Source of the DNA: Sphingomonas sp. UNC305MFCol5.2
GTDB taxonomy: Bacteria > Pseudomonadota > Alphaproteobacteria > Sphingomonadales > Sphingomonadaceae
Assembly (NCBI RefSeq): GCF_000712135.1
Contig: NZ_JOOE01000004.1
Span: 312,501-376,500 of the forward strand
Direction: 5' to 3'
DNA: 64,000 nucleotides
Shown here: positions 1 to 64,000 of the stretch, piece by piece
Position numbering within the stretch: the stretch's first letter is position 1
Layout: the number at the start of each line of letters is the position of its first letter
Notes under the pieces: generated by a model
Seen by the model: the letters and a program-made list of their open reading frames with translations, nothing else
Told to the model about the DNA's origin: nothing
Databases searched by the model: none
Position numbers and translations under genes: made by a program

Positions 1-984
1 GTCGTGGAAGCGCTGCACGAGATCGAGCCGCGCATCGACGGCCCCGCGATCCATCAGCGGTGCGGCGATGTCCTGCCCGAGGAGGCGCGCGCCCGCGCCG
101 GTGACGGTGCGGTCGACTGCGTCGAGCAAGCTGCCTTTGCGCGTGCCCGACTGGCTGATGCACAGTTCGAGGCTTTCGCGGGTTGCGGCATCGATCGCCA
201 TGGCCGCGTCGGTGCGGCTGAGGCGCGGCGGCCGCAGGAACGGCAGCGATCCCTTCGCGGTATGCTCCAGATAGGCGACCAGCCCTCCCGCCGCTGCGAG
301 CCCTGCGCGGGAGAAATTGCCGAAGCCATCCAGCGTGGCGACACCGAAGAGCCGCTTCAGCCGCGCTTCTCCGTTCGCGCTGTCGAAATCGGCCCTGGGT
401 CGCGTGGCGGTGCCGAGCTCGGCGAAGTGCGTGCCATCGCACACGATCGTCTCGGCCGGGCTCAGGCGCGCGATCTCAGCCGCGATGCGATCCATATCGG
501 TCTCGACCACTTCGAGGCGCCCGGTCGAGATGTCGGCGCAAGCGATCGCCACTCCCGTCGCGGCCTCGCCGATCGCCACGCACCAATTGGCAGTGCGGCT
601 GTCGAGCAATGCCTCCTCGGTCAGCGTCCCCGCAGTGACCACGCGAACGATCGCGCGGTTGACCAGTGCCTTCGACCCCATGCGCTTGCGCGCCTGCTCG
701 GGCGTCTCGGTCTGCTCGGCGATGGCGACGCGGTGCCCCGCCTTGATCAGCCGGGCGAGATAGCCGTCCATCGCATGCGCCGGCACCCCGCACATCGGGA
801 TGCGCTCGCCATCATGCTCGCCGCGCGCGGTGAGCGCGATGTCGAGGCAGGCGCTGGCGATTTTCGCGTCGTCGAAGAAGAGTTCGAAGAAGTCGCCCAT
901 GCGATAGAAGAGCAGGCAATCCTCGGCCTCGGCCTTGAGGGCGAGATACTGCGCCATCATCGGAGTGGGAGCGGCGGAGGACAT
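1..984 (-). CDS. mutS: DNA mismatch repair protein MutS, N-terminal part (cut by window edge)
   Basis: MutS binds mispaired bases and small loops and starts methyl-independent mismatch repair in the cytoplasm. The frame read leftward from the ATG at 984 stays open for 328 codons to the window edge, so only domains I to III are present and the ATPase domain is missing. Near the N-terminus the mismatch-reading loop GDFFELF is visible, with the F-x-E pair at about residues 32-34, followed by the conserved stretch IPMCGVPAHA typical of domain I. The family is usually about 850-900 aa. It is divergent from maeB across a gap of about 185 nt. Identification is strong; the truncation is an artefact of the window, not a mutation. 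Confidence 0.96.
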   Translation of the reverse strand, partial: MSSAAPTPMMAQYLALKAEAEDCLLFYRMGDFFELFFDDAKIASACLDIALTARGEHDGERIPMCGVPAHAMDGYLARLIKAGHRVAIAEQTETPEQARKRMGSKALVNRAIVRVVTAGTLTEEALLDSRTANWCVAIGEAATGVAIACADISTGRLEVVETDMDRIAAEIARLSPAETIVCDGTHFAELGTATRPRADFDSANGEARLKRLFGVATLDGFGNFSRAGLAAAGGLVAYLEHTAKGSLPFLRPPRLSRTDAAMAIDAATRESLELCISQSGTRKGSLLDAVDRTVTGAGARLLGQDIAAPLMDRGAVDARLDLVQRFHD

Positions 985-1169
985 GCGGCTTCCGGGTTAG
1001 CCGAACCCGCCCGCCGATCAACACCGTGGACCGGATTTTCTGGGGACGAATCGCGGACGCCATCGGGCATGGCTGGTGGTAGCGCTATCATTTTTCCGTG
1101 CGCATCGTGTTTCGGACGTGTTGCGGCTCCGGAACGTCGCTCCTAAAGGGTCGATGTCAGGAGAGATGC

Positions 1170-3428
1170 ATGGCTGAGGAATCGAACGTCCAGTTTTCGG
1201 AGCGCGAGGCGCTGTTGTACCACTCCGAAGGCCGGCCGGGTAAAATCGAGATCATCGCCTCGAAGCCGATGGCCACCCAGCGTGATCTGGCGCTTGCTTA
1301 TTCGCCCGGCGTCGCGGTGCCCGTCCGCGCGATCGCCGAGGATCCCTCGCTCGCCTATGACTATACCGCCAAGGGCAATCTGGTCGCGGTGATCTCCAAC
1401 GGCACGGCGATCCTCGGTCTCGGCAATCTCGGTGCGCTCGCCTCGAAGCCGGTGATGGAAGGCAAGGCGGTGCTGTTCAAGCGCTTCGCCGACGTCGATT
1501 CGATCGACCTCGAGCTCAAGACCGAAGACGTGGATCGCTTCATCGACGCGGTGGAGCTGATGGAGCCGAGCTTCGGCGGGATCAACCTGGAGGACATCAA
1601 GTCCCCCGAATGCTTCGTGATCGAGCAGACCCTGCGCGAACGCATGAACATCCCGGTCTTCCATGACGACCAGCACGGCACTGCGATCATCGCCGCGGCG
1701 GGGCTGATCAACGCGCTTCACCTGACCGGGCGCGACATCAAGACCGCGCGGGTGGTGATGCTCGGCGCCGGCGCCGCGGCGATCGCCTGTGCGGAGCTGA
1801 TCAAGGCGATGGGGCTGCCGCACGACAATCTGCTGATGCTCGACCTGACCGGAGTGATCTATCAGGGCCGGCAGGAGCATATGAACCAGTGGAAGTCGGC
1901 GCATGCCGTCGCCACGGAGAAGCGCACCCTCGCCGACGCGCTCGACGGCGCCGATGTGTTCGTGGGCCTCGCCTCGGCCAATTCGCTGTCGCCCGAATTG
2001 CTCAAGACGATGGCGCCCAATCCCATCGTCTTCGCGATGGCAAATCCCGATCCCGAGATCAGCCCGCCAGTCGCCAAGGCGGCGCGCCCCGATGCGATCA
2101 TCGCCACCGGCCGTTCGGACTATCCGAACCAGGTCAACAACGTGCTCGGCTTCCCGTTCATCTTTCGCGGTGCGCTCGACGTCCGTGCGACGACGATCAA
2201 CGACGCGATGAAGATCGCCGCGGCGCGCGCGCTCGCCGAGCTCGCCCGCCAGCAGGTGCCCGAGGAAGTCGCCGCCGCCTATGGCACGCAGCACAGCTTC
2301 GGTCCCGATTATATCATCCCGGCGCCGTTCGATCCCCGGCTGATGGAGATCGTCCCCGCGGCGGTCGCGCAGGCGGCGATGGATTCGGGGGTGGCGACCA
2401 AACCGATCGTCGACATGGCGGCCTATCGCCAGTCGCTGCGCGCCCGCCTCAATCCGACGACTTCGGTGCTCAGCCTCGCTTATGAAGGCGCGCGCGGCAA
2501 TCCGAAGCGCGTGATCTTCGCCGAGGGCGAGGAGGAAGTGGTGCTGCGCGCGGCGATCGCCTTCAAGGAAGGCGGATACGGCACACCGGTGCTGGTCGGG
2601 CGCGAATCGGTCCATGAGCGGCTGCAGAAACTCGGTGCGAATCCCGAGGATTTCGAGCTGCACAACAGCGTCAACTCGCCGCTGGTGCCGCGGATGGTCG
2701 AGTTCCTCTATAACCGGCTCCAGCGCCGCGGCTATCTGCGCCGCGACATCGAACGCATCGTCAACCGCGATCGCAACATCTTCGGCGCGCTGCTGCTCCA
2801 GCTGGGCGAGGCCGATGCGATGATCACCGGCGTTACCCGCACCTATGCCGAGACGATGCGCCAGGTGAAGCGGGTGATCGATTATGAGGAAGGCCGCACT
2901 GCCTTCGGCATCCATGTGCTGGTCGGCCAATCGCACACGGTGTTCATCGCCGACACCACGGTCAACGAGCGGCCGACCGCCGAGGAACTCGCGGCGATCG
3001 CCGAGGGCACCGCACAGGTCGCGCGGCGCATGGGCCACGAGCCGCGTGTCGCGTTCCTCAGCTATTCCAACTTCGGCAATCCCGAAGGCCGCTGGCTCGA
3101 CAATGTCCGCGGCGCGATCAAGCTGCTCGACCAGCGCTCGGTCGAATTCGAATATGAAGGCGAGATGTCGCCCGATGTCGCGCTCAACCCGCGCCAGATG
3201 GCGAAATACCCGTTCGCGCGGCTCTCAGGCCCCGCAAACGTGCTGATCATGCCTGGGCTTCAATCGGCCAACATCTCGGCCAAATTGCTCCGTGAGCTAG
3301 GCGGCGATTCGACGATCGGCCCGATGCTGATCGGCATGGAGAAGCCGGTCCAGATCGCACCGATGACCGCGACGGCAAGCGAGCTGGTGACGTTGGCGGT
3401 GCTCGCTGCGGGGGGGATCGCCCGCTGA
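1170..3428 (+). CDS. maeB: NADP-dependent malic enzyme with C-terminal phosphotransacetylase-like domain
   Basis: This enzyme decarboxylates malate to pyruvate and supplies NADPH. The 752-aa product has a malic enzyme half (about residues 1-425, with AYSPGVAVP, a [10 protein letters not shown] stretch and the Rossmann loop GAGAAAIAC) fused to a phosphotransacetylase-like half (about 430-752). That two-part architecture and length match the MaeB family; in the family the C-terminal half is usually regulatory, responding to acetyl-CoA, rather than catalytic. An upstream in-frame codon at 1098 is open, but the ATG at 1170 has the site AGGAG just before it and begins the conserved protein, so I start there. 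It ends 4 nt before a convergent reductase gene. Confidence 0.95.
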
Positions 3429-3432
3429 GACG

Positions 3433-4221
3433 TTAGCCGTCGATGCTGCCGCCAAGCGAGGCGTTGACCAGCCCGCCATCGACGGTGATCGTGTCGCCGA
3501 TCACATAATCGCCCGCGCGGCTGGCGAGGTAGATCGCGGTGCCGGCCATGTCCTCGTCGCTGCCGATACGCTTCGCGGGAATCGCCTTCGAGACCGCGTC
3601 GCCGTGATCGCGGGCAGCCTTGTTCATGTCGCTGGCGAAGGCGCCGGGAGCGATCGACGTGACGTTGATGTGATCGCGCACCAGCCGCGCGGCCATGCGT
3701 TTGGTCAGGTAGATCAACGCCGATTTCGAGGCGTGGTAGCTGTACGTCTCCCACGGATTGAGCCGCTGACCGTCGATCGACGTGATGTTGATCACCTTGG
3801 CGGGACGCTCGGCCGAGCCGCCGGCCTTGAGCAGGGCGTGCAGCGCCTGGGTCAGGAAGAAGGGAGATTTGACGTTGAGGTCCATGACCTTGTCCCAGCC
3901 CTTTTCGGGGAAGGTCTCGAACGGCTCGCCCCAGGCCGCGCCGGCATTGTTGACGAGGATGTCGAGGCGGGCTTCGCGTGCGGCGAGGTCCTCGGCAAGC
4001 GCGCGGCAGCCTTCGACGGTGGAGATGTCGTGCGGCAGGGCGATGCAGTTTTCGCCGAGCGCCGCCGCGGTTTCCTCGCACGCTTCTGCCTTGCGCGACG
4101 AGACATAGACCTTGGCGCCCTGGGCGACGAAGCCGCTGACGATCATCCGACCGATGCCGCGCGATCCGCCGGTGACGAGCGCGATGCGGCCGTCGAGGCG
4201 GAAAAGGCTGTTGGTGTCCAT
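3433..4221 (-). CDS. SDR-family oxidoreductase, RhlG-like
   Basis: A 262-aa short-chain dehydrogenase/reductase. The NADP-binding loop TGGSRGIG lies at residues 17-24, the NNAG motif near 90, and the catalytic Ser plus YHASK (Tyr and Lys) near 148 and 164; the C-terminal part has the usual VDGG stretch. The N-terminal third and the layout of its insertions resemble RhlG of Pseudomonas, a beta-ketoacyl reductase linked to rhamnolipid and PHA precursors, more than FabG. The substrate is not shown by the sequence. The gene converges on maeB and is followed upstream by two small palindromes and an acyl-CoA dehydrogenase on the same strand, so a lipid-linked role is plausible but inferred. Confidence 0.9.
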   Translation of the reverse strand: MDTNSLFRLDGRIALVTGGSRGIGRMIVSGFVAQGAKVYVSSRKAEACEETAAALGENCIALPHDISTVEGCRALAEDLAAREARLDILVNNAGAAWGEPFETFPEKGWDKVMDLNVKSPFFLTQALHALLKAGGSAERPAKVINITSIDGQRLNPWETYSYHASKSALIYLTKRMAARLVRDHINVTSIAPGAFASDMNKAARDHGDAVSKAIPAKRIGSDEDMAGTAIYLASRAGDYVIGDTITVDGGLVNASLGGSIDG

Positions 4222-4239
4222 CTTCTCTCTCCTGTTTCT

Positions 4240-4344
4240 CCCTCTCCCGCTTGCGGGAGAGGGCCGGGATGATGGTTAAGCGGGGTGCCCTCGAAATGGC
4301 ATTGCATCGAACCCTCCCCTAACCCCTCCCGCAAGCGGGAGGGG
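4240..4344. repeat. Pair of REP-like short palindromes
   Basis: Two GC-rich hairpins sit in the gap between the reductase and the acyl-CoA dehydrogenase. The first has arms CCCTCTCCCGC (4240-4250) and GCGGGAGAGGG (4253-4263); the second has arms CCCCTCCCGC (4323-4332) and GCGGGAGGGG (4335-4344). They share the core CTCCCGC and have inverted centres (TT and AA), so they look like one repeat present twice in opposite orientation. They may end or process transcripts. Confidence 0.75.
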
Positions 4345-4358
4345 GATTGTTCTGCCTC

Positions 4359-5504
4359 TCATCCGCCGCGTTTCAATGTCTCTCTCGCGATGATCAGCTG
4401 CTGGATCTGGCTGGTGCCTTCGTAGATCCGGAACAGCCGCACGTCGCGGTAGAGCCGTTCGATGCCGTAATCAGCGATATAGCCCGCGCCGCCGAAAATC
4501 TGCACCGCGCGATCGGCGACGCGGCCGACCATCTCCGATGCGAAATACTTGGTCGCGGCGGCTTCCATCGTAGTGTTCTCGCCGGCGTCTTTACGCGCCG
4601 CGGTCTCGAGCATCAGCGCGCGCGCGGCCATCGCCTCGGTCTTCGAATCGGCGATCAGCGCCTGGATGAGCTGGTGCTCAGCGATAGGCTTGCCGAACTG
4701 CTTGCGCTCGCTGGCATAAGCGACGCAATCGGCGATCAGCCGTTCGGCCACGCCGACGCATACCGCCGAGATGTGCAGCCGGCCGCGATCGAGCACTTGC
4801 ATCGCAAGCCTAAAGCCCTGGCCTTCTTCGCCGAGTCGGTTGGCGGCGGGAACAGGCGTGTCGTCGAGCACCACGTCGGCGACGCGCGCACCCTTCTGGC
4901 CCATCTTCTTCTCGGGCTCGCCGATCGACACGCCGGGCAAATCGCGGGGGACGAGGAAGGCCGAGACGCCGCGGCCCCCAGGCTCGTCGCTGGTGCGCGC
5001 CATCACGGTGAAAAGCTGCGCCTTGTCGGCATTGGTGATGAAGCGCTTGGTGCCGGAGAGGCGATAGATGTCGCCGTCCCGGACCGCGCGGGTCTTCACG
5101 GCACCCGAATCCGATCCGACATCGGGCTCGGTCAGCGCGAAGCTAGTGATCACTTCGCCGCTGGCGATCCGCGGCAACCACTCGGCCTTCTGTTGCGGCG
5201 TGCCCGCCATCACCAGCCCCTGGCTGCCGATCCCGACATTGGTGCCGAAGGTCGAGCGGAACGCCGGCGTGGTGCGGCCGAGCTCGATTGCGACCTTGCA
5301 TTCCTCGAGCATCGTCAGCCCGAGCCCGCCATATTCCTCGGCGATCGACAGGCCGAACAGGCCCAGCCCCTTCATTTCCCCGATCACTGCGTCCGGAATG
5401 GCGTCGGCGGCCTCGACCTCGCCTTCGAGCGGGCGCAGCCTCTCGCTCACGAAGCGGCGGATCGTATCGATCAGGGCATCGAAGATCTCGGGATCGAGCG
5501 CCAT
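4359..5504 (-). CDS. Acyl-CoA dehydrogenase
   Basis: FAD enzyme of beta-oxidation or branched-chain catabolism that introduces a 2,3-double bond into an acyl-CoA. The 381-aa product has the usual length and signatures: an N-terminal helical domain, the middle beta domain with FALTEPDVGSDS, and a C-terminal helical domain with GGAGYIADYG and IYEGTSQIQ; the Glu of YEGT is the likely catalytic base. The reading frame is open far upstream, antisense to the transporter gene, but the conserved protein begins at the ATG at 5504 (MALDPEIFDAL). The gap to the divergent transporter gene is about 150 nt. Chain-length preference cannot be read from sequence. Confidence 0.93.
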   Translation of the reverse strand: MALDPEIFDALIDTIRRFVSERLRPLEGEVEAADAIPDAVIGEMKGLGLFGLSIAEEYGGLGLTMLEECKVAIELGRTTPAFRSTFGTNVGIGSQGLVMAGTPQQKAEWLPRIASGEVITSFALTEPDVGSDSGAVKTRAVRDGDIYRLSGTKRFITNADKAQLFTVMARTSDEPGGRGVSAFLVPRDLPGVSIGEPEKKMGQKGARVADVVLDDTPVPAANRLGEEGQGFRLAMQVLDRGRLHISAVCVGVAERLIADCVAYASERKQFGKPIAEHQLIQALIADSKTEAMAARALMLETAARKDAGENTTMEAAATKYFASEMVGRVADRAVQIFGGAGYIADYGIERLYRDVRLFRIYEGTSQIQQLIIARETLKRGG

Positions 5505-5651
5505 CGGGGAAACCGTTCCTGTTGTTCTAAGCGGGATGCTATAGCCTACCTTCACAGTCCGACAAGCCATACCCGATATTCCAATACCCGTGATTGACGC
5601 GGCCCTCGCACCACTTATGCTGCAGCGGAATCGTGCGTGAGAGGATCGGCC

Positions 5652-7139
5652 ATGGCCGCCAACGAAGCGAACCAAGCCTCTCCCGCCATTCCGCCGGTCC
5701 GCCGGGTGCGTCAGGGCACCATGCTGGCTTATGGCTTCGGCGCAGTGGCCTATGGGGTGAAGGATTTCTGTTTCTCCACCTTCCTCTTGCTCTTCTACAA
5801 TCAGGTGCTCGGACTGCCTTCGGCGCAGGTCGGCTTCGCGATCATGTGCGCATTGCTGCTCGACGCGTTCATCGATCCGGCAATCGGGTTCCTCTCGGAT
5901 CGCACACGCGGACGCTGGGGGCGGCGGCATCCGTGGATGTATGCTTCGGCCGCGCCGATCGCGCTCGGCTGGCTGCTGCTGTGGAACCCGCCGGCCTGGT
6001 CGCATCAGGCGATGCTGGTCTGGGTGTTCGCCAGCGCCGTGCTCGTGCGTACCGCGGTCTCGGCTTACGAGGTGCCGTCGCAGGCGCTGAGCCCCGAGCT
6101 TTCCGCCGATTATGACGAGCGGACGCGGATCATGGCGTATCGCTATCTGTTCGGCTGGGCGGGCGGCATGGCGATGCTGGTGGCATCCTACAGCTATTTC
6201 CTCGCGCCCGAGCCGGGACAGGAGACCGGTTTGCTCAACCGGCAGGGCTATGTCGGCTTCGCGCTCGCCGGGGCAGTGGCGATGTTCGTCGCGATCCTCG
6301 TTTCGGCGTTGGGCACGCACCGCGAGATCAAGAGGCTGCCGCGCCCCGAGATCGAGCGCCAGTCGCTCGGCGCCAATTTCCGCGAGCTGCGCGAGAGCGT
6401 GCGCAACCGTGCCTTCCTGATCCTGATGGCCGCGGGGATCTGCTATTATTCGGCGCAGGGGATCAGCTATGCGCTGTCCAACTATCTCTACGCGCACGTC
6501 TGGGGCTTTCGCGGCGCCGACTTCCAATGGCTGGGGCTGATCCTGCTGATCGGCGTGGTGGGCGCGTTCCTGATCGCGCCGCGTGTCGCGAAGCGCACCG
6601 GCAAGCCGGTGGCGGGGATGGGATTCATGATCGCGGCGGCGGTGCTTCTCACTTTGCCGTATTGGCTGCGGCTGGCGGGATTGTTTCCCGAGCCGGGCAA
6701 CCCCGTGCTGGTGCCGCTGCTGCTTGCGATCTTCACGATCAACGCGACCTGCTCGGTCTCGTCGACCATCCTCGGCGCATCGATGATGGCCGACGTCGTC
6801 GAGCATTCGGAGGTCGAGACCGGGCGGCGCTCCGAAGGGGTGTTCTTTGCCGGCGCGTTCTTCGTCCAGAAATGCACGAGCGGATTGGGCATCTTCGTCG
6901 CGGGCTCGATCCTTGCCATCGCCGGCTTTCCCGAGGCGGCGAAGCCGGGGAGCGTACCGGTGGAGACGGTGGACCGGCTGACGATCCTGTTCGCCGCGCT
7001 CTATCTGTCGCTCGGCTTCGCGGCGGCGTTCTTCTACCGGCGTTTCCCGTTCGGCAAGGACGAGCATCTCGAGCGGGTCGAGCGGCTGGCCGCCAGCGGT
7101 GTTCCGGCGAAGGCCGGAGCGTTGGAGAGAGAAGGCTGA
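5652..7139 (+). CDS. MFS transporter of the glycoside-pentoside-hexuronide (GPH) cation symporter family
   Basis: A 495-aa inner-membrane protein with about twelve hydrophobic segments. The loop DPAIGFLSDRTRGRWGRRHP is the hallmark of the GPH (MelB-like) cation:sugar symporters, and a second conserved patch (SMMADVVEHSEVETGRR) lies in the C-terminal half. I start at the ATG at 5652, which has GAGAGGA seven bases upstream, rather than the GTG at 5637. The substrate is unknown; some relatives in this group carry sterol or bile-acid-like compounds instead of sugars. Its last codons form the left arm of a long inverted repeat. It is divergent from the acyl-CoA dehydrogenase. Confidence 0.9.
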   Translation: MAANEANQASPAIPPVRRVRQGTMLAYGFGAVAYGVKDFCFSTFLLLFYNQVLGLPSAQVGFAIMCALLLDAFIDPAIGFLSDRTRGRWGRRHPWMYASAAPIALGWLLLWNPPAWSHQAMLVWVFASAVLVRTAVSAYEVPSQALSPELSADYDERTRIMAYRYLFGWAGGMAMLVASYSYFLAPEPGQETGLLNRQGYVGFALAGAVAMFVAILVSALGTHREIKRLPRPEIERQSLGANFRELRESVRNRAFLILMAAGICYYSAQGISYALSNYLYAHVWGFRGADFQWLGLILLIGVVGAFLIAPRVAKRTGKPVAGMGFMIAAAVLLTLPYWLRLAGLFPEPGNPVLVPLLLAIFTINATCSVSSTILGASMMADVVEHSEVETGRRSEGVFFAGAFFVQKCTSGLGIFVAGSILAIAGFPEAAKPGSVPVETVDRLTILFAALYLSLGFAAAFFYRRFPFGKDEHLERVERLAASGVPAKAGALEREG

Positions 7140-7174
7140 CGGCTGCCAACGCTCCAGCCTTCGCCGGAACACCG
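7097..7174. repeat. Long inverted repeat overlapping the 3' end of the transporter gene
   Basis: Arms of 29 nt at 7097-7125 and 7146-7174 are reverse complements with one mismatch, around a 20-nt spacer that holds the stop codon. The left arm encodes the last residues of the transporter. The core TTCCGGCGAAGGCCGGA resembles the core of the inverted repeat at 51964-52044. It would fold into a strong hairpin in the message. Confidence 0.8.
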
Positions 7175-7185
7175 GATACGGGAAA

Positions 7186-7216
7186 TGCCCGCCGGAGGGG
7201 AATCCTCCGGCGGACA
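7186..7216 (-). terminator. Probable terminator of the aceA operon
   Basis: A 13-pair stem (arms 7186-7198 and 7204-7216, one G-U pair, 5-nt loop) lies 28 nt past the stop of the 51-aa gene. On the minus strand it is followed by only three T, so it is a weak intrinsic terminator by that measure. Confidence 0.5.
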
Positions 7217-7243
7217 TCCTTTCCTCCCCAGGAAAGTCTCGCC

Positions 7244-7399
7244 TCAGGCGACGCGGCCGAGGCGGTGATAGAGATTGGCGTATTTGGTCGATTCGGGCTG
7301 GTCCTTGATCTTGCGCAGATGCGTGCCGACCGCCTCGCGGAGCAGGCGGAAATCCTCGGTCGAGAAGACGGCGCGGCTGCGCTGGGGTTCGTTGGTCAT
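7244..7399 (-). CDS. Small conserved-looking hypothetical protein downstream of aceA
   Basis: A 51-aa cytoplasmic protein (starts MTNEPQRSR, ends LYHRLGRVA) with no signal peptide or membrane segment, rich in charged residues and helix-forming. It begins 14 nt after the isocitrate lyase stop, with GGAG in the gap (AAAGGAGCC), so it is almost certainly co-transcribed with aceA. I do not recognise a domain. The close spacing, good ribosome site and terminator-like hairpin just after it argue that it is a real gene; a role linked to isocitrate lyase is inference only. Confidence 0.7.
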   Translation of the reverse strand: MTNEPQRSRAVFSTEDFRLLREAVGTHLRKIKDQPESTKYANLYHRLGRVA

Positions 7400-7413
7400 G
7401 GTAGTGGCTCCTT

Positions 7414-8697
7414 TCAGGCAGCTTGCTTGTTGAACTGGGCGGCTTCGGTGCTTTCGGCGAGTGCGGTGGTCGAGCTCTCGCCGCCGGCCACCGCCTGGGC
7501 GACCGCGTCGAAATAGCCGGTGCCGACTTCGCGCTGGTGGCGCGTCGCGGTGTAGCCGTTGGCTTCTGCGGCGAATTCGGCCTGCTGGAGCTCCGAATAG
7601 GCGGCCATGCCGCGATCCCGGTAACCGCGGGCCAGCTCGAACATGCCGTAATTGAGCTGGTGAAAGCCTGCGAGCGTGACGAACTGGAACTTGTAGCCCA
7701 TCGCGCCCAATTCGCGCTGGAAGCGGGCGATGTCGTCCTTGTCGAGATTCTTCTCCCAGTTGAAGCTCGGCGAGCAATTATAGGCCAGCATCTTGTTCGG
7801 GTGCTCGCGCCCGATCGCCTCGGCGAAGCGACGGGCGTCGTCGAGATTGGGCTTCGATGTCTCCCACCACAAAAGGTCGGCGTGGCTGGCGAAGGCGAGG
7901 CCCCGCTTGATGCAGTGATCCACGCCGGTGCCCTCCTTCAACCGGAAGAACCCTTCGGCGGTGCGCTCGCCGGTGAGGAATTCGTGGTCGCGCTCGTCGA
8001 CGTCCGACGTGATCAGCTTTGCGCTCTCGGCATCGGTACGGGCGCAGATCACCGTCGGGACCCCGCAGACGTCGGCGGCGAGGCGCGCGCTGTCCAGATT
8101 GCGGATATGTGCCTGGGTGGGGATCAGCACCTTGCCGCCGAGGTGCCCGCATTTCTTTTCCGATGCGAGCTGATCTTCATAATGCACCCCGGCGGCGCCT
8201 GCGGCGATGTACGCCTTCATGATCTCGAAGCAGTTGAGCGGGCCGCCGAAGCCGGCTTCGGCATCGGCGACGATCGGCGCGAACCAGTCGCGCGTGGCGC
8301 CGCCTTCCATGTGCTCGATCTGGTCGGCGCGCTGGAGCGTGGCGTTGATCTTCCGCGCCAGCTCGGGCCCGGCATTGGCCGGGTAGAGCGACTGATCGGG
8401 ATACATCTGGCCGGCGGTGTTGGCGTCGGCCGCGACCTGCCAGCCCGACAGATAGATCGCCTTCAATCCGGCGCGGACCATCTGCATCGCCTGGTTGCCC
8501 GAGAGGGCGCCGAGGGCGTGGATATACTCCTCCGACTTGAGCAGCTCCCACAGCTTGAGCGCGCCGCGGCGGGCGATGGTGTGCTCGACCGGCAGTGAGC
8601 CGCGCAGCCGCGCCACGTCCTCGGCCGAATACGGACGGACGATGCCGTCGAAGCGGCCATTGGGCGCGGGGACCAGATCGTCGAAGCTCGTCGGCAT
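7414..8697 (-). CDS. aceA: Isocitrate lyase
   Basis: First enzyme of the glyoxylate bypass: isocitrate to succinate and glyoxylate, needed for growth on acetate and fatty acids. The 427-aa product has the catalytic signature KKCGHLGG, with the active-site Cys, plus [20 protein letters not shown] and the ENCSPSFNW-like stretch (YNCSPSFNW). Length matches the short bacterial class. Start at 8697, preceded by AAGGAATC. Malate synthase is not in the window. It is divergent from a ScfR/RamB-type regulator, a family known to control acetate and glyoxylate genes, so regulation by that neighbour is likely. Confidence 0.97.
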
Positions 8698-8754
8698 TGT
8701 CGATTCCTTGACAGTTTGTGCCCGGAATATCGGCGCCGTTGATGAAGTTGACTA

Positions 8755-8831
8755 TTCCCTTATAAAGGAAATTGGCGTCTGATTGTGGCCCACCGCTTGT
8801 TTGTTGATTGTCGTCATGTAAATTATTTACA
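8755..8831. promoter_or_regulatory. Two palindromes between aceA and its divergent regulator
   Basis: In the 187-nt divergent gap there are two AT-rich dyads. One spans 8755-8770 (TTCCCTTATAAAGGAA, one mismatched pair). The other spans 8817-8831 (TGTAAAT-T-ATTTACA, a perfect 7-1-7 palindrome), standing out against the GC-rich background. Either could be the operator of the XRE regulator or overlap the aceA promoter; the assignment is inferred from position only. Confidence 0.5.
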
Positions 8832-8884
8832 AATTCTCGCCGAGTCGGCGAAGGAGAACATAGCAGGAACAAAGGCATTTGGGA

Positions 8885-10261
8885 ATGGCGGATCGCAAGC
8901 TCTTCGCGGGACATTCGATCCGCCGGCTGCGGCGCCAGCTGGGGCTGACCCAGGCGGCGATGGCCGAGGCGCTCGATGTCTCGCCGAGCTATCTCAACCT
9001 CGTCGAGCGCAACCAGCGTCCGGTTTCCGCGACGGTGTTAATGCGGCTGGCGCAGACCTATGATTTCGATCCGCGCACGCTCGCCGCGAGCGAACCTGGT
9101 GGCGGCGCCGAGGCGATCCGGCGGCGGCTCGCCGATCCCTTGTTCGCCGATCTCGAGATCGACCGGCACCAGCTGGAGGAATGGCTGGCGGGCGCGCCCG
9201 GCGGCGCCGAGGCGTTCGCGCGCGCTTATGACCGGATCGGCGGCGGCGCGGCGGGCACTCCCGAGCCCGACGATGCCGGCCGGCAGGTCCGCCGCGAGAT
9301 CGAGCGCTGGCGCAACCATTTCGCCGATCTGGATGCCAGGGCCGAGGTGCTGGCGGACGAGCTGCGTATCGCCGCGGGCGACCTGTACGGCGCGATGGCC
9401 GAGCGGCTGCGGTTCAAGCATCAGCTCGCGGTGCGGATCCTGCCCGCCGACGTGATGCCCGATCGGATGAAGCGGCTCGACATGCACGCACGGCAGATCC
9501 AGCTCTCCGAAATGCTCGACGCTCCCGCACGCAGCTTCGCGCTCGCCGAACGGCTGGCGACCGAGGCGCGGCCCGAGATCGATGCGCTGGTCAAGGGCGC
9601 GGCGCTCGATCGCGCCGCCGAGCGGCTCTACCGGCGTCACCTCGGCGGCTATTTCGCCGCGGCGGTGATGATGCCGTACGCCCGGTTCCTGCGCGCATGC
9701 GAATCGAGCGGCTATGATCCGGAACTGCTCCAGCGGCGCTTCGGGGCGAGCTTCAGCCAGGTCGCGCACCGGCTGACCACGCTCCAGCGCGTCGGCGCGC
9801 GTGGGCTCCCGTTCTTCCTGCTGCGAGTCGATCGCGCGGGGCAGGTTTCGAAACGCTATGCCGGGGCGAGCGGGTCACCGCTGGTCGAGGGGCCCGGAAT
9901 CTGTCCTTTGTGGAATATTTTTGACGCCTTCGCGCGCGACGAGATCCTGAGCCAATTGGTCGAGCTCGAGGACGGCAGCCGCTGGTTCACGCTGGCGCGC
10001 GCCGTCCAGCCGCAGGGTGCGCGCGTGGCGAGCGTGCCCGCTCGCTTCGCGATCGGCATCGGATTGGCGGCTTCGGACGCGCGGACGCTTGCCGTAGCGT
10101 CCGGGCGCGACCTCGCCGGGCGCGCTGTGCCGATCGGGCTCGGCTGCCGGGCATGCACGCGCCCCGATTGTCCGCAGCGATCGGCGCCTCCTGCCGGCCG
10201 CGCGATGCTGGCGAACGAGCGCGAGAGCGGGGTGACGCCGTTCGGTTTCGCGAGCGATTGA
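8885..10261 (+). CDS. XRE-type regulator of the ScfR/RamB short-chain fatty acyl family
   Basis: A 458-aa DNA-binding regulator. Residues about 8-62 form an XRE helix-turn-helix (LGLTQAAMAEALDVSPSYL). A middle region resembling IrrE/ImmA without its zinc motif follows, and the C-terminus has the Cys cluster GCRACTRPDCPQRS that marks the DUF2083 part of ScfR, MccR and RamB proteins. Known members sense acyl-CoA or acetate status and control propionate, acetate and glyoxylate genes; RamB of Corynebacterium acts on the glyoxylate genes. Here it is divergent from aceA, fitting that role. Start chosen at 8885, with AAAGG nine bases upstream; a TTG two codons earlier is less likely. Confidence 0.88.
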   Translation: MADRKLFAGHSIRRLRRQLGLTQAAMAEALDVSPSYLNLVERNQRPVSATVLMRLAQTYDFDPRTLAASEPGGGAEAIRRRLADPLFADLEIDRHQLEEWLAGAPGGAEAFARAYDRIGGGAAGTPEPDDAGRQVRREIERWRNHFADLDARAEVLADELRIAAGDLYGAMAERLRFKHQLAVRILPADVMPDRMKRLDMHARQIQLSEMLDAPARSFALAERLATEARPEIDALVKGAALDRAAERLYRRHLGGYFAAAVMMPYARFLRACESSGYDPELLQRRFGASFSQVAHRLTTLQRVGARGLPFFLLRVDRAGQVSKRYAGASGSPLVEGPGICPLWNIFDAFARDEILSQLVELEDGSRWFTLARAVQPQGARVASVPARFAIGIGLAASDARTLAVASGRDLAGRAVPIGLGCRACTRPDCPQRSAPPAGRAMLANERESGVTPFGFASD

Positions 10262-10425
10262 AACCGGGCCGTGCAACTTTCCGGACATAAAAGGACATAA
10301 TTGGGTCGGTTTGCTTTGGAACTAGCGCCCGCGGGCATGGTTTGCGTGCCCGGGTACGGGCTTGTCCCGATGCCGTCCCGACCTCCGCCGAATATCCGGT
10401 ATGGGGGCGTGTCGAGAGGATGCGT

Positions 10426-10833
10426 ATGTTGCTTACCCTGATCGGACTGTCCCTCGCGGCCAGTCCACAATCCGCCGATGCGGCGATGGGCCGCTGGAAG
10501 ACCGAGACGCGCGGCGGAATCGTCGAGATCCAGCGCTGCGGCGCTTCGATCTGCGGGCGGATTCTCACGTCCGATCTGCTGCGGACCAATCCGAACCTGA
10601 AGGACGCCAAGAATGCCGACGCCGCGCTACGCAATCGGCCGCTGCGCGGGCTGCAGATCCTGAGCGGTTTCACCCAGAGCGGCGGCAGCTGGACCGGCGG
10701 CAAGATCTACAATGCCGAGGACGGCAAGACCTATGGCTCGGACGTGACGCCGTCCGGCGCCGACCAGCTCAAGGTCCGCGGCTGTGTGTTCAAGCCGTTC
10801 TGCAAGACCCAGACCTGGACCCGCGTGCGCTGA
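10426..10833 (+). CDS. Exported DUF2147 protein
   Basis: A 135-aa protein with a short signal peptide (LLTLIGLSLAASPQSADA) and a mature part of the DUF2147 type, a lipocalin-like beta-barrel of unknown function: GRWKTETRGGIVEIQRC near the start, and the paired glycine-rich strands GGKIYNAEDGKTYGS near the end. Two ATG codons compete; the one at 10426 lies six bases after GAGAGG, the one at 10420 directly abuts it, so I take 10426. It lies upstream of a FadL-type porin, 46 nt away, and may share its message. The gap before it contains two direct copies of GGACATAA (10283 and 10293). Confidence 0.85.
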   Translation: MLLTLIGLSLAASPQSADAAMGRWKTETRGGIVEIQRCGASICGRILTSDLLRTNPNLKDAKNADAALRNRPLRGLQILSGFTQSGGSWTGGKIYNAEDGKTYGSDVTPSGADQLKVRGCVFKPFCKTQTWTRVR

Positions 10834-10879
10834 GGCGCCGCCCTTCTGCTTTTTCTGTCCGCGTACAAGGATGCGTATC

Positions 10880-12181
10880 ATGTCGACTCTCAAGCTTTCG
10901 CTCGCCGCCGCAACCGCGCTGGCAGGCTCGGTGGGTTTCGCCGCTTCGGCCAATGCCCAGGCCTTTTACCTCCAGGAACAGGCGGCACGCGCCGCGGGCC
11001 GCGCCTTTTCGGGCGAGGCGGCCGACACCGGCGCGGCTTCCTTGTGGTGGAACCCGGCGTCGATCGCGGGGATGACCGAAGGCGAGGCGACGATCAGCGG
11101 CTCGCTGATCCTGCCGCGCGGCGAGGTCGCCGATACCGGCACGCTGATCCGCCGCCCGGGCGGCACCTTCGCGCCGGTCGGGGGAGACGGAGTGACACGC
11201 AATCCGATCAGCAACGGCGTGCTGCCGTCGGGCGCGATCGCGATCCCGCTCGGCGATCGCGTCGCGGTGGGTCTCGCAGTCACCTCGCCCTACAGCTTCA
11301 CCACCGATTATCCCGAGACGAGCTGGGCGCGGTACAGCGCGCTCAAGACCGAGCTGCGCACGGTCGACATCCAGCCCTCGGTCGCAGTGGCGGTGACCGA
11401 CTGGCTGCGCGTCGGCGCGGCGCTCAACGTCGAATATACCGATGCGAGCCTCGGCAACGCGCTTCCCAATATCCTCGCGGCCTTGCCCGACGGGCGGCAG
11501 GAACTGAAGGGCAATGGCTGGGACCTGGGCTGGAGCGCCGGCTTCCAGATGCATAATGATTTCGCCACGATCGGCGTCAGCTACAAGTCGGCGATCGAGC
11601 ACAAGCTCAAGGGCGATCTCGAGATCAGCGGGCTGGTCGGCCCGCTCGCGGCTTCGAACATGTCGCTCTCGGACGTCGAGGCGCGCTTCTATACTCCGGC
11701 ACAGGTCATCGTCGGGGCGCGCTTCCGGCTGAGCGATCGCTTCACGCTCAACGGCCAGGTGGTCCATTATGGCTGGGGCAAGTTCGATGCGATCCGCCTC
11801 GGTTCGCCGCTCAACACCGCGATCCCCGAAAATTACCGCGACAGCTGGAGCCTCGCGACCGGCTTCGATTATGCAGCCTCGCAAAAGCTGACGCTTCGGG
11901 CCGGGGTCCAGCACGCCCAGACCCCGACTCGCGACGGCGAGCGCGACGCGCGCGTGCCCGATTCGGATCGCTGGAACTATGCGGTCGGCGGATCCTATCA
12001 GCTGACCCCGAGCTTCGCGCTCGACGCCGGCGCCAATTATGTCGACTTCAAGGATGCGACGATCGACCGGGTGACCGCGGCCTATCCGGGAACCGCGGCG
12101 CAGACGCCGATCCTGACCTCCGGCGAGCTGCGGAACGCACATGCCTTCGTGCTGTCGCTGGGCGGCCGGCTGAAGTTCTGA
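10880..12181 (+). CDS. Outer-membrane transport protein, OmpP1/FadL family
   Basis: A 433-aa outer-membrane beta-barrel for long-chain fatty acids or other hydrophobic compounds. A clear signal peptide ends at ASANAQA; the mature N-terminus ([20 protein letters not shown], then SLWWNPA) is the FadL hatch signature, and the protein ends in a beta strand with terminal Phe (GGRLKF). Start at 10880 because AAGG lies nine bases before it; ATG 10871 abuts that site. The neighbouring molybdenum hydroxylase operon 80 nt downstream could act on an aromatic substrate taken up by this porin, but that link is inference. Function class is secure, substrate is not. Confidence 0.92.
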
Positions 12182-12260
12182 GCGGGCGGTAATTTTCCGC
12201 TTCGCGAGCAGCGGAACGTGTGTCTATGATCCACTCCGGGGCGGCGCCGACGGAGGGATC

Positions 12261-12722
12261 ATGGCCACCGATTTCACGCTCAACGGCAAGCCGGCAAGCT
12301 TCGACGGCGATCCGGAGACGCCCTTGCTCTACGTCCTGCGCGACCATCTCGGGCTGACCGGCACCAAATATGGCTGCGGGATCGCCCAGTGCGGCGCGTG
12401 CACCGTGCATCTCGACGGCAAGAACCGGCGTTCGTGCGTGACGCCGGTTTCGATGGTCGCGAACCGGCAGGTCACCACGATCGAAGGGGTGGCGGGCAAG
12501 GAGGCCAAGGCGGTGCAGAGCGCCTGGGTCGCCATCGACGTGCCGCAATGCGGCTTCTGCCAGTCCGGACAGGTGATGTCGGCGATCGGCCTGCTCAAAC
12601 TCAAGAAGAAACCGAGCGACGCCGATATCGACGCGGCGATGGCGGGCAATATCTGCCGCTGCGCCACTTATGTCCGGATCCGGCAGGCAATCCATGACGC
12701 CGCCAGAGCGATGGAGGCCTGA
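12261..12722 (+). CDS. 2Fe-2S subunit of a molybdenum hydroxylase (isoquinoline 1-oxidoreductase alpha type)
   Basis: A 153-aa small subunit of the xanthine oxidase superfamily. It carries two 2Fe-2S sites: a plant-ferredoxin-like cluster with Cys in [17 protein letters not shown] (about 38-50) and a second in CGFCQSGQV and NICRCATY (about 97-137). It passes electrons from the Moco subunit encoded 3 nt downstream to the cytochrome that follows. Start ATG preceded by GGAGGGATC. IorA-like subunits pair with Tat-exported IorB partners and act in the periplasm. The name reflects the family; isoquinoline itself is unlikely to be the only substrate, with aldehydes or N-heterocycles also possible. 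Confidence 0.92.
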
Positions 12723-12725
12723 GCG

Positions 12726-14870
12726 ATGAACGCCGTCACCCCCACTCGCCGCGGCTTCCTCCGGTCGACCGGGCTCGTGCTCGGCATGGCATTGCCGATC
12801 GGCAAGGCGGCCAAGGCCGCGCCCGGCCAGTCGGGGCTGCCTTTCGCGCCCAATGCCTTCGTACGCGTGGGAACCGACAATCTCGTCACCGTGATCATCA
12901 AGCATGTCGAGTTCGGGCAGGGGCCCGCGACCGGGCTCGCCACGTTGGTGGCCGACGAGATGGATGCCGATTGGAGCCAGGTCCGCGTCGAGATGTCCGC
13001 GGCCAACGACCCGCTCTACAAGAATCTGATGTTCGGGACGATGGGCACCGGGGGTTCGACTGCGATTGCCAATAGCTGGATGCAGATGCGCAATGCCGGA
13101 GCCTCGGCGCGGGCGATGCTGGTCGCGGCGGCGGCGAAGCGCTGGGGCGTGCCGGCCGCGTCGGTGAAGGTATCGAAGGGCGTGGTGTCGAGCGGCGCGC
13201 GCAAGGCGAGCTTCGGCGAGCTGGCGGCGGACGCGGCTTCACTCAAACCGCCCGAAAAGCCCGTGCTCAAGACGCCCGACCAGTTCACGCTGATCGGCAA
13301 GGACACGCCCAAGGTCGACAGCGTCGCCAAGACCAACGGCACTGCGATGTTCACGATGGACATCCAGCGGCCGGGGATGGTGCACAGCGCGATCGCGCAT
13401 CCGCCCGCGTTCGGCGGTACGGTCAAGGCCGTGATTGACACTGCGGCGCTGGCGGTCCCCGGGGTGCTCGCCGTCAAGACCATCCCGCAAGGCGTCGTGG
13501 TCTATGCCAGGGACAGCTACGCCGCGCGCAAGGGCGCCGCGGCGCTCGACGTGACCTGGGATCTCTCCAAAGCCGAGAAGCGCACGAGCGACGAGCTCTA
13601 TGCGCAATATGCCGAGGCGAGCGAGAGCCCTGGCAAGCAGGTCGAGAAGACCGGCGACACCGCCGCGGCGCTCAAGGGCGCGGCGAAGAAGCTCGAGGCG
13701 GTCTATCAATTCCCCTATCTCGCCCATGCGCCGATGGAACCATTGGACGCAGTGATCGAGATGAACGGTGACAGACTCGACGTGTGGATGGGCAGCCAGT
13801 TCCAGGTCGGCGAACTCACTGCGATCGCCGCGACGCTGGGCGTGCCGTTCGAAAAAGCGTCGCTCCACCAGCAGTTCGCCGGCGGCAGTTTCGGGCGGCG
13901 AGTCACCCCGGCGATGGAGTTCGCGGTCGAGGCGGCGCTGGCGTTCAAGGCGTGGGGCAAGGGCCCGATCAAGCATGTCTGGACCCGCGAGAACGACATA
14001 CGCGGCGGGCGCTATCGCCCGCTCGCGGTGCACACGATCCGCGGCGGGCTCGATCCTTCGGGCAACGTCGTCGCCTGGGATCAGGTCGTCGCCGCGCAGA
14101 GCTTCATGAAGGGCACGCCGATGGAAAGCCCGGAGCTCAAGTCCACGGGCGTGGACGATGCGCTGACCGAAGGGATCGCCGAGAGCTACAAATTCGCCAA
14201 CCATTATGTCGGCCAGCACATCATGGAGGCTGGTGTGCCGACGCTTTGGTGGCGATCGGTGGGGAACACGCACACCGCCTATGCAGTCGAGACCTTCATC
14301 GACGAACTGCTCGTGATGGGCGGCAAGGATCCGGTCGCGGGGCGGCTCGCATTGATGCAGGACCCACGGACCAGGGCGGTGCTCGCCAGAGCAGCGGAGA
14401 TCGCCGGCTGGGGCAAGAGGCCGCCTGCGGGTCGGGCGCGGGGCGTGGCGGCATGGAAGAGCTTCGGCACCTATGTCGCGCAAGTCGCGGAAGTATCGAA
14501 GGGCCCGGACGGGCTTCCCAAAGTCCACAAGGTCTGGTGCGGGGTGGATTGCGGGATCGCAGTCAATCCGAACGTGATCCGCGCGCAGATGGAGAGCGGC
14601 ATCGGCTACGGCCTTGGCCACGCGCTCTATTCGGAAGTCGAGCTGGGCGAGGGCGGAATCGTCCGGCAAAGCAATTTCGACAGCTATCGCTCGTTGCGGA
14701 TCGCCGAGATGCCTGAGGTCGAGGTCGCGATCCTCGCCTCGGACAAGGACCCGACCGGAGTCGGCGAGCCGGGGCTGCCGCCGATCGCGCCCGCGGTCGC
14801 CAATGCGTGGCGCAGGCTCACCGGGAAATCCGTGCGCCGGCTCCCGTTCGTGGTGGGAGGCAGGGCATGA
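12726..14870 (+). CDS. Molybdopterin-binding subunit of a periplasmic molybdenum hydroxylase (IorB-like)
   Basis: A 714-aa catalytic subunit. The N-terminus is a twin-arginine signal ([10 protein letters not shown] followed by a hydrophobic stretch), so the folded complex should be exported. It has the tandem Moco-binding halves of the IorB group, including [11 protein letters not shown] and, near the C-terminus, [17 protein letters not shown] with the catalytic Glu at residue 681. The gene follows the 2Fe-2S subunit by 3 nt and overlaps the next gene by 4 nt (ATGA), so the three form an operon. Substrate is unknown; the family hydroxylates N-heterocycles or oxidises aldehydes. Confidence 0.92.
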
Positions 14871-15487
14871 AGCTGGGTGCATATGCACTGGGCGCCGCGG
14901 CGCTGACCCTGGCCCTCGCCATCGCCGGCCAGGCGCGCGAGCAGAAGGTGGAGGGGTTGAAACCGGTCAGCGCCTTCGCCGGCATCACCGATCCGAATGC
15001 GCGCTCGCTCGCGATCTTCGCCGAGATGGGCAAGGTCATCCAGCATCCGCGCTGCGTGAACTGCCATCCGCGCACCGATCGTCCGCTGCAGGGCGACGCG
15101 CAGCAGCCGCACAACCCGCCGGTATCGCGCGGGCCGGCCGATCGCGGCATGGCGGGGCTCGAATGCAGCACCTGCCACGGGCCGCGCAACGTCGCCTTCG
15201 CCAACGGCACCGGCAGCATCCCCGGGCATCCCGAATGGCATGTCGCGCCGATCGAGATGGCGTGGGAGGGCAAGACGCTCGGCCAGATCTGTCAGCAGAT
15301 CAAGGATCGCAAGCGCAACGGCGGTAAGAGCCTCGAGCAGCTGATCGAGCACAATGCGCACGATACCCTGGTCGGCTGGGGCTGGAATCCGGGACCCGGC
15401 CGCACGCCGGTGCCGGGCACGCAGGCGCAGTTCGGGGAATTGACCCGGGCGTGGGTGGCGAGCGGGGCGAGGTGTCCGGCGGGTTAA
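14867..15487 (+). CDS. Diheme c-type cytochrome, electron acceptor of the molybdenum hydroxylase
   Basis: A 206-aa exported protein with a signal sequence ([19 protein letters not shown]) and two heme-c sites, CVNCH at residues 63-67 and CSTCH at 100-104. Its start overlaps the stop of the Moco subunit (ATGA at 14867), and GGGAGGCAGG precedes it, so it is translationally coupled. The context says it takes electrons from the 2Fe-2S subunit in the periplasm and passes them to the respiratory chain. It has no membrane anchor other than the signal. Gap to the next gene is 50 nt, convergent. Confidence 0.9.
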
Positions 15488-15537
15488 GTGGGCAGGACCT
15501 GCTGGCGGCTTCGACCCGATTGAGCAGGACCGTTTGG

Positions 15538-15975
15538 TCAGCGGCGAACCAGCAGCACGCCGATCAGGATACAGACCACACCTGCCAGGCGCGCGAGCGT
15601 TATCGGCGAGCGATCCAGGCCGAGCAGCCCGAAATGGTCGAGGATCACTGCGGCGATCAGCTGTGCGCCGATCGTCAGGGTCAGCGTGAGCGCCAGCCCA
15701 AGCCTGGGTGCGGCAAAAGCGACTGCGGCGACGAAGAAGGCGCCATAGAGTCCGCCGACCCAAGCCCAGGGCGGGGCCTGACGCACCGAGGCGAGCGGCG
15801 TGCGATCGATCAGCAGCCAGGTAGCGACGACCGCCGCAGTGCCGCCGAGGAACGAAGTGGAGGCTGCCAGCCAGAGCGAGCCGGTGCTGCGTGCGAGCAT
15901 CGCATTGCTCGGGGTCTGCACGGCGACGCACAGTCCGGCAATGAGGGCGAGAATGATCGGGAAGATGTTCTGCAT
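15538..15975 (-). CDS. Small DMT-superfamily membrane protein (YdcZ/DUF606 type)
   Basis: A 145-aa protein with about five hydrophobic helices ([15 protein letters not shown] at the N-terminus, [16 protein letters not shown] at the C-terminus), the size and layout of the half-length DMT exporters called DUF606. Such proteins often work as homo- or hetero-dimers, yet only one copy is seen here. The substrate is unknown. I chose the ATG at 15975 because the hydrophobic N-terminus begins there; the frame is open further upstream but that stretch does not look like protein. It converges on the cytochrome gene. Confidence 0.8.
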
Positions 15976-16171
15976 CGGATCCACGAAGGTTGCGCTCGGA
16001 GGGGAGCGGGGTGGCGTTGTCGGGCGCCCTATACGGCCCGTCGCCGTGCGCCGAAAGCGGATCGGGACCGATGCCTCGCAAATGGTCGATCGCGTAACAG
16101 CGCAGGGCGCCCTGTGGACTTGCTGCGAGCGGAGCGATGATGCTCGCGGTCGCAAGCCGCCCTGGCAGCGA

Positions 16172-16675
16172 TCAGATTTCCAGGTTCGCGGGCGCGCCGG
16201 TCGTCCATCCAACCCGGGGATCGTTGAAGTCGACCACGTCGCGCAGCTCCCAGACGTTCGGATAGCCATAGCCGATAAGGTTGATGAAGGTCTGGATATT
16301 GAGCGCGAGTGCGGCGTTCTTGAGCATCACCGGCGCGCGGTGGTTTGAGAAATTGTTGTTGCAGTAGATCAGGATCGGCCGGTCGCGGTCGGGGCCGATC
16401 GCTTCGGCCAGCGCCTCGGCAGTGAAGTCGGTGAGCGGAAGGTTGATCGCGCCGGCGATGTGCCCCGCGGCGAACTTGTCCGCCGAACGGGCGTCGAGGA
16501 TCAACGCGTCCTTCGTGGCCGCCTTTGCCTTGAACGCCGCGAAGCCGAGCAGTCGCTTCGCACGCGAAGCGCGGACATCCCGGGTGAGCGTGGCGAAGCC
16601 GGCATAGTCGATCTGCGGATTGGGCGCGGGATCGTCGGGAACGGCGAAGAGCAGGGCGAGGGCGGGGAGCAACAT
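16172..16675 (-). CDS. Rhodanese-like domain protein, probably exported
   Basis: A 167-aa protein with one rhodanese domain. Conserved features are the LDARSADKFAAGHIAGAINLP strand-loop (residues about 60-80) and an active-site loop beginning IYCNNNFSNHRAP, with the catalytic Cys at 105; the loop is of sulfur-transferase type and the Cys is present. The N-terminus (LLPALALLFAVP) is a short hydrophobic signal-like segment, which suggests periplasmic location. Start at 16675, with GGAGG four bases upstream; longer in-frame starts lack a site. Divergent from the amino-acid permease. Function beyond sulfur transfer cannot be read. Confidence 0.85.
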   Translation of the reverse strand: MLLPALALLFAVPDDPAPNPQIDYAGFATLTRDVRASRAKRLLGFAAFKAKAATKDALILDARSADKFAAGHIAGAINLPLTDFTAEALAEAIGPDRDRPILIYCNNNFSNHRAPVMLKNAALALNIQTFINLIGYGYPNVWELRDVVDFNDPRVGWTTGAPANLEI

Positions 16676-16815
16676 CGAAGCCTCCATCGATCGATGGTGT
16701 AACGATCTCCGAGCGCGGCTGCATGAACCCTGAACCGGAATCGTCACCGGGGTGACGGGTGGTTGTGTGGCTTGGACGAAGCGCTATCACCGGCGGCAAC
16801 AAAGGGGATGACGAC

Positions 16816-18243
16816 ATGGCCAGCCTGTTCCGACTGAAACAGATCGTCGCGGAGGAGGATCGCCCGCAGGCGCACCGCCTCCAGCGCACGCTCTCCTGGC
16901 CGCATCTCGTCGCATTGGGCGTCGGTGCGATCGTCGGCACGGGCATCCTCACGCTGATCGGCGTGGGGGCCGACCGCGCGGGGCCGGCGGTGATCCTGTC
17001 CTTCGTCGTGGCGGGGGCGATCTGCGCCTGCGCGGCGCTGGCCTATGCCGAGATGGCGACGATGATCCCCGCCTCGGGCAGCGCCTACACCTATAGCTAT
17101 GCCGTGCTCGGCGAAGTCGTCGCCTGGGTGGTCGGGTGGAGCCTGCTCGCCGAATATACTTTGGTGGTGGCGACCGTGGCGGTGGGCTGGTCGGGCTATT
17201 CGGTCGGATTTCTCGATGGGCTCGGCATACACTTGCCTGCGGCGCTGACGCATGGCCCGGTGATGTCGGGCTGGCAGATCGTCGAATGGGGCGTCAACGT
17301 GCCGGCATTGTTCATCGTCGCGGTGGTGGCCGGGCTGCTGATCGTCGGCACGCGCGAGAGCGCGACGCTCAACGCGATCCTGGTGGTGGTCAAGCTGATC
17401 GCGCTGGCCGTGTTCGTCGCGGTGGCGCTGCCTTATTTCAACGGCGCCAATCTCGAGCCTTTCGCGCCGTTCGGCTTCGCCAAGCACATGAGCCCGGACG
17501 GCGTCGAGCGCGGGGTGATGGCGGCGGCGGCGATCATCTTCTTTGCGTTCTACGGCTTCGACGCGATCTCGACCGCGGCGGAAGAGGCCAAGAACCCCAG
17601 CCGCGATCTCGCGATCGGCATCGTGGGATCGATGGTGGCGTGCGTCGCGATCTACATGATCGTCGCGATCACCGCAGTGGGTGCACTCAGCTATACCCGC
17701 TTCGCCGACAGCCCCGAGCCGCTGGCGCTCATCCTGCGCGAGATCGGCCAGCCGAAAACCGCGACCTTCCTCGCCGCCAGCGCCGTGATCGCGTTGCCGA
17801 CAGTGATCCTCGCCTTCCTTTACGGCCAGAGCCGGATCTTCTTCGTGATGGCGCGCGACCGCATGCTGCCCGAGAGCCTCGCGACCGTGTCGCGGCGCGG
17901 AACGCCGGTGCGGATCACGATCTTCACGGCGTGCGTGGTGACTTTCTTCGCGGCGTTCTTCCCGATCGACCAGATCGCGGCGCTCGCCAATGCCGGCACG
18001 CTGACTGCATTCGCGGCGGTGGGCATCTGCATGCTGGTGATGCGCCGCCGCGCGCCGGGCGCGGTGCGGCCGTTCCGCACCCCGGCGGCGTGGCTCGTCG
18101 GGCTCGGCGCGGCGTTCGGCTGTCTCTATCTTTTCATCAGCCTGCCGCATCAGACGCAAATATTGTTCGGGGTGTGGAATCTGATCGGGCTGCTGCTCTA
18201 TTTCGCCTGGGCGCGCCGCAACGTGGACAAGGGAGCGGTATGA
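16816..18243 (+). CDS. Amino-acid permease, APC superfamily
   Basis: A 475-aa inner-membrane transporter with about twelve helices. Helix 1 has the substrate-binding break GVGAIVGTGILTLIG, and FFAFYGFDAISTAAEEAKNPSRD is the conserved helix 6 to loop region of cationic-amino-acid-type APC permeases (YfnA/CAT-like). The ATG at 16816 is preceded by AAAGGGG. Its stop overlaps the start of the methylthioadenosine phosphorylase gene (ATGA), so the two are translationally coupled. That suggests it carries a compound linked to methionine or polyamine salvage, but this is inference; the family mostly moves amino acids. Confidence 0.9.
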   Translation: MASLFRLKQIVAEEDRPQAHRLQRTLSWPHLVALGVGAIVGTGILTLIGVGADRAGPAVILSFVVAGAICACAALAYAEMATMIPASGSAYTYSYAVLGEVVAWVVGWSLLAEYTLVVATVAVGWSGYSVGFLDGLGIHLPAALTHGPVMSGWQIVEWGVNVPALFIVAVVAGLLIVGTRESATLNAILVVVKLIALAVFVAVALPYFNGANLEPFAPFGFAKHMSPDGVERGVMAAAAIIFFAFYGFDAISTAAEEAKNPSRDLAIGIVGSMVACVAIYMIVAITAVGALSYTRFADSPEPLALILREIGQPKTATFLAASAVIALPTVILAFLYGQSRIFFVMARDRMLPESLATVSRRGTPVRITIFTACVVTFFAAFFPIDQIAALANAGTLTAFAAVGICMLVMRRRAPGAVRPFRTPAAWLVGLGAAFGCLYLFISLPHQTQILFGVWNLIGLLLYFAWARRNVDKGAV

Positions 18244-19106
18244 GCGGCTGGACGATCGGGATCATCGGCGGGTCCGGGCTTTACGACGTCGAGGGGATCG
18301 AAGGCGGCGAATGGGTCGAGACGGCGAGTCCGTGGGGCCAGCCTTCGGACGCGTGCTTCGTCGGCCGGGTCGGTCACGTGCGCGTGGTGTTCCTGCCGCG
18401 GCACGGGCGGGGGCACCGGATCAGCCCGTCCGAGCTCAACGCGCGCGCGAATATCGACGTGCTCAAGCGGCTGGGCGTGACCGACATACTCGCAGTCTCC
18501 TCGGTCGGCGGCCTCGTCGAGGACCGGCCGCCGGGCAGCTTCACCATTGCCGACCAGTTCATCGATCGCACCAAAGGCAGACCGTCGAGCTTCTTCGGAA
18601 CCGGGCTGGTGGCGCATGTCTCGATGGCCGACCCGGTGTGTCCGCGGCTGTCGGCGCTGGCAGCCGATGCGGCGCGGGCGGCTGGCGCGGAGACGCATAT
18701 CGGCGGCACCTATCTGGCGATGGAGGGCCCGCAATTCTCGACCCGCGCCGAGAGCCACCTCTATCGCAATTGGGGCTGCCATATCATCGGCATGACCGGG
18801 ATGCCCGAGGCGAAACTCGCCCGCGAGGCCGAGCTGCCTTACGCGCTGGTGGGGATGGTCACCGATTATGATTGCTGGCGCGAGGACGAGGAGGCAGTCG
18901 ATGTCGCGCAGGTGATCGCGCAGCTCGCGGCCAATGCCGCCAAGGCGCGCAGGCTGGTCATGCACCTGCTCCGCAACCTGCCCGAGAAGCGGCCGGCATC
19001 GCCGATCGATACGTGTCTGGACGCGGCGCTGATCACTGCGCCATCGGCGCGTGATCCCGCATTGCTGGCGAAGCTCGATGCCGTGGCGGGCCGGGTGCTG
19101 CGCTAA
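18240..19106 (+). CDS. mtnP: S-methyl-5'-thioadenosine phosphorylase
   Basis: Cleaves methylthioadenosine, a by-product of polyamine and homoserine lactone synthesis, with phosphate to give adenine and methylthioribose-1-phosphate. The 288-aa product has the PNP/MTAP layout: phosphate loop GIIGGSGLYD at 8-17, FLPRHGRGHRISPSE (about 56-70), and YLAMEGPQFSTRAES, followed by GMTGMPEAKLARE, which contains the purine-site residues of the MTAP branch. The start overlaps the permease stop by 4 nt. MTAP versus a related inosine phosphorylase is a close call, but the MPEA stretch and length favour MTAP. The rest of the methionine salvage genes are not nearby. Confidence 0.9.
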   Translation: MSGWTIGIIGGSGLYDVEGIEGGEWVETASPWGQPSDACFVGRVGHVRVVFLPRHGRGHRISPSELNARANIDVLKRLGVTDILAVSSVGGLVEDRPPGSFTIADQFIDRTKGRPSSFFGTGLVAHVSMADPVCPRLSALAADAARAAGAETHIGGTYLAMEGPQFSTRAESHLYRNWGCHIIGMTGMPEAKLAREAELPYALVGMVTDYDCWREDEEAVDVAQVIAQLAANAAKARRLVMHLLRNLPEKRPASPIDTCLDAALITAPSARDPALLAKLDAVAGRVLR

Positions 19107-19200
19107 ACACTGTCCGGGATCGGGAACCTCCATATCGGATATGTTTCTGGCGCGTTGCAGTTCCCTGGAGTACGCTTCGCGTAACCGGGGGGTGAAAATC

Positions 19201-19644
19201 ATGGAAACCACGAGTCGTAGTTCTCGGCGCGCGTTCGTTTTGGGCGGCACCGCCGCTGCAGCATGCATGGGGCCATTGGCCGCCGCGCAGCTTACGCGCA
19301 CGTCGCTGGCGACATCCGGGGGCACGACGGCGCCGACGGTGACCCGCAGCGAAGTCGCCGAATGGGAAAGCCTGGTGGGCGCGAGCTTCCTGATCGGCGG
19401 CGAGGCGGGCAAGGCCGTGGCGAAGCTCGCTGCGATCGCGCGGCCGGCGTTCGATCCCGCGCGGCCGGCGGAGCTTGCGCGCCTGCAACCGTTCACTGCC
19501 TGGTTCGAAATGGATGTGCGCCTCGCGCCCACGGGACAGCGGACCTATGCCGTCACGCATCCGACGAAGGGCGTGATCAACCTGTTCCTGGGCCGCGGCG
19601 CCGACAGGCGCGGCAAGGGAATCCTGCTCGCGCTGTTCAACTAG
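19201..19644 (+). CDS. Tat-exported small protein, resembles DUF6916
   Basis: A 147-aa protein beginning with a twin-arginine-like signal (SSRRAFVLGGTAAAACMGPLAAA). The mature part is about 110 aa, with the pattern WESLVGASFLIGG near its start and TYAVTHPTKGVINLFLGRG near its end, which reminds me of the small all-beta DUF6916 group; this match is from memory and tentative. In sphingomonads and related bacteria such proteins often sit near phage-tail-collar-like genes, but no such gene is present here. ATG at 19201 is preceded by a G-rich site. Function unknown. Confidence 0.7.
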   Translation: METTSRSSRRAFVLGGTAAAACMGPLAAAQLTRTSLATSGGTTAPTVTRSEVAEWESLVGASFLIGGEAGKAVAKLAAIARPAFDPARPAELARLQPFTAWFEMDVRLAPTGQRTYAVTHPTKGVINLFLGRGADRRGKGILLALFN

Positions 19645-19699
19645 CCCTTCGCCACGCTATGGCGCTGTCTCGTAACGTCTCGGGACAGGAGAGATTGGC

Positions 19700-20191
19700 T
19701 TGAAGAACGCGAAACTCGTCGGCGTGGGGCTGGCGGTGGTGCTGCTCGGCACCGCGGCGGTGGCGATGCAGGCCGGCGGCGAAGATCATTCGCAGGACGC
19801 CGCCTGGCATAACAAGCAGATGCTGGCGCTCGCGCAATTGAAGGCGAGCGACGGGTGGCAGTCGCTTCAGGGCGGACTGCGCTGGCGGCGGATCAAGGGC
19901 AACGGATCGGGCAAGCACCCGACCGTGCGCGACACGGTCAGGATCCATTATGCCGGCACGCTGGTCGACGGGACCGAGTTCGACAGCTCCTACACGCGCG
20001 GCGAGCCGGCGACCTTCCCGCTCGGTGCGCTGATCCCGGCGTGGCAGCTGGCGGTGCCGATGATGGGTGTGGGCGACACGATCGAGATCGTCTCGCCCTC
20101 GGACCTGGCATATGGGCCGGTGAGCAAGGGCCCGATCCCGGGCGGCGCGACCTTGCTGTTCAAGATCGAGTTGCTGGGCATCCAGGAATAA
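19700..20191 (+). CDS. FKBP-type peptidyl-prolyl cis-trans isomerase, exported
   Basis: A 163-aa protein with an N-terminal signal or anchor (LVGVGLAVVLLGTAAVAM) and one FKBP domain from about residue 70. The active-site strands are clear: VRIHYAGTLVDGTEFDSS, FPLGALIPAWQLAVPMM (with the conserved aromatic in the usual W position) and DLAYG. It should help fold proteins in the periplasm. The start is TTG at 19700, because CAGGAGAG lies just upstream and no ATG is available before the conserved region. A strong hairpin about 190 nt downstream may end its message. Confidence 0.92.
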   Translation: MKNAKLVGVGLAVVLLGTAAVAMQAGGEDHSQDAAWHNKQMLALAQLKASDGWQSLQGGLRWRRIKGNGSGKHPTVRDTVRIHYAGTLVDGTEFDSSYTRGEPATFPLGALIPAWQLAVPMMGVGDTIEIVSPSDLAYGPVSKGPIPGGATLLFKIELLGIQE

Positions 20192-20374
20192 GCCGCCTCT
20201 TCTTTCTTCCTTTACCGTTCCGCCCCGCAGGTTCGCTGCGAGGAAGAAAATTTCCGCGCGGCGTGTCACCGCTGTTCAAACCGGAAACGATGTTTCTGGT
20301 TTGTTCCACGCGAAATCCTACATTGCAAGCCTGAAATTTTCCGCGCTTAGCGCTCGATGCGTGGACACAGCGAA

Positions 20375-20404
20375 AAGGCCGCGGTGGGATGCCACCGCGG
20401 CCTT
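20375..20404. terminator. Bidirectional intrinsic terminator between FKBP gene and acnA
   Basis: A 13-bp perfect stem (AAGGCCGCGGTGG at 20375-20387 with its complement at 20392-20404) closes a 4-nt loop. On the plus strand it is followed by TTATTTGTTTT; on the minus strand by TTTT. It lies 24 nt past the acnA stop, so it should end acnA and any message coming from the FKBP gene. Confidence 0.85.
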
Positions 20405-20427
20405 ATTTGTTTTCCCGAAAGTGGGTC

Positions 20428-23097
<2,670 letters not shown>

Positions 23098-23243
23098 GGG
23101 GCGCGGGATCCTTTCTACTGTCCGGCCCGGGCGCTCGGGGGACGCGATCCCGAGGGGACCACGCGGGCGCGCCGGAGGGTGCTGCGAATGCGAGATTCGG
23201 GGCGGGCCTTAGCAAGGGGGGGAGGGGAGGGGAAGGGGCGGGG

Positions 23244-23414
23244 GTGCTAAGCGACTTGCTCGTTGGCAGTATCTTCTACGGGAGGCGCCGGGGGTACACT
23301 TTCCGCGATCCCGATGACATCGAACTGGCCGAGCTGATGATAGCCGTGATGGATCACCAGATTTCCGAAGAGGAGTATCTGGCGGTGATCGATGCGCATG
23401 TGATTGCGCGATAG
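23244..23414 (+). CDS. Possible small protein (56 aa), GTG start
   Basis: In the 470-nt gap between acnA and the HTH gene an open frame begins at GTG 23244, right after a purine-rich run (GGAGGGGAGGGGAAGGGG). The product is acidic toward its C-terminus (DPDDIELAELMIAVMDHQIS, then EEEYLAVIDAHVIAR) and the codon choice looks protein-like. No domain is recognised and there is no signal peptide. A minus-strand frame over the same bases looks less natural. It could be a real small cytoplasmic protein or chance; comparison with relatives would decide. Confidence 0.45.
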   Translation: MLSDLLVGSIFYGRRRGYTFRDPDDIELAELMIAVMDHQISEEEYLAVIDAHVIAR

Positions 23415-23569
23415 CGCTCTCCGCTTTCGGAGCGCGCGGTCCGGCATGTTCGCCGCCCCACTCTCCCAGCCTCGCAGTTAAAACGGGAATACAGCTTGGC
23501 CCGCCTTTCCCCGCGCGAAGGCGGAAGAATCGATAGTACCTATTTGGTTCTTTCAATGTAGGATTTCAT

Positions 23570-24457
23570 ATGATAACGGGTTCGTCGTCACAATTCCGGA
23601 GCCTGTCGATGGACGCTTCACCGTCGCCTTCGTGGGTGCGCCAGCCTGCCGCCCGGCCGTTTGCGCGGTGGAGCGCCGATACCGAGCAGGCGTTCCTGCT
23701 CGCGCTGCGTCTCACCGGGCGGGTGCGCGAGGCGGCGGGGGCGATCGGGCGGTCCTTGTCCACCGCGTATCGGCGGCGGCGGCGCGATGCCGGGTTCGCG
23801 GCGCGCTGGGACGCCGTGATCGCCGAACAGCAGGCGGCGTGGATCGCCGAGCAGGGCAAGGCCGTGCGGGCGCTGGCCGAGGCGCCGCTGGGCGACTTGC
23901 GACAGCGGCGAGGCGGCTGGAACGAGGCGCGGCGGAAGCTGTTCCTGCGGGCGCTCTCCGAGACCGGATCGGTGGCCGACGCGTGCGCGCGGGCGCGGAT
24001 CTCGTCGACCTCGGCCTATCGGCTGCGCGAGAATTGCGCGCGGTTCGCGAGCGATTGGAAGGCGGCGCTCGATACCCAGGCAGTGACGATCGAGCAGGTG
24101 GCGTATGAGCGCGCGGTGATCGGCTGGGAGGAGCCTATCGTGCAGGGCGGGCAAGTGATCGGGCAGCGCTGGCGCTATTCGGAATCGCTGCTGCGGACCC
24201 TGGTGCTGCGCGAGCAGCGCGCGGCCGGGGCGGCTGCGCCGACCGTGGCGGCAGGCGTGGCTGCGGAACGCCCGGCCGGGCGGGGGCGAGGGACAACGTA
24301 CCAAAAGCCGGTGGCGACGCGCGAGGAGACCAACGCCGCGCTCGCCAAGGCGATCGCCGGGGCGGAGCGGCGGATGGCGCGCGAGGCTGCGGCGGCGCAG
24401 GAGGCGGAGTGGGAGCGCTGGCGGGCCAGCTGGGGCAAGTCGCCGCGCGGCGGCTGA
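23570..24457 (+). CDS. Protein with two tandem terminase-small-subunit-like HTH modules
   Basis: A 295-aa basic, Arg/Ala-rich protein. Two similar modules can be seen: one at about residues 42-86 (FLLALRLTGRVREAAG, then STAYRRRR, then FAARWDAVI) and one at about 125-168 (FLRALSETGSVADACA, then STSAYRLRE, then FASDWKAAL). This pattern is that of the HTH in phage terminase small subunits, here duplicated. The C-terminal third is a charged helix rich in Arg, Glu and Ala. There are no other phage genes around, so it is either a domesticated remnant or a chromosomal DNA-binding protein. An in-frame ATG at 23609 with GGAG upstream is an alternative start. Confidence 0.7.
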   Translation: MITGSSSQFRSLSMDASPSPSWVRQPAARPFARWSADTEQAFLLALRLTGRVREAAGAIGRSLSTAYRRRRRDAGFAARWDAVIAEQQAAWIAEQGKAVRALAEAPLGDLRQRRGGWNEARRKLFLRALSETGSVADACARARISSTSAYRLRENCARFASDWKAALDTQAVTIEQVAYERAVIGWEEPIVQGGQVIGQRWRYSESLLRTLVLREQRAAGAAAPTVAAGVAAERPAGRGRGTTYQKPVATREETNAALAKAIAGAERRMAREAAAAQEAEWERWRASWGKSPRGG

Positions 24458-24481
24458 TCCGGAGTCCCGAGCGCGCGCCCC

Positions 24482-25318
24482 TCAGCGGCAGGTCTTCACG
24501 ATCATCTCCACGTCGCGCCGGCCCTCCGCCGAGGGGGTTTCGACATAGCCGGTATAGTCCTTGACCTCGAGATAGCGGCCCTCGCCGCCCGGATAGCGAT
24601 TGACCTTGATGCCGGTGAAGCCGTCGCCGGTGACTTTCAGCCGGGCATAAGGCGCGCCGGGCAGGAAGGAGGCCGCCTCGGCCGGGCCGTAGATGTTGAT
24701 CCGGTCGCCGCGGGCCGCGCTGCCGCTGCCGGTGCGGACCCGGTACCAGTGCACCGGATTGTCGCGGCTCATCAGTGCCTGCGCATCGTCGGCGACATAG
24801 CCGAGGCGCTTCGCGGCATCGATGGCGCATCGCGTGGCGGCGCCATATTTGGCGGCGAGCGTCTTCAGCATCGCATCGCCCTCATGGTTGAACGCCTTGC
24901 CGGCGCCCCTGGCGAGCGCCTCGACCAGGAGGGCATAGTCCGTATCGGACAGCGACGCCTCGGCTTCGAGTGCTTTGGCGAGGTCTTTCTGTGCCTCCGC
25001 GACGCCGAGCGTGGCGGATTCGACGAACCAGTGCCGCGCCCGGGCCGAGGCGCCGGGCACGTCCTTCGCGCCCTCGTAGAAATGGCCGAGCTTGTGCATC
25101 GCATCGGGGTTCTTGGTCAGCGTGACGATCGCGTCGAACTTGGCGAGCATCGTGGCCTGATCGCCTTTCGCCTGCGCGGCCATGGCCTCTTCGCCGAGCG
25201 CCTTCACTTTGGCCTCGAGCGCCGGATCGGGCTGGCCGGCGGCCTGCGGGGTGCCGGGCGGCGGCGCGAGCAAAGTGGCGGCGAGGGCGAGCAGCGGAAG
25301 CGCGAATTGTGGCATCAT
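24482..25318 (-). CDS. Secreted protein with Sel1/TPR-like N-terminal half
   Basis: A 278-aa protein with a signal peptide (FALPLLALAATLLAPPPG). The first half is helical with a Sel1-like repeat pattern (KLGHFYEGAKDVPGASARARHW, AEAQKDLAKALE), and the second half looks like a beta-rich domain with residues suited to an SH3-like fold (VHWYRVRTGSGSAARGDRINIYG). I do not recognise the family. It converges with the HTH gene, with 24 nt between them, and has no obvious ribosome site before the tandem ATG codons at its start. Periplasmic location is likely. Confidence 0.75.
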   Translation of the reverse strand: MMPQFALPLLALAATLLAPPPGTPQAAGQPDPALEAKVKALGEEAMAAQAKGDQATMLAKFDAIVTLTKNPDAMHKLGHFYEGAKDVPGASARARHWFVESATLGVAEAQKDLAKALEAEASLSDTDYALLVEALARGAGKAFNHEGDAMLKTLAAKYGAATRCAIDAAKRLGYVADDAQALMSRDNPVHWYRVRTGSGSAARGDRINIYGPAEAASFLPGAPYARLKVTGDGFTGIKVNRYPGGEGRYLEVKDYTGYVETPSAEGRRDVEMIVKTCR

Positions 25319-25465
25319 GTGCGTGGCTTAGTCATGGTTCCTGGCATCGGCAATCCGGGGTTTCCCGGCAGGCGGCGGCGGTTTGGTCCGGGATGAGACA
25401 CGCTCCATTGGCAGAGGTTGCTGGACGTCTTCATGTAATTAAATAATAATATACCTTAAATAATT

Positions 25466-25495
25466 GATGATATTGCAGTTAGGCAAGATATCATC
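25466..25495. promoter_or_regulatory. AT-rich upstream region with an inverted repeat, before the lipase gene
   Basis: Bases about 25433-25500 are strikingly AT-rich for this genome (runs such as TTAAATAATAATATACC). They contain an 8-bp inverted repeat, GATGATAT at 25466-25473 and ATATCATC at 25488-25495, with a 14-nt spacer. It may hold the lipase promoter or operator, or mark an acquired segment. Confidence 0.4.
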
Positions 25496-25562
25496 TGGAC
25501 TCATTGCAGATATTCAATAGAATTCCGTGCATCTCTTCGTTCCCAACCGAAGGAGTATGGCG

Positions 25563-26711
25563 ATGTCTGTTTGCACGACCATTCAGCAGCAAGTATATTG
25601 TCTGGCCATCGAAATTTGCGCGGCGGCGACCCAGACGGGTGATGCGGCGACGCTGACCACCTATCTGCAGACTCAGTTGCAGGCACTGCTCGACAATTCC
25701 GATTTCAACAATGGCGACGACTGGCAGATCGTGTGGGGGCCGGCGGTGTGGCAGGCGCCGTTCAGCGACTTTTCCGATCAGGCCGCGGCGGTCTGCTACA
25801 ATAGCAGCCAGAATGTCTATGTCGTGCCGATCTCGGCGACCAATCCGCACTCGCCGTACAATGTGTTCTTCGAGGATCTTGCCGCGGTGCCGGTCTACAA
25901 GGTGCCGGTGGCGGGGACCGATGCGGGGAACGTCACCGTCGGCAATTTTGCCGGGCTGCAGGCGCTGCTGAGCCTCGAGGCGGGCGGCACATCGCTGCAG
26001 GATTTCCTGAGCAGCACGGCGAACGGGTCCGACGACCTGGTGTTCTGCGGGCACAGCCTGGGCGGCGGGCTGACGCCTTTGCTCGCCTATACGCTGTATC
26101 CGAACGGCACGTCGGGCAGCGGCTGGGGGAACGTCTATACCTTCCCGACCGCGGGGCCGACCACGGCCGACGCGACGTTCGCGAATGTGTTCAATATCGC
26201 CTATCCGGTCACCGTCACCGGCACCGGCTACCAGATGTGGAACGCCAACCAGTATAATACGCGCGACCTGGTGCCCAATGCCTGGGCGGGCGCGAGCACC
26301 GGGCCGGGGCTGGCGCAGATCACCACGGGCATCTTCTCGTGGACGTCGGCGATGTATTATACCGGCGTCGAGATGAGCGGGGAGGTAGCCGCGCTGCGCA
26401 CGATGGCGGAGACCTTCGCGGGCGGATCGGGCAACCCCTATGTCGCCACCAACAACAACGCGCTGTTCACCGGTGCGCGCGAATATGGCCAGATCACCGA
26501 CAGCGCGACGCTGGCGAAGGAGATCCTGTTCCAGCACACCGTGGCCTATAACGAGGAATTCGGCGTGACCGCATTGTTCGACCCCGCCGAAGTGCAGACC
26601 TGGATCCAGCCGCCTCTGCTACCGCTGGTGCAGGGCGTGAGCGGAGTCGGCGCGGCGGTGGCGGCGGCCACGGCGGCCGCGGAGACGGTGCCCGAGACTG
26701 GCGTGGCGTGA
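25563..26711 (+). CDS. Class 3 lipase-like alpha/beta hydrolase
   Basis: A 382-aa hydrolase with the nucleophile elbow GHSLGGGL, Ser at residue 165, as in fungal-type class 3 lipases; the region before it (SSTANGSDDLVFC) and the Thr/Asn/Gly-rich strands after it (GNVYTFPTAGPTT) fit that fold. A possible catalytic Asp lies in YNTRDLVPNAW. No classical signal peptide is seen at the N-terminus, so if exported it would need another route. I start at 25563 because AGGAG sits seven bases before it; the ATG at 25557 is too close. Composition is richer in Asn, Thr and Ser than its neighbours, and its upstream DNA is AT-rich, both hints of transfer. Confidence 0.8.
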   Translation: MSVCTTIQQQVYCLAIEICAAATQTGDAATLTTYLQTQLQALLDNSDFNNGDDWQIVWGPAVWQAPFSDFSDQAAAVCYNSSQNVYVVPISATNPHSPYNVFFEDLAAVPVYKVPVAGTDAGNVTVGNFAGLQALLSLEAGGTSLQDFLSSTANGSDDLVFCGHSLGGGLTPLLAYTLYPNGTSGSGWGNVYTFPTAGPTTADATFANVFNIAYPVTVTGTGYQMWNANQYNTRDLVPNAWAGASTGPGLAQITTGIFSWTSAMYYTGVEMSGEVAALRTMAETFAGGSGNPYVATNNNALFTGAREYGQITDSATLAKEILFQHTVAYNEEFGVTALFDPAEVQTWIQPPLLPLVQGVSGVGAAVAAATAAAETVPETGVA

Positions 26712-26724
26712 CGTGACGGCATAG

Positions 26725-26750
26725 CATCCCCCTGCGACGGCAGGGGGATG
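26725..26750 (+). promoter_or_regulatory. Perfect hairpin covering the start of the lysozyme-like gene
   Basis: CATCCCCCTG (26725-26734) pairs perfectly with CAGGGGGATG (26741-26750) around a 6-nt loop. The right arm contains the AGGGGG ribosome site and the first ATG of the next gene. There is no T run after it, so it looks more like a translation-blocking hairpin, or a processing site after the lipase, than a terminator. Confidence 0.5.
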
Positions 26751-27803
26751 GGAATGGGTTTGCAGATCATCGCGGCCGCACTCGCGGCGCTGTTCGCGGA
26801 ACCGGCACCCGGCCAGCTCGCGCCGGTGCAGGCCGCGCCCCTTTCCGCGCCTGCGCCGCCGGTATGCCGGCGGGTAAACGAAGAAGCGTTCCTGCGGATC
26901 GAGCCGGAGGCGGCGGCGCGGCTGGCGGAGATCGGACTGGACCGGGCGGCGATCTTCGCGCGGATGGCCGAGACGTCGATCCCCGAGACGATGGGCTGCT
27001 GGGCGATGCCGGTGGGCAATTTCGACAGCCAGTTGGTCTCGGTGGGGATGAGCCAGTGGAATTACGGCACGGGCAGCCTGCAGCCGGTGCTCAAGGCGTG
27101 GAAGAAGCGGCTGGGCGGCAAGTTCGGGCGGACGCGCAAGATGCTCGCGCCGGTCTATGGCAAATTGCTGTTCTCGCGAGGGTGCCTCAAGGTGCCGGTG
27201 AAGGACAAATGCCGGCAGGGGATCCTCGCGGCGCACGGGGCGGACGGGAAGCTCAATCCGGTGATCCTCGCAGAACTGACGGCGATCTTCGAGAGCGACG
27301 CGATGCTGCAGGTGCAGACCGACGCCTATGTCGCGCTGCTGATGGACGTGCGGGCGGACCTGCTGCGGGTGTTCGCGGGGCGGCCGATCACGATGCGGAA
27401 AATACGCTGGGCGATCGACACCAAGGTGCAGCAGGGGTTCTTTCCGGCGGACGAGGATCTGGCGCGGCTGCGGGCGAAGCTGGCGTCGATGCCCGAGGCC
27501 GAGCGCTGGGACCGGCTGCGCGCGATCTTCGCCTGGTACGAGGCGCTCAGCCGCACGATCGACCAGGACGGCGTGGCGCGCGACTATGCGTGGAACGTCG
27601 CGCAGTGGCGCTGCATGATCGACAAGGGAATGATCGACCCCGAGCAGTACGAGATGCTCCATCTGACTTTCCTGAGGAGCCGCACCGCAGTGGGGAACAG
27701 CGGGCGCTGGCAGGCACTGACCTTTTCGCGGCGGGGCAAGATCGTGCTCGGCATCGGCAGCGTGAGCGGTAAGCGCGACGGAGATTGCCTGGGCATCGGA
27801 TGA
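26748..27803 (+). CDS. Exported protein of unknown function, possibly lysozyme/chitosanase-like
   Basis: A 351-aa protein with a short signal-like N-terminus (IIAAALAALFAEPAPG). Residues about 70-130 hold a pattern recalling the lysozyme superfamily: an acidic AETSIPETMGCW stretch followed by VSVGMSQWNYGTGSLQPVL, like the Glu helix and the G-x-x-Q-x-N beta hairpin of GH46-type or phage muramidases. The match is by eye and uncertain. Four Cys in the mature part could form disulfides. The first ATG (26748) lies in a hairpin; the ATG at 26754 is better spaced from AGGGGG. It follows the lipase by 36 nt and is probably co-transcribed. Confidence 0.7.
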   Translation: MGMGLQIIAAALAALFAEPAPGQLAPVQAAPLSAPAPPVCRRVNEEAFLRIEPEAAARLAEIGLDRAAIFARMAETSIPETMGCWAMPVGNFDSQLVSVGMSQWNYGTGSLQPVLKAWKKRLGGKFGRTRKMLAPVYGKLLFSRGCLKVPVKDKCRQGILAAHGADGKLNPVILAELTAIFESDAMLQVQTDAYVALLMDVRADLLRVFAGRPITMRKIRWAIDTKVQQGFFPADEDLARLRAKLASMPEAERWDRLRAIFAWYEALSRTIDQDGVARDYAWNVAQWRCMIDKGMIDPEQYEMLHLTFLRSRTAVGNSGRWQALTFSRRGKIVLGIGSVSGKRDGDCLGIG

Positions 27804-27866
27804 GGGGATTGGAACCTGCGCGATGCGGGTCCATTAGGTCGGGACAATGACCGGCAGGAGTGAGTC

Positions 27867-28409
27867 ATGAAGCGCGGTGCGATGGTGGCGGTTGCGGCAA
27901 TGGTGGCGCTGGGCGGGTGTGCGACGCCAGCGGAGAATGCGCGCTACATGGCAGGACATTACCGCGCGCAGGCCGACATCAAGAATGCCGCGGGCGAGTC
28001 GATCGGCACGGCGATCGCCGAGGAAGTCGATGGTTCGATCCGAGTGATGGTCGAGGCGGGCAAGCTGCCGCCGGGGCCGCATGGCACCCACATCCACACC
28101 GTCGGCAAATGCGAGGGTCCCAGCTTCGCGAGCGCGGGCGGGCACTGGAATCCCACCGCACACCAGCACGGCAAGGAGAACCCCGCGGGTCCCCATTCGG
28201 GCGACATGCCCAACCTCGAAATCGGCGAGAGCGGCGGCGAAAGCGGCCGCGACCGGACGATTTTCACGCTGCCCGGCGGCACCTATCAGCAACTGCTCGA
28301 CGAGGACGGCGCGGCGATCGTGATCCACGCCGACCCCGACGACTACAAGACCGACCCCTCGGGCAATTCGGGCGGGCGGATCGCCTGCGGGGTGTTCCAG
28401 GCGATGTGA
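27867..28409 (+). CDS. sodC: Cu/Zn superoxide dismutase, lipoprotein form
   Basis: Converts superoxide to peroxide and oxygen in the periplasm. The 180-aa precursor has a lipobox (VALGGC, acylated Cys at 18). Copper and zinc ligands are in place: HGTHIHTVGKCEG with the two copper His, GGHWNPTAHQHGKENP with bridging and zinc His, HSGD, and VIHADPDDYKTDPSGNSG with the last copper His. The two disulfide Cys (KCEG and RIACG) are present. The usual order and length of bacterial SodC are kept, so it should be active. It lies 63 nt after the lysozyme-like gene on the same strand. Confidence 0.95.
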   Translation: MKRGAMVAVAAMVALGGCATPAENARYMAGHYRAQADIKNAAGESIGTAIAEEVDGSIRVMVEAGKLPPGPHGTHIHTVGKCEGPSFASAGGHWNPTAHQHGKENPAGPHSGDMPNLEIGESGGESGRDRTIFTLPGGTYQQLLDEDGAAIVIHADPDDYKTDPSGNSGGRIACGVFQAM

Positions 28410-28505
28410 GGCGATGGGCGGCCGTCGCCCCCGGTATTCCGGTTGCGCAGCCGCCAGCCAGCCCGCACAATCGGCGACTGCTTCACCAGATGAGGACGGT
28501 CGCCC

Positions 28506-29696
28506 ATGTTCCGACGGCTTGCTGCCTGTCTGTTGCTCGCCGCATCGCTGGCCGCCGGCCCGGCAAGAGCGGACGACCGCGCGTTCGACAAGGCAGTGGC
28601 CGAATTCCGGGCACTGCACCGGGCCGAAATGCGCAAGGCGGGGATCGTCGGGAGCAGCTTCTACGTGGTGCGGGGCGGGCGCACGATCCTTGCCGACCAT
28701 CTCGGCGAGCAGGACGCCGACGCGCATGTACCGGTCGACGCGCAGACGATCTATCACTGGGCGTCGATCACCAAGACGATGACGGGGATCGCGATCTTGC
28801 AGCTGCGCGACCGCGGACTGCTGACGCTCGACGATCCGATCCTGCGCTACGCGCCCGAGCTGGCGGCGGTGCATAATCCGTTTGGCGATACCGGGGCGAT
28901 CACGCTGCGCCAGCTGATGAGCCACAGCGCGGGCTTCGGCGGCGGCACCTGGCGCTGGCGCGACCGCGACTGGCAACCGTTCGAGCCGCCGGGCTGGGCG
29001 CAACTGGCGGCGATGATGCCCTATACCGAAGTCAAGTTCGCGCCCGGCAGCCGGTTCAGCTATTCCAATCCGGGGATCGTCTATCTCGGGCAAGTGATCG
29101 AGCGGCTCTCGGGCGAGGATTTCGAAGTCTATATCGACAAGAACATCCTGCGCCCGCTCGGCATGCATGCGAGTTACTTCGACCGCACGCCGCCCTTCCT
29201 GCTGCCGCACCGGTCGCACAGCTATTATGTCCGCGACGGCAAGCGGACCGCCGCGCCGTTCGATGTCGATACCGGCGTGACGGTGTCGAATGGCGGGCTC
29301 AATGCGCCGATGCCGGACATGGCGAAATATGTCGCGTTCCTGTTGGGGGATCCGAAGCGGGCGGACTATGATCTGGTGCTCAGGCGCGCATCGCTCGAGG
29401 AGATGTGGCGGCCGCAGATCGCGGCAGGGGAGGACTTCACCCAGGGGCGGATGGCGCCGACGACATGGAGCGGATTGTCGTTCTTCGTCGACCAGAGCGA
29501 GGGCGTGCGCCTCATCGGCCATAATGGCGACCAGAACGGCTTCCGCGCCTATCTGAGCCTGTGCCCCGATCAGGGGATCGGCAGCCTGCTCGCGTTCAAC
29601 ACCGAGACGCGCGGCGTGGAGAACGACGCTTCGAACCGGACGACGGCGGAGTCGCGGATCGCGCTGGCGACCGATGGGCTGTGCAAGGCGGGGTGA
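28506..29696 (+). CDS. Serine hydrolase of the class C beta-lactamase family
   Basis: A 396-aa exported protein (signal AACLLLAASLAAGPARA). It has the SxxK motif SITK at 87-90 and the YSN triad member at 186-188; the third box is HNGDQNG in place of K-T-G, as in esterase and D-aminopeptidase relatives (EstB-like) rather than true AmpC. It is therefore more likely a periplasmic esterase or peptidase than a resistance enzyme, though sequence alone cannot exclude weak beta-lactamase action. Start ATG follows GACGGTCGCCC, with no strong ribosome site. Converges with the alpha/beta hydrolase gene downstream. Confidence 0.88.
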   Translation: MFRRLAACLLLAASLAAGPARADDRAFDKAVAEFRALHRAEMRKAGIVGSSFYVVRGGRTILADHLGEQDADAHVPVDAQTIYHWASITKTMTGIAILQLRDRGLLTLDDPILRYAPELAAVHNPFGDTGAITLRQLMSHSAGFGGGTWRWRDRDWQPFEPPGWAQLAAMMPYTEVKFAPGSRFSYSNPGIVYLGQVIERLSGEDFEVYIDKNILRPLGMHASYFDRTPPFLLPHRSHSYYVRDGKRTAAPFDVDTGVTVSNGGLNAPMPDMAKYVAFLLGDPKRADYDLVLRRASLEEMWRPQIAAGEDFTQGRMAPTTWSGLSFFVDQSEGVRLIGHNGDQNGFRAYLSLCPDQGIGSLLAFNTETRGVENDASNRTTAESRIALATDGLCKAG

Positions 29697-29804
29697 GCGA
29701 GGGGCATGCCGCGATAGTCGAAGCGCCTGGTTGCGACTCGTTGTGGACACGGGGGCTCGACCCAGCCGATGGCCTGATGTGCCCGGGCTTGTCGGCTTCA
29801 ATGC

Positions 29805-29829
29805 AAGGGACGCTTTGAGCGTCTCCCTT
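29805..29829. terminator. Hairpin between convergent genes
   Basis: AAGGGACGCT pairs with AGCGT and CCCTT around a TTG loop, with a 2-nt bulge. It sits 20 nt past the stop of the minus-strand hydrolase and 108 nt past the plus-strand gene, and could end both messages. T runs are short. Confidence 0.4.
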
Positions 29830-29849
29830 CTTCGAACAAAGATGCTGGA

Positions 29850-31364
29850 TCAGCGCGTCAGCTGAACCGGCGGGGCGAAACCAGGCACGTCGAACTTGGG
29901 CGCTGCCAGCGAGACCTCGGTGGGCAGCCCGCGCGTCTCCCCCGTTCTCAGGAAATCATAGATCGCCTGCTTGGCGGCCGGATCCTGGCGCAGCTGGTAG
30001 AAGGTGCCGCCATGCCCCGTGCGGTGCACGAGGATCGCGTGGCCATTGGGAAAATAAGGCAGCAGGCCGAGCGTGTTCTCGATCGGCGTCGAGGTGTCCC
30101 AGTCGCCATGGACGAAGACGACCGGGATCGGGGTGACGCGCGGCAGCCGCACCTCGTCGCCTATATCGGGAGTGGGCCAATCGGCTGCCGAGGCAAGGTT
30201 CGATGCGAAATTCCAGCTGCCCAGCAGGTCCACCGCCGGATCGGTACGCATCAGATGCTCGCGCTCGGTGGTGACGCCCAGGCTGGTATCGATGAGCAGT
30301 CCGAGCAGCGTGGCCGGACCGCCGGCGCGGTCGGCGATCGTCTGGCGCGCCCAGTCGTCATAATGACCATAATAGAGGGAGAGGATGAAGGCCGGCCAAT
30401 GCTCCGCCTCGTCGGTATGGGCGAGAAGTGCAAGCTGAAGGTCCTCCGCTCCCAGCACGACGGTCCGCGTCTTGCCGGTGTCGTCCGCGACAGTGACGCT
30501 GACCGGCCCGGCGGCGAACCGCTGGTGGAGCGCGTGCACGGCCGCCATCATCCCGCCTTTGGGTAGCCAGGGTGCCAGGCCGGGATCGCGGTCGGCATCG
30601 AAAGCGATGCGCTGAAGCGCGGCGAAGATATGCGACGGCATGTCGTACGCGTTGTTCAGCGGCTCGACCGAGGAGAGCACGGCCCGCGCGACGATCTCGG
30701 GATGGAAGCGCATCACGGCGAGCGACCATTGCGAGCCGAAGCTGCCGGCGAACAAACTGATCTTGTCATAGCCGAGCGCGCGGCGAACATCGTCGACATC
30801 GGCCGCGTATGCGTCGATCGTATAGCCGGACAGGTCCTTGTCGGGATTACGCGCCACCGCCCGCCGTGCCAGCGCCCGCATCGCGAGCGTGTCGGCGCGC
30901 ACCGAGCCCGGCTTGTCGAGCGGCAACGCATCCGCCGTCTCGACGAGCATCTCGCCGCGCCGCGTATAACCGCGCTGCTCGACCACGACGAGATCGCCGA
31001 CCGCGCCGAAGCCCAGCCAGTGGCTCAGACGGCGCTGGGCGGTGTCGTCCTTGTCGGTGAAAGCGCCGAGCACGCTGAGGGCGGGGCCGCCCGGCAGCCA
31101 GAAGACCGGCGGCGCGCCGGTGGGGCGAGGCGCCTTGATCCGCGCGAAGCCGATGCCGATCCGGCGGCTGTCCGGCCTGGCGCGGTTCTCGGGCACGTAG
31201 AGCGTGCCGATCTCATAGGGGACGGTCTCGCCGGTCGGGAGCTTGATGCTGCCCTGCTCGATCACGACCCGGTCGGACGCCCTTTGTTGGGCAGATGCCG
31301 GGAGGGGCAGCGTCTGAACGGCCAACGCCAGAAACGCGCAGGCCAGCGTCCGAATCGATCGCAT
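29850..31364 (-). CDS. Exported alpha/beta hydrolase, TAP/prolyl aminopeptidase-like
   Basis: A 504-aa protein with a signal peptide (ACAFLALAVQTLPLPASA). It has the features of tripeptidyl or prolyl aminopeptidases of family S33: oxyanion motif WLPGGPA at 89-95, DLVVVEQRGY at 124-133, nucleophile elbow GSFGSQ with Ser 208, acid in VHGDWDTSTP and His in HRTGHGG near the C-terminus. A periplasmic peptidase or esterase is likely. It is divergent from a MarR regulator with 71 nt between the starts, the classic layout for a repressor controlling its neighbour. Confidence 0.87.
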   Translation of the reverse strand: MRSIRTLACAFLALAVQTLPLPASAQQRASDRVVIEQGSIKLPTGETVPYEIGTLYVPENRARPDSRRIGIGFARIKAPRPTGAPPVFWLPGGPALSVLGAFTDKDDTAQRRLSHWLGFGAVGDLVVVEQRGYTRRGEMLVETADALPLDKPGSVRADTLAMRALARRAVARNPDKDLSGYTIDAYAADVDDVRRALGYDKISLFAGSFGSQWSLAVMRFHPEIVARAVLSSVEPLNNAYDMPSHIFAALQRIAFDADRDPGLAPWLPKGGMMAAVHALHQRFAAGPVSVTVADDTGKTRTVVLGAEDLQLALLAHTDEAEHWPAFILSLYYGHYDDWARQTIADRAGGPATLLGLLIDTSLGVTTEREHLMRTDPAVDLLGSWNFASNLASAADWPTPDIGDEVRLPRVTPIPVVFVHGDWDTSTPIENTLGLLPYFPNGHAILVHRTGHGGTFYQLRQDPAAKQAIYDFLRTGETRGLPTEVSLAAPKFDVPGFAPPVQLTR

Positions 31365-31408
31365 GAGAACTCCCCGGGAGAATGGGTTGCGGCCAATTGC
31401 TCCCTGAT

Positions 31409-31437
31409 ATATAAGTTCATGTCAAGATACTTTATAT
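31409..31437. promoter_or_regulatory. Putative MarR operator overlapping the regulator start
   Basis: ATATAAGT (31409-31416) and ACTTTATAT (31429-31437) form an imperfect AT-rich inverted repeat in the divergent gap, ending on the first ATG of the MarR gene. MarR proteins bind such dyads and commonly repress both their own gene and the neighbour; the assignment is positional. Confidence 0.45.
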
Positions 31438-31966
31438 GAAGATTCCTGTCATGCCCGAACAGCAGCTGCCGGCTCATCCCGAGGACATCGTCGACCAGCT
31501 TCTCCATGATTGGGCACGTGAGCGGCCGGACCTGGACGTGTCCGCGATGGCGGTGGTCGGGCGCCTCCTGCATATCGGCGGCCTGCTGCAGGCGCGCGCC
31601 GGCGAGCGGCTCCAGGCGCACGGGATCGGCTATACCGAGCTCGACGTGCTCGCCACCTTGCGCCGATCGGGTGTGCCCTATCGACTGACCCCGACCGTGC
31701 TTCGCAAATCCGTGCTGCTCACCTCCGGCGCGATGACGGCGTGTCTCAACCGGCTGGAGCAGCGCGGATTGATCTCACGCAGCCCGGACGCCAGCGACCG
31801 GCGATCGCTGACGGCGACGCTGACTCCCGAGGGACTGGCGTTGATCGACGCGGCAATCGCCTCCCATTTCGCCCAAGCCCAACAAGCTGTTACCGGCCTC
31901 GATCACGCCGAACGCGCCGAACTGGCGCGCCTGCTGCGAAAGTTTCGGCTTCAGCTCGAAGCCTGA
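31436..31966 (+). CDS. MarR-family transcriptional regulator
   Basis: A 176-aa winged-helix regulator. The recognition region TPTVLRKSVLLTSGAMTACLNRLEQRGLI and the wing SRSPDASDRRSLTATLTPEG (about residues 85-128) match MarR, including the DxRS/T-x wing motif. Flanking helices at both ends give the usual dimer. It is divergent from the exported hydrolase and probably represses it in response to a small aromatic or similar ligand. The ATG at 31451 is an alternative start, giving 171 aa; neither has a strong ribosome site, and the first ATG lies within the likely operator. Confidence 0.88.
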   Translation: MKIPVMPEQQLPAHPEDIVDQLLHDWARERPDLDVSAMAVVGRLLHIGGLLQARAGERLQAHGIGYTELDVLATLRRSGVPYRLTPTVLRKSVLLTSGAMTACLNRLEQRGLISRSPDASDRRSLTATLTPEGLALIDAAIASHFAQAQQAVTGLDHAERAELARLLRKFRLQLEA

Positions 31967-32112
31967 TCCGCCCGAATCGCTTCCGACAGCAGCTTTCGGG
32001 CGGGAGCCGCTTGTCAGCCATAGTCCGCGAGCGGGTCGATGCCTGAACGAGCGGCAGAATTCGGGATCGCAGCGATTAGCGCCGGATCTCGGCAAATGGG
32101 CGGATCCTTAGC

Positions 32113-33660
32113 CTAACGCGCCCGCAACAGGCGCCCCGATGTGGCGATGCGCCGGCCGCCTTCGAACGCGGGCTGGCCGTTGACCATCACCAGATCGAAT
32201 CCCTCGGCCATCGCGAAGGGGTTCACATAGGTCGAGCGCGCCTTCACCTTTGCGGGGTCGAACAATATGCAATCGGCCATGGCGCCCTCGCGGAGCACGC
32301 CGCGATCGGCGAGGCGGAGGATGGTGGCGGGGAAGCCGGTGGTCTTGCGGACGGCTTCCTCGATCGGGAGCCTTTTGTCGCGGACGACATATTGCTCGAT
32401 CCATTTGGCATAGGTGCCGGTGGCGCGGGGATGGCGCATGCCGGGGCCGCCATCGGTCGAGATCGCGACATGGGGATCGACGATCAGCGTGTCCTGCAGC
32501 GCTTCGTCCATCGTGAAATGCGCGCCCGAGCCGGCCGTAGGGCCGAGCTTGATCAGGAAATCGGGGAAGGAAAGGCCGGCCTCGGCGGCGGCTCGTGCGA
32601 GGGTCTTGCCGGCATAAGGCGCGGTACCGAGCAGCAATGCCTCGGGGCCGCCGCGGCGGATCATGCGCTTCTCGAGATAGTCGCGCAGCTCCTGCCGGCG
32701 TGCCGCGACGATTCCGGCATAATCGGTGGGCGGGAGCGCCCATTCGGGGAAGAGGATCGCGATGCCGGTATATCCGGCGGTATAGGGATATTCGTCGGCG
32801 GTGAGCCGGATGCCCTGCGCGCGCTTGGCGGCGAGGAAATCGAGCAGGGCGCGGGCGCGGGCTTCGCCTTTGCCGAACACCACTTTGAGGTGCGAGATGT
32901 GCGGGCGGGCGGGGAGCGACGAGGCGATCAGCTCGTCGATCGAGGCCTCGATCGCCTCGTCATTCTCCGAGCGCATATGGCTCATCACCACGCCGTCGTG
33001 GCGCGCGACGACGCGACCGAGATTGGCCAGCTCGGGCGTCTGCGAATAGATGCCGGGGACATATTCGAGGCCGTAGGAGAGGCCGAACGCGCCGGCGCGG
33101 AGCTCGGCCTCGAGCTGGGCCGCCATGCGCGCGAGCGCGGCCTGGTCGGGGCGGCGGACCGCGTCGGGTATCCTCACTGCGCGGCGGAGCGTGCCGTGGC
33201 TGGCGAGCGCGGCGACGTTGACGTCGATGCGGGCGCGATCGACTGCCGTCATCCAGTTGCGCAGGTCGAGATCCTTGCCGATGCGCGGGCCGCTGCCGTC
33301 CTGGCCGAGGACGATCGTGGTGACGCCCATCGCGAGGAAGCTCTCGAACGACTCTTCGAGCGGGTCGCCATGGCTGTGCGTGTCGATGAAGCCGGGCGCG
33401 AGGACGCGGCCCTCGCCGGCGACGATGCGGGTGGCAGTGACGCGCGCGGCGGTGGCGGGCGCAGTGATCCGCGCGATCCGATCGCCGGTGACGAGCACGT
33501 CGGCGAGGCGCGGGGCGGCGCCGGTGCCGTCGACGAGCAAGACTTCGCGGAACAAAGTCGAGGCCGGCGCGCGGGCTGCGGCACGGCCGGGCAGGGTCGC
33601 GAGGCCGCCGGCCGCCGCGGCTCCGCCGATCAGCTGCCGGCGCGTAAGGCGCTGGGACAT
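32113..33660 (-). CDS. Tat-exported amidohydrolase, D-aminoacylase-like
   Basis: A 515-aa metal-dependent hydrolase with a twin-arginine signal (LTRRQLIGGAAAAGG). The composite amidohydrolase fold is clear: GFIDTHSHGDP with the H-x-H metal pair near residue 88, SHMRSEND with a later His, HISHLK, and ISTDGGPGMRHPRATGTY, the signature of N-acyl-D-amino acid deacylases. It probably removes acyl groups from D-amino acids or similar compounds in the periplasm. GGGGAGAG precedes the ATG at 33660. It is divergent from a GH43-like gene; the 110-nt gap has a 7-bp GC hairpin at 33682-33698 and a TTGACA at 33717. Confidence 0.9.
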   Translation of the reverse strand: MSQRLTRRQLIGGAAAAGGLATLPGRAAARAPASTLFREVLLVDGTGAAPRLADVLVTGDRIARITAPATAARVTATRIVAGEGRVLAPGFIDTHSHGDPLEESFESFLAMGVTTIVLGQDGSGPRIGKDLDLRNWMTAVDRARIDVNVAALASHGTLRRAVRIPDAVRRPDQAALARMAAQLEAELRAGAFGLSYGLEYVPGIYSQTPELANLGRVVARHDGVVMSHMRSENDEAIEASIDELIASSLPARPHISHLKVVFGKGEARARALLDFLAAKRAQGIRLTADEYPYTAGYTGIAILFPEWALPPTDYAGIVAARRQELRDYLEKRMIRRGGPEALLLGTAPYAGKTLARAAAEAGLSFPDFLIKLGPTAGSGAHFTMDEALQDTLIVDPHVAISTDGGPGMRHPRATGTYAKWIEQYVVRDKRLPIEEAVRKTTGFPATILRLADRGVLREGAMADCILFDPAKVKARSTYVNPFAMAEGFDLVMVNGQPAFEGGRRIATSGRLLRAR

Positions 33661-33770
33661 CAGGCTCTCCCCCTCGATTTCGGCGGGCCGGGCCCGCCAA
33701 TAGTCTGATAATTCGATTGACAGTTTCGCGGCACCCTCAATAGCGCTGTCGACCCATGCAGGAGGGGAAT

Positions 33771-35822
33771 ATGGCTCGGGTTTCGCGACTCTGGATGGCA
33801 ATGGCGTTGTGCGTTGCGGGCTTGCCCGCGGCGGCGCAGACGCCCGGCAGGACCTGGACCGCCGACAATGGCGACGGGACTTTCACCAATCCCCTGTTCT
33901 ACGACGAATTCTCCGACCCCGACATGATCCGGGTGGGCGACGACTATTATCTGACCGGCACGACGATGCACACGATGCCGGGGCTGCCGATCCTCCATTC
34001 GCGCGATCTCGTGAACTGGAAGCTGCTCGGCTACGCGTTCGACCGGATGGATCTGGGGCCGGACATGCGGCTCGAGGGCGGCAAGGAAATGTACGGGCAG
34101 GGGATCTGGGCGCCGAGCTTCCGCTATCACGACGGCACTTTCTATATCTTCTCGAACGTCAACGGCCACACCACGCAGGTCTTCCGCGCGACCAATCCGG
34201 CGGGGCCGTGGACGCGCACGCCGATGAAGCGATCGCTCCACGATCTGGGCGTTTTGTTCGACGACGACGGCAAGGTCTATGTCGTCTGGGGCTATCGCGA
34301 AGTGCGGATGGCGCAGCTCAACGCAGCGCTCGACGACCTGGTGCCGGGCAGTGAGCGCGTGATCATCAACGCCGATCAGGGGATGGGCGAGGGCGCGCAT
34401 CTCTACAAGATCCAGGGGCGCTATTTCATCACCAGCGCATGGTATTCGGGGCGGATGCGGATGCCGATGGCGCGCGCCGACAAGCCCTATGGGCCCTATG
34501 AAGTGAACCATGCGGTGAGCCTCGACGAAGGCTGGGGGAGCGAGGTTGGCTATCGCCACCGTGGTGCGCCCAAGCCCCCGTTCGACATCTCGCCGCCGAC
34601 CACGACAGTGGGGCGCAACGTGCTGCACCAGGGCGGGCTGGTCCAGACGGCGCAAGGCGCGTGGTGGGGCTTCTCGATGACCGATTTCAATTCGCTCGGG
34701 CGGCTGACCGGACTGTCGCCGGTGACCTGGCAGGACGGCTGGCCCTATTTCGGCCTGCCGGGCAATCTCGGGCGCACGCCGCGGACATGGATGAAGCCGG
34801 CGACGGGCGTGACGCAGAAGCCGTTCGCGCCTTATGTGCGCGACGATGCGTTTTCGGGACCGGCGCTCGGGCGGGTGTGGCAATGGAACCATGTGCCCGA
34901 CGATGCGCGCTGGTCGCTCGGCGAGCGGCGCGGCTATCTGCGGCTGCATACGCTGCCCGCCGTGGATTTCATGGCGGCGCGCAATTCGCTGACCCAGCGG
35001 GCGATCGGGCCGCGCTCGGTGCCGACGGCGGTGCTCGAAACCGGCGGATTGCGCGACGGCGATGTCGCGGGGCTGGCGCTGCTCGGGCTGCCGTACCGGA
35101 CGCTCGGCGTGAAGCGTGAAAGCGGCGGGCTGGCGATCGAGTTCCATGACCAACTGGGCGACAAGAGGGTGCGCGTGCCGTTTACCGGCAAGCGGATCTG
35201 GCTGCGCGCGGATGCCGATTATCTGACCGAGCGGGCGCGGTTCGCATACAGCCTCGACGGACGGAAGTTCACGCCGATCGGCGAGCCGTTCGCGATGGCG
35301 TTCCAGCTCAAGACCTTCCAGGGCATTCGCTATGCGCTGTTCGCGTTCAACGCGGCGGGACGCGCGGGGGGCTATGCCGATTTCGACAGCTTCACGGTCG
35401 CCGAGGCCGATGCGAAGGGGCTGATGCATCCGATACCGCTGGGCAGGACCGTGACGCTGACGCTGCAGGGCACGAAGCTGGCGGTGGCGGAGCATGAGAC
35501 TTCGATTGTGGCGCAGGACGGCGGCGCGGCGGCGCGGTTCCGGGTTGTCGACAGGGGAGCAGGGCGCGTGGCACTGGCGCTCGGCGGCGGGCACCTTTCG
35601 ATCAACGCGACCGGTGACGCCTGGGTCAAGCCCGGCGAAGCGGGCGTCGGCGAGACCTTCCAGTGGATGGAGACGATCTATGGCGAGCCGATGCTGATGT
35701 CGCTGGCGACCAACCGCTATCTGACGGTGGATCCGGCGAGCGGGCAAGTTTCGGCGACCAGCCCGGGCGCGCGCTCCGACCGGACGGACCATGCGCGGTT
35801 CGTGGTGGCGGAGGCCCGCTAG
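33771..35822 (+). CDS. Secreted GH43-like glycosidase with C-terminal beta domains
   Basis: A 683-aa protein with a signal peptide (MAMALCVAGLPAAAQ). Residues about 40-330 form a five-bladed propeller of GH43: catalytic-base Asp 49 in EFSDPDMIRVGDDYY, the pKa-tuning Asp in LHDLGVLFDDDG (about 158), and acid Glu 207 in GMGEGAHLYK. Residues about 350-550 look like the beta-sandwich often fused to GH43 xylosidases and arabinofuranosidases. The last 125 residues have repeated strand motifs (GGGHLSINATGD, LATNRYLTVDP) suggesting a fascin- or ricin-like trefoil. Substrate is probably plant arabinoxylan side chains, unproven. Start at 33771 after GGAGGGG. Confidence 0.88.
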   Translation: MARVSRLWMAMALCVAGLPAAAQTPGRTWTADNGDGTFTNPLFYDEFSDPDMIRVGDDYYLTGTTMHTMPGLPILHSRDLVNWKLLGYAFDRMDLGPDMRLEGGKEMYGQGIWAPSFRYHDGTFYIFSNVNGHTTQVFRATNPAGPWTRTPMKRSLHDLGVLFDDDGKVYVVWGYREVRMAQLNAALDDLVPGSERVIINADQGMGEGAHLYKIQGRYFITSAWYSGRMRMPMARADKPYGPYEVNHAVSLDEGWGSEVGYRHRGAPKPPFDISPPTTTVGRNVLHQGGLVQTAQGAWWGFSMTDFNSLGRLTGLSPVTWQDGWPYFGLPGNLGRTPRTWMKPATGVTQKPFAPYVRDDAFSGPALGRVWQWNHVPDDARWSLGERRGYLRLHTLPAVDFMAARNSLTQRAIGPRSVPTAVLETGGLRDGDVAGLALLGLPYRTLGVKRESGGLAIEFHDQLGDKRVRVPFTGKRIWLRADADYLTERARFAYSLDGRKFTPIGEPFAMAFQLKTFQGIRYALFAFNAAGRAGGYADFDSFTVAEADAKGLMHPIPLGRTVTLTLQGTKLAVAEHETSIVAQDGGAAARFRVVDRGAGRVALALGGGHLSINATGDAWVKPGEAGVGETFQWMETIYGEPMLMSLATNRYLTVDPASGQVSATSPGARSDRTDHARFVVAEAR

Positions 35823-35823
35823 A

Positions 35824-36255
35824 TCAGCAGGGGCCGTGCCAGAACACGCCCGGATAGGGCTCGGAATAGCATCCATCGAGCATGCTGAGCGCGTCCCTGC
35901 GTTCGACGATTTCATACCCCCATCCGCCGTCGAAGAACGGCAGGATGATGATGAGGACCTTATTCCGGCGGAGCATTACGATTTTGGGCTCGAGGCTTGC
36001 GATGGCAGGCGGCAAGGCGCTTTTTGGGACCTCTACCCAGCCGTCGGCCGAATAGATCGGATAGGTCGCGATCAAGTGCCGGGATTCGGCCTTGATCGCG
36101 CGCAGCGTGGTGACCTGGTAGGTCGGGCCGAGGCAGCTGTTGACCAGCAGGAATAGGGTGAGGACGGCGAATGTGCCGAAGCGCATCCTTCTTGCGCGAC
36201 GTGCGGACGGGGCGCGCGTGGCGGGCACATCCGCTCCCGAGGCGCTGGCGGTCAT
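35824..36255 (-). CDS. Hypothetical membrane-anchored protein
   Basis: A 143-aa protein with one hydrophobic segment (FGTFAVLTLFLLVNSCLG, about 26-43) that could be an anchor or an uncleaved signal, and a mature part with two Cys near the C-terminus (LDGCYSEP and WHGPC). No family recognised. It begins 1 nt after the stop of the MFS transporter gene on the same strand, so the two are co-transcribed. Its stop is 1 nt from the stop of the convergent GH43-like gene. Internal Met 24 is a possible later start, placing the hydrophobic part right at the N-terminus. Confidence 0.7.
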   Translation of the reverse strand: MTASASGADVPATRAPSARRARRMRFGTFAVLTLFLLVNSCLGPTYQVTTLRAIKAESRHLIATYPIYSADGWVEVPKSALPPAIASLEPKIVMLRRNKVLIIILPFFDGGWGYEIVERRDALSMLDGCYSEPYPGVFWHGPC

Positions 36256-36256
36256 A

Positions 36257-37816
36257 TCAAAGCGGCTCGCCTGCGGCCCTTGCCCTCGTCTCGCGCGATG
36301 CCTCCGCCGCGGGTACCAGCCGCAGCGCGGCGATCGCGGCGCCGACCGCCAGCGGCAAGGTGGCGAGCAGGGAGAGGATGCCGGTCGACAGGCTGCCGGT
36401 GAGATCGGCGACGCGGCCGGCTAGATAGGGCCCCATCGCGAGGCCGATCAGCGTGGTGCCGATGAAGAAGGCGGCAGTGGCGGTGCCGCGCATGCGGGGC
36501 AGGACGAGGTCCTGCGTCGCGGCGGCGGCGGCGCCCAATGCGCAGCTCGCGAAGATCTGGGTGAGCGGCAGCATCGCGTAGAACAGGGCCTTGTCCGGCG
36601 TCGTGAAGGCGATGATCAGGCTCGGCACCGGGGCGAGGCTGCCGAACAGGATCACCATGATCCGTCCCGACGCCCAGCGCCGGCGCAGGCGATCGGCGGC
36701 GATCCCGCCCAGAGTGACGCCGAGAAAGCCGCCGAGGATCGCGGGGCCGCCGATCCATAGACCCGCCTCGCGGCTGGTGATGCCGAAGACCTGCACGGCA
36801 TAGCTGGGGGCAAGCCCGGCGACGGCGTAGGCGAGGAAGGCATTGAGGCCGTAAGCGAGCACAACCGCGAGGAAGGCGGGGGTGCCGATGATCAGCCTGA
36901 ACGTCGGCAGATCGCGGTGGCGGAGCGCGGCGGACCAGCTGTAGACGGCGTAGACGCCGATCCCGACCGCGAGCCATTGCGGCATCGGCTCGCCGAGCCG
37001 GACCAGCGCGTAGATCGCGGCGGCGACAAGCGCGAGCATGACGAGATTGCGCAACAATGCACGGGCACCGTTGCGCGCGGCGCCGAGCAAGGTGAGCGGC
37101 GGGATGATCGTCAGCAGGTCTTCGAGGAAGCTCTTGAACGGCGTGGGATGCGGCGGGGCCATCAGTCCCTCGGACTGGCCACGCATCGGTTCGCGGAGCG
37201 TCAGCACCCAGAGCGCGAGGACGAGCCCGGGCAGGCCGACCGCCATGAACGCCGCCTGCCAGCCGACCAGCCCGAAGGGCGGGTCGACGGGGTATGCCGC
37301 GTTCCACCAGTCGACGATCGCGCCGCCGAGGAACAGCGAGAAGCCGCCGCCGAAATAGATGCCGGCCGAATAGATTGCGAGCGCAGTGGCGCGCTGGCGT
37401 TTCGGGAACCAGTCCGAGATCAGCGAATAGGCCGAGGGGCTGGCGGTCGCCTCGCCGACGCCGACGCCGATGCGCGCCGCCGCCAGTTGGAGCCCGTTGC
37501 GCGAGAGGCCCGAGAGCGCAGTCATCGTCGACCATAAGGCCAGGCCGATCGTCATCAGCCGGACGCGGTGCCAGCTGTCGGCGAGGCGGCCCAGCGGGAT
37601 GCCGAACAGCGCGTAGAACACCCCGAACGCAGTGCCGTAGAGAAATCCGATATCGGCATGGCTGAGCCCGAGATCGCGGCGGATGTGCGGGGCGAGGATC
37701 GTCAGGATCTGACGATCGATGAAGTTGAGCGCATAGACGAGAAACAGGACGACCAGGACATACCAGGCATAGGGCCCCGCCTTGCGATCGGCCGCGGGCG
37801 CGCTCGAACTGGCCAT
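36257..37816 (-). CDS. MFS transporter, Spinster-like
   Basis: A 519-aa inner-membrane protein with about twelve helices and a long central region. The N-terminal half has the Spinster/hexuronate-type pattern (YALNFIDRQILTILAPHIRRDL, then the loop GRLADSWHRVRLM), and later GEATASPSAYSLISDWFPKRQRA, common in sphingomonad MFS genes beside degradative operons. Substrate is unknown. AGAAGGG precedes the ATG at 37816. It shares a strand with the small membrane protein directly downstream and faces a phosphatase gene upstream with 72 nt between. Codon use is like its neighbours. Confidence 0.88.
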   Translation of the reverse strand: MASSSAPAADRKAGPYAWYVLVVLFLVYALNFIDRQILTILAPHIRRDLGLSHADIGFLYGTAFGVFYALFGIPLGRLADSWHRVRLMTIGLALWSTMTALSGLSRNGLQLAAARIGVGVGEATASPSAYSLISDWFPKRQRATALAIYSAGIYFGGGFSLFLGGAIVDWWNAAYPVDPPFGLVGWQAAFMAVGLPGLVLALWVLTLREPMRGQSEGLMAPPHPTPFKSFLEDLLTIIPPLTLLGAARNGARALLRNLVMLALVAAAIYALVRLGEPMPQWLAVGIGVYAVYSWSAALRHRDLPTFRLIIGTPAFLAVVLAYGLNAFLAYAVAGLAPSYAVQVFGITSREAGLWIGGPAILGGFLGVTLGGIAADRLRRRWASGRIMVILFGSLAPVPSLIIAFTTPDKALFYAMLPLTQIFASCALGAAAAATQDLVLPRMRGTATAAFFIGTTLIGLAMGPYLAGRVADLTGSLSTGILSLLATLPLAVGAAIAALRLVPAAEASRETRARAAGEPL

Positions 37817-37888
37817 CCCTTCTCTCCCCTTCTATATCTTTCGCGCAGGCTAGCGAGCATACCGCGTTTACGAAAGAGGGGAATTCCG

Positions 37889-38353
37889 TTGCGTCCGCCG
37901 TCTCTGCTGTTCGTGTGCCTGGGCAATATCTGCCGCTCGCCGCTGGCCGAGGCGGCGTTTCGCGAGGCGGCGGCGCGCGAAGGGCTGGACGCGGTGGCGG
38001 ATTCGGCGGGGACCGGCGAATGGCATGTCGGCCGTCCGCCCGATCCGCGCAGCCAGGCGGTGGCGCTGCGCAACGGAGTCGACATATCGGGCCAGCGCGC
38101 GCGGCGGGTGCGGGGCGCGGACTTTACCGGCTTCGATCACATTCTCGCGCTCGACCCGCAGAATCTGCGCGACCTGCATGCGATGGCACCGGCGTGGAGC
38201 ACCGCGCGGATCGCGCTGCTGATGGATCATGTCCCCGGCTGCGCGGGGCAGGCGGTGCGCGATCCCTATCATGGCGACGCGGCGGATTTCGACGCAGTGT
38301 GGGAGCAAGTGACACGCGCGGCGGACGCGCTGGTGGCGACGCTGCGGAGATAA
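37889..38353 (+). CDS. Low-molecular-weight protein-tyrosine phosphatase
   Basis: A 154-aa cytoplasmic phosphatase. The P-loop CLGNICRS (C-x5-R-S, Cys at residue 10) opens the protein, as in all members of this fold, and the general-acid Asp lies in VRDPYHGD near residue 125. Length is normal for the family. The start is a TTG at 37889 with AGAGGGG upstream; no ATG is placed close to the conserved N-terminus. It could act on tyrosine kinases of exopolysaccharide export or, less likely, as an arsenate reductase; the lack of the extra Cys pair argues against the latter. Confidence 0.9.
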   Translation: MRPPSLLFVCLGNICRSPLAEAAFREAAAREGLDAVADSAGTGEWHVGRPPDPRSQAVALRNGVDISGQRARRVRGADFTGFDHILALDPQNLRDLHAMAPAWSTARIALLMDHVPGCAGQAVRDPYHGDAADFDAVWEQVTRAADALVATLRR

Positions 38354-38565
38354 GGGCGCGGCGTTCCTTTACCCCGCCGCGCGCGGCCGGACGTGGTTAA
38401 CACAGACTTCCGCGCGCCTCCGATAAACTGCGGACAAGAGCACCGCTTTCCAAGGGAAATCCCGGGGATTTTCGTCGGTTTAGTCGGTGAATTTTTGCAT
38501 GTCCGCGCCGGCTACCCCTGGGCTCATCCTATAACGGATCAGCATAATCCTTTGGGGAGCATAGA

Positions 38566-41067
38566 ATGAAACGGGGTATTCTCTTCCTGGCTGCCGTTGC
38601 GCCGCTCGCGCTTGCAACGCCGGTCTTCGCCAGGCCGGCCGCGCCTTCGGATACACCGAGGACCGAAGCCGATGCGCCTGCGCAGGAGACCAAGAAGGAA
38701 GCCGAGAAGGAAGTCTTCTCGACCGGCGTCGCCAAGGGGCGCGACCGCCTCGACAGCGCCACTTCGACCAGCGCGCTGCGCGCCAGCGAGATCGACAAGA
38801 TCGGCGCGCGCTCGATCTCCGAGATCCTGCGCGACATCCCCGGCATCCGTTCCGAGGCCGCCAGCGGCGAAGGCAATGCCAACATCACGATCCGCGGCCT
38901 GCCCATCGCATCGACCGGCGCCAAGTTCCTGCAGCTGCAGGAAGACGGCCTGCCGATCCTCGAGTTCGGCGACATCGCCTTCACGACCGCCGACGCCTTC
39001 CTGCGCGCCGACCTGAACCTCGCCGCGGTCGAAGCGATCCGCGGCGGTTCGGCCTCGACCTTCGCGTCGAACTCGCCGGGCGGCATCGTCAACTTCATCT
39101 CGAAGACCGGCGACACCGACGGCGGCGCCGTGCAGCTTTCGACCGGGCTCGATTACGGCATGCGCCGCATCGACTTCGATTATGGCGCGCACATCAGCCC
39201 GACGCTGCGCTTCCATGTCGGCGGCTTCTACCGCGACGGCGAAGGCCCGCGCGAGACCGGCTTCAACTCGACTCGCGGCGGCCAGATCAAGCTGAACATC
39301 ACCAAGGAGTTCGAGGGCGGCTATATCCGCTTCTACGGCAAGTATATGGACGACATTACGCCGGCCTATGACATCACTGCGCTCGGCGTGAGCGGCACCA
39401 ACGAGAACCCGGTCTACAAGAACATCGCCAATTACGATGCGCGTCACGACTCGCTGTTCTCGCGCAACTATCAGAGCCAGCTGACGCTCGACGGCAACAA
39501 CCAGATCGTCAACGACGACGTGACGGCGGGCCAGCACCCGATCGTCAAGTCGGTCGGCGTCGAGAGCAAGTTCGAAGTCGCCGGCTTCGACATCACCGAG
39601 CGTTTCCGCTACGCCGACATGTCCAACCATACCATGGGCATCTATTACGCGCAGTTCATGCCCGCGGCGGTGATGACGGCGGCGTTCGGTGCGCCGGGCG
39701 GCACGCTGCGTTATGCCAGCGGTCCGAATGCCGGCGCGACGATCACCAATCCGACCACGCTCAACGGCAACGGCCTGGCCGCGCTGATGATGCTCGCGGA
39801 TACCGATCTCAACAGCCTCAACAACGTCACCAACGACATCCGCGCCAGCCGCGTGTGGAACGTCGGCGGCAACGACCTGACGACCACCGTCGGCCTGTAC
39901 AGCTCGCACCAGACGATCGATTCCGACTGGAACTGGGCGACCGTGCTCAGCGGCGTCGCGGGCAATGGCGACGCGCAGCTGCTCGACGTCGCCACCGCGA
40001 CGGGCGTCAAGATCACGCAGGACGGCACGCTGCGTTATGGCGGGCCGACCGTCGGCACCTTCCGCCGCGGCTACCGGCTCGGCTACACCACCAACGCGCC
40101 CTTCGCCTCGGTCAATCTGCGCCTCGGCGGAGTCTCGATCGGCGGCAGCCTGCGCTATGACTTCGGCAAGGCGAGCGGCACGGTGATCGGCTCCGAGCTC
40201 GGCGGCGGTCGCGTCGGTGTCGCTGCCAGGGACATGAACGGCGACGGCGTGATCTCGGTCCCCGAGATGCAGGTCGCGATCTCGCCGCTCGCCCGTCCGG
40301 CCCCGGTCGATTACACCTATGGCTATCTGAGCTACTCGGTCAGCGCGCTCTGGCGCATCGCCGAGCCGGTCGCAGTGTTCGCGCGCTACAGCCGTGGCGG
40401 CCGCGCCAGCGCCGACCGCATCCAGTTCAGCCCGTTCGTCAGCGCGACCGACGGCAGCCTGCTCGACAAGGATGCGGGCGTCGACGTGGTGCATCAGGCC
40501 GAAGCGGGCCTCAAGTACCGCAACGAGAACCTGACGCTCAACGTGACCGGCTTCTGGGCCAAGGCCGAGGACACCAACCTCGACTCGACCACCGGCCTGC
40601 CGCTGCTGCGCGACTATAAGGCGATCGGCGCCGAGTTCGAAGGCGGCTACAAGATGGGCATCTTCAGCCTGACCGCCGGTGCGACCTACACCGACGCGGA
40701 GATCAGCAAGGACGCGATCAACCCCGCGTTCGCGGGCAATGTGCCGCAGCACCAGGCCAAGCTGATCTACCAGGTCACGCCGCAGATCACGACCGACCGG
40801 TTCAGCGTCGGCGCGGTGATTGTCGGCACCACCGGCAGCTGGGCCACCGCGGCGAACACGCTCAAGGTGCCGGGCCACACCACGACCAACGCGTTCGTGC
40901 AGTTCCGCCCGATCGACCGCGTGACGCTGGCAGTCAACGCCGCCAACCTGTTCGACGTGCTCGCGATCACTGCGATCGACGATCCGGTGATCCCGGCAGT
41001 CGGCGTGGCACGTGCGCACGTCCTCAACGGCCGCACCATCTCGGCTTCGGTCCGCTTCGACTTCTGA
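38566..41067 (+). CDS. TonB-dependent receptor with an EF-hand-like loop
   Basis: An 833-aa outer-membrane receptor. A signal peptide (FLAAVAPLALATPVFA) is followed by a spacer rich in Lys and Glu, a plug domain from about residue 50 (SISEILRDIPGIRSE, ITIRGLP, VEAIRGGSASTFASNSPGGIVNFISK), and a 22-strand barrel ending in SVRFDF with terminal Phe. In the barrel, residues 556-567 read DMNGDGVISVPE, a complete EF-hand calcium loop, in what should be an exposed loop. Substrate is unknown; no iron or vitamin genes are adjacent. The 212-nt gap upstream shows no riboswitch. GGGGAG precedes the ATG. Confidence 0.92.
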   Translation: MKRGILFLAAVAPLALATPVFARPAAPSDTPRTEADAPAQETKKEAEKEVFSTGVAKGRDRLDSATSTSALRASEIDKIGARSISEILRDIPGIRSEAASGEGNANITIRGLPIASTGAKFLQLQEDGLPILEFGDIAFTTADAFLRADLNLAAVEAIRGGSASTFASNSPGGIVNFISKTGDTDGGAVQLSTGLDYGMRRIDFDYGAHISPTLRFHVGGFYRDGEGPRETGFNSTRGGQIKLNITKEFEGGYIRFYGKYMDDITPAYDITALGVSGTNENPVYKNIANYDARHDSLFSRNYQSQLTLDGNNQIVNDDVTAGQHPIVKSVGVESKFEVAGFDITERFRYADMSNHTMGIYYAQFMPAAVMTAAFGAPGGTLRYASGPNAGATITNPTTLNGNGLAALMMLADTDLNSLNNVTNDIRASRVWNVGGNDLTTTVGLYSSHQTIDSDWNWATVLSGVAGNGDAQLLDVATATGVKITQDGTLRYGGPTVGTFRRGYRLGYTTNAPFASVNLRLGGVSIGGSLRYDFGKASGTVIGSELGGGRVGVAARDMNGDGVISVPEMQVAISPLARPAPVDYTYGYLSYSVSALWRIAEPVAVFARYSRGGRASADRIQFSPFVSATDGSLLDKDAGVDVVHQAEAGLKYRNENLTLNVTGFWAKAEDTNLDSTTGLPLLRDYKAIGAEFEGGYKMGIFSLTAGATYTDAEISKDAINPAFAGNVPQHQAKLIYQVTPQITTDRFSVGAVIVGTTGSWATAANTLKVPGHTTTNAFVQFRPIDRVTLAVNAANLFDVLAITAIDDPVIPAVGVARAHVLNGRTISASVRFDF

Positions 41068-41078
41068 TCGAGGCAAAT

Positions 41079-41108
41079 CGTCCGGGCCGCCGCCGCGCGG
41101 CCCGGACG
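41079..41108 (+). terminator. GC-rich hairpin after the TonB receptor gene
   Basis: CGTCCGGGCCGC (41079-41090) pairs perfectly with its complement at 41097-41108 around a 6-nt loop, 11 nt after the stop codon. The stem is strong, but no T run follows, so termination may be incomplete or factor-assisted. Confidence 0.5.
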
Positions 41109-41219
41109 GGATCGCCCGGGGCCACGTGGCGAACGGGCCGGCCATCTCGAGTTCGCTGCGCTTCTCATTCTGAGACGCACGAAAACGGGCGCATTCGGTC
41201 CGCTCCGCCGGGAGCGGCC

Positions 41220-41225
41220 TATAAT
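41220..41225 (+). promoter_or_regulatory. Consensus -10 box before the chemoreceptor gene
   Basis: TATAAT occurs exactly, 32 nt before the chosen start at 41257, and overlaps an earlier in-frame ATG at 41224, which argues that this ATG is not used. A convincing -35 is not visible at the right distance. Confidence 0.4.
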
Positions 41226-41256
41226 GCAGATGAAACGAAAGAGCAGAGTAGCGAAC

Positions 41257-43101
41257 ATGCTGAAGTCGATGAAAATCCCGAGGAAGCTGGGTCTGTCGTT
41301 CCTGACGGTCTGCGCGACTGCGGCGATCGTGATGCTGGTGTTCTACACCAACATCTCGTCGATCCGCAGCACGACCGACGCGAACAATCTCAGCCAGTCG
41401 ATCCACGCCAAGGCGCAGGCGCTGGAAACCGCCTTGCTGCGGCAGAACAGCCAGATGCGCGGCTTCCTCGTCACCGGGGACGAGAGCTACCTCAAATCCT
41501 ATAACGAGGGGCGCGACGATTACGACAAGGCCTCGGCCGAGCTCGAGGAGATACTGACCGACGATAAGCAGCAGGCGGCGCTGCTCAAGTCGCGCGAGGA
41601 AACGCTCGCGTGGCGCAAGGATTGGGGCGACCGGCTGATCGCCAAGGTCAAGTCGGGCCAGCGCGACGCGGCCGAGGCCGAAGTGCGCGCCGCCGGCAAG
41701 GCCGTGCTGACCAGCAACGCCGTGTTGCCGTTGCGCGAGATCAAGGACGCGCAGACCAAGCTGATCGAGGAGAATGGCGCGAGCCAGGAGACCGCGATCA
41801 AGAGCGCGCTGTTCGTGCTGGTGATCGGTGCGCTCGCACTGATGGGTATCGCCATCACGCTCGCGGTGATGCTGACCCGGCTGATCGCGCGTCCGGTGAG
41901 CGGACTCACCCGGACGATGGCCGATCTTGCCGCCGGCAAGAACGATATCGCCGTGCCCGACACCGATCGCGGCGACGAGCTGGGCGACATGGCCCGCGCG
42001 GTTTTGGTGTTCCGTGACGCCGCGGTGGCCAAGCAGGCCGCCGAAGCCGCCAATGCCCGCGCCGAGGCCGAGCAGAAAATGGTGGTCGAGACCGTGTCGG
42101 CGCAACTCTCCGAGCTCGCCAACGGCAATCTGACGGCCGAGATCAGCCGCGACTTCCCGGGCGACTATGCGACGGTGAAGACCAACTTCAACGCCGCGGT
42201 GGGCGAGCTGCGCGGGCTGATCGGCACGGTGATGCAGAGCGCGGCGACGATCCGCGACGGCTCGAACGAGATCGCCCAGGCGTCCGAGGATCTGGCGCGC
42301 CGCACTGAAGCCAATGCCGCGAGCCTCGAGGAAACCTCTGCGGCAGTGACTCAGATGGACGGCCGCCTGAAGCAGACCGCCCAGGCCGCCGGCCGCACGG
42401 TCGAGCGCGCCGACGGGACGATCGTGACGGTCTCCAACGGCCGCGCGACCGCCGACGAAGCGATGCAGGCGATGAGCCGCGTCGCGGATTCGGCCAAGGG
42501 CATCGACTCGGTCATCGAGGGTCTCGACAAGATCGCCTTCCAGACGCGGGTTCTCGCGATGAACGCGGCGGTCGAAGCCGGCCGTGCGGGCGAAGCGGGC
42601 CGCGGCTTCGCGGTCGTCGCCGATCTCGTCTCGGCGCTCGCGATGCGGGCCGAGGAAGAGGCCGGGCGTGCCCGCGACCAGCTGACCGCCACCCAGACCG
42701 ACATCGTCGCGGCGGTGGAGATGGTCCAGAAGGTCGATACGGCGCTCGCCGACATCTCGGGCGACGTGGGCGAGGTCCACAAATTGCTCGGCGAGATGGC
42801 GACCGACAACCAGGCCCAGTCGACTGCGATCAGCGAGATCTCGATCGCGATCGGGACGATGGACCAGTCGACCCAGCAGAACGCCGCGATGGTCGAGCAG
42901 ACCTCGGCGGCGGCGCGCAACCTGTCGGGCGAAGTCGCCGCGCTCAGCGAGCAGGCGTCGCGGTTCAACGTCGGGTCGCAGAAGAGCGGGGCACGCAAGG
43001 CAGCGTCGATCCATTTCGACGGCCCGGTCAAGCCGCTGCCCGCTGCCGCCGTCTCCGCGCTGACCCGCGCGAACGGCCATGACGACTGGCAATCGTTCTG
43101 A
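41257..43101 (+). CDS. Methyl-accepting chemotaxis protein with CHASE3-like sensor
   Basis: A 614-aa chemoreceptor. One helix near the N-terminus and one near residue 190 (FVLVIGALALMGIAITLAVML) bracket a helical periplasmic region resembling CHASE3. A HAMP domain (RLIARPVSGLTRTMADLAAG) follows, then the long signalling coiled coil with its hairpin tip (IAFQTRVLAMNAAVEAGRAGEAGRGFAVVADLV). The tip has Arg where many receptors have Asn (QTR instead of QTN), as seen in some alphaproteobacterial receptors. No chemotaxis kinase or adaptor gene is nearby, so it is an orphan. The C-terminus (GHDDWQSF) resembles a short tail, perhaps for methylation-enzyme docking. Confidence 0.9.
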   Translation: MLKSMKIPRKLGLSFLTVCATAAIVMLVFYTNISSIRSTTDANNLSQSIHAKAQALETALLRQNSQMRGFLVTGDESYLKSYNEGRDDYDKASAELEEILTDDKQQAALLKSREETLAWRKDWGDRLIAKVKSGQRDAAEAEVRAAGKAVLTSNAVLPLREIKDAQTKLIEENGASQETAIKSALFVLVIGALALMGIAITLAVMLTRLIARPVSGLTRTMADLAAGKNDIAVPDTDRGDELGDMARAVLVFRDAAVAKQAAEAANARAEAEQKMVVETVSAQLSELANGNLTAEISRDFPGDYATVKTNFNAAVGELRGLIGTVMQSAATIRDGSNEIAQASEDLARRTEANAASLEETSAAVTQMDGRLKQTAQAAGRTVERADGTIVTVSNGRATADEAMQAMSRVADSAKGIDSVIEGLDKIAFQTRVLAMNAAVEAGRAGEAGRGFAVVADLVSALAMRAEEEAGRARDQLTATQTDIVAAVEMVQKVDTALADISGDVGEVHKLLGEMATDNQAQSTAISEISIAIGTMDQSTQQNAAMVEQTSAAARNLSGEVAALSEQASRFNVGSQKSGARKAASIHFDGPVKPLPAAAVSALTRANGHDDWQSF

Positions 43102-43202
43102 GGAATCCGGCGGTCGTGCTTCCCGTGCGAGCTGCGACCGCCAACCCTCCGTCAAGATCTGAACATCCGTCGGGCCGGTGGCCCGGCGCGCCCCGGAGGA
43201 AT

Positions 43203-44237
43203 ATGACCGACCATCTTGCGACCCGGGGAGAATTCTCGCGTCAGGCGGACATTGCGCGCACTCTCGGTTCCCCCTTCGTCGCGGCGGTGCTCGAAGCCGG
43301 CGAGCGTCATCTCGGCCAGGCGCCGCGCACCGCGGCACTGATCCGGTCCTGGCCCGGCGATCCTTCCGCGGCGGCGCTGGCAATGCGCTTCAACGCCGCG
43401 ATCCACGCACTGGCCCGCCGGGGCCGTCCGCAACGGCTCGAATCGCTCTACCGGCGCCAGCATGACGATTTCGACGGCGCGATCGCCGCGGCGATGGCGT
43501 CCGAAGACGCCTTCATTGCGCAGTGGATGCAGCAGCCGCCCCAGACCAACGAAGTCAATCGCGCCGCCGCGATCCTCTCGGCGCTGATGGTGGCGGGCGA
43601 GCGCTTCGGCCTGCCCTTCGAATTGCTCGAACTGGGATCGAGCGCGGGACTCAATCTCAATCTCGCGCGCTATGCTTATGATCTGGGCGGACTGGCGGCG
43701 GGTGCGCCGGACTCGCCGGTGCGGATCGCGCCGACCTGGCGCGGGAGCCGGCCGCCCAAGACGGTGCCCGAGGTGATCGTGGCGCAGGGAGTGGATCTCC
43801 ATCCGCTCGATGCCGCCGACGAAGCGACGCGCGACCGGCTGCTTTCCTTCGTCTTCGCCGATCAGCCGCTGCGCGCCGAACGATTGCGTCACGCGCTCGA
43901 TCTTGCGCAGCACCACAAGCCACGGGTCACCCGCGCCGATGCGGTGTCGTGGCTCGCCGAGCAGCTCGCCGAACCGCAGGTGGCGGGGCGCTGCCGCGCG
44001 GTGTTCCATTCGATGGTACTGCAATATCTCGACGCCGCCGACCGCAAGGTGGCGATCGACCTGATCGCCGCTGCCGGCTCGCGCGCCACGCCGGAGCGCC
44101 CGCTGGCGTGGATCAGCTTCGAATGGACGCCGAACCGCAGCGAGGTCCAGCTATGGCTGACCTGCTGGCCGAGCGGCGAGGCGCGGCTGCTGGCGACCTG
44201 CCATCCTTATGGGGCGTGGATCGACTGGCGAGGGTGA
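43203..44237 (+). CDS. DUF2332 family protein
   Basis: A 344-aa cytoplasmic protein of the DUF2332 family, which is widespread in alphaproteobacteria and actinobacteria and has no firmly known function. Visible family traits are the conserved LLELGSSAGLNLNL stretch near residue 145, which resembles a SAM-binding loop, the GVDLHPLDA motif near 200 and the HSMVLQYLD motif near 285; the C-terminus ends in HPYGAWIDW. A methyltransferase-like fold is my inference from the glycine loop. CCGGAGGAAT precedes the ATG at 43203. The gene stands alone between the chemoreceptor and the convergent thpR. Confidence 0.85.
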   Translation: MTDHLATRGEFSRQADIARTLGSPFVAAVLEAGERHLGQAPRTAALIRSWPGDPSAAALAMRFNAAIHALARRGRPQRLESLYRRQHDDFDGAIAAAMASEDAFIAQWMQQPPQTNEVNRAAAILSALMVAGERFGLPFELLELGSSAGLNLNLARYAYDLGGLAAGAPDSPVRIAPTWRGSRPPKTVPEVIVAQGVDLHPLDAADEATRDRLLSFVFADQPLRAERLRHALDLAQHHKPRVTRADAVSWLAEQLAEPQVAGRCRAVFHSMVLQYLDAADRKVAIDLIAAAGSRATPERPLAWISFEWTPNRSEVQLWLTCWPSGEARLLATCHPYGAWIDWRG

Positions 44238-44262
44238 GCGGCTGCGCCGCTGGCGAATTGAT

Positions 44263-44799
44263 CTACCCCCGCAGCTGGTAACGTTCCACCGCTTCGTAGA
44301 TCGCGCCTTCGCGGCCGAGCGTGCTTTCGAACAGCAGGAAGTGATCGAGCGTGAACGGCGCACTGGCGAGGCCGGCATGGCTTTCGAGGAAGCGATCGGT
44401 CTGTCCGGCGCTGGCGTTCATCCGCGCCAGCGTGACATGGGGCAGATAGGCGCGGCCCTCGGGGGCGAGGCCGCAGCGGACCAGCGCCTGGTCGACCTTC
44501 TTGTGGAGCCCGGCGAGCGCATCGTGCGGGCGGACGCCGGCCCAGAGCGCATTGGGCCGGCCGCGGCTGTCGAACTGGCCGACTCCGGCGAGCGCGACCT
44601 CGAGCGGGGGATAGTGGATGCTCGAGAGCGCGATCGCGATATCCTCGGCGAGCGGGCGCTCGATTTCGCCGATGAAGCGCAGCGTCAGATGGAGCTGGGA
44701 ATCGTCCTGCCAGCGCGCGCCGGTGACGCCTCCCATCAAGGCGAGCAGCTGCTCGCGGATCGCGCGGGGCGGACGGAGGCCGACGAACAGGCGGTGCAT
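44263..44799 (-). CDS. thpR: RNA 2',3'-cyclic phosphodiesterase (2'-5' RNA ligase family)
   Basis: A 178-aa enzyme of the 2H phosphoesterase superfamily. The two catalytic H-x-T-L motifs are present, HLTL at 37-40 and HVTL at 121-124, at the usual spacing. Members hydrolyse 2',3'-cyclic phosphate ends of RNA and can ligate tRNA halves in vitro. Length is standard. The start is at the ATG at 44799, where the protein opens with MHRLFVGLRPP, typical of the family. It is divergent from the BI-1 gene with a 113-nt gap holding a likely promoter, and convergent with DUF2332. Confidence 0.92.
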   Translation of the reverse strand: MHRLFVGLRPPRAIREQLLALMGGVTGARWQDDSQLHLTLRFIGEIERPLAEDIAIALSSIHYPPLEVALAGVGQFDSRGRPNALWAGVRPHDALAGLHKKVDQALVRCGLAPEGRAYLPHVTLARMNASAGQTDRFLESHAGLASAPFTLDHFLLFESTLGREGAIYEAVERYQLRG

Positions 44800-44845
44800 G
44801 GCCGGCTTTAACCACGGATCGGGGCTGAGCCCCAGCCGGTTTCGC

Positions 44846-44874
44846 TTGAAAAGGATCGGCCGAGGAACGATATT
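44846..44874 (+). promoter_or_regulatory. Probable sigma-70-type promoter of the BI-1 gene
   Basis: TTGAAA at 44846-44851 and GATATT at 44869-44874 are separated by exactly 17 nt, 38 nt before the ATG at 44913. Between the -10 and the ATG there is a small dyad (GCCGGC-AAAT-GCCGGC) and a good ribosome site, AAGAGGAG. Confidence 0.45.
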
Positions 44875-44912
44875 CGGCGGACGCCGGCAAATGCCGGCAA
44901 GAGGAGTTTACA

Positions 44913-45677
44913 ATGGCAAACTGGTCGGATCCCCGCACGAGCGCAGCGGCCTACGCACCCGGTGCAGCGCGCGCAGACTATGATGCGGGCCTCAGATCCT
45001 ACATGCTGTCGGTCTACAATTACATGCTTTCGGGCGTGCTGCTGACCGGCATCGTCGCGCTGGCGTTCGGCAAGATCGAATCGCTGCAGCGGCTGCTGTT
45101 CGTCGTGCAGGAAACTTCGCGCGGGTTCTCCATCGGGCCGTCGCTGCTCGGCTGGCTCGTGATGCTCTCGCCGCTGGCGATCGTCTTCGCGATGAGCTTC
45201 GGGCAACAGCGCATGTCGGAAGGCACGCTCAAGGCGCTGTTCTTCGCTTATGCCGGCCTGCTCGGCGCGTCGCTCTCGACGATCTTCATCACCTATACCG
45301 ACGCCTCGATCGCGCAGGTGTTCTTCGGCACGGCCGCCGGCTTCGCCGGACTGAGCCTCTACGGCTACACGACGAAGAAGGACCTGTCGGGTCTCGGCAC
45401 CTTCCTGATCATGGGCCTGATCGGGCTGATCGTGGCATCGATCGTCAATATCTTCATCGGCTCGAGCACGATGAATTTGGTGATCAGCGTGATCGGCGTG
45501 CTGATCTTCGCGGGCCTGACCGCCTATGACACGCAGAAGATCAAGAGCATCTACGCGCATGTCGCCGGCACGGACATGATGGGCAAGGTCGTGATCATGG
45601 GGGCGCTGAACCTCTATCTCGACTTCATCAACATGTTCCTGTTCCTGCTCCGCCTGTTCGGCAGCTCGCGCAACTGA
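44913..45677 (+). CDS. Bax inhibitor-1/YccA family membrane protein
   Basis: A 254-aa inner-membrane protein with seven hydrophobic segments, starting with a soluble stretch of about 30 residues (RSYMLSVYNYMLSGVLLTG begins helix 1). The C-terminal half carries YDTQKIKSIYAH and GALNLYLDFINMFLFLLRL, the hallmark pair of acidic residues in BI-1/YbhL proteins that acts as a pH-dependent calcium leak in characterised bacterial homologs. It is a monocistronic unit: a promoter lies in the gap before it and a very strong terminator follows. AAGAGGAG precedes the ATG. Confidence 0.95.
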   Translation: MANWSDPRTSAAAYAPGAARADYDAGLRSYMLSVYNYMLSGVLLTGIVALAFGKIESLQRLLFVVQETSRGFSIGPSLLGWLVMLSPLAIVFAMSFGQQRMSEGTLKALFFAYAGLLGASLSTIFITYTDASIAQVFFGTAAGFAGLSLYGYTTKKDLSGLGTFLIMGLIGLIVASIVNIFIGSSTMNLVISVIGVLIFAGLTAYDTQKIKSIYAHVAGTDMMGKVVIMGALNLYLDFINMFLFLLRLFGSSRN

Positions 45678-45703
45678 GCTCCCGATAGCGTCAAGCCAAA
45701 GCG

Positions 45704-45735
45704 CGGCCCGGCGGTACTCCCGCCGGGCCGTTTTT
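45704..45735 (+). terminator. Strong intrinsic terminator after the BI-1 gene
   Basis: An 11-bp perfect GC stem (CGGCCCGGCGG at 45704-45714 with 45720-45730), a 5-nt loop and then TTTTT directly after the stem. It begins 27 nt past the stop codon and is the clearest intrinsic terminator in the window. Confidence 0.92.
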
Positions 45736-45814
45736 ATGTGCGGCTTGTTTTCCGCACGGGAACGCGACTCGGGCGACGGTTGTTACAGCCGGGCAACGCT
45801 CAGGAGAGTGAATC

Positions 45815-46168
45815 ATGGACGCGAACCCGATCGACCCGGCGATGGACAAGATGTCGGTGGCGCCGGGACCCGATAGCGAGGATCCCGCAGAGCGCCCCGC
45901 TCCCGTGGCGTCGGCCGATGCCGGCACCGACGAATCGATTGCCCAGCGGCTGGAGCGCAACCCCGAAAGCAAAGAGGCGCGGCTCGACCGGGCGCTCGAC
46001 GAATCGATGGACGCGTCGGACCCGCCCGCATCGACTCAGCCGGTGCACAGCCATTCGCTGCCCGAAAGTTCGGGCTATGACGAAAAGGCCGAGGAGAAGC
46101 TCGCCGCGGGCCCCGCGGGAACGAAGGGCATCATCGGCAAGGTGCTGCACAAGCTCGGCCTCGACTGA
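45815..46168 (+). CDS. Hypothetical acidic protein
   Basis: A 117-aa soluble protein, strongly acidic and rich in Asp, Glu, Pro, Ser and Ala, so much of it is probably disordered. A conserved-looking basic helix closes it (KGIIGKVLHKLGLD). No domain recognised. CAGGAGAG lies seven bases before the ATG, and the next gene, a cation exporter, starts 9 nt after its stop, so the two form an operon. It may be a small accessory or stress protein; sphingomonads appear to carry similar short acidic proteins, but I cannot name the family. Confidence 0.75.
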   Translation: MDANPIDPAMDKMSVAPGPDSEDPAERPAPVASADAGTDESIAQRLERNPESKEARLDRALDESMDASDPPASTQPVHSHSLPESSGYDEKAEEKLAAGPAGTKGIIGKVLHKLGLD

Positions 46169-46176
46169 GGTCTGAT

Positions 46177-47127
46177 ATGGGAGCGTCCCCGGCGTCGGGC
46201 TGGCGCGCCAATATCGTTCTCTATGCCGCACTGGCGGCCAATCTGGGGATCGCCGTCGCCAAGTTCGTGGCGGCGACGATCACCGGTTCGTCGTCGATGC
46301 TCACCGAGGGCGTCCACAGCGTAGTCGACAGCGGCAATCAGGGGCTTTTGCTCTACGGACAGCGCCGCGCGAGGCGGCCGCCCGATGCCGAGCACCCGTT
46401 CGGCTATGGTCGCGAGCTCTATTTCTGGGCGTTCGTCGTCGCGATCCTGATCTTTGGCCTCGGCGCCGGCGTTTCGGTCTATGAGGGCTGGAAGCACATC
46501 CAGCACCCCGAGCATCTGCGCGATCCTCTGGTCAATTATATCGTATTGGGCGTGGCGATGCTGCTCGAGGGGACGAGCTGGGGAATCGCGCTCAAGGAAT
46601 TCGCCGCCAGCAAAGGCGAGATGGGTTGGTGGGAGGCGGTGCGCGAATCCAAGGATCCGGCGGGATTCATCGTATTGTTCGAGGATTCGGCGGCGCTCGC
46701 CGGGTTGCTGGTGGCGGGGGTCGGCATCTGGGCGAGCCATGCGTGGGGCGACCCGCGGATCGACGGCGCGGCATCGATCGCGATCGGCTGCATCCTCGCG
46801 GCCGTGGCGATTTTGCTCGCGCGCGAGGCCAAGGGGCTGCTGATCGGCGAGCGCGCCAATCCCGAGGTGATCGAATGCGTCCGCGCAATCCTGAGCAGCA
46901 AGCCCGAGATCGTGCGAGTCAATCACGTCCGCACGATCCACACCGCCCCCGATCGCATCTTCGTCGCGGTCAGCGCCGATTTCGAGGACCATATCACGAT
47001 GGGCGCGGGCGAGACGCTGATCGAGGCGATCGAGCATGAATTGAAGGCGGCGCTGCCGATGCTGTCTTCGATCTACATCCGGCCCGAAAAAGCGGAGGAT
47101 GCACCCGAGGCGGTAGCGGTGGGATGA
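46177..47127 (+). CDS. Cation diffusion facilitator (CDF) transporter
   Basis: A 316-aa inner-membrane exporter for zinc, iron or similar divalent cations. The metal site is visible in helix 2, SSMLTEGVHSVVDSGNQ (His and Asp), and in helix 5, where FEDSAALAGLLVAGVG holds the Asp; the signature EHPFGYGRELYFW is typical. A C-terminal cytoplasmic domain of about 85 aa follows (LSSKPEIVRVNHVRTIHT). The presence of E/D-S-A instead of the H-x-x-x-D pair in helix 5 leans toward the iron/zinc or ZnT9-like branch; the metal is not certain. Six helices, normal length. Co-transcribed with the acidic protein upstream. Confidence 0.92.
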   Translation: MGASPASGWRANIVLYAALAANLGIAVAKFVAATITGSSSMLTEGVHSVVDSGNQGLLLYGQRRARRPPDAEHPFGYGRELYFWAFVVAILIFGLGAGVSVYEGWKHIQHPEHLRDPLVNYIVLGVAMLLEGTSWGIALKEFAASKGEMGWWEAVRESKDPAGFIVLFEDSAALAGLLVAGVGIWASHAWGDPRIDGAASIAIGCILAAVAILLAREAKGLLIGERANPEVIECVRAILSSKPEIVRVNHVRTIHTAPDRIFVAVSADFEDHITMGAGETLIEAIEHELKAALPMLSSIYIRPEKAEDAPEAVAVG

Positions 47128-47131
47128 GCGA

Positions 47132-47371
47132 TCAGCCCTGGCGCAGCGTGGGCCGGTGGAGGGAGTGTTCCTCGATGCTCGCGCGCAGGGCTTCGGCAGC
47201 GTCCGCCTCGTCGATGGCGCGCAGCAGATCTTCGAACTTGCCGTCATCCGAAACCGGGAAGCAACGCTTGAAGCCGCTTCCCAGCCGTTCGAGGTCGCGA
47301 TCCGTAAGCAGCCCGACCGCGACGATATGCTCCTGCGCCAATACCCACACTCCGGCGAACTCGTGCGGCAT
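47132..47371 (-). CDS. Small hypothetical protein
   Basis: A 79-aa soluble protein (MPHEFAGVWVLAQEHIVAVGLL at the start, shown only in part here, and an acidic helix DDGKFEDLLRAIDEADAAEALR in the middle). It has no signal peptide or membrane segment. The pattern of hydrophobic and charged residues looks like a folded helical protein and codon use is typical, so I think it is real despite a weak ribosome site. It converges with the CDF gene at a distance of 4 nt and is downstream of nothing on its own strand within 40 nt. Function unknown. Confidence 0.6.
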   Translation of the reverse strand: MPHEFAGVWVLAQEHIVAVGLLTDRDLERLGSGFKRCFPVSDDGKFEDLLRAIDEADAAEALRASIEEHSLHRPTLRQG

Positions 47372-47412
47372 TAACGAGGATTAAGCCGGTTTGTGCCAAC
47401 GGCCTGTCGATT

Positions 47413-48723
47413 TTAGCGCTTCAATATGTCGAGCGCGGCCGCGGTCATCGCTTCGGTGGCGGTGCCGATCACGGCTTCGGCCTCGGGCGCCCAGAAAGGG
47501 CTGTGGAGCGAGGGGAGCGCGTCCCTGCCGGCCTGCGCCGCATCCCACTTCGCTTTCGGAACCCCGCCGACCCAGAAGATCATGCTCTGGATCGACTTGT
47601 CGGCGAGGTAGAAGCGGCCGAAATCCTCGCCGCCCATCACTGCGGGCGTCTCGACCACGCGGTCCTTCCCGAAGCGGCCGGTCCACAGCGTCTGGAGGCG
47701 GCCGGTGAGCGGCTCGGTGTTGAAGGTGGAAGGGGTACCTTCGTTGCGGACGGTGACCACCGGCATGCGGTCCTCGGGGATGCCGGCGGCGACCGCCTCG
47801 CCCTTGGCGATGCGGGCGATGCCGTCGAGCAGTCTCTTGCGCACCTCGGGCGTGTAGCTGCGCACGGTGAGCAGCATCGTCACTTCCTTGCCGATGATGT
47901 TGTGCGTCGAGCCGCCGTGGATAGCGCCGACAGTGACGACGGCACTATCCTGCGGATCGATCTCGCGGCTGACGAGCGTCTGGAGCGTAGTGACGATACG
48001 CGCGGCGAGGACGATCGGATCGCGCGTGGTCTGGGGATAAGCGCCGTGGCCGCCGACCCCCGAAACCTTGATGTCGACCGAATCTACATTGGCGAGCGCA
48101 TAGCCCGAGCGCACGCCGATCGTGCCGGCGGGAAGCGAGGCGGCATCGTGGAAGGCGAGCGCGAATTGCGGCTTGGGGAAGCGCGTGAACAGCCCGTCCT
48201 CGAGCATCATCCGCGCGCCCATGCCGCGCTCCTCGGCGGGCTGGGCGATCATCACGAGTGTGCCCTTCCACTGCGATTTCATCGCGGCGAGATTGCGCAG
48301 CGTGCCGATCCACGAGGCCATATGGGTGTCGTGACCGCAGGCGTGCATCACGCCGGTCTCGATGCCCTCGTCATTGGTGGTGCGGACCTTCGAGGCGAAG
48401 GGGAGGCCGGTGTCCTCGGTGACGGGGAGGCCGTCCATGTCGGCGCGGATGAGGAGGATCGGGCCGGGGCCGTTCTTGAGGATCGCGACGACACCGGTGC
48501 CGCCGACCTTCTCGGTGACTTCATAGCCGGCCTTGCGCGCCTCGGCCGCGAGCTTGGCGGCGGTCTGGACCTCGTGGAGGCTGAGCTCGGGATTGGCGTG
48601 GAAATCGCGGTAGAATTCCATCAGCTGGGGAAGCGCGCGCTGGGTGGCGTCGCGGACGGGATCTGCAGCGAGGGCGGGTGTGGCGAGGGACATGGCGAGG
48701 GCTGCCGTGAGGAAGATGCGCAT
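47413..48723 (-). CDS. Exported M20-family amidohydrolase/peptidase
   Basis: A 436-aa metalloenzyme of the M20D type (hippurate hydrolase or IAA-amino acid hydrolase-like). A signal peptide (LTAALAMSLATPALA) indicates periplasmic location. Metal and catalytic residues are seen in MHACGHDTHMASW (Cys, His, Asp and His, near 125-137), in QPAEERGMGA with the paired Glu (about 163), and in HDAASLPAGTIGV and MGGEDFGRF. A dimerisation domain (GVGGHGAYPQTTRDP) sits in the middle. Likely substrates are N-acyl or N-aroyl amino acids. It stands upstream of a 79-aa gene and faces the DUF559 cassette. Confidence 0.93.
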   Translation of the reverse strand: MRIFLTAALAMSLATPALAADPVRDATQRALPQLMEFYRDFHANPELSLHEVQTAAKLAAEARKAGYEVTEKVGGTGVVAILKNGPGPILLIRADMDGLPVTEDTGLPFASKVRTTNDEGIETGVMHACGHDTHMASWIGTLRNLAAMKSQWKGTLVMIAQPAEERGMGARMMLEDGLFTRFPKPQFALAFHDAASLPAGTIGVRSGYALANVDSVDIKVSGVGGHGAYPQTTRDPIVLAARIVTTLQTLVSREIDPQDSAVVTVGAIHGGSTHNIIGKEVTMLLTVRSYTPEVRKRLLDGIARIAKGEAVAAGIPEDRMPVVTVRNEGTPSTFNTEPLTGRLQTLWTGRFGKDRVVETPAVMGGEDFGRFYLADKSIQSMIFWVGGVPKAKWDAAQAGRDALPSLHSPFWAPEAEAVIGTATEAMTAAALDILKR

Positions 48724-48786
48724 GTGGGGAGGCTAGCAGGGGCGGGGGCGTTGTCGAGGGGGTGGTATTTGCGGCAATGTTGCCTG

Positions 48787-48834
48787 CTCGCTGGACCTCG
48801 CCGCTCACCCTGGCCCCCTTTCAGGGAGAGGAGT
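48787..48834. repeat. Left copy of a repeat bracketing the DUF559 gene
   Basis: This 48-nt stretch, from CTCGCTGG to GAGGAGT, matches 49267-49318 in the same orientation with a few substitutions and a 4-nt length difference. Its palindromic core is CCCTTTCAGGGAG. It ends exactly where the DUF559 stop codon region begins. Confidence 0.75.
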
Positions 48835-49248
48835 TTAGAAGCGTGAGCGCGGCCGCCTGGCGCGCCCCTCCCTGAAAGGGAGGGGTTGGGGGTGGGTGCC
48901 GCCGAGGCACTCGGCGGCGGCTTGGAGGAGAAGTTGGGCCGCAGCGTCAGGGTCGGTCAGCACTTCGCTATTCCACAGACGCATAACCACCCAACCGCGT
49001 TCGCTGAGGAAGGTGGAGCGGCGATCATCAGCGACTTCAGTGTCGAGGTGTTGACTACCGTCGAATTCGACCGCCAGCTTTGCCTTGCGACACGCGAGGT
49101 CGATGATGAAGGGCGGTTCGATCAGTTGGCGGGTAAAGGCGGGGCGATACTGCGAGACGCGATGCCAGACTGCTCGTTCGGCCGGCGTGGGATTGTTGCG
49201 CAGCTCGCGTGCTCGAGCGGTCAAATAGGCTGGCACGCGATTTCGCAT
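48835..49248 (-). CDS. DUF559 (Vsr-like) endonuclease-domain protein
   Basis: A 137-aa protein with the DUF559 domain, a PD-(D/E)xK nuclease fold related to the very-short-patch repair endonuclease Vsr. Visible motifs are an N-terminal helix (RARELRNNPTPAERAVW), Asp 50 in FIIDLAC, and the metal-site stretch VEFDGSQH (residues 60-67). The C-terminal residues from about 118 to 128 (PQPLPFREGR) are encoded by a copy of the palindromic repeat, so the protein tail is a by-product of the repeat. The gene lies between two direct copies of that repeat, which suggests a movable cassette. No methylase or other repair gene is next to it. Confidence 0.85.
   Translation of the reverse strand: MRNRVPAYLTARARELRNNPTPAERAVWHRVSQYRPAFTRQLIEPPFIIDLACRKAKLAVEFDGSQHLDTEVADDRRSTFLSERGWVVMRLWNSEVLTDPDAAAQLLLQAAAECLGGTHPQPLPFREGRARRPRSRF
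48865..48896. repeat. Inverted internal copy of the same repeat, inside the DUF559 3' end
   Basis: CCCCTCCCTGAAAGGGAGGGG (written in part: CCCCTCCCTGAAAGGGAGGG) and the following GTTGGGGGTGGG are the reverse complement of the right-hand copy at 49283-49315 with two changes. It encodes the last residues of the DUF559 protein. Confidence 0.75.
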
Positions 49249-49266
49249 GCGGCTAGCCTAGCTCGG

Positions 49267-49318
49267 CTCGCTGGCGCTCGCCACCCACCCCCGGCCCCTC
49301 CCTTTCAGGGAGGGGAGT
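49267..49318. repeat. Right copy of the repeat bracketing the DUF559 gene
   Basis: A 52-nt copy (CTCGCTGG, CACCCACCCCCGG, CCTCCCTTTCAGGGAGGGG) just upstream of the DUF559 start and directly abutting the stop codon of the DUF4893 gene. Same orientation as the left copy, opposite to the internal one. Confidence 0.75.
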
Positions 49319-49945
49319 CTACGTCGCCGGGACCAGTTCCATCACGTCGACGATCGATTCGAAGCGTGGGCGCGGGAACACCACGCGCCAGCGTTTGGCG
49401 CCGATGCGCTCGACATAGCCGATCATGTCGCGATTGGCGTCCAGGCCGTAGCGCAAAGGTGCGGTCTCGTCGCCGAGGACAAGCGTGCCGAGGAAGATCT
49501 GGCGCGTAGGGTCGTCCGGGAAGATCAGCCCGGTGGGACGCTGCGAGCCGGTGAGCTTGTGGAGGCTGCGGACTTCGCCTTCGTCGGCGATGCGGCAATC
49601 GAAGGCGGGGTAGGTGGTGAAGTCGCGCACCGCGGTGCCCTTGGCGCCGAGCTTGAAAGTCCGGCAGCGATAGGCGCCCTGCGGGATCGCCGGATCGGGA
49701 AGCGCACGATCGGGATCGAACAGTAGGGGATCGGCGGCGATGGCCTTGGGATCGGCCTTGCGCGCGAGCGGCAGCGCTTCGTCCCACGCCTTGCGCCAGT
49801 CGCGCATGCGATCGCGATCGTCGCTGGTCGCGACGCTCTGCCAGCGCACATTGGTGGCCAGCGACGAGGATGTGGCCTCGCGATAGACGCTGCAGCCCGC
49901 AAGGCCCGGCACCAGGGCAATCGCGACGGGCAGCTTCCACTTCAT
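49319..49945 (-). CDS. Lipoprotein with DUF4893 domain
   Basis: A 208-aa lipoprotein: signal peptide VAIALVPGLAGC with the lipid-bearing Cys at 18. The mature part has the DUF4893 pattern, opening with RWQSVATSDDRDRMRDWRKAW (given in part) and including YRCRTFKLG and a second Cys in FDCRIADEG that may pair with it. The family is common in sphingomonads and of unknown function; location is probably the outer-membrane inner face. Its stop lies directly at the end of a palindromic repeat. The next gene on the strand, 3-hydroxybutyrate dehydrogenase, is 30 nt upstream, so it may be the last gene of that operon. Confidence 0.85.
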   Translation of the reverse strand: MKWKLPVAIALVPGLAGCSVYREATSSSLATNVRWQSVATSDDRDRMRDWRKAWDEALPLARKADPKAIAADPLLFDPDRALPDPAIPQGAYRCRTFKLGAKGTAVRDFTTYPAFDCRIADEGEVRSLHKLTGSQRPTGLIFPDDPTRQIFLGTLVLGDETAPLRYGLDANRDMIGYVERIGAKRWRVVFPRPRFESIVDVMELVPAT

Positions 49946-49975
49946 CCTACGTCCCCTTTGCGACTCTGCGACCGC

Positions 49976-50761
49976 TTACGCCGCGGTCCAGCCGCCATCC
50001 ATCGAATAGTTGGCGCCGGTGATTTGCGCGGCTTCGTCGCGGCAGAGAAAGAGCGCGAGCGCGGCAACTTGTTCCGGCTGGACGAACTGCTTGGTCGGCT
50101 GGGCGTCGAGCAGGACGTCGTTGATCACCTGCTCGCGGGTGAGGTTGCGCGTCCTCATCGTATCGGGGATCTGGTTCTCGACCAAGGGCGTCCAGACATA
50201 GCCGGGCGAGATGCAATTGACGGTGATGCCATGGGTGGCGACTTCGAGCGCGGCGGTCTTGGTGAGGCCGGCGATGCCGTGCTTGGCAGTGACATAGGCC
50301 GATTTGTTGGGGCTGGCGACGAGGCTGTGCGCCGAGGCGGTGGTGATGATCCGGCCCCATTTGCGCGCCTTCATGGCCGGTATAGCGGCGCGCATCAGGT
50401 GGAAGGTCGAGCTGAGATTGATCGCGATGATCGCGTCCCATTTCTCGATCGGGAATTCGTCGATCGGGGCGACGTGCTGGATGCCGGCATTGGAGATCAG
50501 GATGTCGACGCTGCCGAGCTCCTTCTCGGCGTGGGCGACCATCGCGGCGATCTGGTCGGGCTTGGTCATGTCCGCGGGATCGTAGAGTGCCTTCGCGCCG
50601 GCGGTGGCTTCGAGCGCGGCGCGTTCGGTCTCGATCGCGGCGGCATCGCCGAAGCCGTTGATCACCACCGATGCTCCCTCGGCGGCGAGTGCCTTGGCAT
50701 AAGCGAGGCCGATCCCCGACGTGGAGCCGGTGACGATCGCGGACTTGCCCTTGAGGAACAT
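49976..50761 (-). CDS. bdhA: 3-hydroxybutyrate dehydrogenase
   Basis: Oxidises D-3-hydroxybutyrate to acetoacetate with NAD, used when stored polyhydroxybutyrate is broken down. The 261-aa SDR has TGSTSGIG at 11-18, SNAGIQHV near 92, catalytic Ser and YVTAKHG near 140 to 160, and the family-specific NCISPGYVWTPLVENQI and a Q-x-T-K-Q-F-V stretch (PTKQFV) near the C-terminus; these fit BdhA better than a general SDR. AGGAG lies seven bases before the ATG at 50761. It starts 14 nt after the patatin gene ends, so the two form an operon, a pairing seen in PHB-using alphaproteobacteria. Confidence 0.93.
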   Translation of the reverse strand: MFLKGKSAIVTGSTSGIGLAYAKALAAEGASVVINGFGDAAAIETERAALEATAGAKALYDPADMTKPDQIAAMVAHAEKELGSVDILISNAGIQHVAPIDEFPIEKWDAIIAINLSSTFHLMRAAIPAMKARKWGRIITTASAHSLVASPNKSAYVTAKHGIAGLTKTAALEVATHGITVNCISPGYVWTPLVENQIPDTMRTRNLTREQVINDVLLDAQPTKQFVQPEQVAALALFLCRDEAAQITGANYSMDGGWTAA

Positions 50762-50775
50762 GGAATACTCCTGAA

Positions 50776-51924
50776 CTAGCGGTGCGTGAGGTCGAAGGCG
50801 GCGGTCTTGCCGTCGAGGATGTTCTCGGCGACTAGCCGGGCGCTGGCCATGGTCTCGGCGACTGCGGCGCGGCCGGCCTGCCAATGCTCGTGCATCGAGC
50901 GGGCGGAGAATTCGAAGTCGCGCGATCCGCCCTCCCAGGCATTGGCGCGGTAGATCAGCTGGACGAGGCTCAGCGGCTTCTCGTCGGCGAGGTGGCGGAG
51001 CGCGGCGACATCGGGGTCGTCGGCGAGATCGGGCGGGAGCTTGGCGAGGACGCGGCGGATCGCCTCGCGATCCTTCCGCAGGCGCAGGCGCTCGTCGGAA
51101 ACCTGCCGGGTGCGGCTGGAGAAGCGGATCTCCTTTTCGCGGGCGAGCACGTCGGTGATCGTACGCGGGAGATCGGCGGCGGCGGGAAAGAGATCGACCT
51201 GGAAGACGAGGGTGTCCTCGCACTGGCGATCGAGGATGTGCGTGAGCGGGGTATTCGAGACGAGGCCGCCGTCCCAATAGTACCGCCCGTCGATCTCGAC
51301 CGGGGGCAGGCCGGGCGGGAGCGCGCCCGACGCCATGATGTGGCGCGCGTCGAGGCGCTCGTCGGCAGTGTCGAAATAGCGGAAATTGCCGCTGGCGATG
51401 TCGACCGCGCCGACCGAGAGGCGGACGGGCCCCTTGTTGAGCAGGTCCCAATCGATATGCGCGTCGAGCGTCTCGCGCAGCGGCGTGCTGTCGTAGAAAC
51501 TGAGTGCGCCGGGCGTGCCGGGCGTGGCGAAGGCCGGCGGGACGGCGCGCGGCCGGAAGAAGCCGGGGACGCCGCCCATCAGCACCGTCGCCGCCGCCCA
51601 TTCGTGGGAGAATTCGCGTGCGGTGTCGCTCAGCGGAATCGAGAAATCGGGGAGTGCGGCGGTGACGCCTTCCCAGAACGCCTTGATCGCGGCGAGGCGC
51701 AGTTCGGGGGGATTGCCGGCGAAGAGTGCGGCATTGACTGCGCCGATCGAGATGCCCGCGACCCAATCGACTTCGATGCGCGCTTCCTCCAGCGCCTCGA
51801 TCACGCCGGCCTGGAAGCTGCCGAGCGCACCGCCGCCCTGGAGCACCAAAGCGACGCACTCCGGAAGCGGCAGTCCTGCGACGCGGCGGCGCGGGCGGGG
51901 ATCGGCGTCGGCCATGTGCGGCAT
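50776..51924 (-). CDS. Patatin-like phospholipase
   Basis: A 382-aa patatin-fold acyl hydrolase. The oxyanion loop QGGGALGSFQAG (29-40), nucleophile motif GISIG with Ser 59, and the catalytic DGG in YYWDGGLVSNTP (about residue 207) are all present, so it should be active. The C-terminal third holds a DUF3734-like helical extension (LVQLIYRANAWEGGSRDFEFS), often seen on patatins encoded next to 3-hydroxybutyrate dehydrogenase. No signal peptide. A role at PHB granules or in membrane lipid turnover is inferred from the bdhA neighbour. The ATG at 51915 is an alternative start. Confidence 0.92.
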   Translation of the reverse strand: MPHMADADPRPRRRVAGLPLPECVALVLQGGGALGSFQAGVIEALEEARIEVDWVAGISIGAVNAALFAGNPPELRLAAIKAFWEGVTAALPDFSIPLSDTAREFSHEWAAATVLMGGVPGFFRPRAVPPAFATPGTPGALSFYDSTPLRETLDAHIDWDLLNKGPVRLSVGAVDIASGNFRYFDTADERLDARHIMASGALPPGLPPVEIDGRYYWDGGLVSNTPLTHILDRQCEDTLVFQVDLFPAAADLPRTITDVLAREKEIRFSSRTRQVSDERLRLRKDREAIRRVLAKLPPDLADDPDVAALRHLADEKPLSLVQLIYRANAWEGGSRDFEFSARSMHEHWQAGRAAVAETMASARLVAENILDGKTAAFDLTHR

Positions 51925-51963
51925 GTGGCGTATCTATGGGAGGTCCGCAATCCTCCCCTCGAT

Positions 51964-52044
51964 CGTCATCCCGGCGAAAGCCGGGATCTCAGGAGGCAAG
52001 CGCGAAGCCCGCGGCATGCGATCCCGGCTTTCGCCGGGATGACG
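51964..52044. repeat. Perfect 25-bp inverted repeat (REP-like)
   Basis: Arms at 51964-51988 and 52020-52044 are exact reverse complements around a 31-nt spacer; the core is CCCGGCGAAAGCCGGG. The core resembles the repeat at 7097-7174. It lies in the divergent gap between the patatin and metallopeptidase genes. Confidence 0.85.
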
Positions 52045-52109
52045 GAAACGGGTGCAACGCTTGACGGGTTGAGGCATTGTTGCGGGGAGCGAACGACGAA
52101 AGGGTTTCC

Positions 52110-52994
52110 ATGCGGCTCGACGATCTCGACCCGACCGACAATGCGCGCGATTTCGGATCGGGCGGCGGCGGGGGTGGCGGCGGCTTCGGATTGCTGGGGC
52201 TGCTTCCCTTGCTGCTCGGGCGCGGCATGGGCTGCGGCGGAATCGCGCTGATCGGCATCGTCGCGTTGATCTTCTTCGGCATGGGCGGCGGCGGTCTGCT
52301 GAGCGGCGGCGGTGGCGGCACTCGGACGCAGCAAGGCCAGACGCAGGGCGCGCCCAAGGCATGCGATACCGCGGATGAATTGTTCGCGTGCCGAGTGATG
52401 ACCAGCACCGAACAGGTCTGGGGCCAGGTCTTTGCCGAGCATGGCCAGCGCTACCAGCCGGCGACGATCAACTTCTTCCAGAATTCCGTGCAATCGGCAT
52501 GCGGGCAGGCATCCTCGGCGGTCGGGCCATTCTATTGCCCCGGCGATCAGGGCGTGTTCCTCGACACCGGCTTCTTCGACGAGCTCGACAAACGCTTCGG
52601 CGCCAAGGGCGATTTCGCCCGCGCTTATGTCGTCGGGCACGAAGTGGGGCACCATATCCAGAATCTCGAAGGCACCTCGGCCAAGGTCAGCCAGGCGCAG
52701 GGCCGTGTCTCGCGGACCGAGGGCAACAAATTGTCGGTGCTGCTCGAGCTGCAGGCGGATTGCTATGCGGGCGTCTGGGCCAAGCGGAGCGGCCGGCTGG
52801 AGCCGGGCGACATCGAGGAAGGCATGACCGCGGCGAGCGCGATCGGCGACGACACGCTGCAGCGCCAGGGGCAGGGCGAAGTAGTGCCGGACAGCTTCAC
52901 CCACGGCACCTCGGCGCAGCGCATGGAATGGCTGAAGCGGGGACTGGATAGCGGCGATCCCGCGCGGTGCGATACCTTCGCGGCGGCAGGGTGA
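52110..52994 (+). CDS. Neutral zinc metallopeptidase, YpfJ family
   Basis: A 294-aa protein of the Zn_peptidase (PF04228) family. After a glycine-rich N-terminus (about residues 15-30) comes one membrane helix (IALIGIVALIFFGMGGG) and a second Gly/Gln-rich linker. The catalytic domain has the zinc motif HEVGHH at 177-182 and the third ligand region ELQADCYAGVW (about 215). Four Cys may form disulfides, fitting a periplasmic domain anchored to the inner membrane. I chose the ATG at 52110, with AAAGGG upstream, over 52077. The family is common, its substrate unknown. Confidence 0.92.
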   Translation: MRLDDLDPTDNARDFGSGGGGGGGGFGLLGLLPLLLGRGMGCGGIALIGIVALIFFGMGGGGLLSGGGGGTRTQQGQTQGAPKACDTADELFACRVMTSTEQVWGQVFAEHGQRYQPATINFFQNSVQSACGQASSAVGPFYCPGDQGVFLDTGFFDELDKRFGAKGDFARAYVVGHEVGHHIQNLEGTSAKVSQAQGRVSRTEGNKLSVLLELQADCYAGVWAKRSGRLEPGDIEEGMTAASAIGDDTLQRQGQGEVVPDSFTHGTSAQRMEWLKRGLDSGDPARCDTFAAAG

Positions 52995-53025
52995 CGGCAG
53001 CCGACGGGGCCGCTAGGTCACCCTG

Positions 53026-53772
53026 ATGACCAACGTTCCTGACGTTCCTGAACGCTCCAGACTCGCCTGGCGGCACACTCCCGGGCGCGGCCCCACATTG
53101 GTGTTCCTGTGCGGCTATGCCTCGGACATGAACGGGACCAAGGTGCTGGCGCTGGAGGAATGGGCCCGGCGCAGCGGCCGCGCATTCCTACGCTTCGATT
53201 ATGCCGGATGCGGCGAGAGCGAAGGCGCGTTCGAGGATCAGACGCTGGCCTCATGGCGCGATGACGCGCTGCGGGTTATCGACGCGGTGGTCGAGGGACC
53301 CGTGGTGCTGGCCGGATCGTCGATGGGCGGCTGGGTGATGCTGCTGGTCGCGAAGGCGCGGCCCGAAATGGTCAAGGCCATGGTCGGGATTGCGGCGGCG
53401 CCCGACTTCACCGATTGGGGCTATAGCGAGGCGGAGAAGGCCGCGATCCTGCGCGATGGGCGGATCGAGCAGCCCAACGACTATGGCGACACGCCGACAG
53501 TGACGACGCGCGGCTTCTGGGCTTCGGGCGAGGCCAATAAGGTGATGACCGGGCCGATCGGCTTCGACGGGCCGGTGCGGCTGCTGCAGGGGCAGCGCGA
53601 CAAGGAAGTGCCGTGGGAGCGCGCGCTGACGCTCGCCGAACTGTTCCGTTCAGACGCGGTGCAGACTGTGCTGGTCAAGGACGGCGACCACCGGCTCTCG
53701 CGCGAACAGGATCTCGCGCTGATCATCCGGGCTGTCGAGGACGTGCTGCTTTTATGTTCTTCTTCCTCCTGA
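53026..53772 (+). CDS. Alpha/beta hydrolase
   Basis: A 248-aa cytoplasmic hydrolase resembling ABHD10/acyl-protein thioesterase-type enzymes. The nucleophile elbow is AGSSMGGW (Ser near residue 98), the oxyanion loop is LCGYASDMNGTK, and FDYAGCGESEG follows strand 4. The acid and base lie in GQRDKEVPWE and KDGDHRLS near the C-terminus. The start is preceded by a weak site. Its 3' end overlaps the start of the TPR gene by 19 nt, so the two are coupled. The substrate is unknown. Confidence 0.88.
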   Translation: MTNVPDVPERSRLAWRHTPGRGPTLVFLCGYASDMNGTKVLALEEWARRSGRAFLRFDYAGCGESEGAFEDQTLASWRDDALRVIDAVVEGPVVLAGSSMGGWVMLLVAKARPEMVKAMVGIAAAPDFTDWGYSEAEKAAILRDGRIEQPNDYGDTPTVTTRGFWASGEANKVMTGPIGFDGPVRLLQGQRDKEVPWERALTLAELFRSDAVQTVLVKDGDHRLSREQDLALIIRAVEDVLLLCSSSS

Positions 53773-54503
53773 GCCTGCAGGCCGCGACCGCCGCGGCACC
53801 GCCTCCCGGGCAGGAGCCGCCGCGTTATGCCGAGTGCATGGATCTCGCGACCGGCGATCCCTCGCAGGGCGCGACGGCGGCGGCGAAGTGGAAGGTCGAA
53901 GGCGGCGGGATGCTGGCGCGGCAATGCCTCGGCGTGGCTTATGCCAACCAGAAACGCTGGCCCTCGGCAGCGGCGGCATTCGAGGAAGCCGCGCGCGAGG
54001 CCGAAAGCGCGCACGACGTGCGTTCGGCCAATTACTGGGCGCAGTCGGGCAACGCATGGCTGGCGGCAGGCGAGCCGGTCAAGGCGCGTGCGGCGCTCGA
54101 TGCGGCGCTGGCGAGCGGGAACCTGACCGGGCTGGCACTGGGCGAGGCGCGGCTCGACCGGGCGCGGGTGCTGGTCGCGGCGGGCGATATGGAAGGCGCG
54201 CGCAGCGATCTCGATCGGGCGCTGGCCGACGCGAAGGCCGATCCGCTGGCGTGGCTGCTCTCGGCGACGCTGGCGCGGCGGCAGGGCGATCTGGCGCGCG
54301 CGAAGACCGACATCGCCGAGGCGCTGCGGCGCGCGGCGGATGATCCGCAGGTCCAGCTCGAGGCGGGCAACATCGCCGCGACCGACGGCGACGAGGCAGG
54401 CGCGCGGGCGGCGTGGGGGCAGGTGCTCACGCTCGCGCCGGGCAGCGCCATCGCCGAAGCGGCGCGCAAGGCGCTGGCGCAGTTCGGGGCCACCGAGAAG
54501 TAA
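53754..54503 (+). CDS. TPR-repeat protein, exported
   Basis: A 249-aa protein with a short signal sequence (FFFLLSLQAATAAAPPPG) and tetratricopeptide repeats across about residues 55-240, e.g. AYANQKRWPSAAAAFEEAARE, WLLSATLARRQGDLARAKTDI and AAWGQVLTLAPGSAIAE. The start at 53754 overlaps the end of the hydrolase gene. TPR proteins of this type scaffold envelope complexes; no partner is evident. A large palindromic element follows its stop and may end the message. Composition is Ala- and Arg-rich, as in its neighbours. Confidence 0.85.
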   Translation: MFFFLLSLQAATAAAPPPGQEPPRYAECMDLATGDPSQGATAAAKWKVEGGGMLARQCLGVAYANQKRWPSAAAAFEEAAREAESAHDVRSANYWAQSGNAWLAAGEPVKARAALDAALASGNLTGLALGEARLDRARVLVAAGDMEGARSDLDRALADAKADPLAWLLSATLARRQGDLARAKTDIAEALRRAADDPQVQLEAGNIAATDGDEAGARAAWGQVLTLAPGSAIAEAARKALAQFGATEK

Positions 54504-54507
54504 TCTC

Positions 54508-54651
54508 AAAATCCTCCCTCGCGAAGCGGGGGAGGTGGCACGCGCAGCGTGACGGAGGGGGCCTAGCCCCAGATGCGTCGCTCGCGGAGATGCCCCCTCC
54601 GTCGCCTCCGTCGCCTTCGGCGCCACCTCCCCCGCTTCGCGAGGGAGGATT
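54508..54651. repeat. Large compound palindrome, copy 1
   Basis: Arm 54508-54562 and arm 54592-54651 are near reverse complements: the outer 31 nt (from AAATCCTCCCTCGCGAAGCG to GGAGGTGGC) are perfect, an inner segment differs, and GACGGAGGGGGC pairs again around a central spacer. The sequence GGAGGTGGCACGCGCAGC is shared with the element at 62881-63012. It starts 5 nt after the TPR stop codon. Confidence 0.85.
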
Positions 54652-54712
54652 TGGGTTGGCGATGCCGCAGCGGCTGCCTATCTCGCCGGAAACGCCATTC
54701 GGGAGCCCCCCA

Positions 54713-55165
54713 ATGCACTATCTCCACACCATGATCCGCATCACCGATCCGGAGGCGACATTGCGGTTCTTCGAACTGCTGGGGCTCGAGGAAGTGCGGC
54801 GGATCGAGAGCGAGAAGGGGCGCTTCACGTTGATCTTCCTCGCCGCGCCCGGGGATTCGAACGGCCCGGGCAAGCGGGCCAATGCCGAAGTGGAACTGAC
54901 GTACAACTGGCCCGACGAAGGCGGCGCGGCCGAGGAATATGGCGGCGGGCGCAATTTCGGGCACCTCGCCTATCGCGTCGACAATATCTACGAGACGTGC
55001 CGGCGGCTGATGGACGGCGGCGTGACGATCAACCGCCCGCCACGCGACGGACACATGGCGTTCGTGCGCACGCCGGACAATATCTCGATCGAACTGCTCC
55101 AGGCGGACGAGCCTCTCGCGCCGGCCGAGCCCTGGGCGTCGATGCCGAATATCGGTAGCTGGTGA
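54713..55165 (+). CDS. gloA: Lactoylglutathione lyase (glyoxalase I)
   Basis: Converts the hemithioacetal of methylglyoxal and glutathione to S-lactoylglutathione. The 150-aa product has the two beta-alpha-beta-beta-beta halves of the VOC fold with the four metal ligands, His 5 (YLHTM), Glu in AEVELTYN, His in FGHLAYRV and Glu in ISIELLQ. LFFLELLGLEEV-type and NDPWGR-like parts are partly altered (RNFGHLAYRVDNIY is standard). GGGAG lies eight bases before the ATG at 54713; an in-frame ATG at 54662 is less likely. It overlaps the nitronate monooxygenase gene by 4 nt, and gloB follows, so the whole pathway is in one operon. Confidence 0.93.
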   Translation: MHYLHTMIRITDPEATLRFFELLGLEEVRRIESEKGRFTLIFLAAPGDSNGPGKRANAEVELTYNWPDEGGAAEEYGGGRNFGHLAYRVDNIYETCRRLMDGGVTINRPPRDGHMAFVRTPDNISIELLQADEPLAPAEPWASMPNIGSW

Positions 55166-56208
55166 CGCCCGTTTCCGCCCGTTTCCTCGAACTGACCGGC
55201 GCCGCGATCCCGATCGTGCAGGCGCCGATGGCGGGAGCGGGCGGCGTCGCGCTGGCGGCGGCGGCGATGCGGGGCGGGGCGTTGGGATCGCTGCCCTGTG
55301 CGATGCTCTCGGCCGAACAGGTGCACGCGCAGGTCGCCGAAGTGCGCGCGGCGGCGAAGGGGCCGCTCAACCTCAATTTCTTCTGCCACGAACTCGACGA
55401 TGCGCTCGACGACGGTGCATGGCGGAGCGCGCTCGCCCCCTTTTATGCGCATGAGGGCGTAGCGCCGCCCGATGGCGCGGGAGCGTTGCGGCGACCGTTC
55501 GACGCGGTGCTCTGCGAAATGGTCGAGGCGGTGCGGCCCGAGATCGTCAGCTTTCATTTCGGGCTTCCGGCACCGACGCTGCTCGCGCGGGTAAAGGCGG
55601 TCGCGAAGGTGTTCGGCAATGCCACGACGGTCGACGAAGCGCGTTTTCTCGAGCGACAGGGTTGCGACGCCGTGATCGCCCAGGGAGGCGAAGCAGGAGG
55701 GCATGCCGGATGGTTCCTCGAAGGGCATCGGCCGATCGGCACGCTGGCGCTGGTGCGGCGAATCGTCCGTGCGGTCGACGTGCCGGTGATCGCCGCGGGC
55801 GGGATCGTCGACGGGGCCGGGATCGCCGCGGTGCTGGCGCTGGGTGCGAGTGCCGCGCAGCTGGGCACTGCCTATCTCGCCACGCCGGAGAGTCTCATCT
55901 CTCCGATGCACCGGGCCTTGCTGGGGGTCGAGGCAGAGACTGTGTTCACCAATCTGTTCACCGGCCGCGAGGCGCGGGGTTTCCGCAACCGGCTGATCGA
56001 CGCGCTCGGGCCGGTCTCGCCGCTGGCGCCGGCCTTTCCGTATGCGGCGGCGGCGCTCGCACCGCTGCGCGCGGCGGCGGAAGCCGAGGGACGGGCGGAC
56101 TATTCGCCGTTATGGGCGGGGCAGAGCGCCGCGCTTGCCCGGGCAATGCCGGCGGAGGATCTGACCCGGCTGCTCGCCGAAGAGGCGCTTGCAGCGCTCG
56201 ACCGATAG
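55162..56208 (+). CDS. Nitronate monooxygenase-family flavoprotein
   Basis: A 348-aa FMN-binding TIM-barrel enzyme of the 2-nitropropane dioxygenase/nitronate monooxygenase family. Typical motifs are IPIVQAPMAGAGG at the N-terminus, the FMN phosphate region AAGGIVDGAGIAAVLALGA, and QGGEAGGHAG with the His used as catalytic base in class I enzymes. GTG start at 55162 overlaps the gloA stop (GTGA), so it is translationally coupled to glyoxalase I. Its place between gloA and gloB suggests a detoxifying role, but its real substrate is unknown; some family members act on other compounds such as enoyl groups. Confidence 0.9.
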   Translation: MTPVSARFLELTGAAIPIVQAPMAGAGGVALAAAAMRGGALGSLPCAMLSAEQVHAQVAEVRAAAKGPLNLNFFCHELDDALDDGAWRSALAPFYAHEGVAPPDGAGALRRPFDAVLCEMVEAVRPEIVSFHFGLPAPTLLARVKAVAKVFGNATTVDEARFLERQGCDAVIAQGGEAGGHAGWFLEGHRPIGTLALVRRIVRAVDVPVIAAGGIVDGAGIAAVLALGASAAQLGTAYLATPESLISPMHRALLGVEAETVFTNLFTGREARGFRNRLIDALGPVSPLAPAFPYAAAALAPLRAAAEAEGRADYSPLWAGQSAALARAMPAEDLTRLLAEEALAALDR

Positions 56209-56252
56209 TCAAAGGCTGGCGCGGAGACCGGCGCGCGCTTACCTTGCGCGGC

Positions 56253-56981
56253 ATGCTCGACATCGTCCGGATTCCCGCGCTCAGCGACAATTACATCTGG
56301 CTCGTCCATGATCCCGCCAGCGGCGAGACGATGGTGGTCGATCCGGCGCAGGCCGAGCCCGTGCTCGCCGAGGCGGAGGCGCGCGGGTGGAAGATCGACG
56401 CGATCTGGAACACGCACTGGCATCCGGACCACACCGGCGGCAATGCCGCGATCAAGGCGGCGACCGGCTGCACCGTGATCGCGCCGGCGGCCGAGGCGGC
56501 GAGGATCCCCACTGCGGACCGACTGGTGAGCGAAGGCGACGAGGTGCGGCTGGGCGATCATGTCGCGCGGGTGATGGAAGTGCCGGCGCATACTGCGGGG
56601 CACATCGCCTATCATTTCGCGGATGATGACGTGGTGTTCGTGGGCGACACCTTGTTCGCGATGGGGTGCGGCCGGCTGTTCGAGGGGACGGCGGCGCAGA
56701 TGTTCGCCAACATGCAGCGTCTGGGCGCATTGCCGGGCGAGACCCGGGTCTATTGCGCGCACGAATATACCCAGTCGAACGGCCGGTACGCGCTGATCGC
56801 CGAGCCGGACAATGCGGCGATCCGGGACCGGATGGACGCAGTCGATCGCGCCCGGGCGGCGGGCGAGGCGACGGTGCCGACAACGATCGCGCTCGAGGCG
56901 GCGACCAACCCGTTCCTTCGCGCGGGCAGCGTCGAAGTTCTCGCCGAGCGGCGCGCGGCCAAGGATGCTTTTCGCGGCTGA
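56253..56981 (+). CDS. gloB: Hydroxyacylglutathione hydrolase (glyoxalase II)
   Basis: Hydrolyses S-lactoylglutathione to D-lactate and glutathione, finishing methylglyoxal removal. The 242-aa metallo-beta-lactamase-fold enzyme has THWHPDHTGG with the metal ligands at 55-60, the AHTAGH and GDTLFAMGCGR motifs, and the C-terminal YCAHEYTQSNGRYA that binds glutathione. Length is standard for bacterial GloB. The start at 56253 lies 44 nt after the nitronate monooxygenase stop; that gap has no strong ribosome site. The lipoprotein pair follows 38 nt later on the same strand. Confidence 0.95.
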   Translation: MLDIVRIPALSDNYIWLVHDPASGETMVVDPAQAEPVLAEAEARGWKIDAIWNTHWHPDHTGGNAAIKAATGCTVIAPAAEAARIPTADRLVSEGDEVRLGDHVARVMEVPAHTAGHIAYHFADDDVVFVGDTLFAMGCGRLFEGTAAQMFANMQRLGALPGETRVYCAHEYTQSNGRYALIAEPDNAAIRDRMDAVDRARAAGEATVPTTIALEAATNPFLRAGSVEVLAERRAAKDAFRG

Positions 56982-57019
56982 AGGGTTTATGCTGCCGGGC
57001 GGGCGTTGAGGAGTGTTCG

Positions 57020-57424
57020 ATGATCCGCGTTGCCGTTCCCGCTCTCCTGCTTCTCGCCGGCTGCACCACCACCGCCGGGACCGAACAGTCGGACGCGCGC
57101 GATCGGGCGCGATTGGACAAGGCGTTGGCGGGCCTGATTCCGGGCGAACAGGTACGGTGCCTGCGCCGCGATCAGTATAACGAGATCCGTACTTTCGAGG
57201 GTACGATCCTCTATGTCGCGGGGCGCAACCGCATCTGGCGCAACGACGTGGTCGGCAGCTGCCCGGGGTTGCGCCGCGGCGACATCGTCATCTCGCGGAG
57301 CTTCGGCAGCCAAGTTTGCGACGGCGACATCATCCAGACACGCGCACCGACCGGCGGGTTCCTGTCGGGAAGCTGTTCGCTGGGCAAGTTCACGCCCTTT
57401 ACGCGCCAGACGGGAGAAAAGTGA
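57020..57424 (+). CDS. Lipoprotein, first of a tandem paralogous pair
   Basis: A 134-aa lipoprotein with lipobox LLLLAGC (Cys near 15). The mature part carries four to five Cys (VRCLRRDQ, GSCPGL, QVCDGD, GSCSLG) and a beta-rich pattern: TILYVAGRNRIWRNDV, then DIVISRSFGSQVC, then FTPFTRQ. The next gene shares this pattern through most of its length, so the two arose by duplication. GAGGAG lies before the ATG. Stop and next start overlap (TGATG). I know no function; location is the outer or inner membrane facing the periplasm. Confidence 0.82.
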   Translation: MIRVAVPALLLLAGCTTTAGTEQSDARDRARLDKALAGLIPGEQVRCLRRDQYNEIRTFEGTILYVAGRNRIWRNDVVGSCPGLRRGDIVISRSFGSQVCDGDIIQTRAPTGGFLSGSCSLGKFTPFTRQTGEK

Positions 57425-57822
57425 TGCGGTTGGCAATCATGCTGGGAGCGCTGGCGCTGGCGGGATGCACTGCCAATGCCGAGATGCAGGCGTCGCAACA
57501 GGCCGAGGCGCAGCGCGACCTCGCCGAGGCGCTGAAGGGGCGCGTGGCGGGGAAGCCCCAGGACTGCATCTCCTCGCCGCAACAGACCAATGGGCCGCAG
57601 ATCATCGATGCGCGGACGATCCTCTATCGCGACGGCAAGCGGGTGTGGCGCAACGACCTCGCCTCGGACTGCCCGTCGCTCGACCAGGATTCGATCATGG
57701 TCGTCGAGCTGCATGGCTCGCAGATCTGCAGGAACGACCTGTTCCGGCCGGTGGACCGCGGGAGCCGGATCCCGGGCCCCTATTGCCGGTTCGGGCAGTT
57801 CACGCCGTATGTGAAGCAATAG
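57424..57822 (+). CDS. Lipoprotein, second of a tandem paralogous pair
   Basis: A 132-aa lipoprotein with lipobox ALALAGC (Cys 15). It repeats the features of its neighbour: ARTILYRDGKRVWRNDL, SDCPSLDQDSIMVVELHGSQIC, and GPYCRFGQFTPYVKQ at the end, with Cys in the same places. It starts on the last base of the previous stop, so translation is coupled. Spacing to the convergent hslU gene is 11 nt. Function unknown; the conserved Cys suggest two disulfides and an oxidising compartment. Confidence 0.82.
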   Translation: MRLAIMLGALALAGCTANAEMQASQQAEAQRDLAEALKGRVAGKPQDCISSPQQTNGPQIIDARTILYRDGKRVWRNDLASDCPSLDQDSIMVVELHGSQICRNDLFRPVDRGSRIPGPYCRFGQFTPYVKQ

Positions 57823-57833
57823 GGTAATCCCCC

Positions 57834-59129
57834 CTACAGTACGTAGCGGCTGAGATCGGTGTTGCGCGCCACCGCCGCCAACTGCTTGTCGACATAGGCC
57901 GCGTCGATCGCGAGCGTGCTGCCGGCGCGGTCCTCGGCGTCGAAGCTGATTTCCTCAAGCAGTTTCTCCATCACCGTCTGCAGCCGGCGCGCGCCGATAT
58001 TCTCGATCTCGCCGTTAACCTCTGCAGCGATTTTCGCGACCGCGCGGATGCCGTCTTCGGTGAAATCGATCTGGACGCCCTCGGTGCCGAGCAGTGCCGC
58101 ATATTGCTGGACGAGGCTCGCCTTGGTGTCCGACAGGATCGCGACGAAATCCTCCTCGGTCAGTGCCTTCAGCTCGACGCGGATCGGCAGGCGGCCCTGG
58201 AGTTCGGGAAGCAGGTCGCTCGGCTTGGCGACGTGGAACGCGCCCGATGCGATGAAGAGGATGTGATCGGTCTTCATCGGGCCGTACTTCGTCGCAACCG
58301 TGGTGCCCTCGATCAGCGGCAGGAGGTCGCGCTGCACGCCTTCGCGGCTGACCGACCCGCCGCGCACGTCCGACACGGCGATCTTGTCGATCTCGTCGAG
58401 GAAGACGATGCCGTTGGCCTCGGCATCGGCGAGCGCCTGGCGGCTGACTTCGTCCTGGTCGAGACGTTTGTCGGCCTCTTCCTCGACGAGCTTGTCCCAT
58501 GCCGCGCGGACATTGAGCTTGCGCCGCTTGAGCGGGGAGCCGCCCGACAGGCCCTTCATCATCTCGCCGAGATTGATCATCTGCGCGCCGGCGCCGGGGA
58601 TGTCGAACGGCATGGCGGCGGCCTGCTCGACTTCGATCTCGATCTCGGTGTTGTCGAGAATGCCGTCGTGGAAGCGCTGCTTGAACGCCTCGCGTGTGGC
58701 GGTCGACGAATCCCTGCCGGTGAGCGCGTCGAGCAGGCGGCCCATCGCCGCCTCCTCGGCCTTGTCCTTGACCGCGGCGCGGCGGCGCTCCTTCTCGAGG
58801 CGGATTGCTTCCTCGACGAGATCGCGGGCGATCTGCTCGACGTCGCGGCCGACATAGCCGACTTCGGTGAATTTGGTCGCCTCGACCTTCACGAACGGCG
58901 CGTCGGCGAGCTTGGCGAGGCGCCGGCTGATCTCGGTCTTGCCGCAGCCGGTGGGCCCGATCATCAGGATGTTCTTGGGCGTGACTTCGTCGCGGAGATC
59001 GGCGCTGAGCTGCTGGCGGCGCCAGCGGTTGCGGAGCGCGACGGCGACGGCCTTCTTGGCATCCTGCTGGCCGATGATGTGCGCGTCGAGGGCGGCGACG
59101 ATCGCCTTGGGCGTGAGATTATCGTTCAT
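57834..59129 (-). CDS. hslU: ATP-dependent protease ATPase subunit HslU
   Basis: AAA+ unfoldase that feeds proteins into HslV. The 431-aa product has Walker A GPTGCGKT at 58-65, the GYVGRD pore motif, Walker B with [11 protein letters not shown], an inserted I domain (about 110-240), and the sensor region near [14 protein letters not shown], and it ends in DLSRYVL, the tail that activates HslV. Length is as usual. Unlike the common hslVU arrangement, hslV is not directly upstream: a LysE-type gene on the opposite strand lies between. It therefore needs its own promoter in the 59130-59452 gap. Confidence 0.97.
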
Positions 59130-59452
59130 GTGGGGATTTGGTTTTCCGTGGTTCGTTGCGCCTTAGATGTGGGGGCGGGGCCGCGGCTTCAAGCGGTGCA
59201 GCGGAACCCGGCGAAGAACGCGGCGTGGCTGGCGAGGATGCGATCGATATCGGCCGGTTGCGGCTCGGGGAGGGGCTTATAGTCAGCCGACCTTGGTTGC
59301 GCGTTGCACTGCAGCGTCTTTACGCGGCCTGCGGATCGTCCTAGCCAGCTTCCGGGCGCGCGTGACTGACGCTGAAGATGGAGATCCATCGGGGAGCCGC
59401 GCCGTCGCAGCGCCGCGCGTCTGGGCATCTCACCGAAACAGGGAGAATGCCG
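59130..59452. other. 323-nt gap between hslU and the LysE-type gene
   Basis: No convincing gene. It must hold the promoters for hslU (leftward) and the exporter (rightward). A minus-strand frame ending at 59189 with a protein-like tail (PLPEPQPADIDRILASHA, then AFFAGFRC) is open but its upstream part looks random, so it may be a remnant. Confidence 0.5.
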
Positions 59453-60085
59453 ATGCCCGATCCGCAAAGTCTGCTCGCCTTCGCATTCGTGGCGCTGGGA
59501 ATGGTCCTGACCCCGGGGCCTAACATGGTCTATCTGATCTCGCGTTCGATCTGCCAGGGGCGCACCGCCGGGCTGATCTCATTGGGCGGCGTTGCGCTGG
59601 GCTTCGTCTTCTACATGCTGTGCGCGGCATTCGGGATCACCGCGCTCGTGCTGGCGGTGCCCTATGCCTATGATGCGATCCGCATCGTCGGCGCGGCCTA
59701 TCTGCTGTGGCTGGCGTGGCAGGCGTTGCGGCCCGGCGGGCGATCGGCCTTCGAGGTCCGCGCATTGCCCGCGGACCCTCCGGGCCGGCTCTTCGCGATG
59801 GGGTTCGTCACCAATCTGCTCAATCCGAAGATCGCGGTGATGTATCTGTCGCTGTTGCCGCAGTTCATCGACCCGGCGCGCGGCAGCGTGCTGGGGCAAT
59901 CGCTCGTGCTGGGCGCGACCCAGATCCTGATCAGCCTGTGCGTCAACGCCGCGATCGCGGTGTCGGCGGCGTCGATCGCGCGTTTCCTCACCCGACGGCC
60001 CGGTTGGGCGACCGTCCAGCGCTGGCTGATGGGAACGGTGCTCGCCGGGCTCGCAGTGCGGATGGCGACAGAGGCGCGGCGCTAG
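59453..60085 (+). CDS. LysE/RhtB-family exporter
   Basis: A 210-aa inner-membrane protein with six hydrophobic helices. The signature [19 protein letters not shown] near the N-terminus is the LysE/RhtB family mark, and [24 protein letters not shown] follows in the middle. Members export amino acids such as lysine, threonine or homoserine lactone. The start at 59453 is six bases after GGGAGA; the ATG at 59447 is too close. The gene lies between hslU and hslV on the opposite strand and its stop overlaps the hslV stop by 4 nt, so it looks inserted into an hslVU operon. Confidence 0.93.
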
Positions 60086-60636
60086 GTCGCGCTGTCGAGC
60101 GTCTCCACGGTCAGCCGGTCGTTGGTGTAGACGCAGAGCTCGCCCGCGATCTTCATTGCAGCCCGTGCGATCTTCTCGGGGTCGGTTTCGTAGTCGACCA
60201 GCGCACGCGCCGCGGCGAGGGCGAAGTTGCCGCCCGATCCGATCGCGGCAACACCGCCCTCCGGCTCGAGCACGTCGCCATTGCCGGTGACCACGAGAGT
60301 CACGTCCTTGTCGGCGACGATCAGCATCGCTTCGAGGTTGCGGAGATATTTGTCGGTGCGCCAATCCTTGGCGAGCTCGACCGCGGCGCGGAGAAGCTGG
60401 CCCTGGTGGCGTTCGAGCTTGCTCTCCAGCCGTTCGAACAAAGTGAAGGCGTCGGCAGTGGCGCCGGCGAAGCCTGCGATGACCTTGCCGTCGCCCAGCG
60501 GGCGGACCTTTTTCGCGTTGGGCTTCATCACCGTGTTGCCGGCCGAGACCTGCCCGTCGCCCGCGATGACCACCTTGCCCGATTTGCGCACGGAGAGGAT
60601 TGTGGTGCCGTGCCACGCATTGCTGTTTTCGCTCAT
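60082..60636 (-). CDS. hslV: ATP-dependent protease peptidase subunit HslV
   Basis: Threonine peptidase of the HslVU complex. The 184-aa product opens with a short propeptide and [20 protein letters not shown]; after removal of the first ten residues, Thr 11 becomes the catalytic N-terminal nucleophile. [22 protein letters not shown] and [21 protein letters not shown] are typical of the family. The ATG at 60636 is chosen over one 12 codons upstream because this gives the usual propeptide. It converges with and overlaps the LysE-type gene by 4 nt; hslU lies beyond that gene on the same strand. Confidence 0.96.
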
Positions 60637-60737
60637 AGGCGCGGGATATGGGGAGATCGCGTGCTCCCGCAAAGGGGCAACGTTCCCGAAACAAAGCTGT
60701 GGCCTAAGCGGCGTCCAGCGAAATGGGAGTTTCAGGC

Positions 60738-61577
60738 ATGCGGATGTTGTGGCGAGTGATGCTGGCGGTGCTGCTGGTCGCCGGCGGGCCGGCGATGGCG
60801 CAGGCGCCGCTCGAGGTGATGAGCTTCAACATCCGCTACGCCAACGAGAATGACGGCGCCAATGCGTGGAGCAAGCGCCGCGAAGTGACGGCGGCGATGC
60901 TGAAAAAGGCCGCGCCCGACCTGTTCGGGACGCAGGAACTGCTCAAGGTGCAGGGCGATTTCCTCGCCGCGCGGCTGAAGAATTATGCGTGGTTCGGAGT
61001 CGGCCGCCGCGGCGGCGAGGAAGACGAGCATATGGGGATCTTCTATCGGACCGATCGGCTCAGGCTGATCAAATCGGGCGATTTCTGGCTGTCCGAGACC
61101 CCCGAAGTGCCGGGCAGCTCGGCATGGGGGGCGGACCTGCCGCGGCTGGCGACCTGGGGGCTGTTCGAGACGATTGACGGAAAGCGCCGCTTCTATGCCT
61201 TCAACACGCATCTCCCGCATCGCGATCAGGACGAAGGCGCGCGCACCAACGGCGCGGCTCTGGTTCTCAAGCGGATCGAGGCGATGGCGGGCGATCTTCC
61301 CGTGGTGCTGACCGGCGACTTCAACACCACGCCGGGGAGCGAAGCGCACAAGCTGCTCGCGACGCGGCTGACCGATGCCCGCGACAGCGCGCCGCGGAAA
61401 ATAGGGCCGGAGGAGACCTTCCACAATTTCACCGGCAAGGCCGACAAGAGGATCGACTGGATCTTCACGCGCGGCTTCACGGCGAAGCGGGTGACGACGA
61501 TCACCGACCATCAGGGGGTGGTGCAGACGTCGGACCATTTCCCGGTGATGGCCGAGCTGGGGTGGCCGCGGCGCTAG
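60738..61577 (+). CDS. Exported endonuclease/exonuclease/phosphatase family protein
   Basis: A 279-aa protein of the EEP fold with a signal peptide ([19 protein letters not shown]). Catalytic motifs are [12 protein letters not shown] with metal-site Asn, GTQEL with the metal Glu, THLPHRDQ with the catalytic His, [11 protein letters not shown] with Asp and Asn, and [10 protein letters not shown] with the final Asp-His pair, so an active phosphodiesterase is likely. The group includes secreted nucleases and sphingomyelinase- or inositol-phosphatase-like enzymes; which one is unclear. The ATG at 60738 follows GGGAG by eight bases. Divergent from hslV. Confidence 0.9.
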
Positions 61578-61651
61578 GTTTTCGGGTTGGGGGGTGTTGT
61601 TTCCCGGCATTTGGTTTCTACGCGGCCGAATGACGCTTTAAGGAACGGCCT

Positions 61652-62878
61652 ATGCACCACGACGACAATCTCACTGCCGACCGGTCGACCTTCGTCAGCC
61701 ATCTCGAATGTTCGATGACCGGCGAGCGCTATGCGGCGGATCAGCTGCACGGGCTTTCGCGGGCGGGGCGGCCGTTGCTGGTGCGCTATGATCTGGAGCG
61801 CGTGAAGGATGCGCTGACTCCGGAGATTCTGGCGGATCGGCCGGCGGACCTGTGGAAATATCGCGAGCTGCTGCCCGTGCGGCATAGCGCGAACATCGTC
61901 AGCCTGGGCGAGTCCGCGACGCCGATCATGCCCCTACTCAGGGAGCCGGGCAACGTCTGGGTCAAGGACGAGGGCCGGCTGCCGACCGGATCGTTCAAGG
62001 CGCGCGGCCTCGTGATGGCGATCGCGATGGCGAAGGAATTGGGCGTCACGACGATCGCGATGCCGACCAACGGCAATGCCGGCGCGGCGGCGGCGGCTTA
62101 TGCCGCGCGGGCGGGGATCGAGGCGGTCATCTTCTGTCCCGACGACACGCCCGAGATCAACGTCCGCGAGATCGCGGCGCAGGGCGCACGGGTATACCGG
62201 GTCAACGGACTGATCGACGATTGCGGCAAACTGGTCGGGGCGGGGAAGGAAAAGCGCGGCTGGTTCGACTTGTCGACGCTCAAGGAGCCGTATCGGATCG
62301 AAGGCAAGAAGACGATGGGGCTCGAGCTCGCCGAGCAGTTCGGCTGGGCGCTTCCCGACGCGATCTTCTACCCAACCGGCGGCGGCACCGGGCTGATCGG
62401 GATGTGGAAGGCATTCGACGAGATGGAGGCTTTGGGCTGGATCGGCAGCAAGCGGCCGCGAATGTACGCGGTGCAGGCCGAGGGGTGCGCGCCGATCGTC
62501 CGCGCATTCGAGGCGGGCGAGCGGCATGCGGTGCGCTGGGAGGACGCGCATACCGTGGCGGCGGGGATCCGGGTGCCGCAGGCGGTGGGCGATTTCCTGA
62601 TCCTCGACGCGGTGCGGGCGAGCGGGGGCAAGGCGCTGGCGGTGAGTGATGCGGCACTGGTCCAGGCTGTCGAGGATGCGGGGAAGAAGGACGGGTTGCT
62701 GCTCTGCCCCGAGGGCGGGGCGACGCTGGCCGCGTATCGCGATGCGCTGGCGGCCGGGCTGGTCGATGCCGAGGAGAAGGTCGTGCTGTTCAATTGCGCG
62801 ACGGGGCTGAAATATCCGCTGGCGGACCGGTCGGCGTTTCTGGACCGGCATGCGCCGGTGGATTGGGACGCGCTTTAA
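61652..62878 (+). CDS. Threonine synthase-like PLP enzyme
   Basis: A 408-aa fold-type II PLP enzyme. The lysine that binds PLP is K116 in LPTGSFKARG; the phosphate loop is GGGTGLIG near residue 245, and TNGNAGAAAAAYAARAG (about 140) binds the substrate. Residues 15-45 keep the outline of the N-terminal domain of class I threonine synthases, but the zinc-type Cys pairs are mostly lost (one Cys at 20). It likely converts phosphohomoserine to threonine, or is a threonine synthase-like deaminase; no homoserine genes are near. AAGGAA precedes the ATG. A large palindrome lies directly after the stop. Confidence 0.88.
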   Translation: MHHDDNLTADRSTFVSHLECSMTGERYAADQLHGLSRAGRPLLVRYDLERVKDALTPEILADRPADLWKYRELLPVRHSANIVSLGESATPIMPLLREPGNVWVKDEGRLPTGSFKARGLVMAIAMAKELGVTTIAMPTNGNAGAAAAAYAARAGIEAVIFCPDDTPEINVREIAAQGARVYRVNGLIDDCGKLVGAGKEKRGWFDLSTLKEPYRIEGKKTMGLELAEQFGWALPDAIFYPTGGGTGLIGMWKAFDEMEALGWIGSKRPRMYAVQAEGCAPIVRAFEAGERHAVRWEDAHTVAAGIRVPQAVGDFLILDAVRASGGKALAVSDAALVQAVEDAGKKDGLLLCPEGGATLAAYRDALAAGLVDAEEKVVLFNCATGLKYPLADRSAFLDRHAPVDWDAL

Positions 62879-62880
62879 AT

Positions 62881-63012
62881 AATCCTCCCCCGCCAGGGGG
62901 AGGTGGCACGCGCAGCATGACGGAGGGGGAGGAAGCACGAAGGCAGGTAAGTGCGTCGCTTACCTCCCCCTCCGTCGCTTTCAGTGACACCTCCCCCTGG
63001 CGGGGGAGGATT
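62881..63012. repeat. Large compound palindrome, copy 2
   Basis: Arms 62881-62932 and 62963-63012 are near reverse complements around a 30-nt spacer; outer parts (AATCCTCCCCCGCCAGGGGG) are perfect. It shares GGAGGTGGCACGCGCAGC and ATGACGGAGGGGG with copy 1 at 54508-54651. It fills the gap between the threonine synthase-like gene and the esterase stop codon. Confidence 0.85.
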
Positions 63013-63017
63013 GCCCG

Positions 63018-63668
63018 TCAGGCCAGAACCCGCTTCACGAACTTGCCGCCGAGCGCGATGCCGTCGGGATCCACCCCGTGGCCCAGCCCAGGCGAGACAT
63101 GGCTTTCGAGGGGGAAGCCGAGGCGCTCCAGCTCGGCGTGGGCGTGGTGGTAGGCACTGAGCGGGACGATGGTGTCGGCGTCGCCGTGGATCAGCAGGAT
63201 CGGCGGCTTGCTGCGCACCTCGGCGGGGTCGAGCGAAGGGCCGGCGATCATTCCCGAATAGCCGATTATGCCGGCGAGCTGGCGCTCGCGGCGGACGCCG
63301 ACATGGAGCGCCATCATCGTGCCCTGGCTGAAGCCGACAAGGACCAGCTTGCTTTCATCCAGGCCGTGTTCGGCGAGCAGGGCGTCGAGATATGCGTCGA
63401 GCACCGGCGCGGCATGGCGGGCGCCGGCAGCAAGCGCGGAACGGCCGAGATCGTGCAATGCCCACCATTGATAGCCGCCGGGCGCGCCGGGGCAGCGCTC
63501 GGGAGCATTGGGGGCGACGAACAGGGCGTCGGGGAGCAGCTGGCGCCAGATCGGCGCGAGCGAGATCAGATCGGCGCCGTTCGAGCCGTAACCGTGGAGG
63601 AGCACGACGAGCTGCTTCGGCGCGCCGCCGGACAAAGGCGCGAGGCTGGGGCCGTGGAGTTGCTGCAT
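63018..63668 (-). CDS. Carboxylesterase/phospholipase-type alpha/beta hydrolase
   Basis: A 216-aa cytoplasmic esterase of the acyl-protein thioesterase/phospholipase-carboxylesterase family (YpfH-like). The oxyanion loop VVLLHGYGSNGADL, nucleophile GFSQG (Ser near residue 117), acid in IHGDADTIVP (about 168) and His in GLGHGVDPDG (about 200) form the full triad. Start at 63668, 7 nt after the stop of the Mth938-domain gene, so the two are probably co-transcribed. Its stop codon is 5 nt from the palindrome. The substrate is a short acyl ester, otherwise unknown. Confidence 0.92.
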   Translation of the reverse strand: MQQLHGPSLAPLSGGAPKQLVVLLHGYGSNGADLISLAPIWRQLLPDALFVAPNAPERCPGAPGGYQWWALHDLGRSALAAGARHAAPVLDAYLDALLAEHGLDESKLVLVGFSQGTMMALHVGVRRERQLAGIIGYSGMIAGPSLDPAEVRSKPPILLIHGDADTIVPLSAYHHAHAELERLGFPLESHVSPGLGHGVDPDGIALGGKFVKRVLA

Positions 63669-63675
63669 GTCTTCT

Positions 63676-64000
63676 TCAGCCGAGCGGATAGAGCGCGCCG
63701 GCGACCCAGCGCAATTCGGCGCGGAGCACGCCCCAGGCGCGTGCGGCGGCGCGGCTGTCCATCGCTTCGACGCCGATGCCGCGCGCGCCGAGCGCCTTGA
63801 CGAGCGCGAGCGGCGGACGAACGAGCGTGTCGCCGGTGCCGAGCAGCAGGAATTCGGGCTGCGGATCGAGGGACAGCAGGGGTGCGAGATCGGCCTCGCC
63901 CAGTTCGGCGATCGGCGGCGGCGACCAGCCGTCGGCGCGCTGGGGCGTGATCAGCAGCCCCTCGTACACGCCTTCGTCGACCTTGAAGCCGCGCCCCGAA
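63676..64000 (-). CDS. Mth938/DUF498-domain protein, N-terminus cut by window edge
   Basis: The frame runs off the right end of the window. The visible 107 residues cover most of the domain: GRGFKVDEGVYEGLLI at the start, LSLDPQPEFLLLGTGDTL in the middle and GIGVEAMDSRAAARAW near the C-terminus, which match the Mth938-like fold (NDUFAF3 relatives). Human NDUFAF3 helps assemble complex I; bacterial members are often encoded near secDF and yajC, which might lie just beyond the window. It should be co-transcribed with the esterase that follows by 7 nt. Confidence 0.85.
   Translation of the reverse strand, partial: SGRGFKVDEGVYEGLLITPQRADGWSPPPIAELGEADLAPLLSLDPQPEFLLLGTGDTLVRPPLALVKALGARGIGVEAMDSRAAARAWGVLRAELRWVAGALYPLG

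Follow-up and report, generated by a model that had tools for sequence, protein, structure and literature searches.

A DUF559 nuclease gene between inverted palindromes in Sphingomonas, a probable unit of a palindrome and nuclease system

The locus described here raises the question of whether a small nuclease-like gene and the palindromes around it belong together and, if so, what the enzyme does to its repeats. It lies in a 64,000-nt stretch of DNA, referred to here as the window (contig NZ_JOOE01000004.1, positions 312,501-376,500, forward strand, assembly GCF_000712135.1), from the 4.24-Mb genome of Sphingomonas sp. UNC305MFCol5.2. We consider the locus to be probably one unit of a palindrome and DUF559 nuclease system, in which the enzyme would act on, or spread, its cognate palindromes.

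Anatomy of the locus

The features of the unit and its neighbours are as follows.

47413-48723, minus strand: M20 peptidase gene, the downstream neighbour, which adjoins the DUF4893 gene in 10 relatives
48786-48837: degenerate further palindrome copy, forming a REPIN-like dimer with 48865-48901
48835-49248, minus strand: DUF559 (PF04480) nuclease-like gene, 137 aa (open reading frame, Pfam E = 1.3e-24, AlphaFold model)
48865-48901: downstream end of the unit, inverted relative to the upstream end, with a stem-loop at 48865-48885, a TT second loop and the third strand GGGGGTGGG
48898-48918: second hairpin, GCCGCCGAGGCACTCGGCGGC, within the 3' end of the DUF559 coding sequence
49266-49318: upstream end of the unit, with a stem-loop at 49295-49315, a CC-type second loop and a mirrored G-rich third strand, followed by the subterminal GGCGAGCG..CGAGCC (minus-strand reading)
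49319-49945, minus strand: gene for a DUF4893 protein, the upstream neighbour, which supplies the host context for the empty-site comparison

The original prediction described a Vsr-like DUF559 nuclease gene flanked by two direct copies of a palindrome, with a third, inverted copy encoding the C-terminus and the right copy abutting the next stop codon, and this description proved accurate. The direct copies agree at 79% over 34 nt (48786-48819 and 49266-49299) and, running on, at 91% over 22 nt (48816-48837 and 49300-49321). The inverted copy (48865-48901) is 92% complementary to 49279-49315 over 37 nt and supplies the last residues of the protein, and the right copy ends at 49318, directly against the stop codon of the DUF4893 gene. 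The proposal of a palindrome-ended cassette held in part: the association of gene and palindromes recurs in the genus, the class and beyond, but the direct repeats are rejected as element ends, as the copies that match on either side of the gene form an inverted pair and the left direct copy is degenerate. The ends of the unit are the inverted pair 48865-48901 and 49266-49318, with their third strands pointing inward. Two features had been overlooked, namely that the repeats occur genome-wide and that the degenerate left copy pairs with the inverted copy as a dimer.

The window protein matches PF04480 at 86.6 bits, against a gathering cut-off of 20.6, and its translation contains the predicted motif EFDGSQH. 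Its AlphaFold model (pLDDT 89.6) matches PDB 3hrl, an endonuclease-like protein (profile E = 2.9e-35), and 3r3p, the I-Bth0305I homing endonuclease domain (E = 4e-4 by fold and profile comparison, 4.4e-6 in a second comparison), while Vsr itself (1cw0) gave weak matches only (E = 0.09 and 0.07). Matches to cholera-toxin chains at E of about 0.9 were dismissed as chance. D50, H67, D74 and R77 are invariant in 90 sequences and E24 is conserved in at least 90%; we take E24, D50, H67 and D74 to be the conserved E, D, H and D residues of the EDxHD motif. The modelled protein has a Vsr/EDxHD-like nuclease fold, and cutting activity is predicted. The available passages of the literature place YcjD in the PD-(D/E)XK superfamily (PMC1189080) and name EDxHD as a homing endonuclease family (PMC6083498). 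Within the DUF559 family, to which YcjD and 3hrl belong together with the window protein by Pfam and profile, the published passages report no repeat partner, which sets the present gene apart. With regard to the setting typical of homing endonuclease genes (an intron, intein or disrupted target), the window gene, which resembles I-Bth0305I in fold and profile, is stand-alone, intergenic and flanked by cognate palindromes.

The repeats are a dispersed, genome-wide REP-like population and not ends private to the DUF559 gene. Pieces of the locus match 123 places in their own genome by BLAST. Chance as the origin of the repeats is excluded, because the palindrome core has three occurrences in the window where 0.09 would be expected, and the genome contains 72 sites with the exact stem pattern of class A, to which the window copies belong, against none for the reversed-pattern control; the pattern is palindromic, so these 72 sites are identical on both strands. 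Between 46000 and 54000 of the window, no known RNA family reached its gathering score.

Six of the seven other loci printed (L002-L007, with L008 the exception) contain an inverted dimer of about 120-140 bp. Such scattered class A dimers carry an end resembling 49266-49318, subterminal inverted repeat included, in common with the window unit. At their other end, by eye, they contain an inner hairpin comparable to that of the unit at 48898-48918. The layout of these dimers fits what gene-less derivatives of the unit would look like.

Palindromes beside DUF559 genes in other genomes

All eight DUF559 genes of this genome have a stem-loop beginning CC(C)TC nearby; L045 has it on a single side and the other seven genes on both. 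Across 91 loci, C/T-rich hairpins number 8.6 per kb up to 100 bp from the domain, dropping to 0-0.3 per kb at distances of 200 bp to 3 kb. The original prediction proposed scoring palindromes beside DUF559 genes against chance, and the excess it anticipated was found. Under a strict rule (perfect stem of at least 8, pyrimidine-rich 5' arm, within 200 bp), 115 of 128 stand-alone genes in the genus have at least one such hairpin (89 on both sides, 26 on one, 13 with none); among 9526 control anchors taken from the same loci, 322 have one and none has both. These 128 genes were drawn from 139 matches in the genus, together with four long proteins; seven fragments, weak and long-frame matches were left out. 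As a second control, 30 genes with a PIN domain, taken from the genus and order, were scored and none has such a hairpin, although the PIN loci are hairpin-free throughout 3.3 kb and their surroundings may be repeat-poor.

The same pattern extends beyond the genus and into other phyla. Of 35 loci elsewhere in the class, 32 have at least one hairpin (18 on both sides, 14 on one, three with none). The strand assignments behind the flank counts agree with the tables in 163 loci. Where DUF559 lies inside long open frames or multi-domain proteins (L173-L176), 0 of 4 have flanking hairpins, so the palindrome link belongs to the stand-alone gene. A wider scan used E. coli YcjD as query and retained the best 80 of 278 candidate stretches; by their titles, these belong to enteric bacteria, Xanthomonadaceae, Pseudomonas, Alphaproteobacteria, Gastranaerophilales, Marinimicrobia, Methylomirabilota and Taylorbacteria, with one Chryseobacterium locus that is probably contamination. 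With the rule relaxed to allow one mismatch and 250 bp, 76 of these 80 have at least one hairpin (36 on both sides, 33 downstream only, seven upstream only, four with none), with 31 of the 80 being Enterobacteriaceae that mostly have the same downstream arrangement and are not independent. Inspection by eye of the E. coli K-12 locus shows a triplex-type repeat some 165 bp beyond ycjD and another, degraded, at the 3' end of that gene; this ycjD repeat fails the strict perfect-stem rule.

The systematic pairing of DUF559 genes with such palindromes is well supported, both within the genus and class and further afield. Among open-access papers we found none linking DUF559 to such repeats. Palindromes are common in this genome, which is what an accidental meeting of a small gene with common intergenic palindromes would need; the controls already refute it, with both-sided hairpins at 0 of 9526 anchors and 0 of 30 PIN genes against 89 of 128 DUF559 genes, and its probability is negligible.

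Many of these hairpins share a further element. A G-rich tail is present in 237 of 393 hairpins near DUF559 genes, about 60% with the published intrastrand triplex layout, and in 207 of the 237 it fully mirrors its own stem (A or T against A), a total reached in 0 of 1000 stem shuffles; this mirror test took in 45 of the 80 wider-scan loci. The window copies likewise carry a third strand mirroring the purine strand of the stem. Near DUF559 genes the mirrored tail is absent from classes D, E, F and G. The tails face inward, towards the gene, in 69 of 85 upstream hairpins and 78 of 84 downstream ones, and the CC second loop is upstream in all nine loci that have one CC and one TT second loop. 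In the same analysis of tail direction and dN/dS, which took in 42 of the 80 wider-scan loci, dN/dS was 0.06-0.23 in 11 of the 15 listed close pairs, those for which it was computable, showing that the DUF559 protein is under purifying selection.

Stem type, protein clade and copy number

The eight DUF559 genes of this genome use eight different stem classes (A, B, D, E, F, H, I and J), with the window gene in class A. The classes were defined after the stems had been seen, and D2 is a loose class. The left and right palindromes belong to the same class in 85 of the 90 loci typed on both sides, against a maximum of 21 in 2000 shuffles. Placing the 12 classes on a tree of 118 proteins requires 20 changes, against at least 77 in 300 free shuffles and at least 70 in 300 shuffles within genomes; this tree was built quickly, leaves 56 of its 115 inner branches open and omits the 10 of 128 genes that have no class. 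Because 20 changes stand against at least 70 in the within-genome shuffles, stem type follows the protein clade and not the host genome. As a separate observation, locus L058 holds a pair of DUF559 genes (3001-3312 and 7532-7837), separated by about 4.2 kb and belonging to different clades, both labelled H.

This match bears on two other explanations. If DUF559 were a small selfish or defence-like gene that lands preferentially in existing palindrome dimers and does not act on them, its position inside an inverted pair, as though inserted into a dimer, would be natural, but no match between stem class and protein clade would be predicted, in conflict with 20 changes against at least 70. Moreover, this genome holds 72 class A copies and nine each of B and C, yet its eight genes use eight classes. 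Such a passenger role is distinctly improbable. The protein could instead be a Vsr-like mismatch repair nuclease tied to cytosine methylation, beside hairpins that are ordinary terminators or mRNA ends. The weak fold relation to Vsr agrees with this, as does a genetic link to cytosine methylation described for the Caulobacter DUF559 protein VsrA in the available part of PMC12907096. Hairpins on both sides, many with G-rich tails inward and specific to the protein clade, and up to 10 DUF559 matches per genome make a repair role very improbable.

Copy number of four palindrome types (A, B, C and E) tracks the cognate gene, as shown in 37 genomes by tests that ignore phylogeny. Class A copies have a median of 28 in the 11 genomes with the gene and 0 in the 26 without (P = 1e-5); the corresponding medians are 19.5 in 14 genomes and 1 in 23 for class B (P = 9e-6), and 27 in 12 genomes and 0 in 25 for class C (P = 6e-4). 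Subtracting four copies per gene-bearing genome leaves P = 1.3e-4, 1.6e-4 and 0.005 for A, B and C. One genome, G016, was counted as class A by protein similarity (L072, 53% identity) although its gene lacks a strict hairpin; switching it gives P = 4.4e-5. For class E, a first test on the subclade of eight genes whose stem the pattern fits found 18-143 copies in their eight genomes against a median of 0 in the other 29 (P = 8e-6); with all 14 genomes bearing an E-labelled gene, three of which have no copies of the E pattern, P = 1.7e-4. Two of six cross-class comparisons also fell below 0.05 (A copies against the C gene, 0.024; C copies against the B gene, 0.046).

Several genomes hold palindromes without the matching gene. 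In G018, class A palindromes number 194, and the search gave no class A gene. Copies without the cognate gene are also present for class B in G020 (25), G015 (19) and G008 (14), for class C in G031 (61), G021 (37), G026 (35) and G015 (33), and for class E in G023 (10). G018 also has 21 class E palindromes and, as its only such DUF559 gene, a truncated one (L172, 1501-1683) that appears class E-like by eye.

History of the locus and comparison with known systems

Orthologous sites were compared through 30 DUF4893 loci (29 relatives), and the 13 relatives in which the M20 gene also lies in the fetched stretch form the informative set; in the nearest relative by DUF4893 (L178), M20 does not adjoin and the locus is uninformative. 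In 10 of the 13, DUF4893 and M20 are adjacent, with 9-172 bp between aligned ends and with neither DUF559 nor a strict C/T-rich hairpin between them; one of these (L181) has a CGTC-type palindrome in the gap instead. The original prediction looked for an empty site with one repeat copy, which these relatives do not bear out, and held that gene-less relatives lacking the repeat would speak against it. Absence of the repeat is what would be expected if the repeats arrive with the unit, and is not a refutation. In L180 the same gap holds a DUF559-related sequence (37% identity over 64 residues) in the opposite orientation, adjoined by palindromes whose stems are too imperfect for the strict rule. 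In L192 and L204 an unrelated gene fills the gap, reflecting either a repeated insertion site or ancestral gene order.

These comparisons fit insertion of gene and palindromes as one block, judging from empty sites of other species that are too diverged for exact junctions or target duplications. The unit has inverted ends and is present or absent at orthologous sites, both of which are features expected of a transposable element. In evolved Legionella, segments with a transposase and a DUF559 gene are described as recombination hotspots in the available part of PMC12308824, which is compatible with mobility but unspecific. In E. coli, fabI-ycjD-sapF is at least 80% covered in 3362 of 5375 genomes with a match. 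A possible empty ycjD site was rejected, as the one variant locus inspected carries an efflux operon there and represents a replacement; the available text of PMC12817139 likewise reports this replacement. By eye, the long A/T-rich inverted repeat that precedes E. coli ycjD (L136, 2762-2805) does not resemble the triplex-type repeats.

The nuclease might control the palindromes and not spread them. It would trim or resolve those that fold during replication and so limit harm, with the flanking copies as an autoregulatory sensor of its own gene, and the palindromes would spread by another route. The specific pairing, the dosage correlation and the purifying selection fit this equally well, and triplex repeats have been linked to instability in E. 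coli, according to the passages available from PMC4666352. By itself, control leaves unexplained why dimers and gene unit have common ends, and why gene and palindromes are present or absent as one block; we consider it unlikely.

The most economical reading is that the DUF559 enzyme cuts and spreads its palindromes. The target recognised by the protein would be its cognate palindrome when this forms a hairpin or triplex in single-stranded or cruciform DNA, and the protein would nick or cut there. Gene units and gene-less dimers would be copied or moved to new intergenic sites, which would parallel what RAYTs are thought to do for GTAG REPs.

This reading is best described, by analogy, as a RAYT-like partnership with an unrelated enzyme, for which cleavage and transposition are suggested. 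As in REP/RAYT systems, where RAYTs flank GTAG REPs (PMC3733652, in the passages available), short high-copy palindromes form inverted dimers and a gene is flanked by its own repeat type; here the enzyme is DUF559 and not a Y1/HUH transposase. A Y1 (HUH) transposase (PF01797) is absent from the genome itself, which led us to reject a RAYT as the enzyme for these repeats, and is present in only 4 of 61 genomes of the genus. The class A copies read have no GTAG tag at the stem foot and carry TT- or CC-type second loops and G-rich strands instead, and many DUF559-linked repeats differ further in their mirrored G-rich third strand.

Many of the DUF559-linked repeats have the layout of the intrastrand triplex motif, with stem, loop and mirrored third strand as in the published passages of PMC4666352, and may fold as triplexes. 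Those passages describe second-loop types TTA and CCG, always paired in five E. coli dimers, and the window unit pairs TT with CC. They also state that the E. coli repeats have no mobility genes nearby and that no spreading gene was found; in contrast to that description, a gene partner is proposed here. For the missing enzyme of this large repeat family, DUF559 offers a good candidate.

On a broader scale, it is about an even chance that DUF559 nucleases represent a third, phylum-spanning kind of palindromic mobile element, with inverted, often triplex-capable ends, one small EDxHD-type nuclease and REPIN-like dimers as gene-less derivatives. If so, several such systems, each with its own repeat specificity, coexist in one genome, the missing enzyme for G/C-rich intrastrand triplex repeats would be found, including that of E. 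coli (YcjD), and DNA would have a route of mobility that uses neither HUH nor DDE chemistry. The code linking nuclease clade and repeat stem gives a named candidate for the repeat enzyme that is directly testable, also in laboratory E. coli K-12. Such a code would further assign a role to a widespread domain of unknown function and offer a natural collection of nucleases covering many hairpin specificities.

The CGTC REPs of Alphaproteobacteria resemble these repeats in being palindromes of the same bacterial class and mostly dimers, and are stated to be without a dedicated transposase, in the available passages of PMC3733652. The CGTC (or TGTC/CCTC) tag and CCA tail are absent from the class A copies read. 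The window itself contains a CGTC-tagged REP dimer at 51964-52044 (CGTCATCCCGGCGAAAGCCGGGAT, with 28-nt arms that are 96% complementary), which belongs to a family distinct from the DUF559-linked one.
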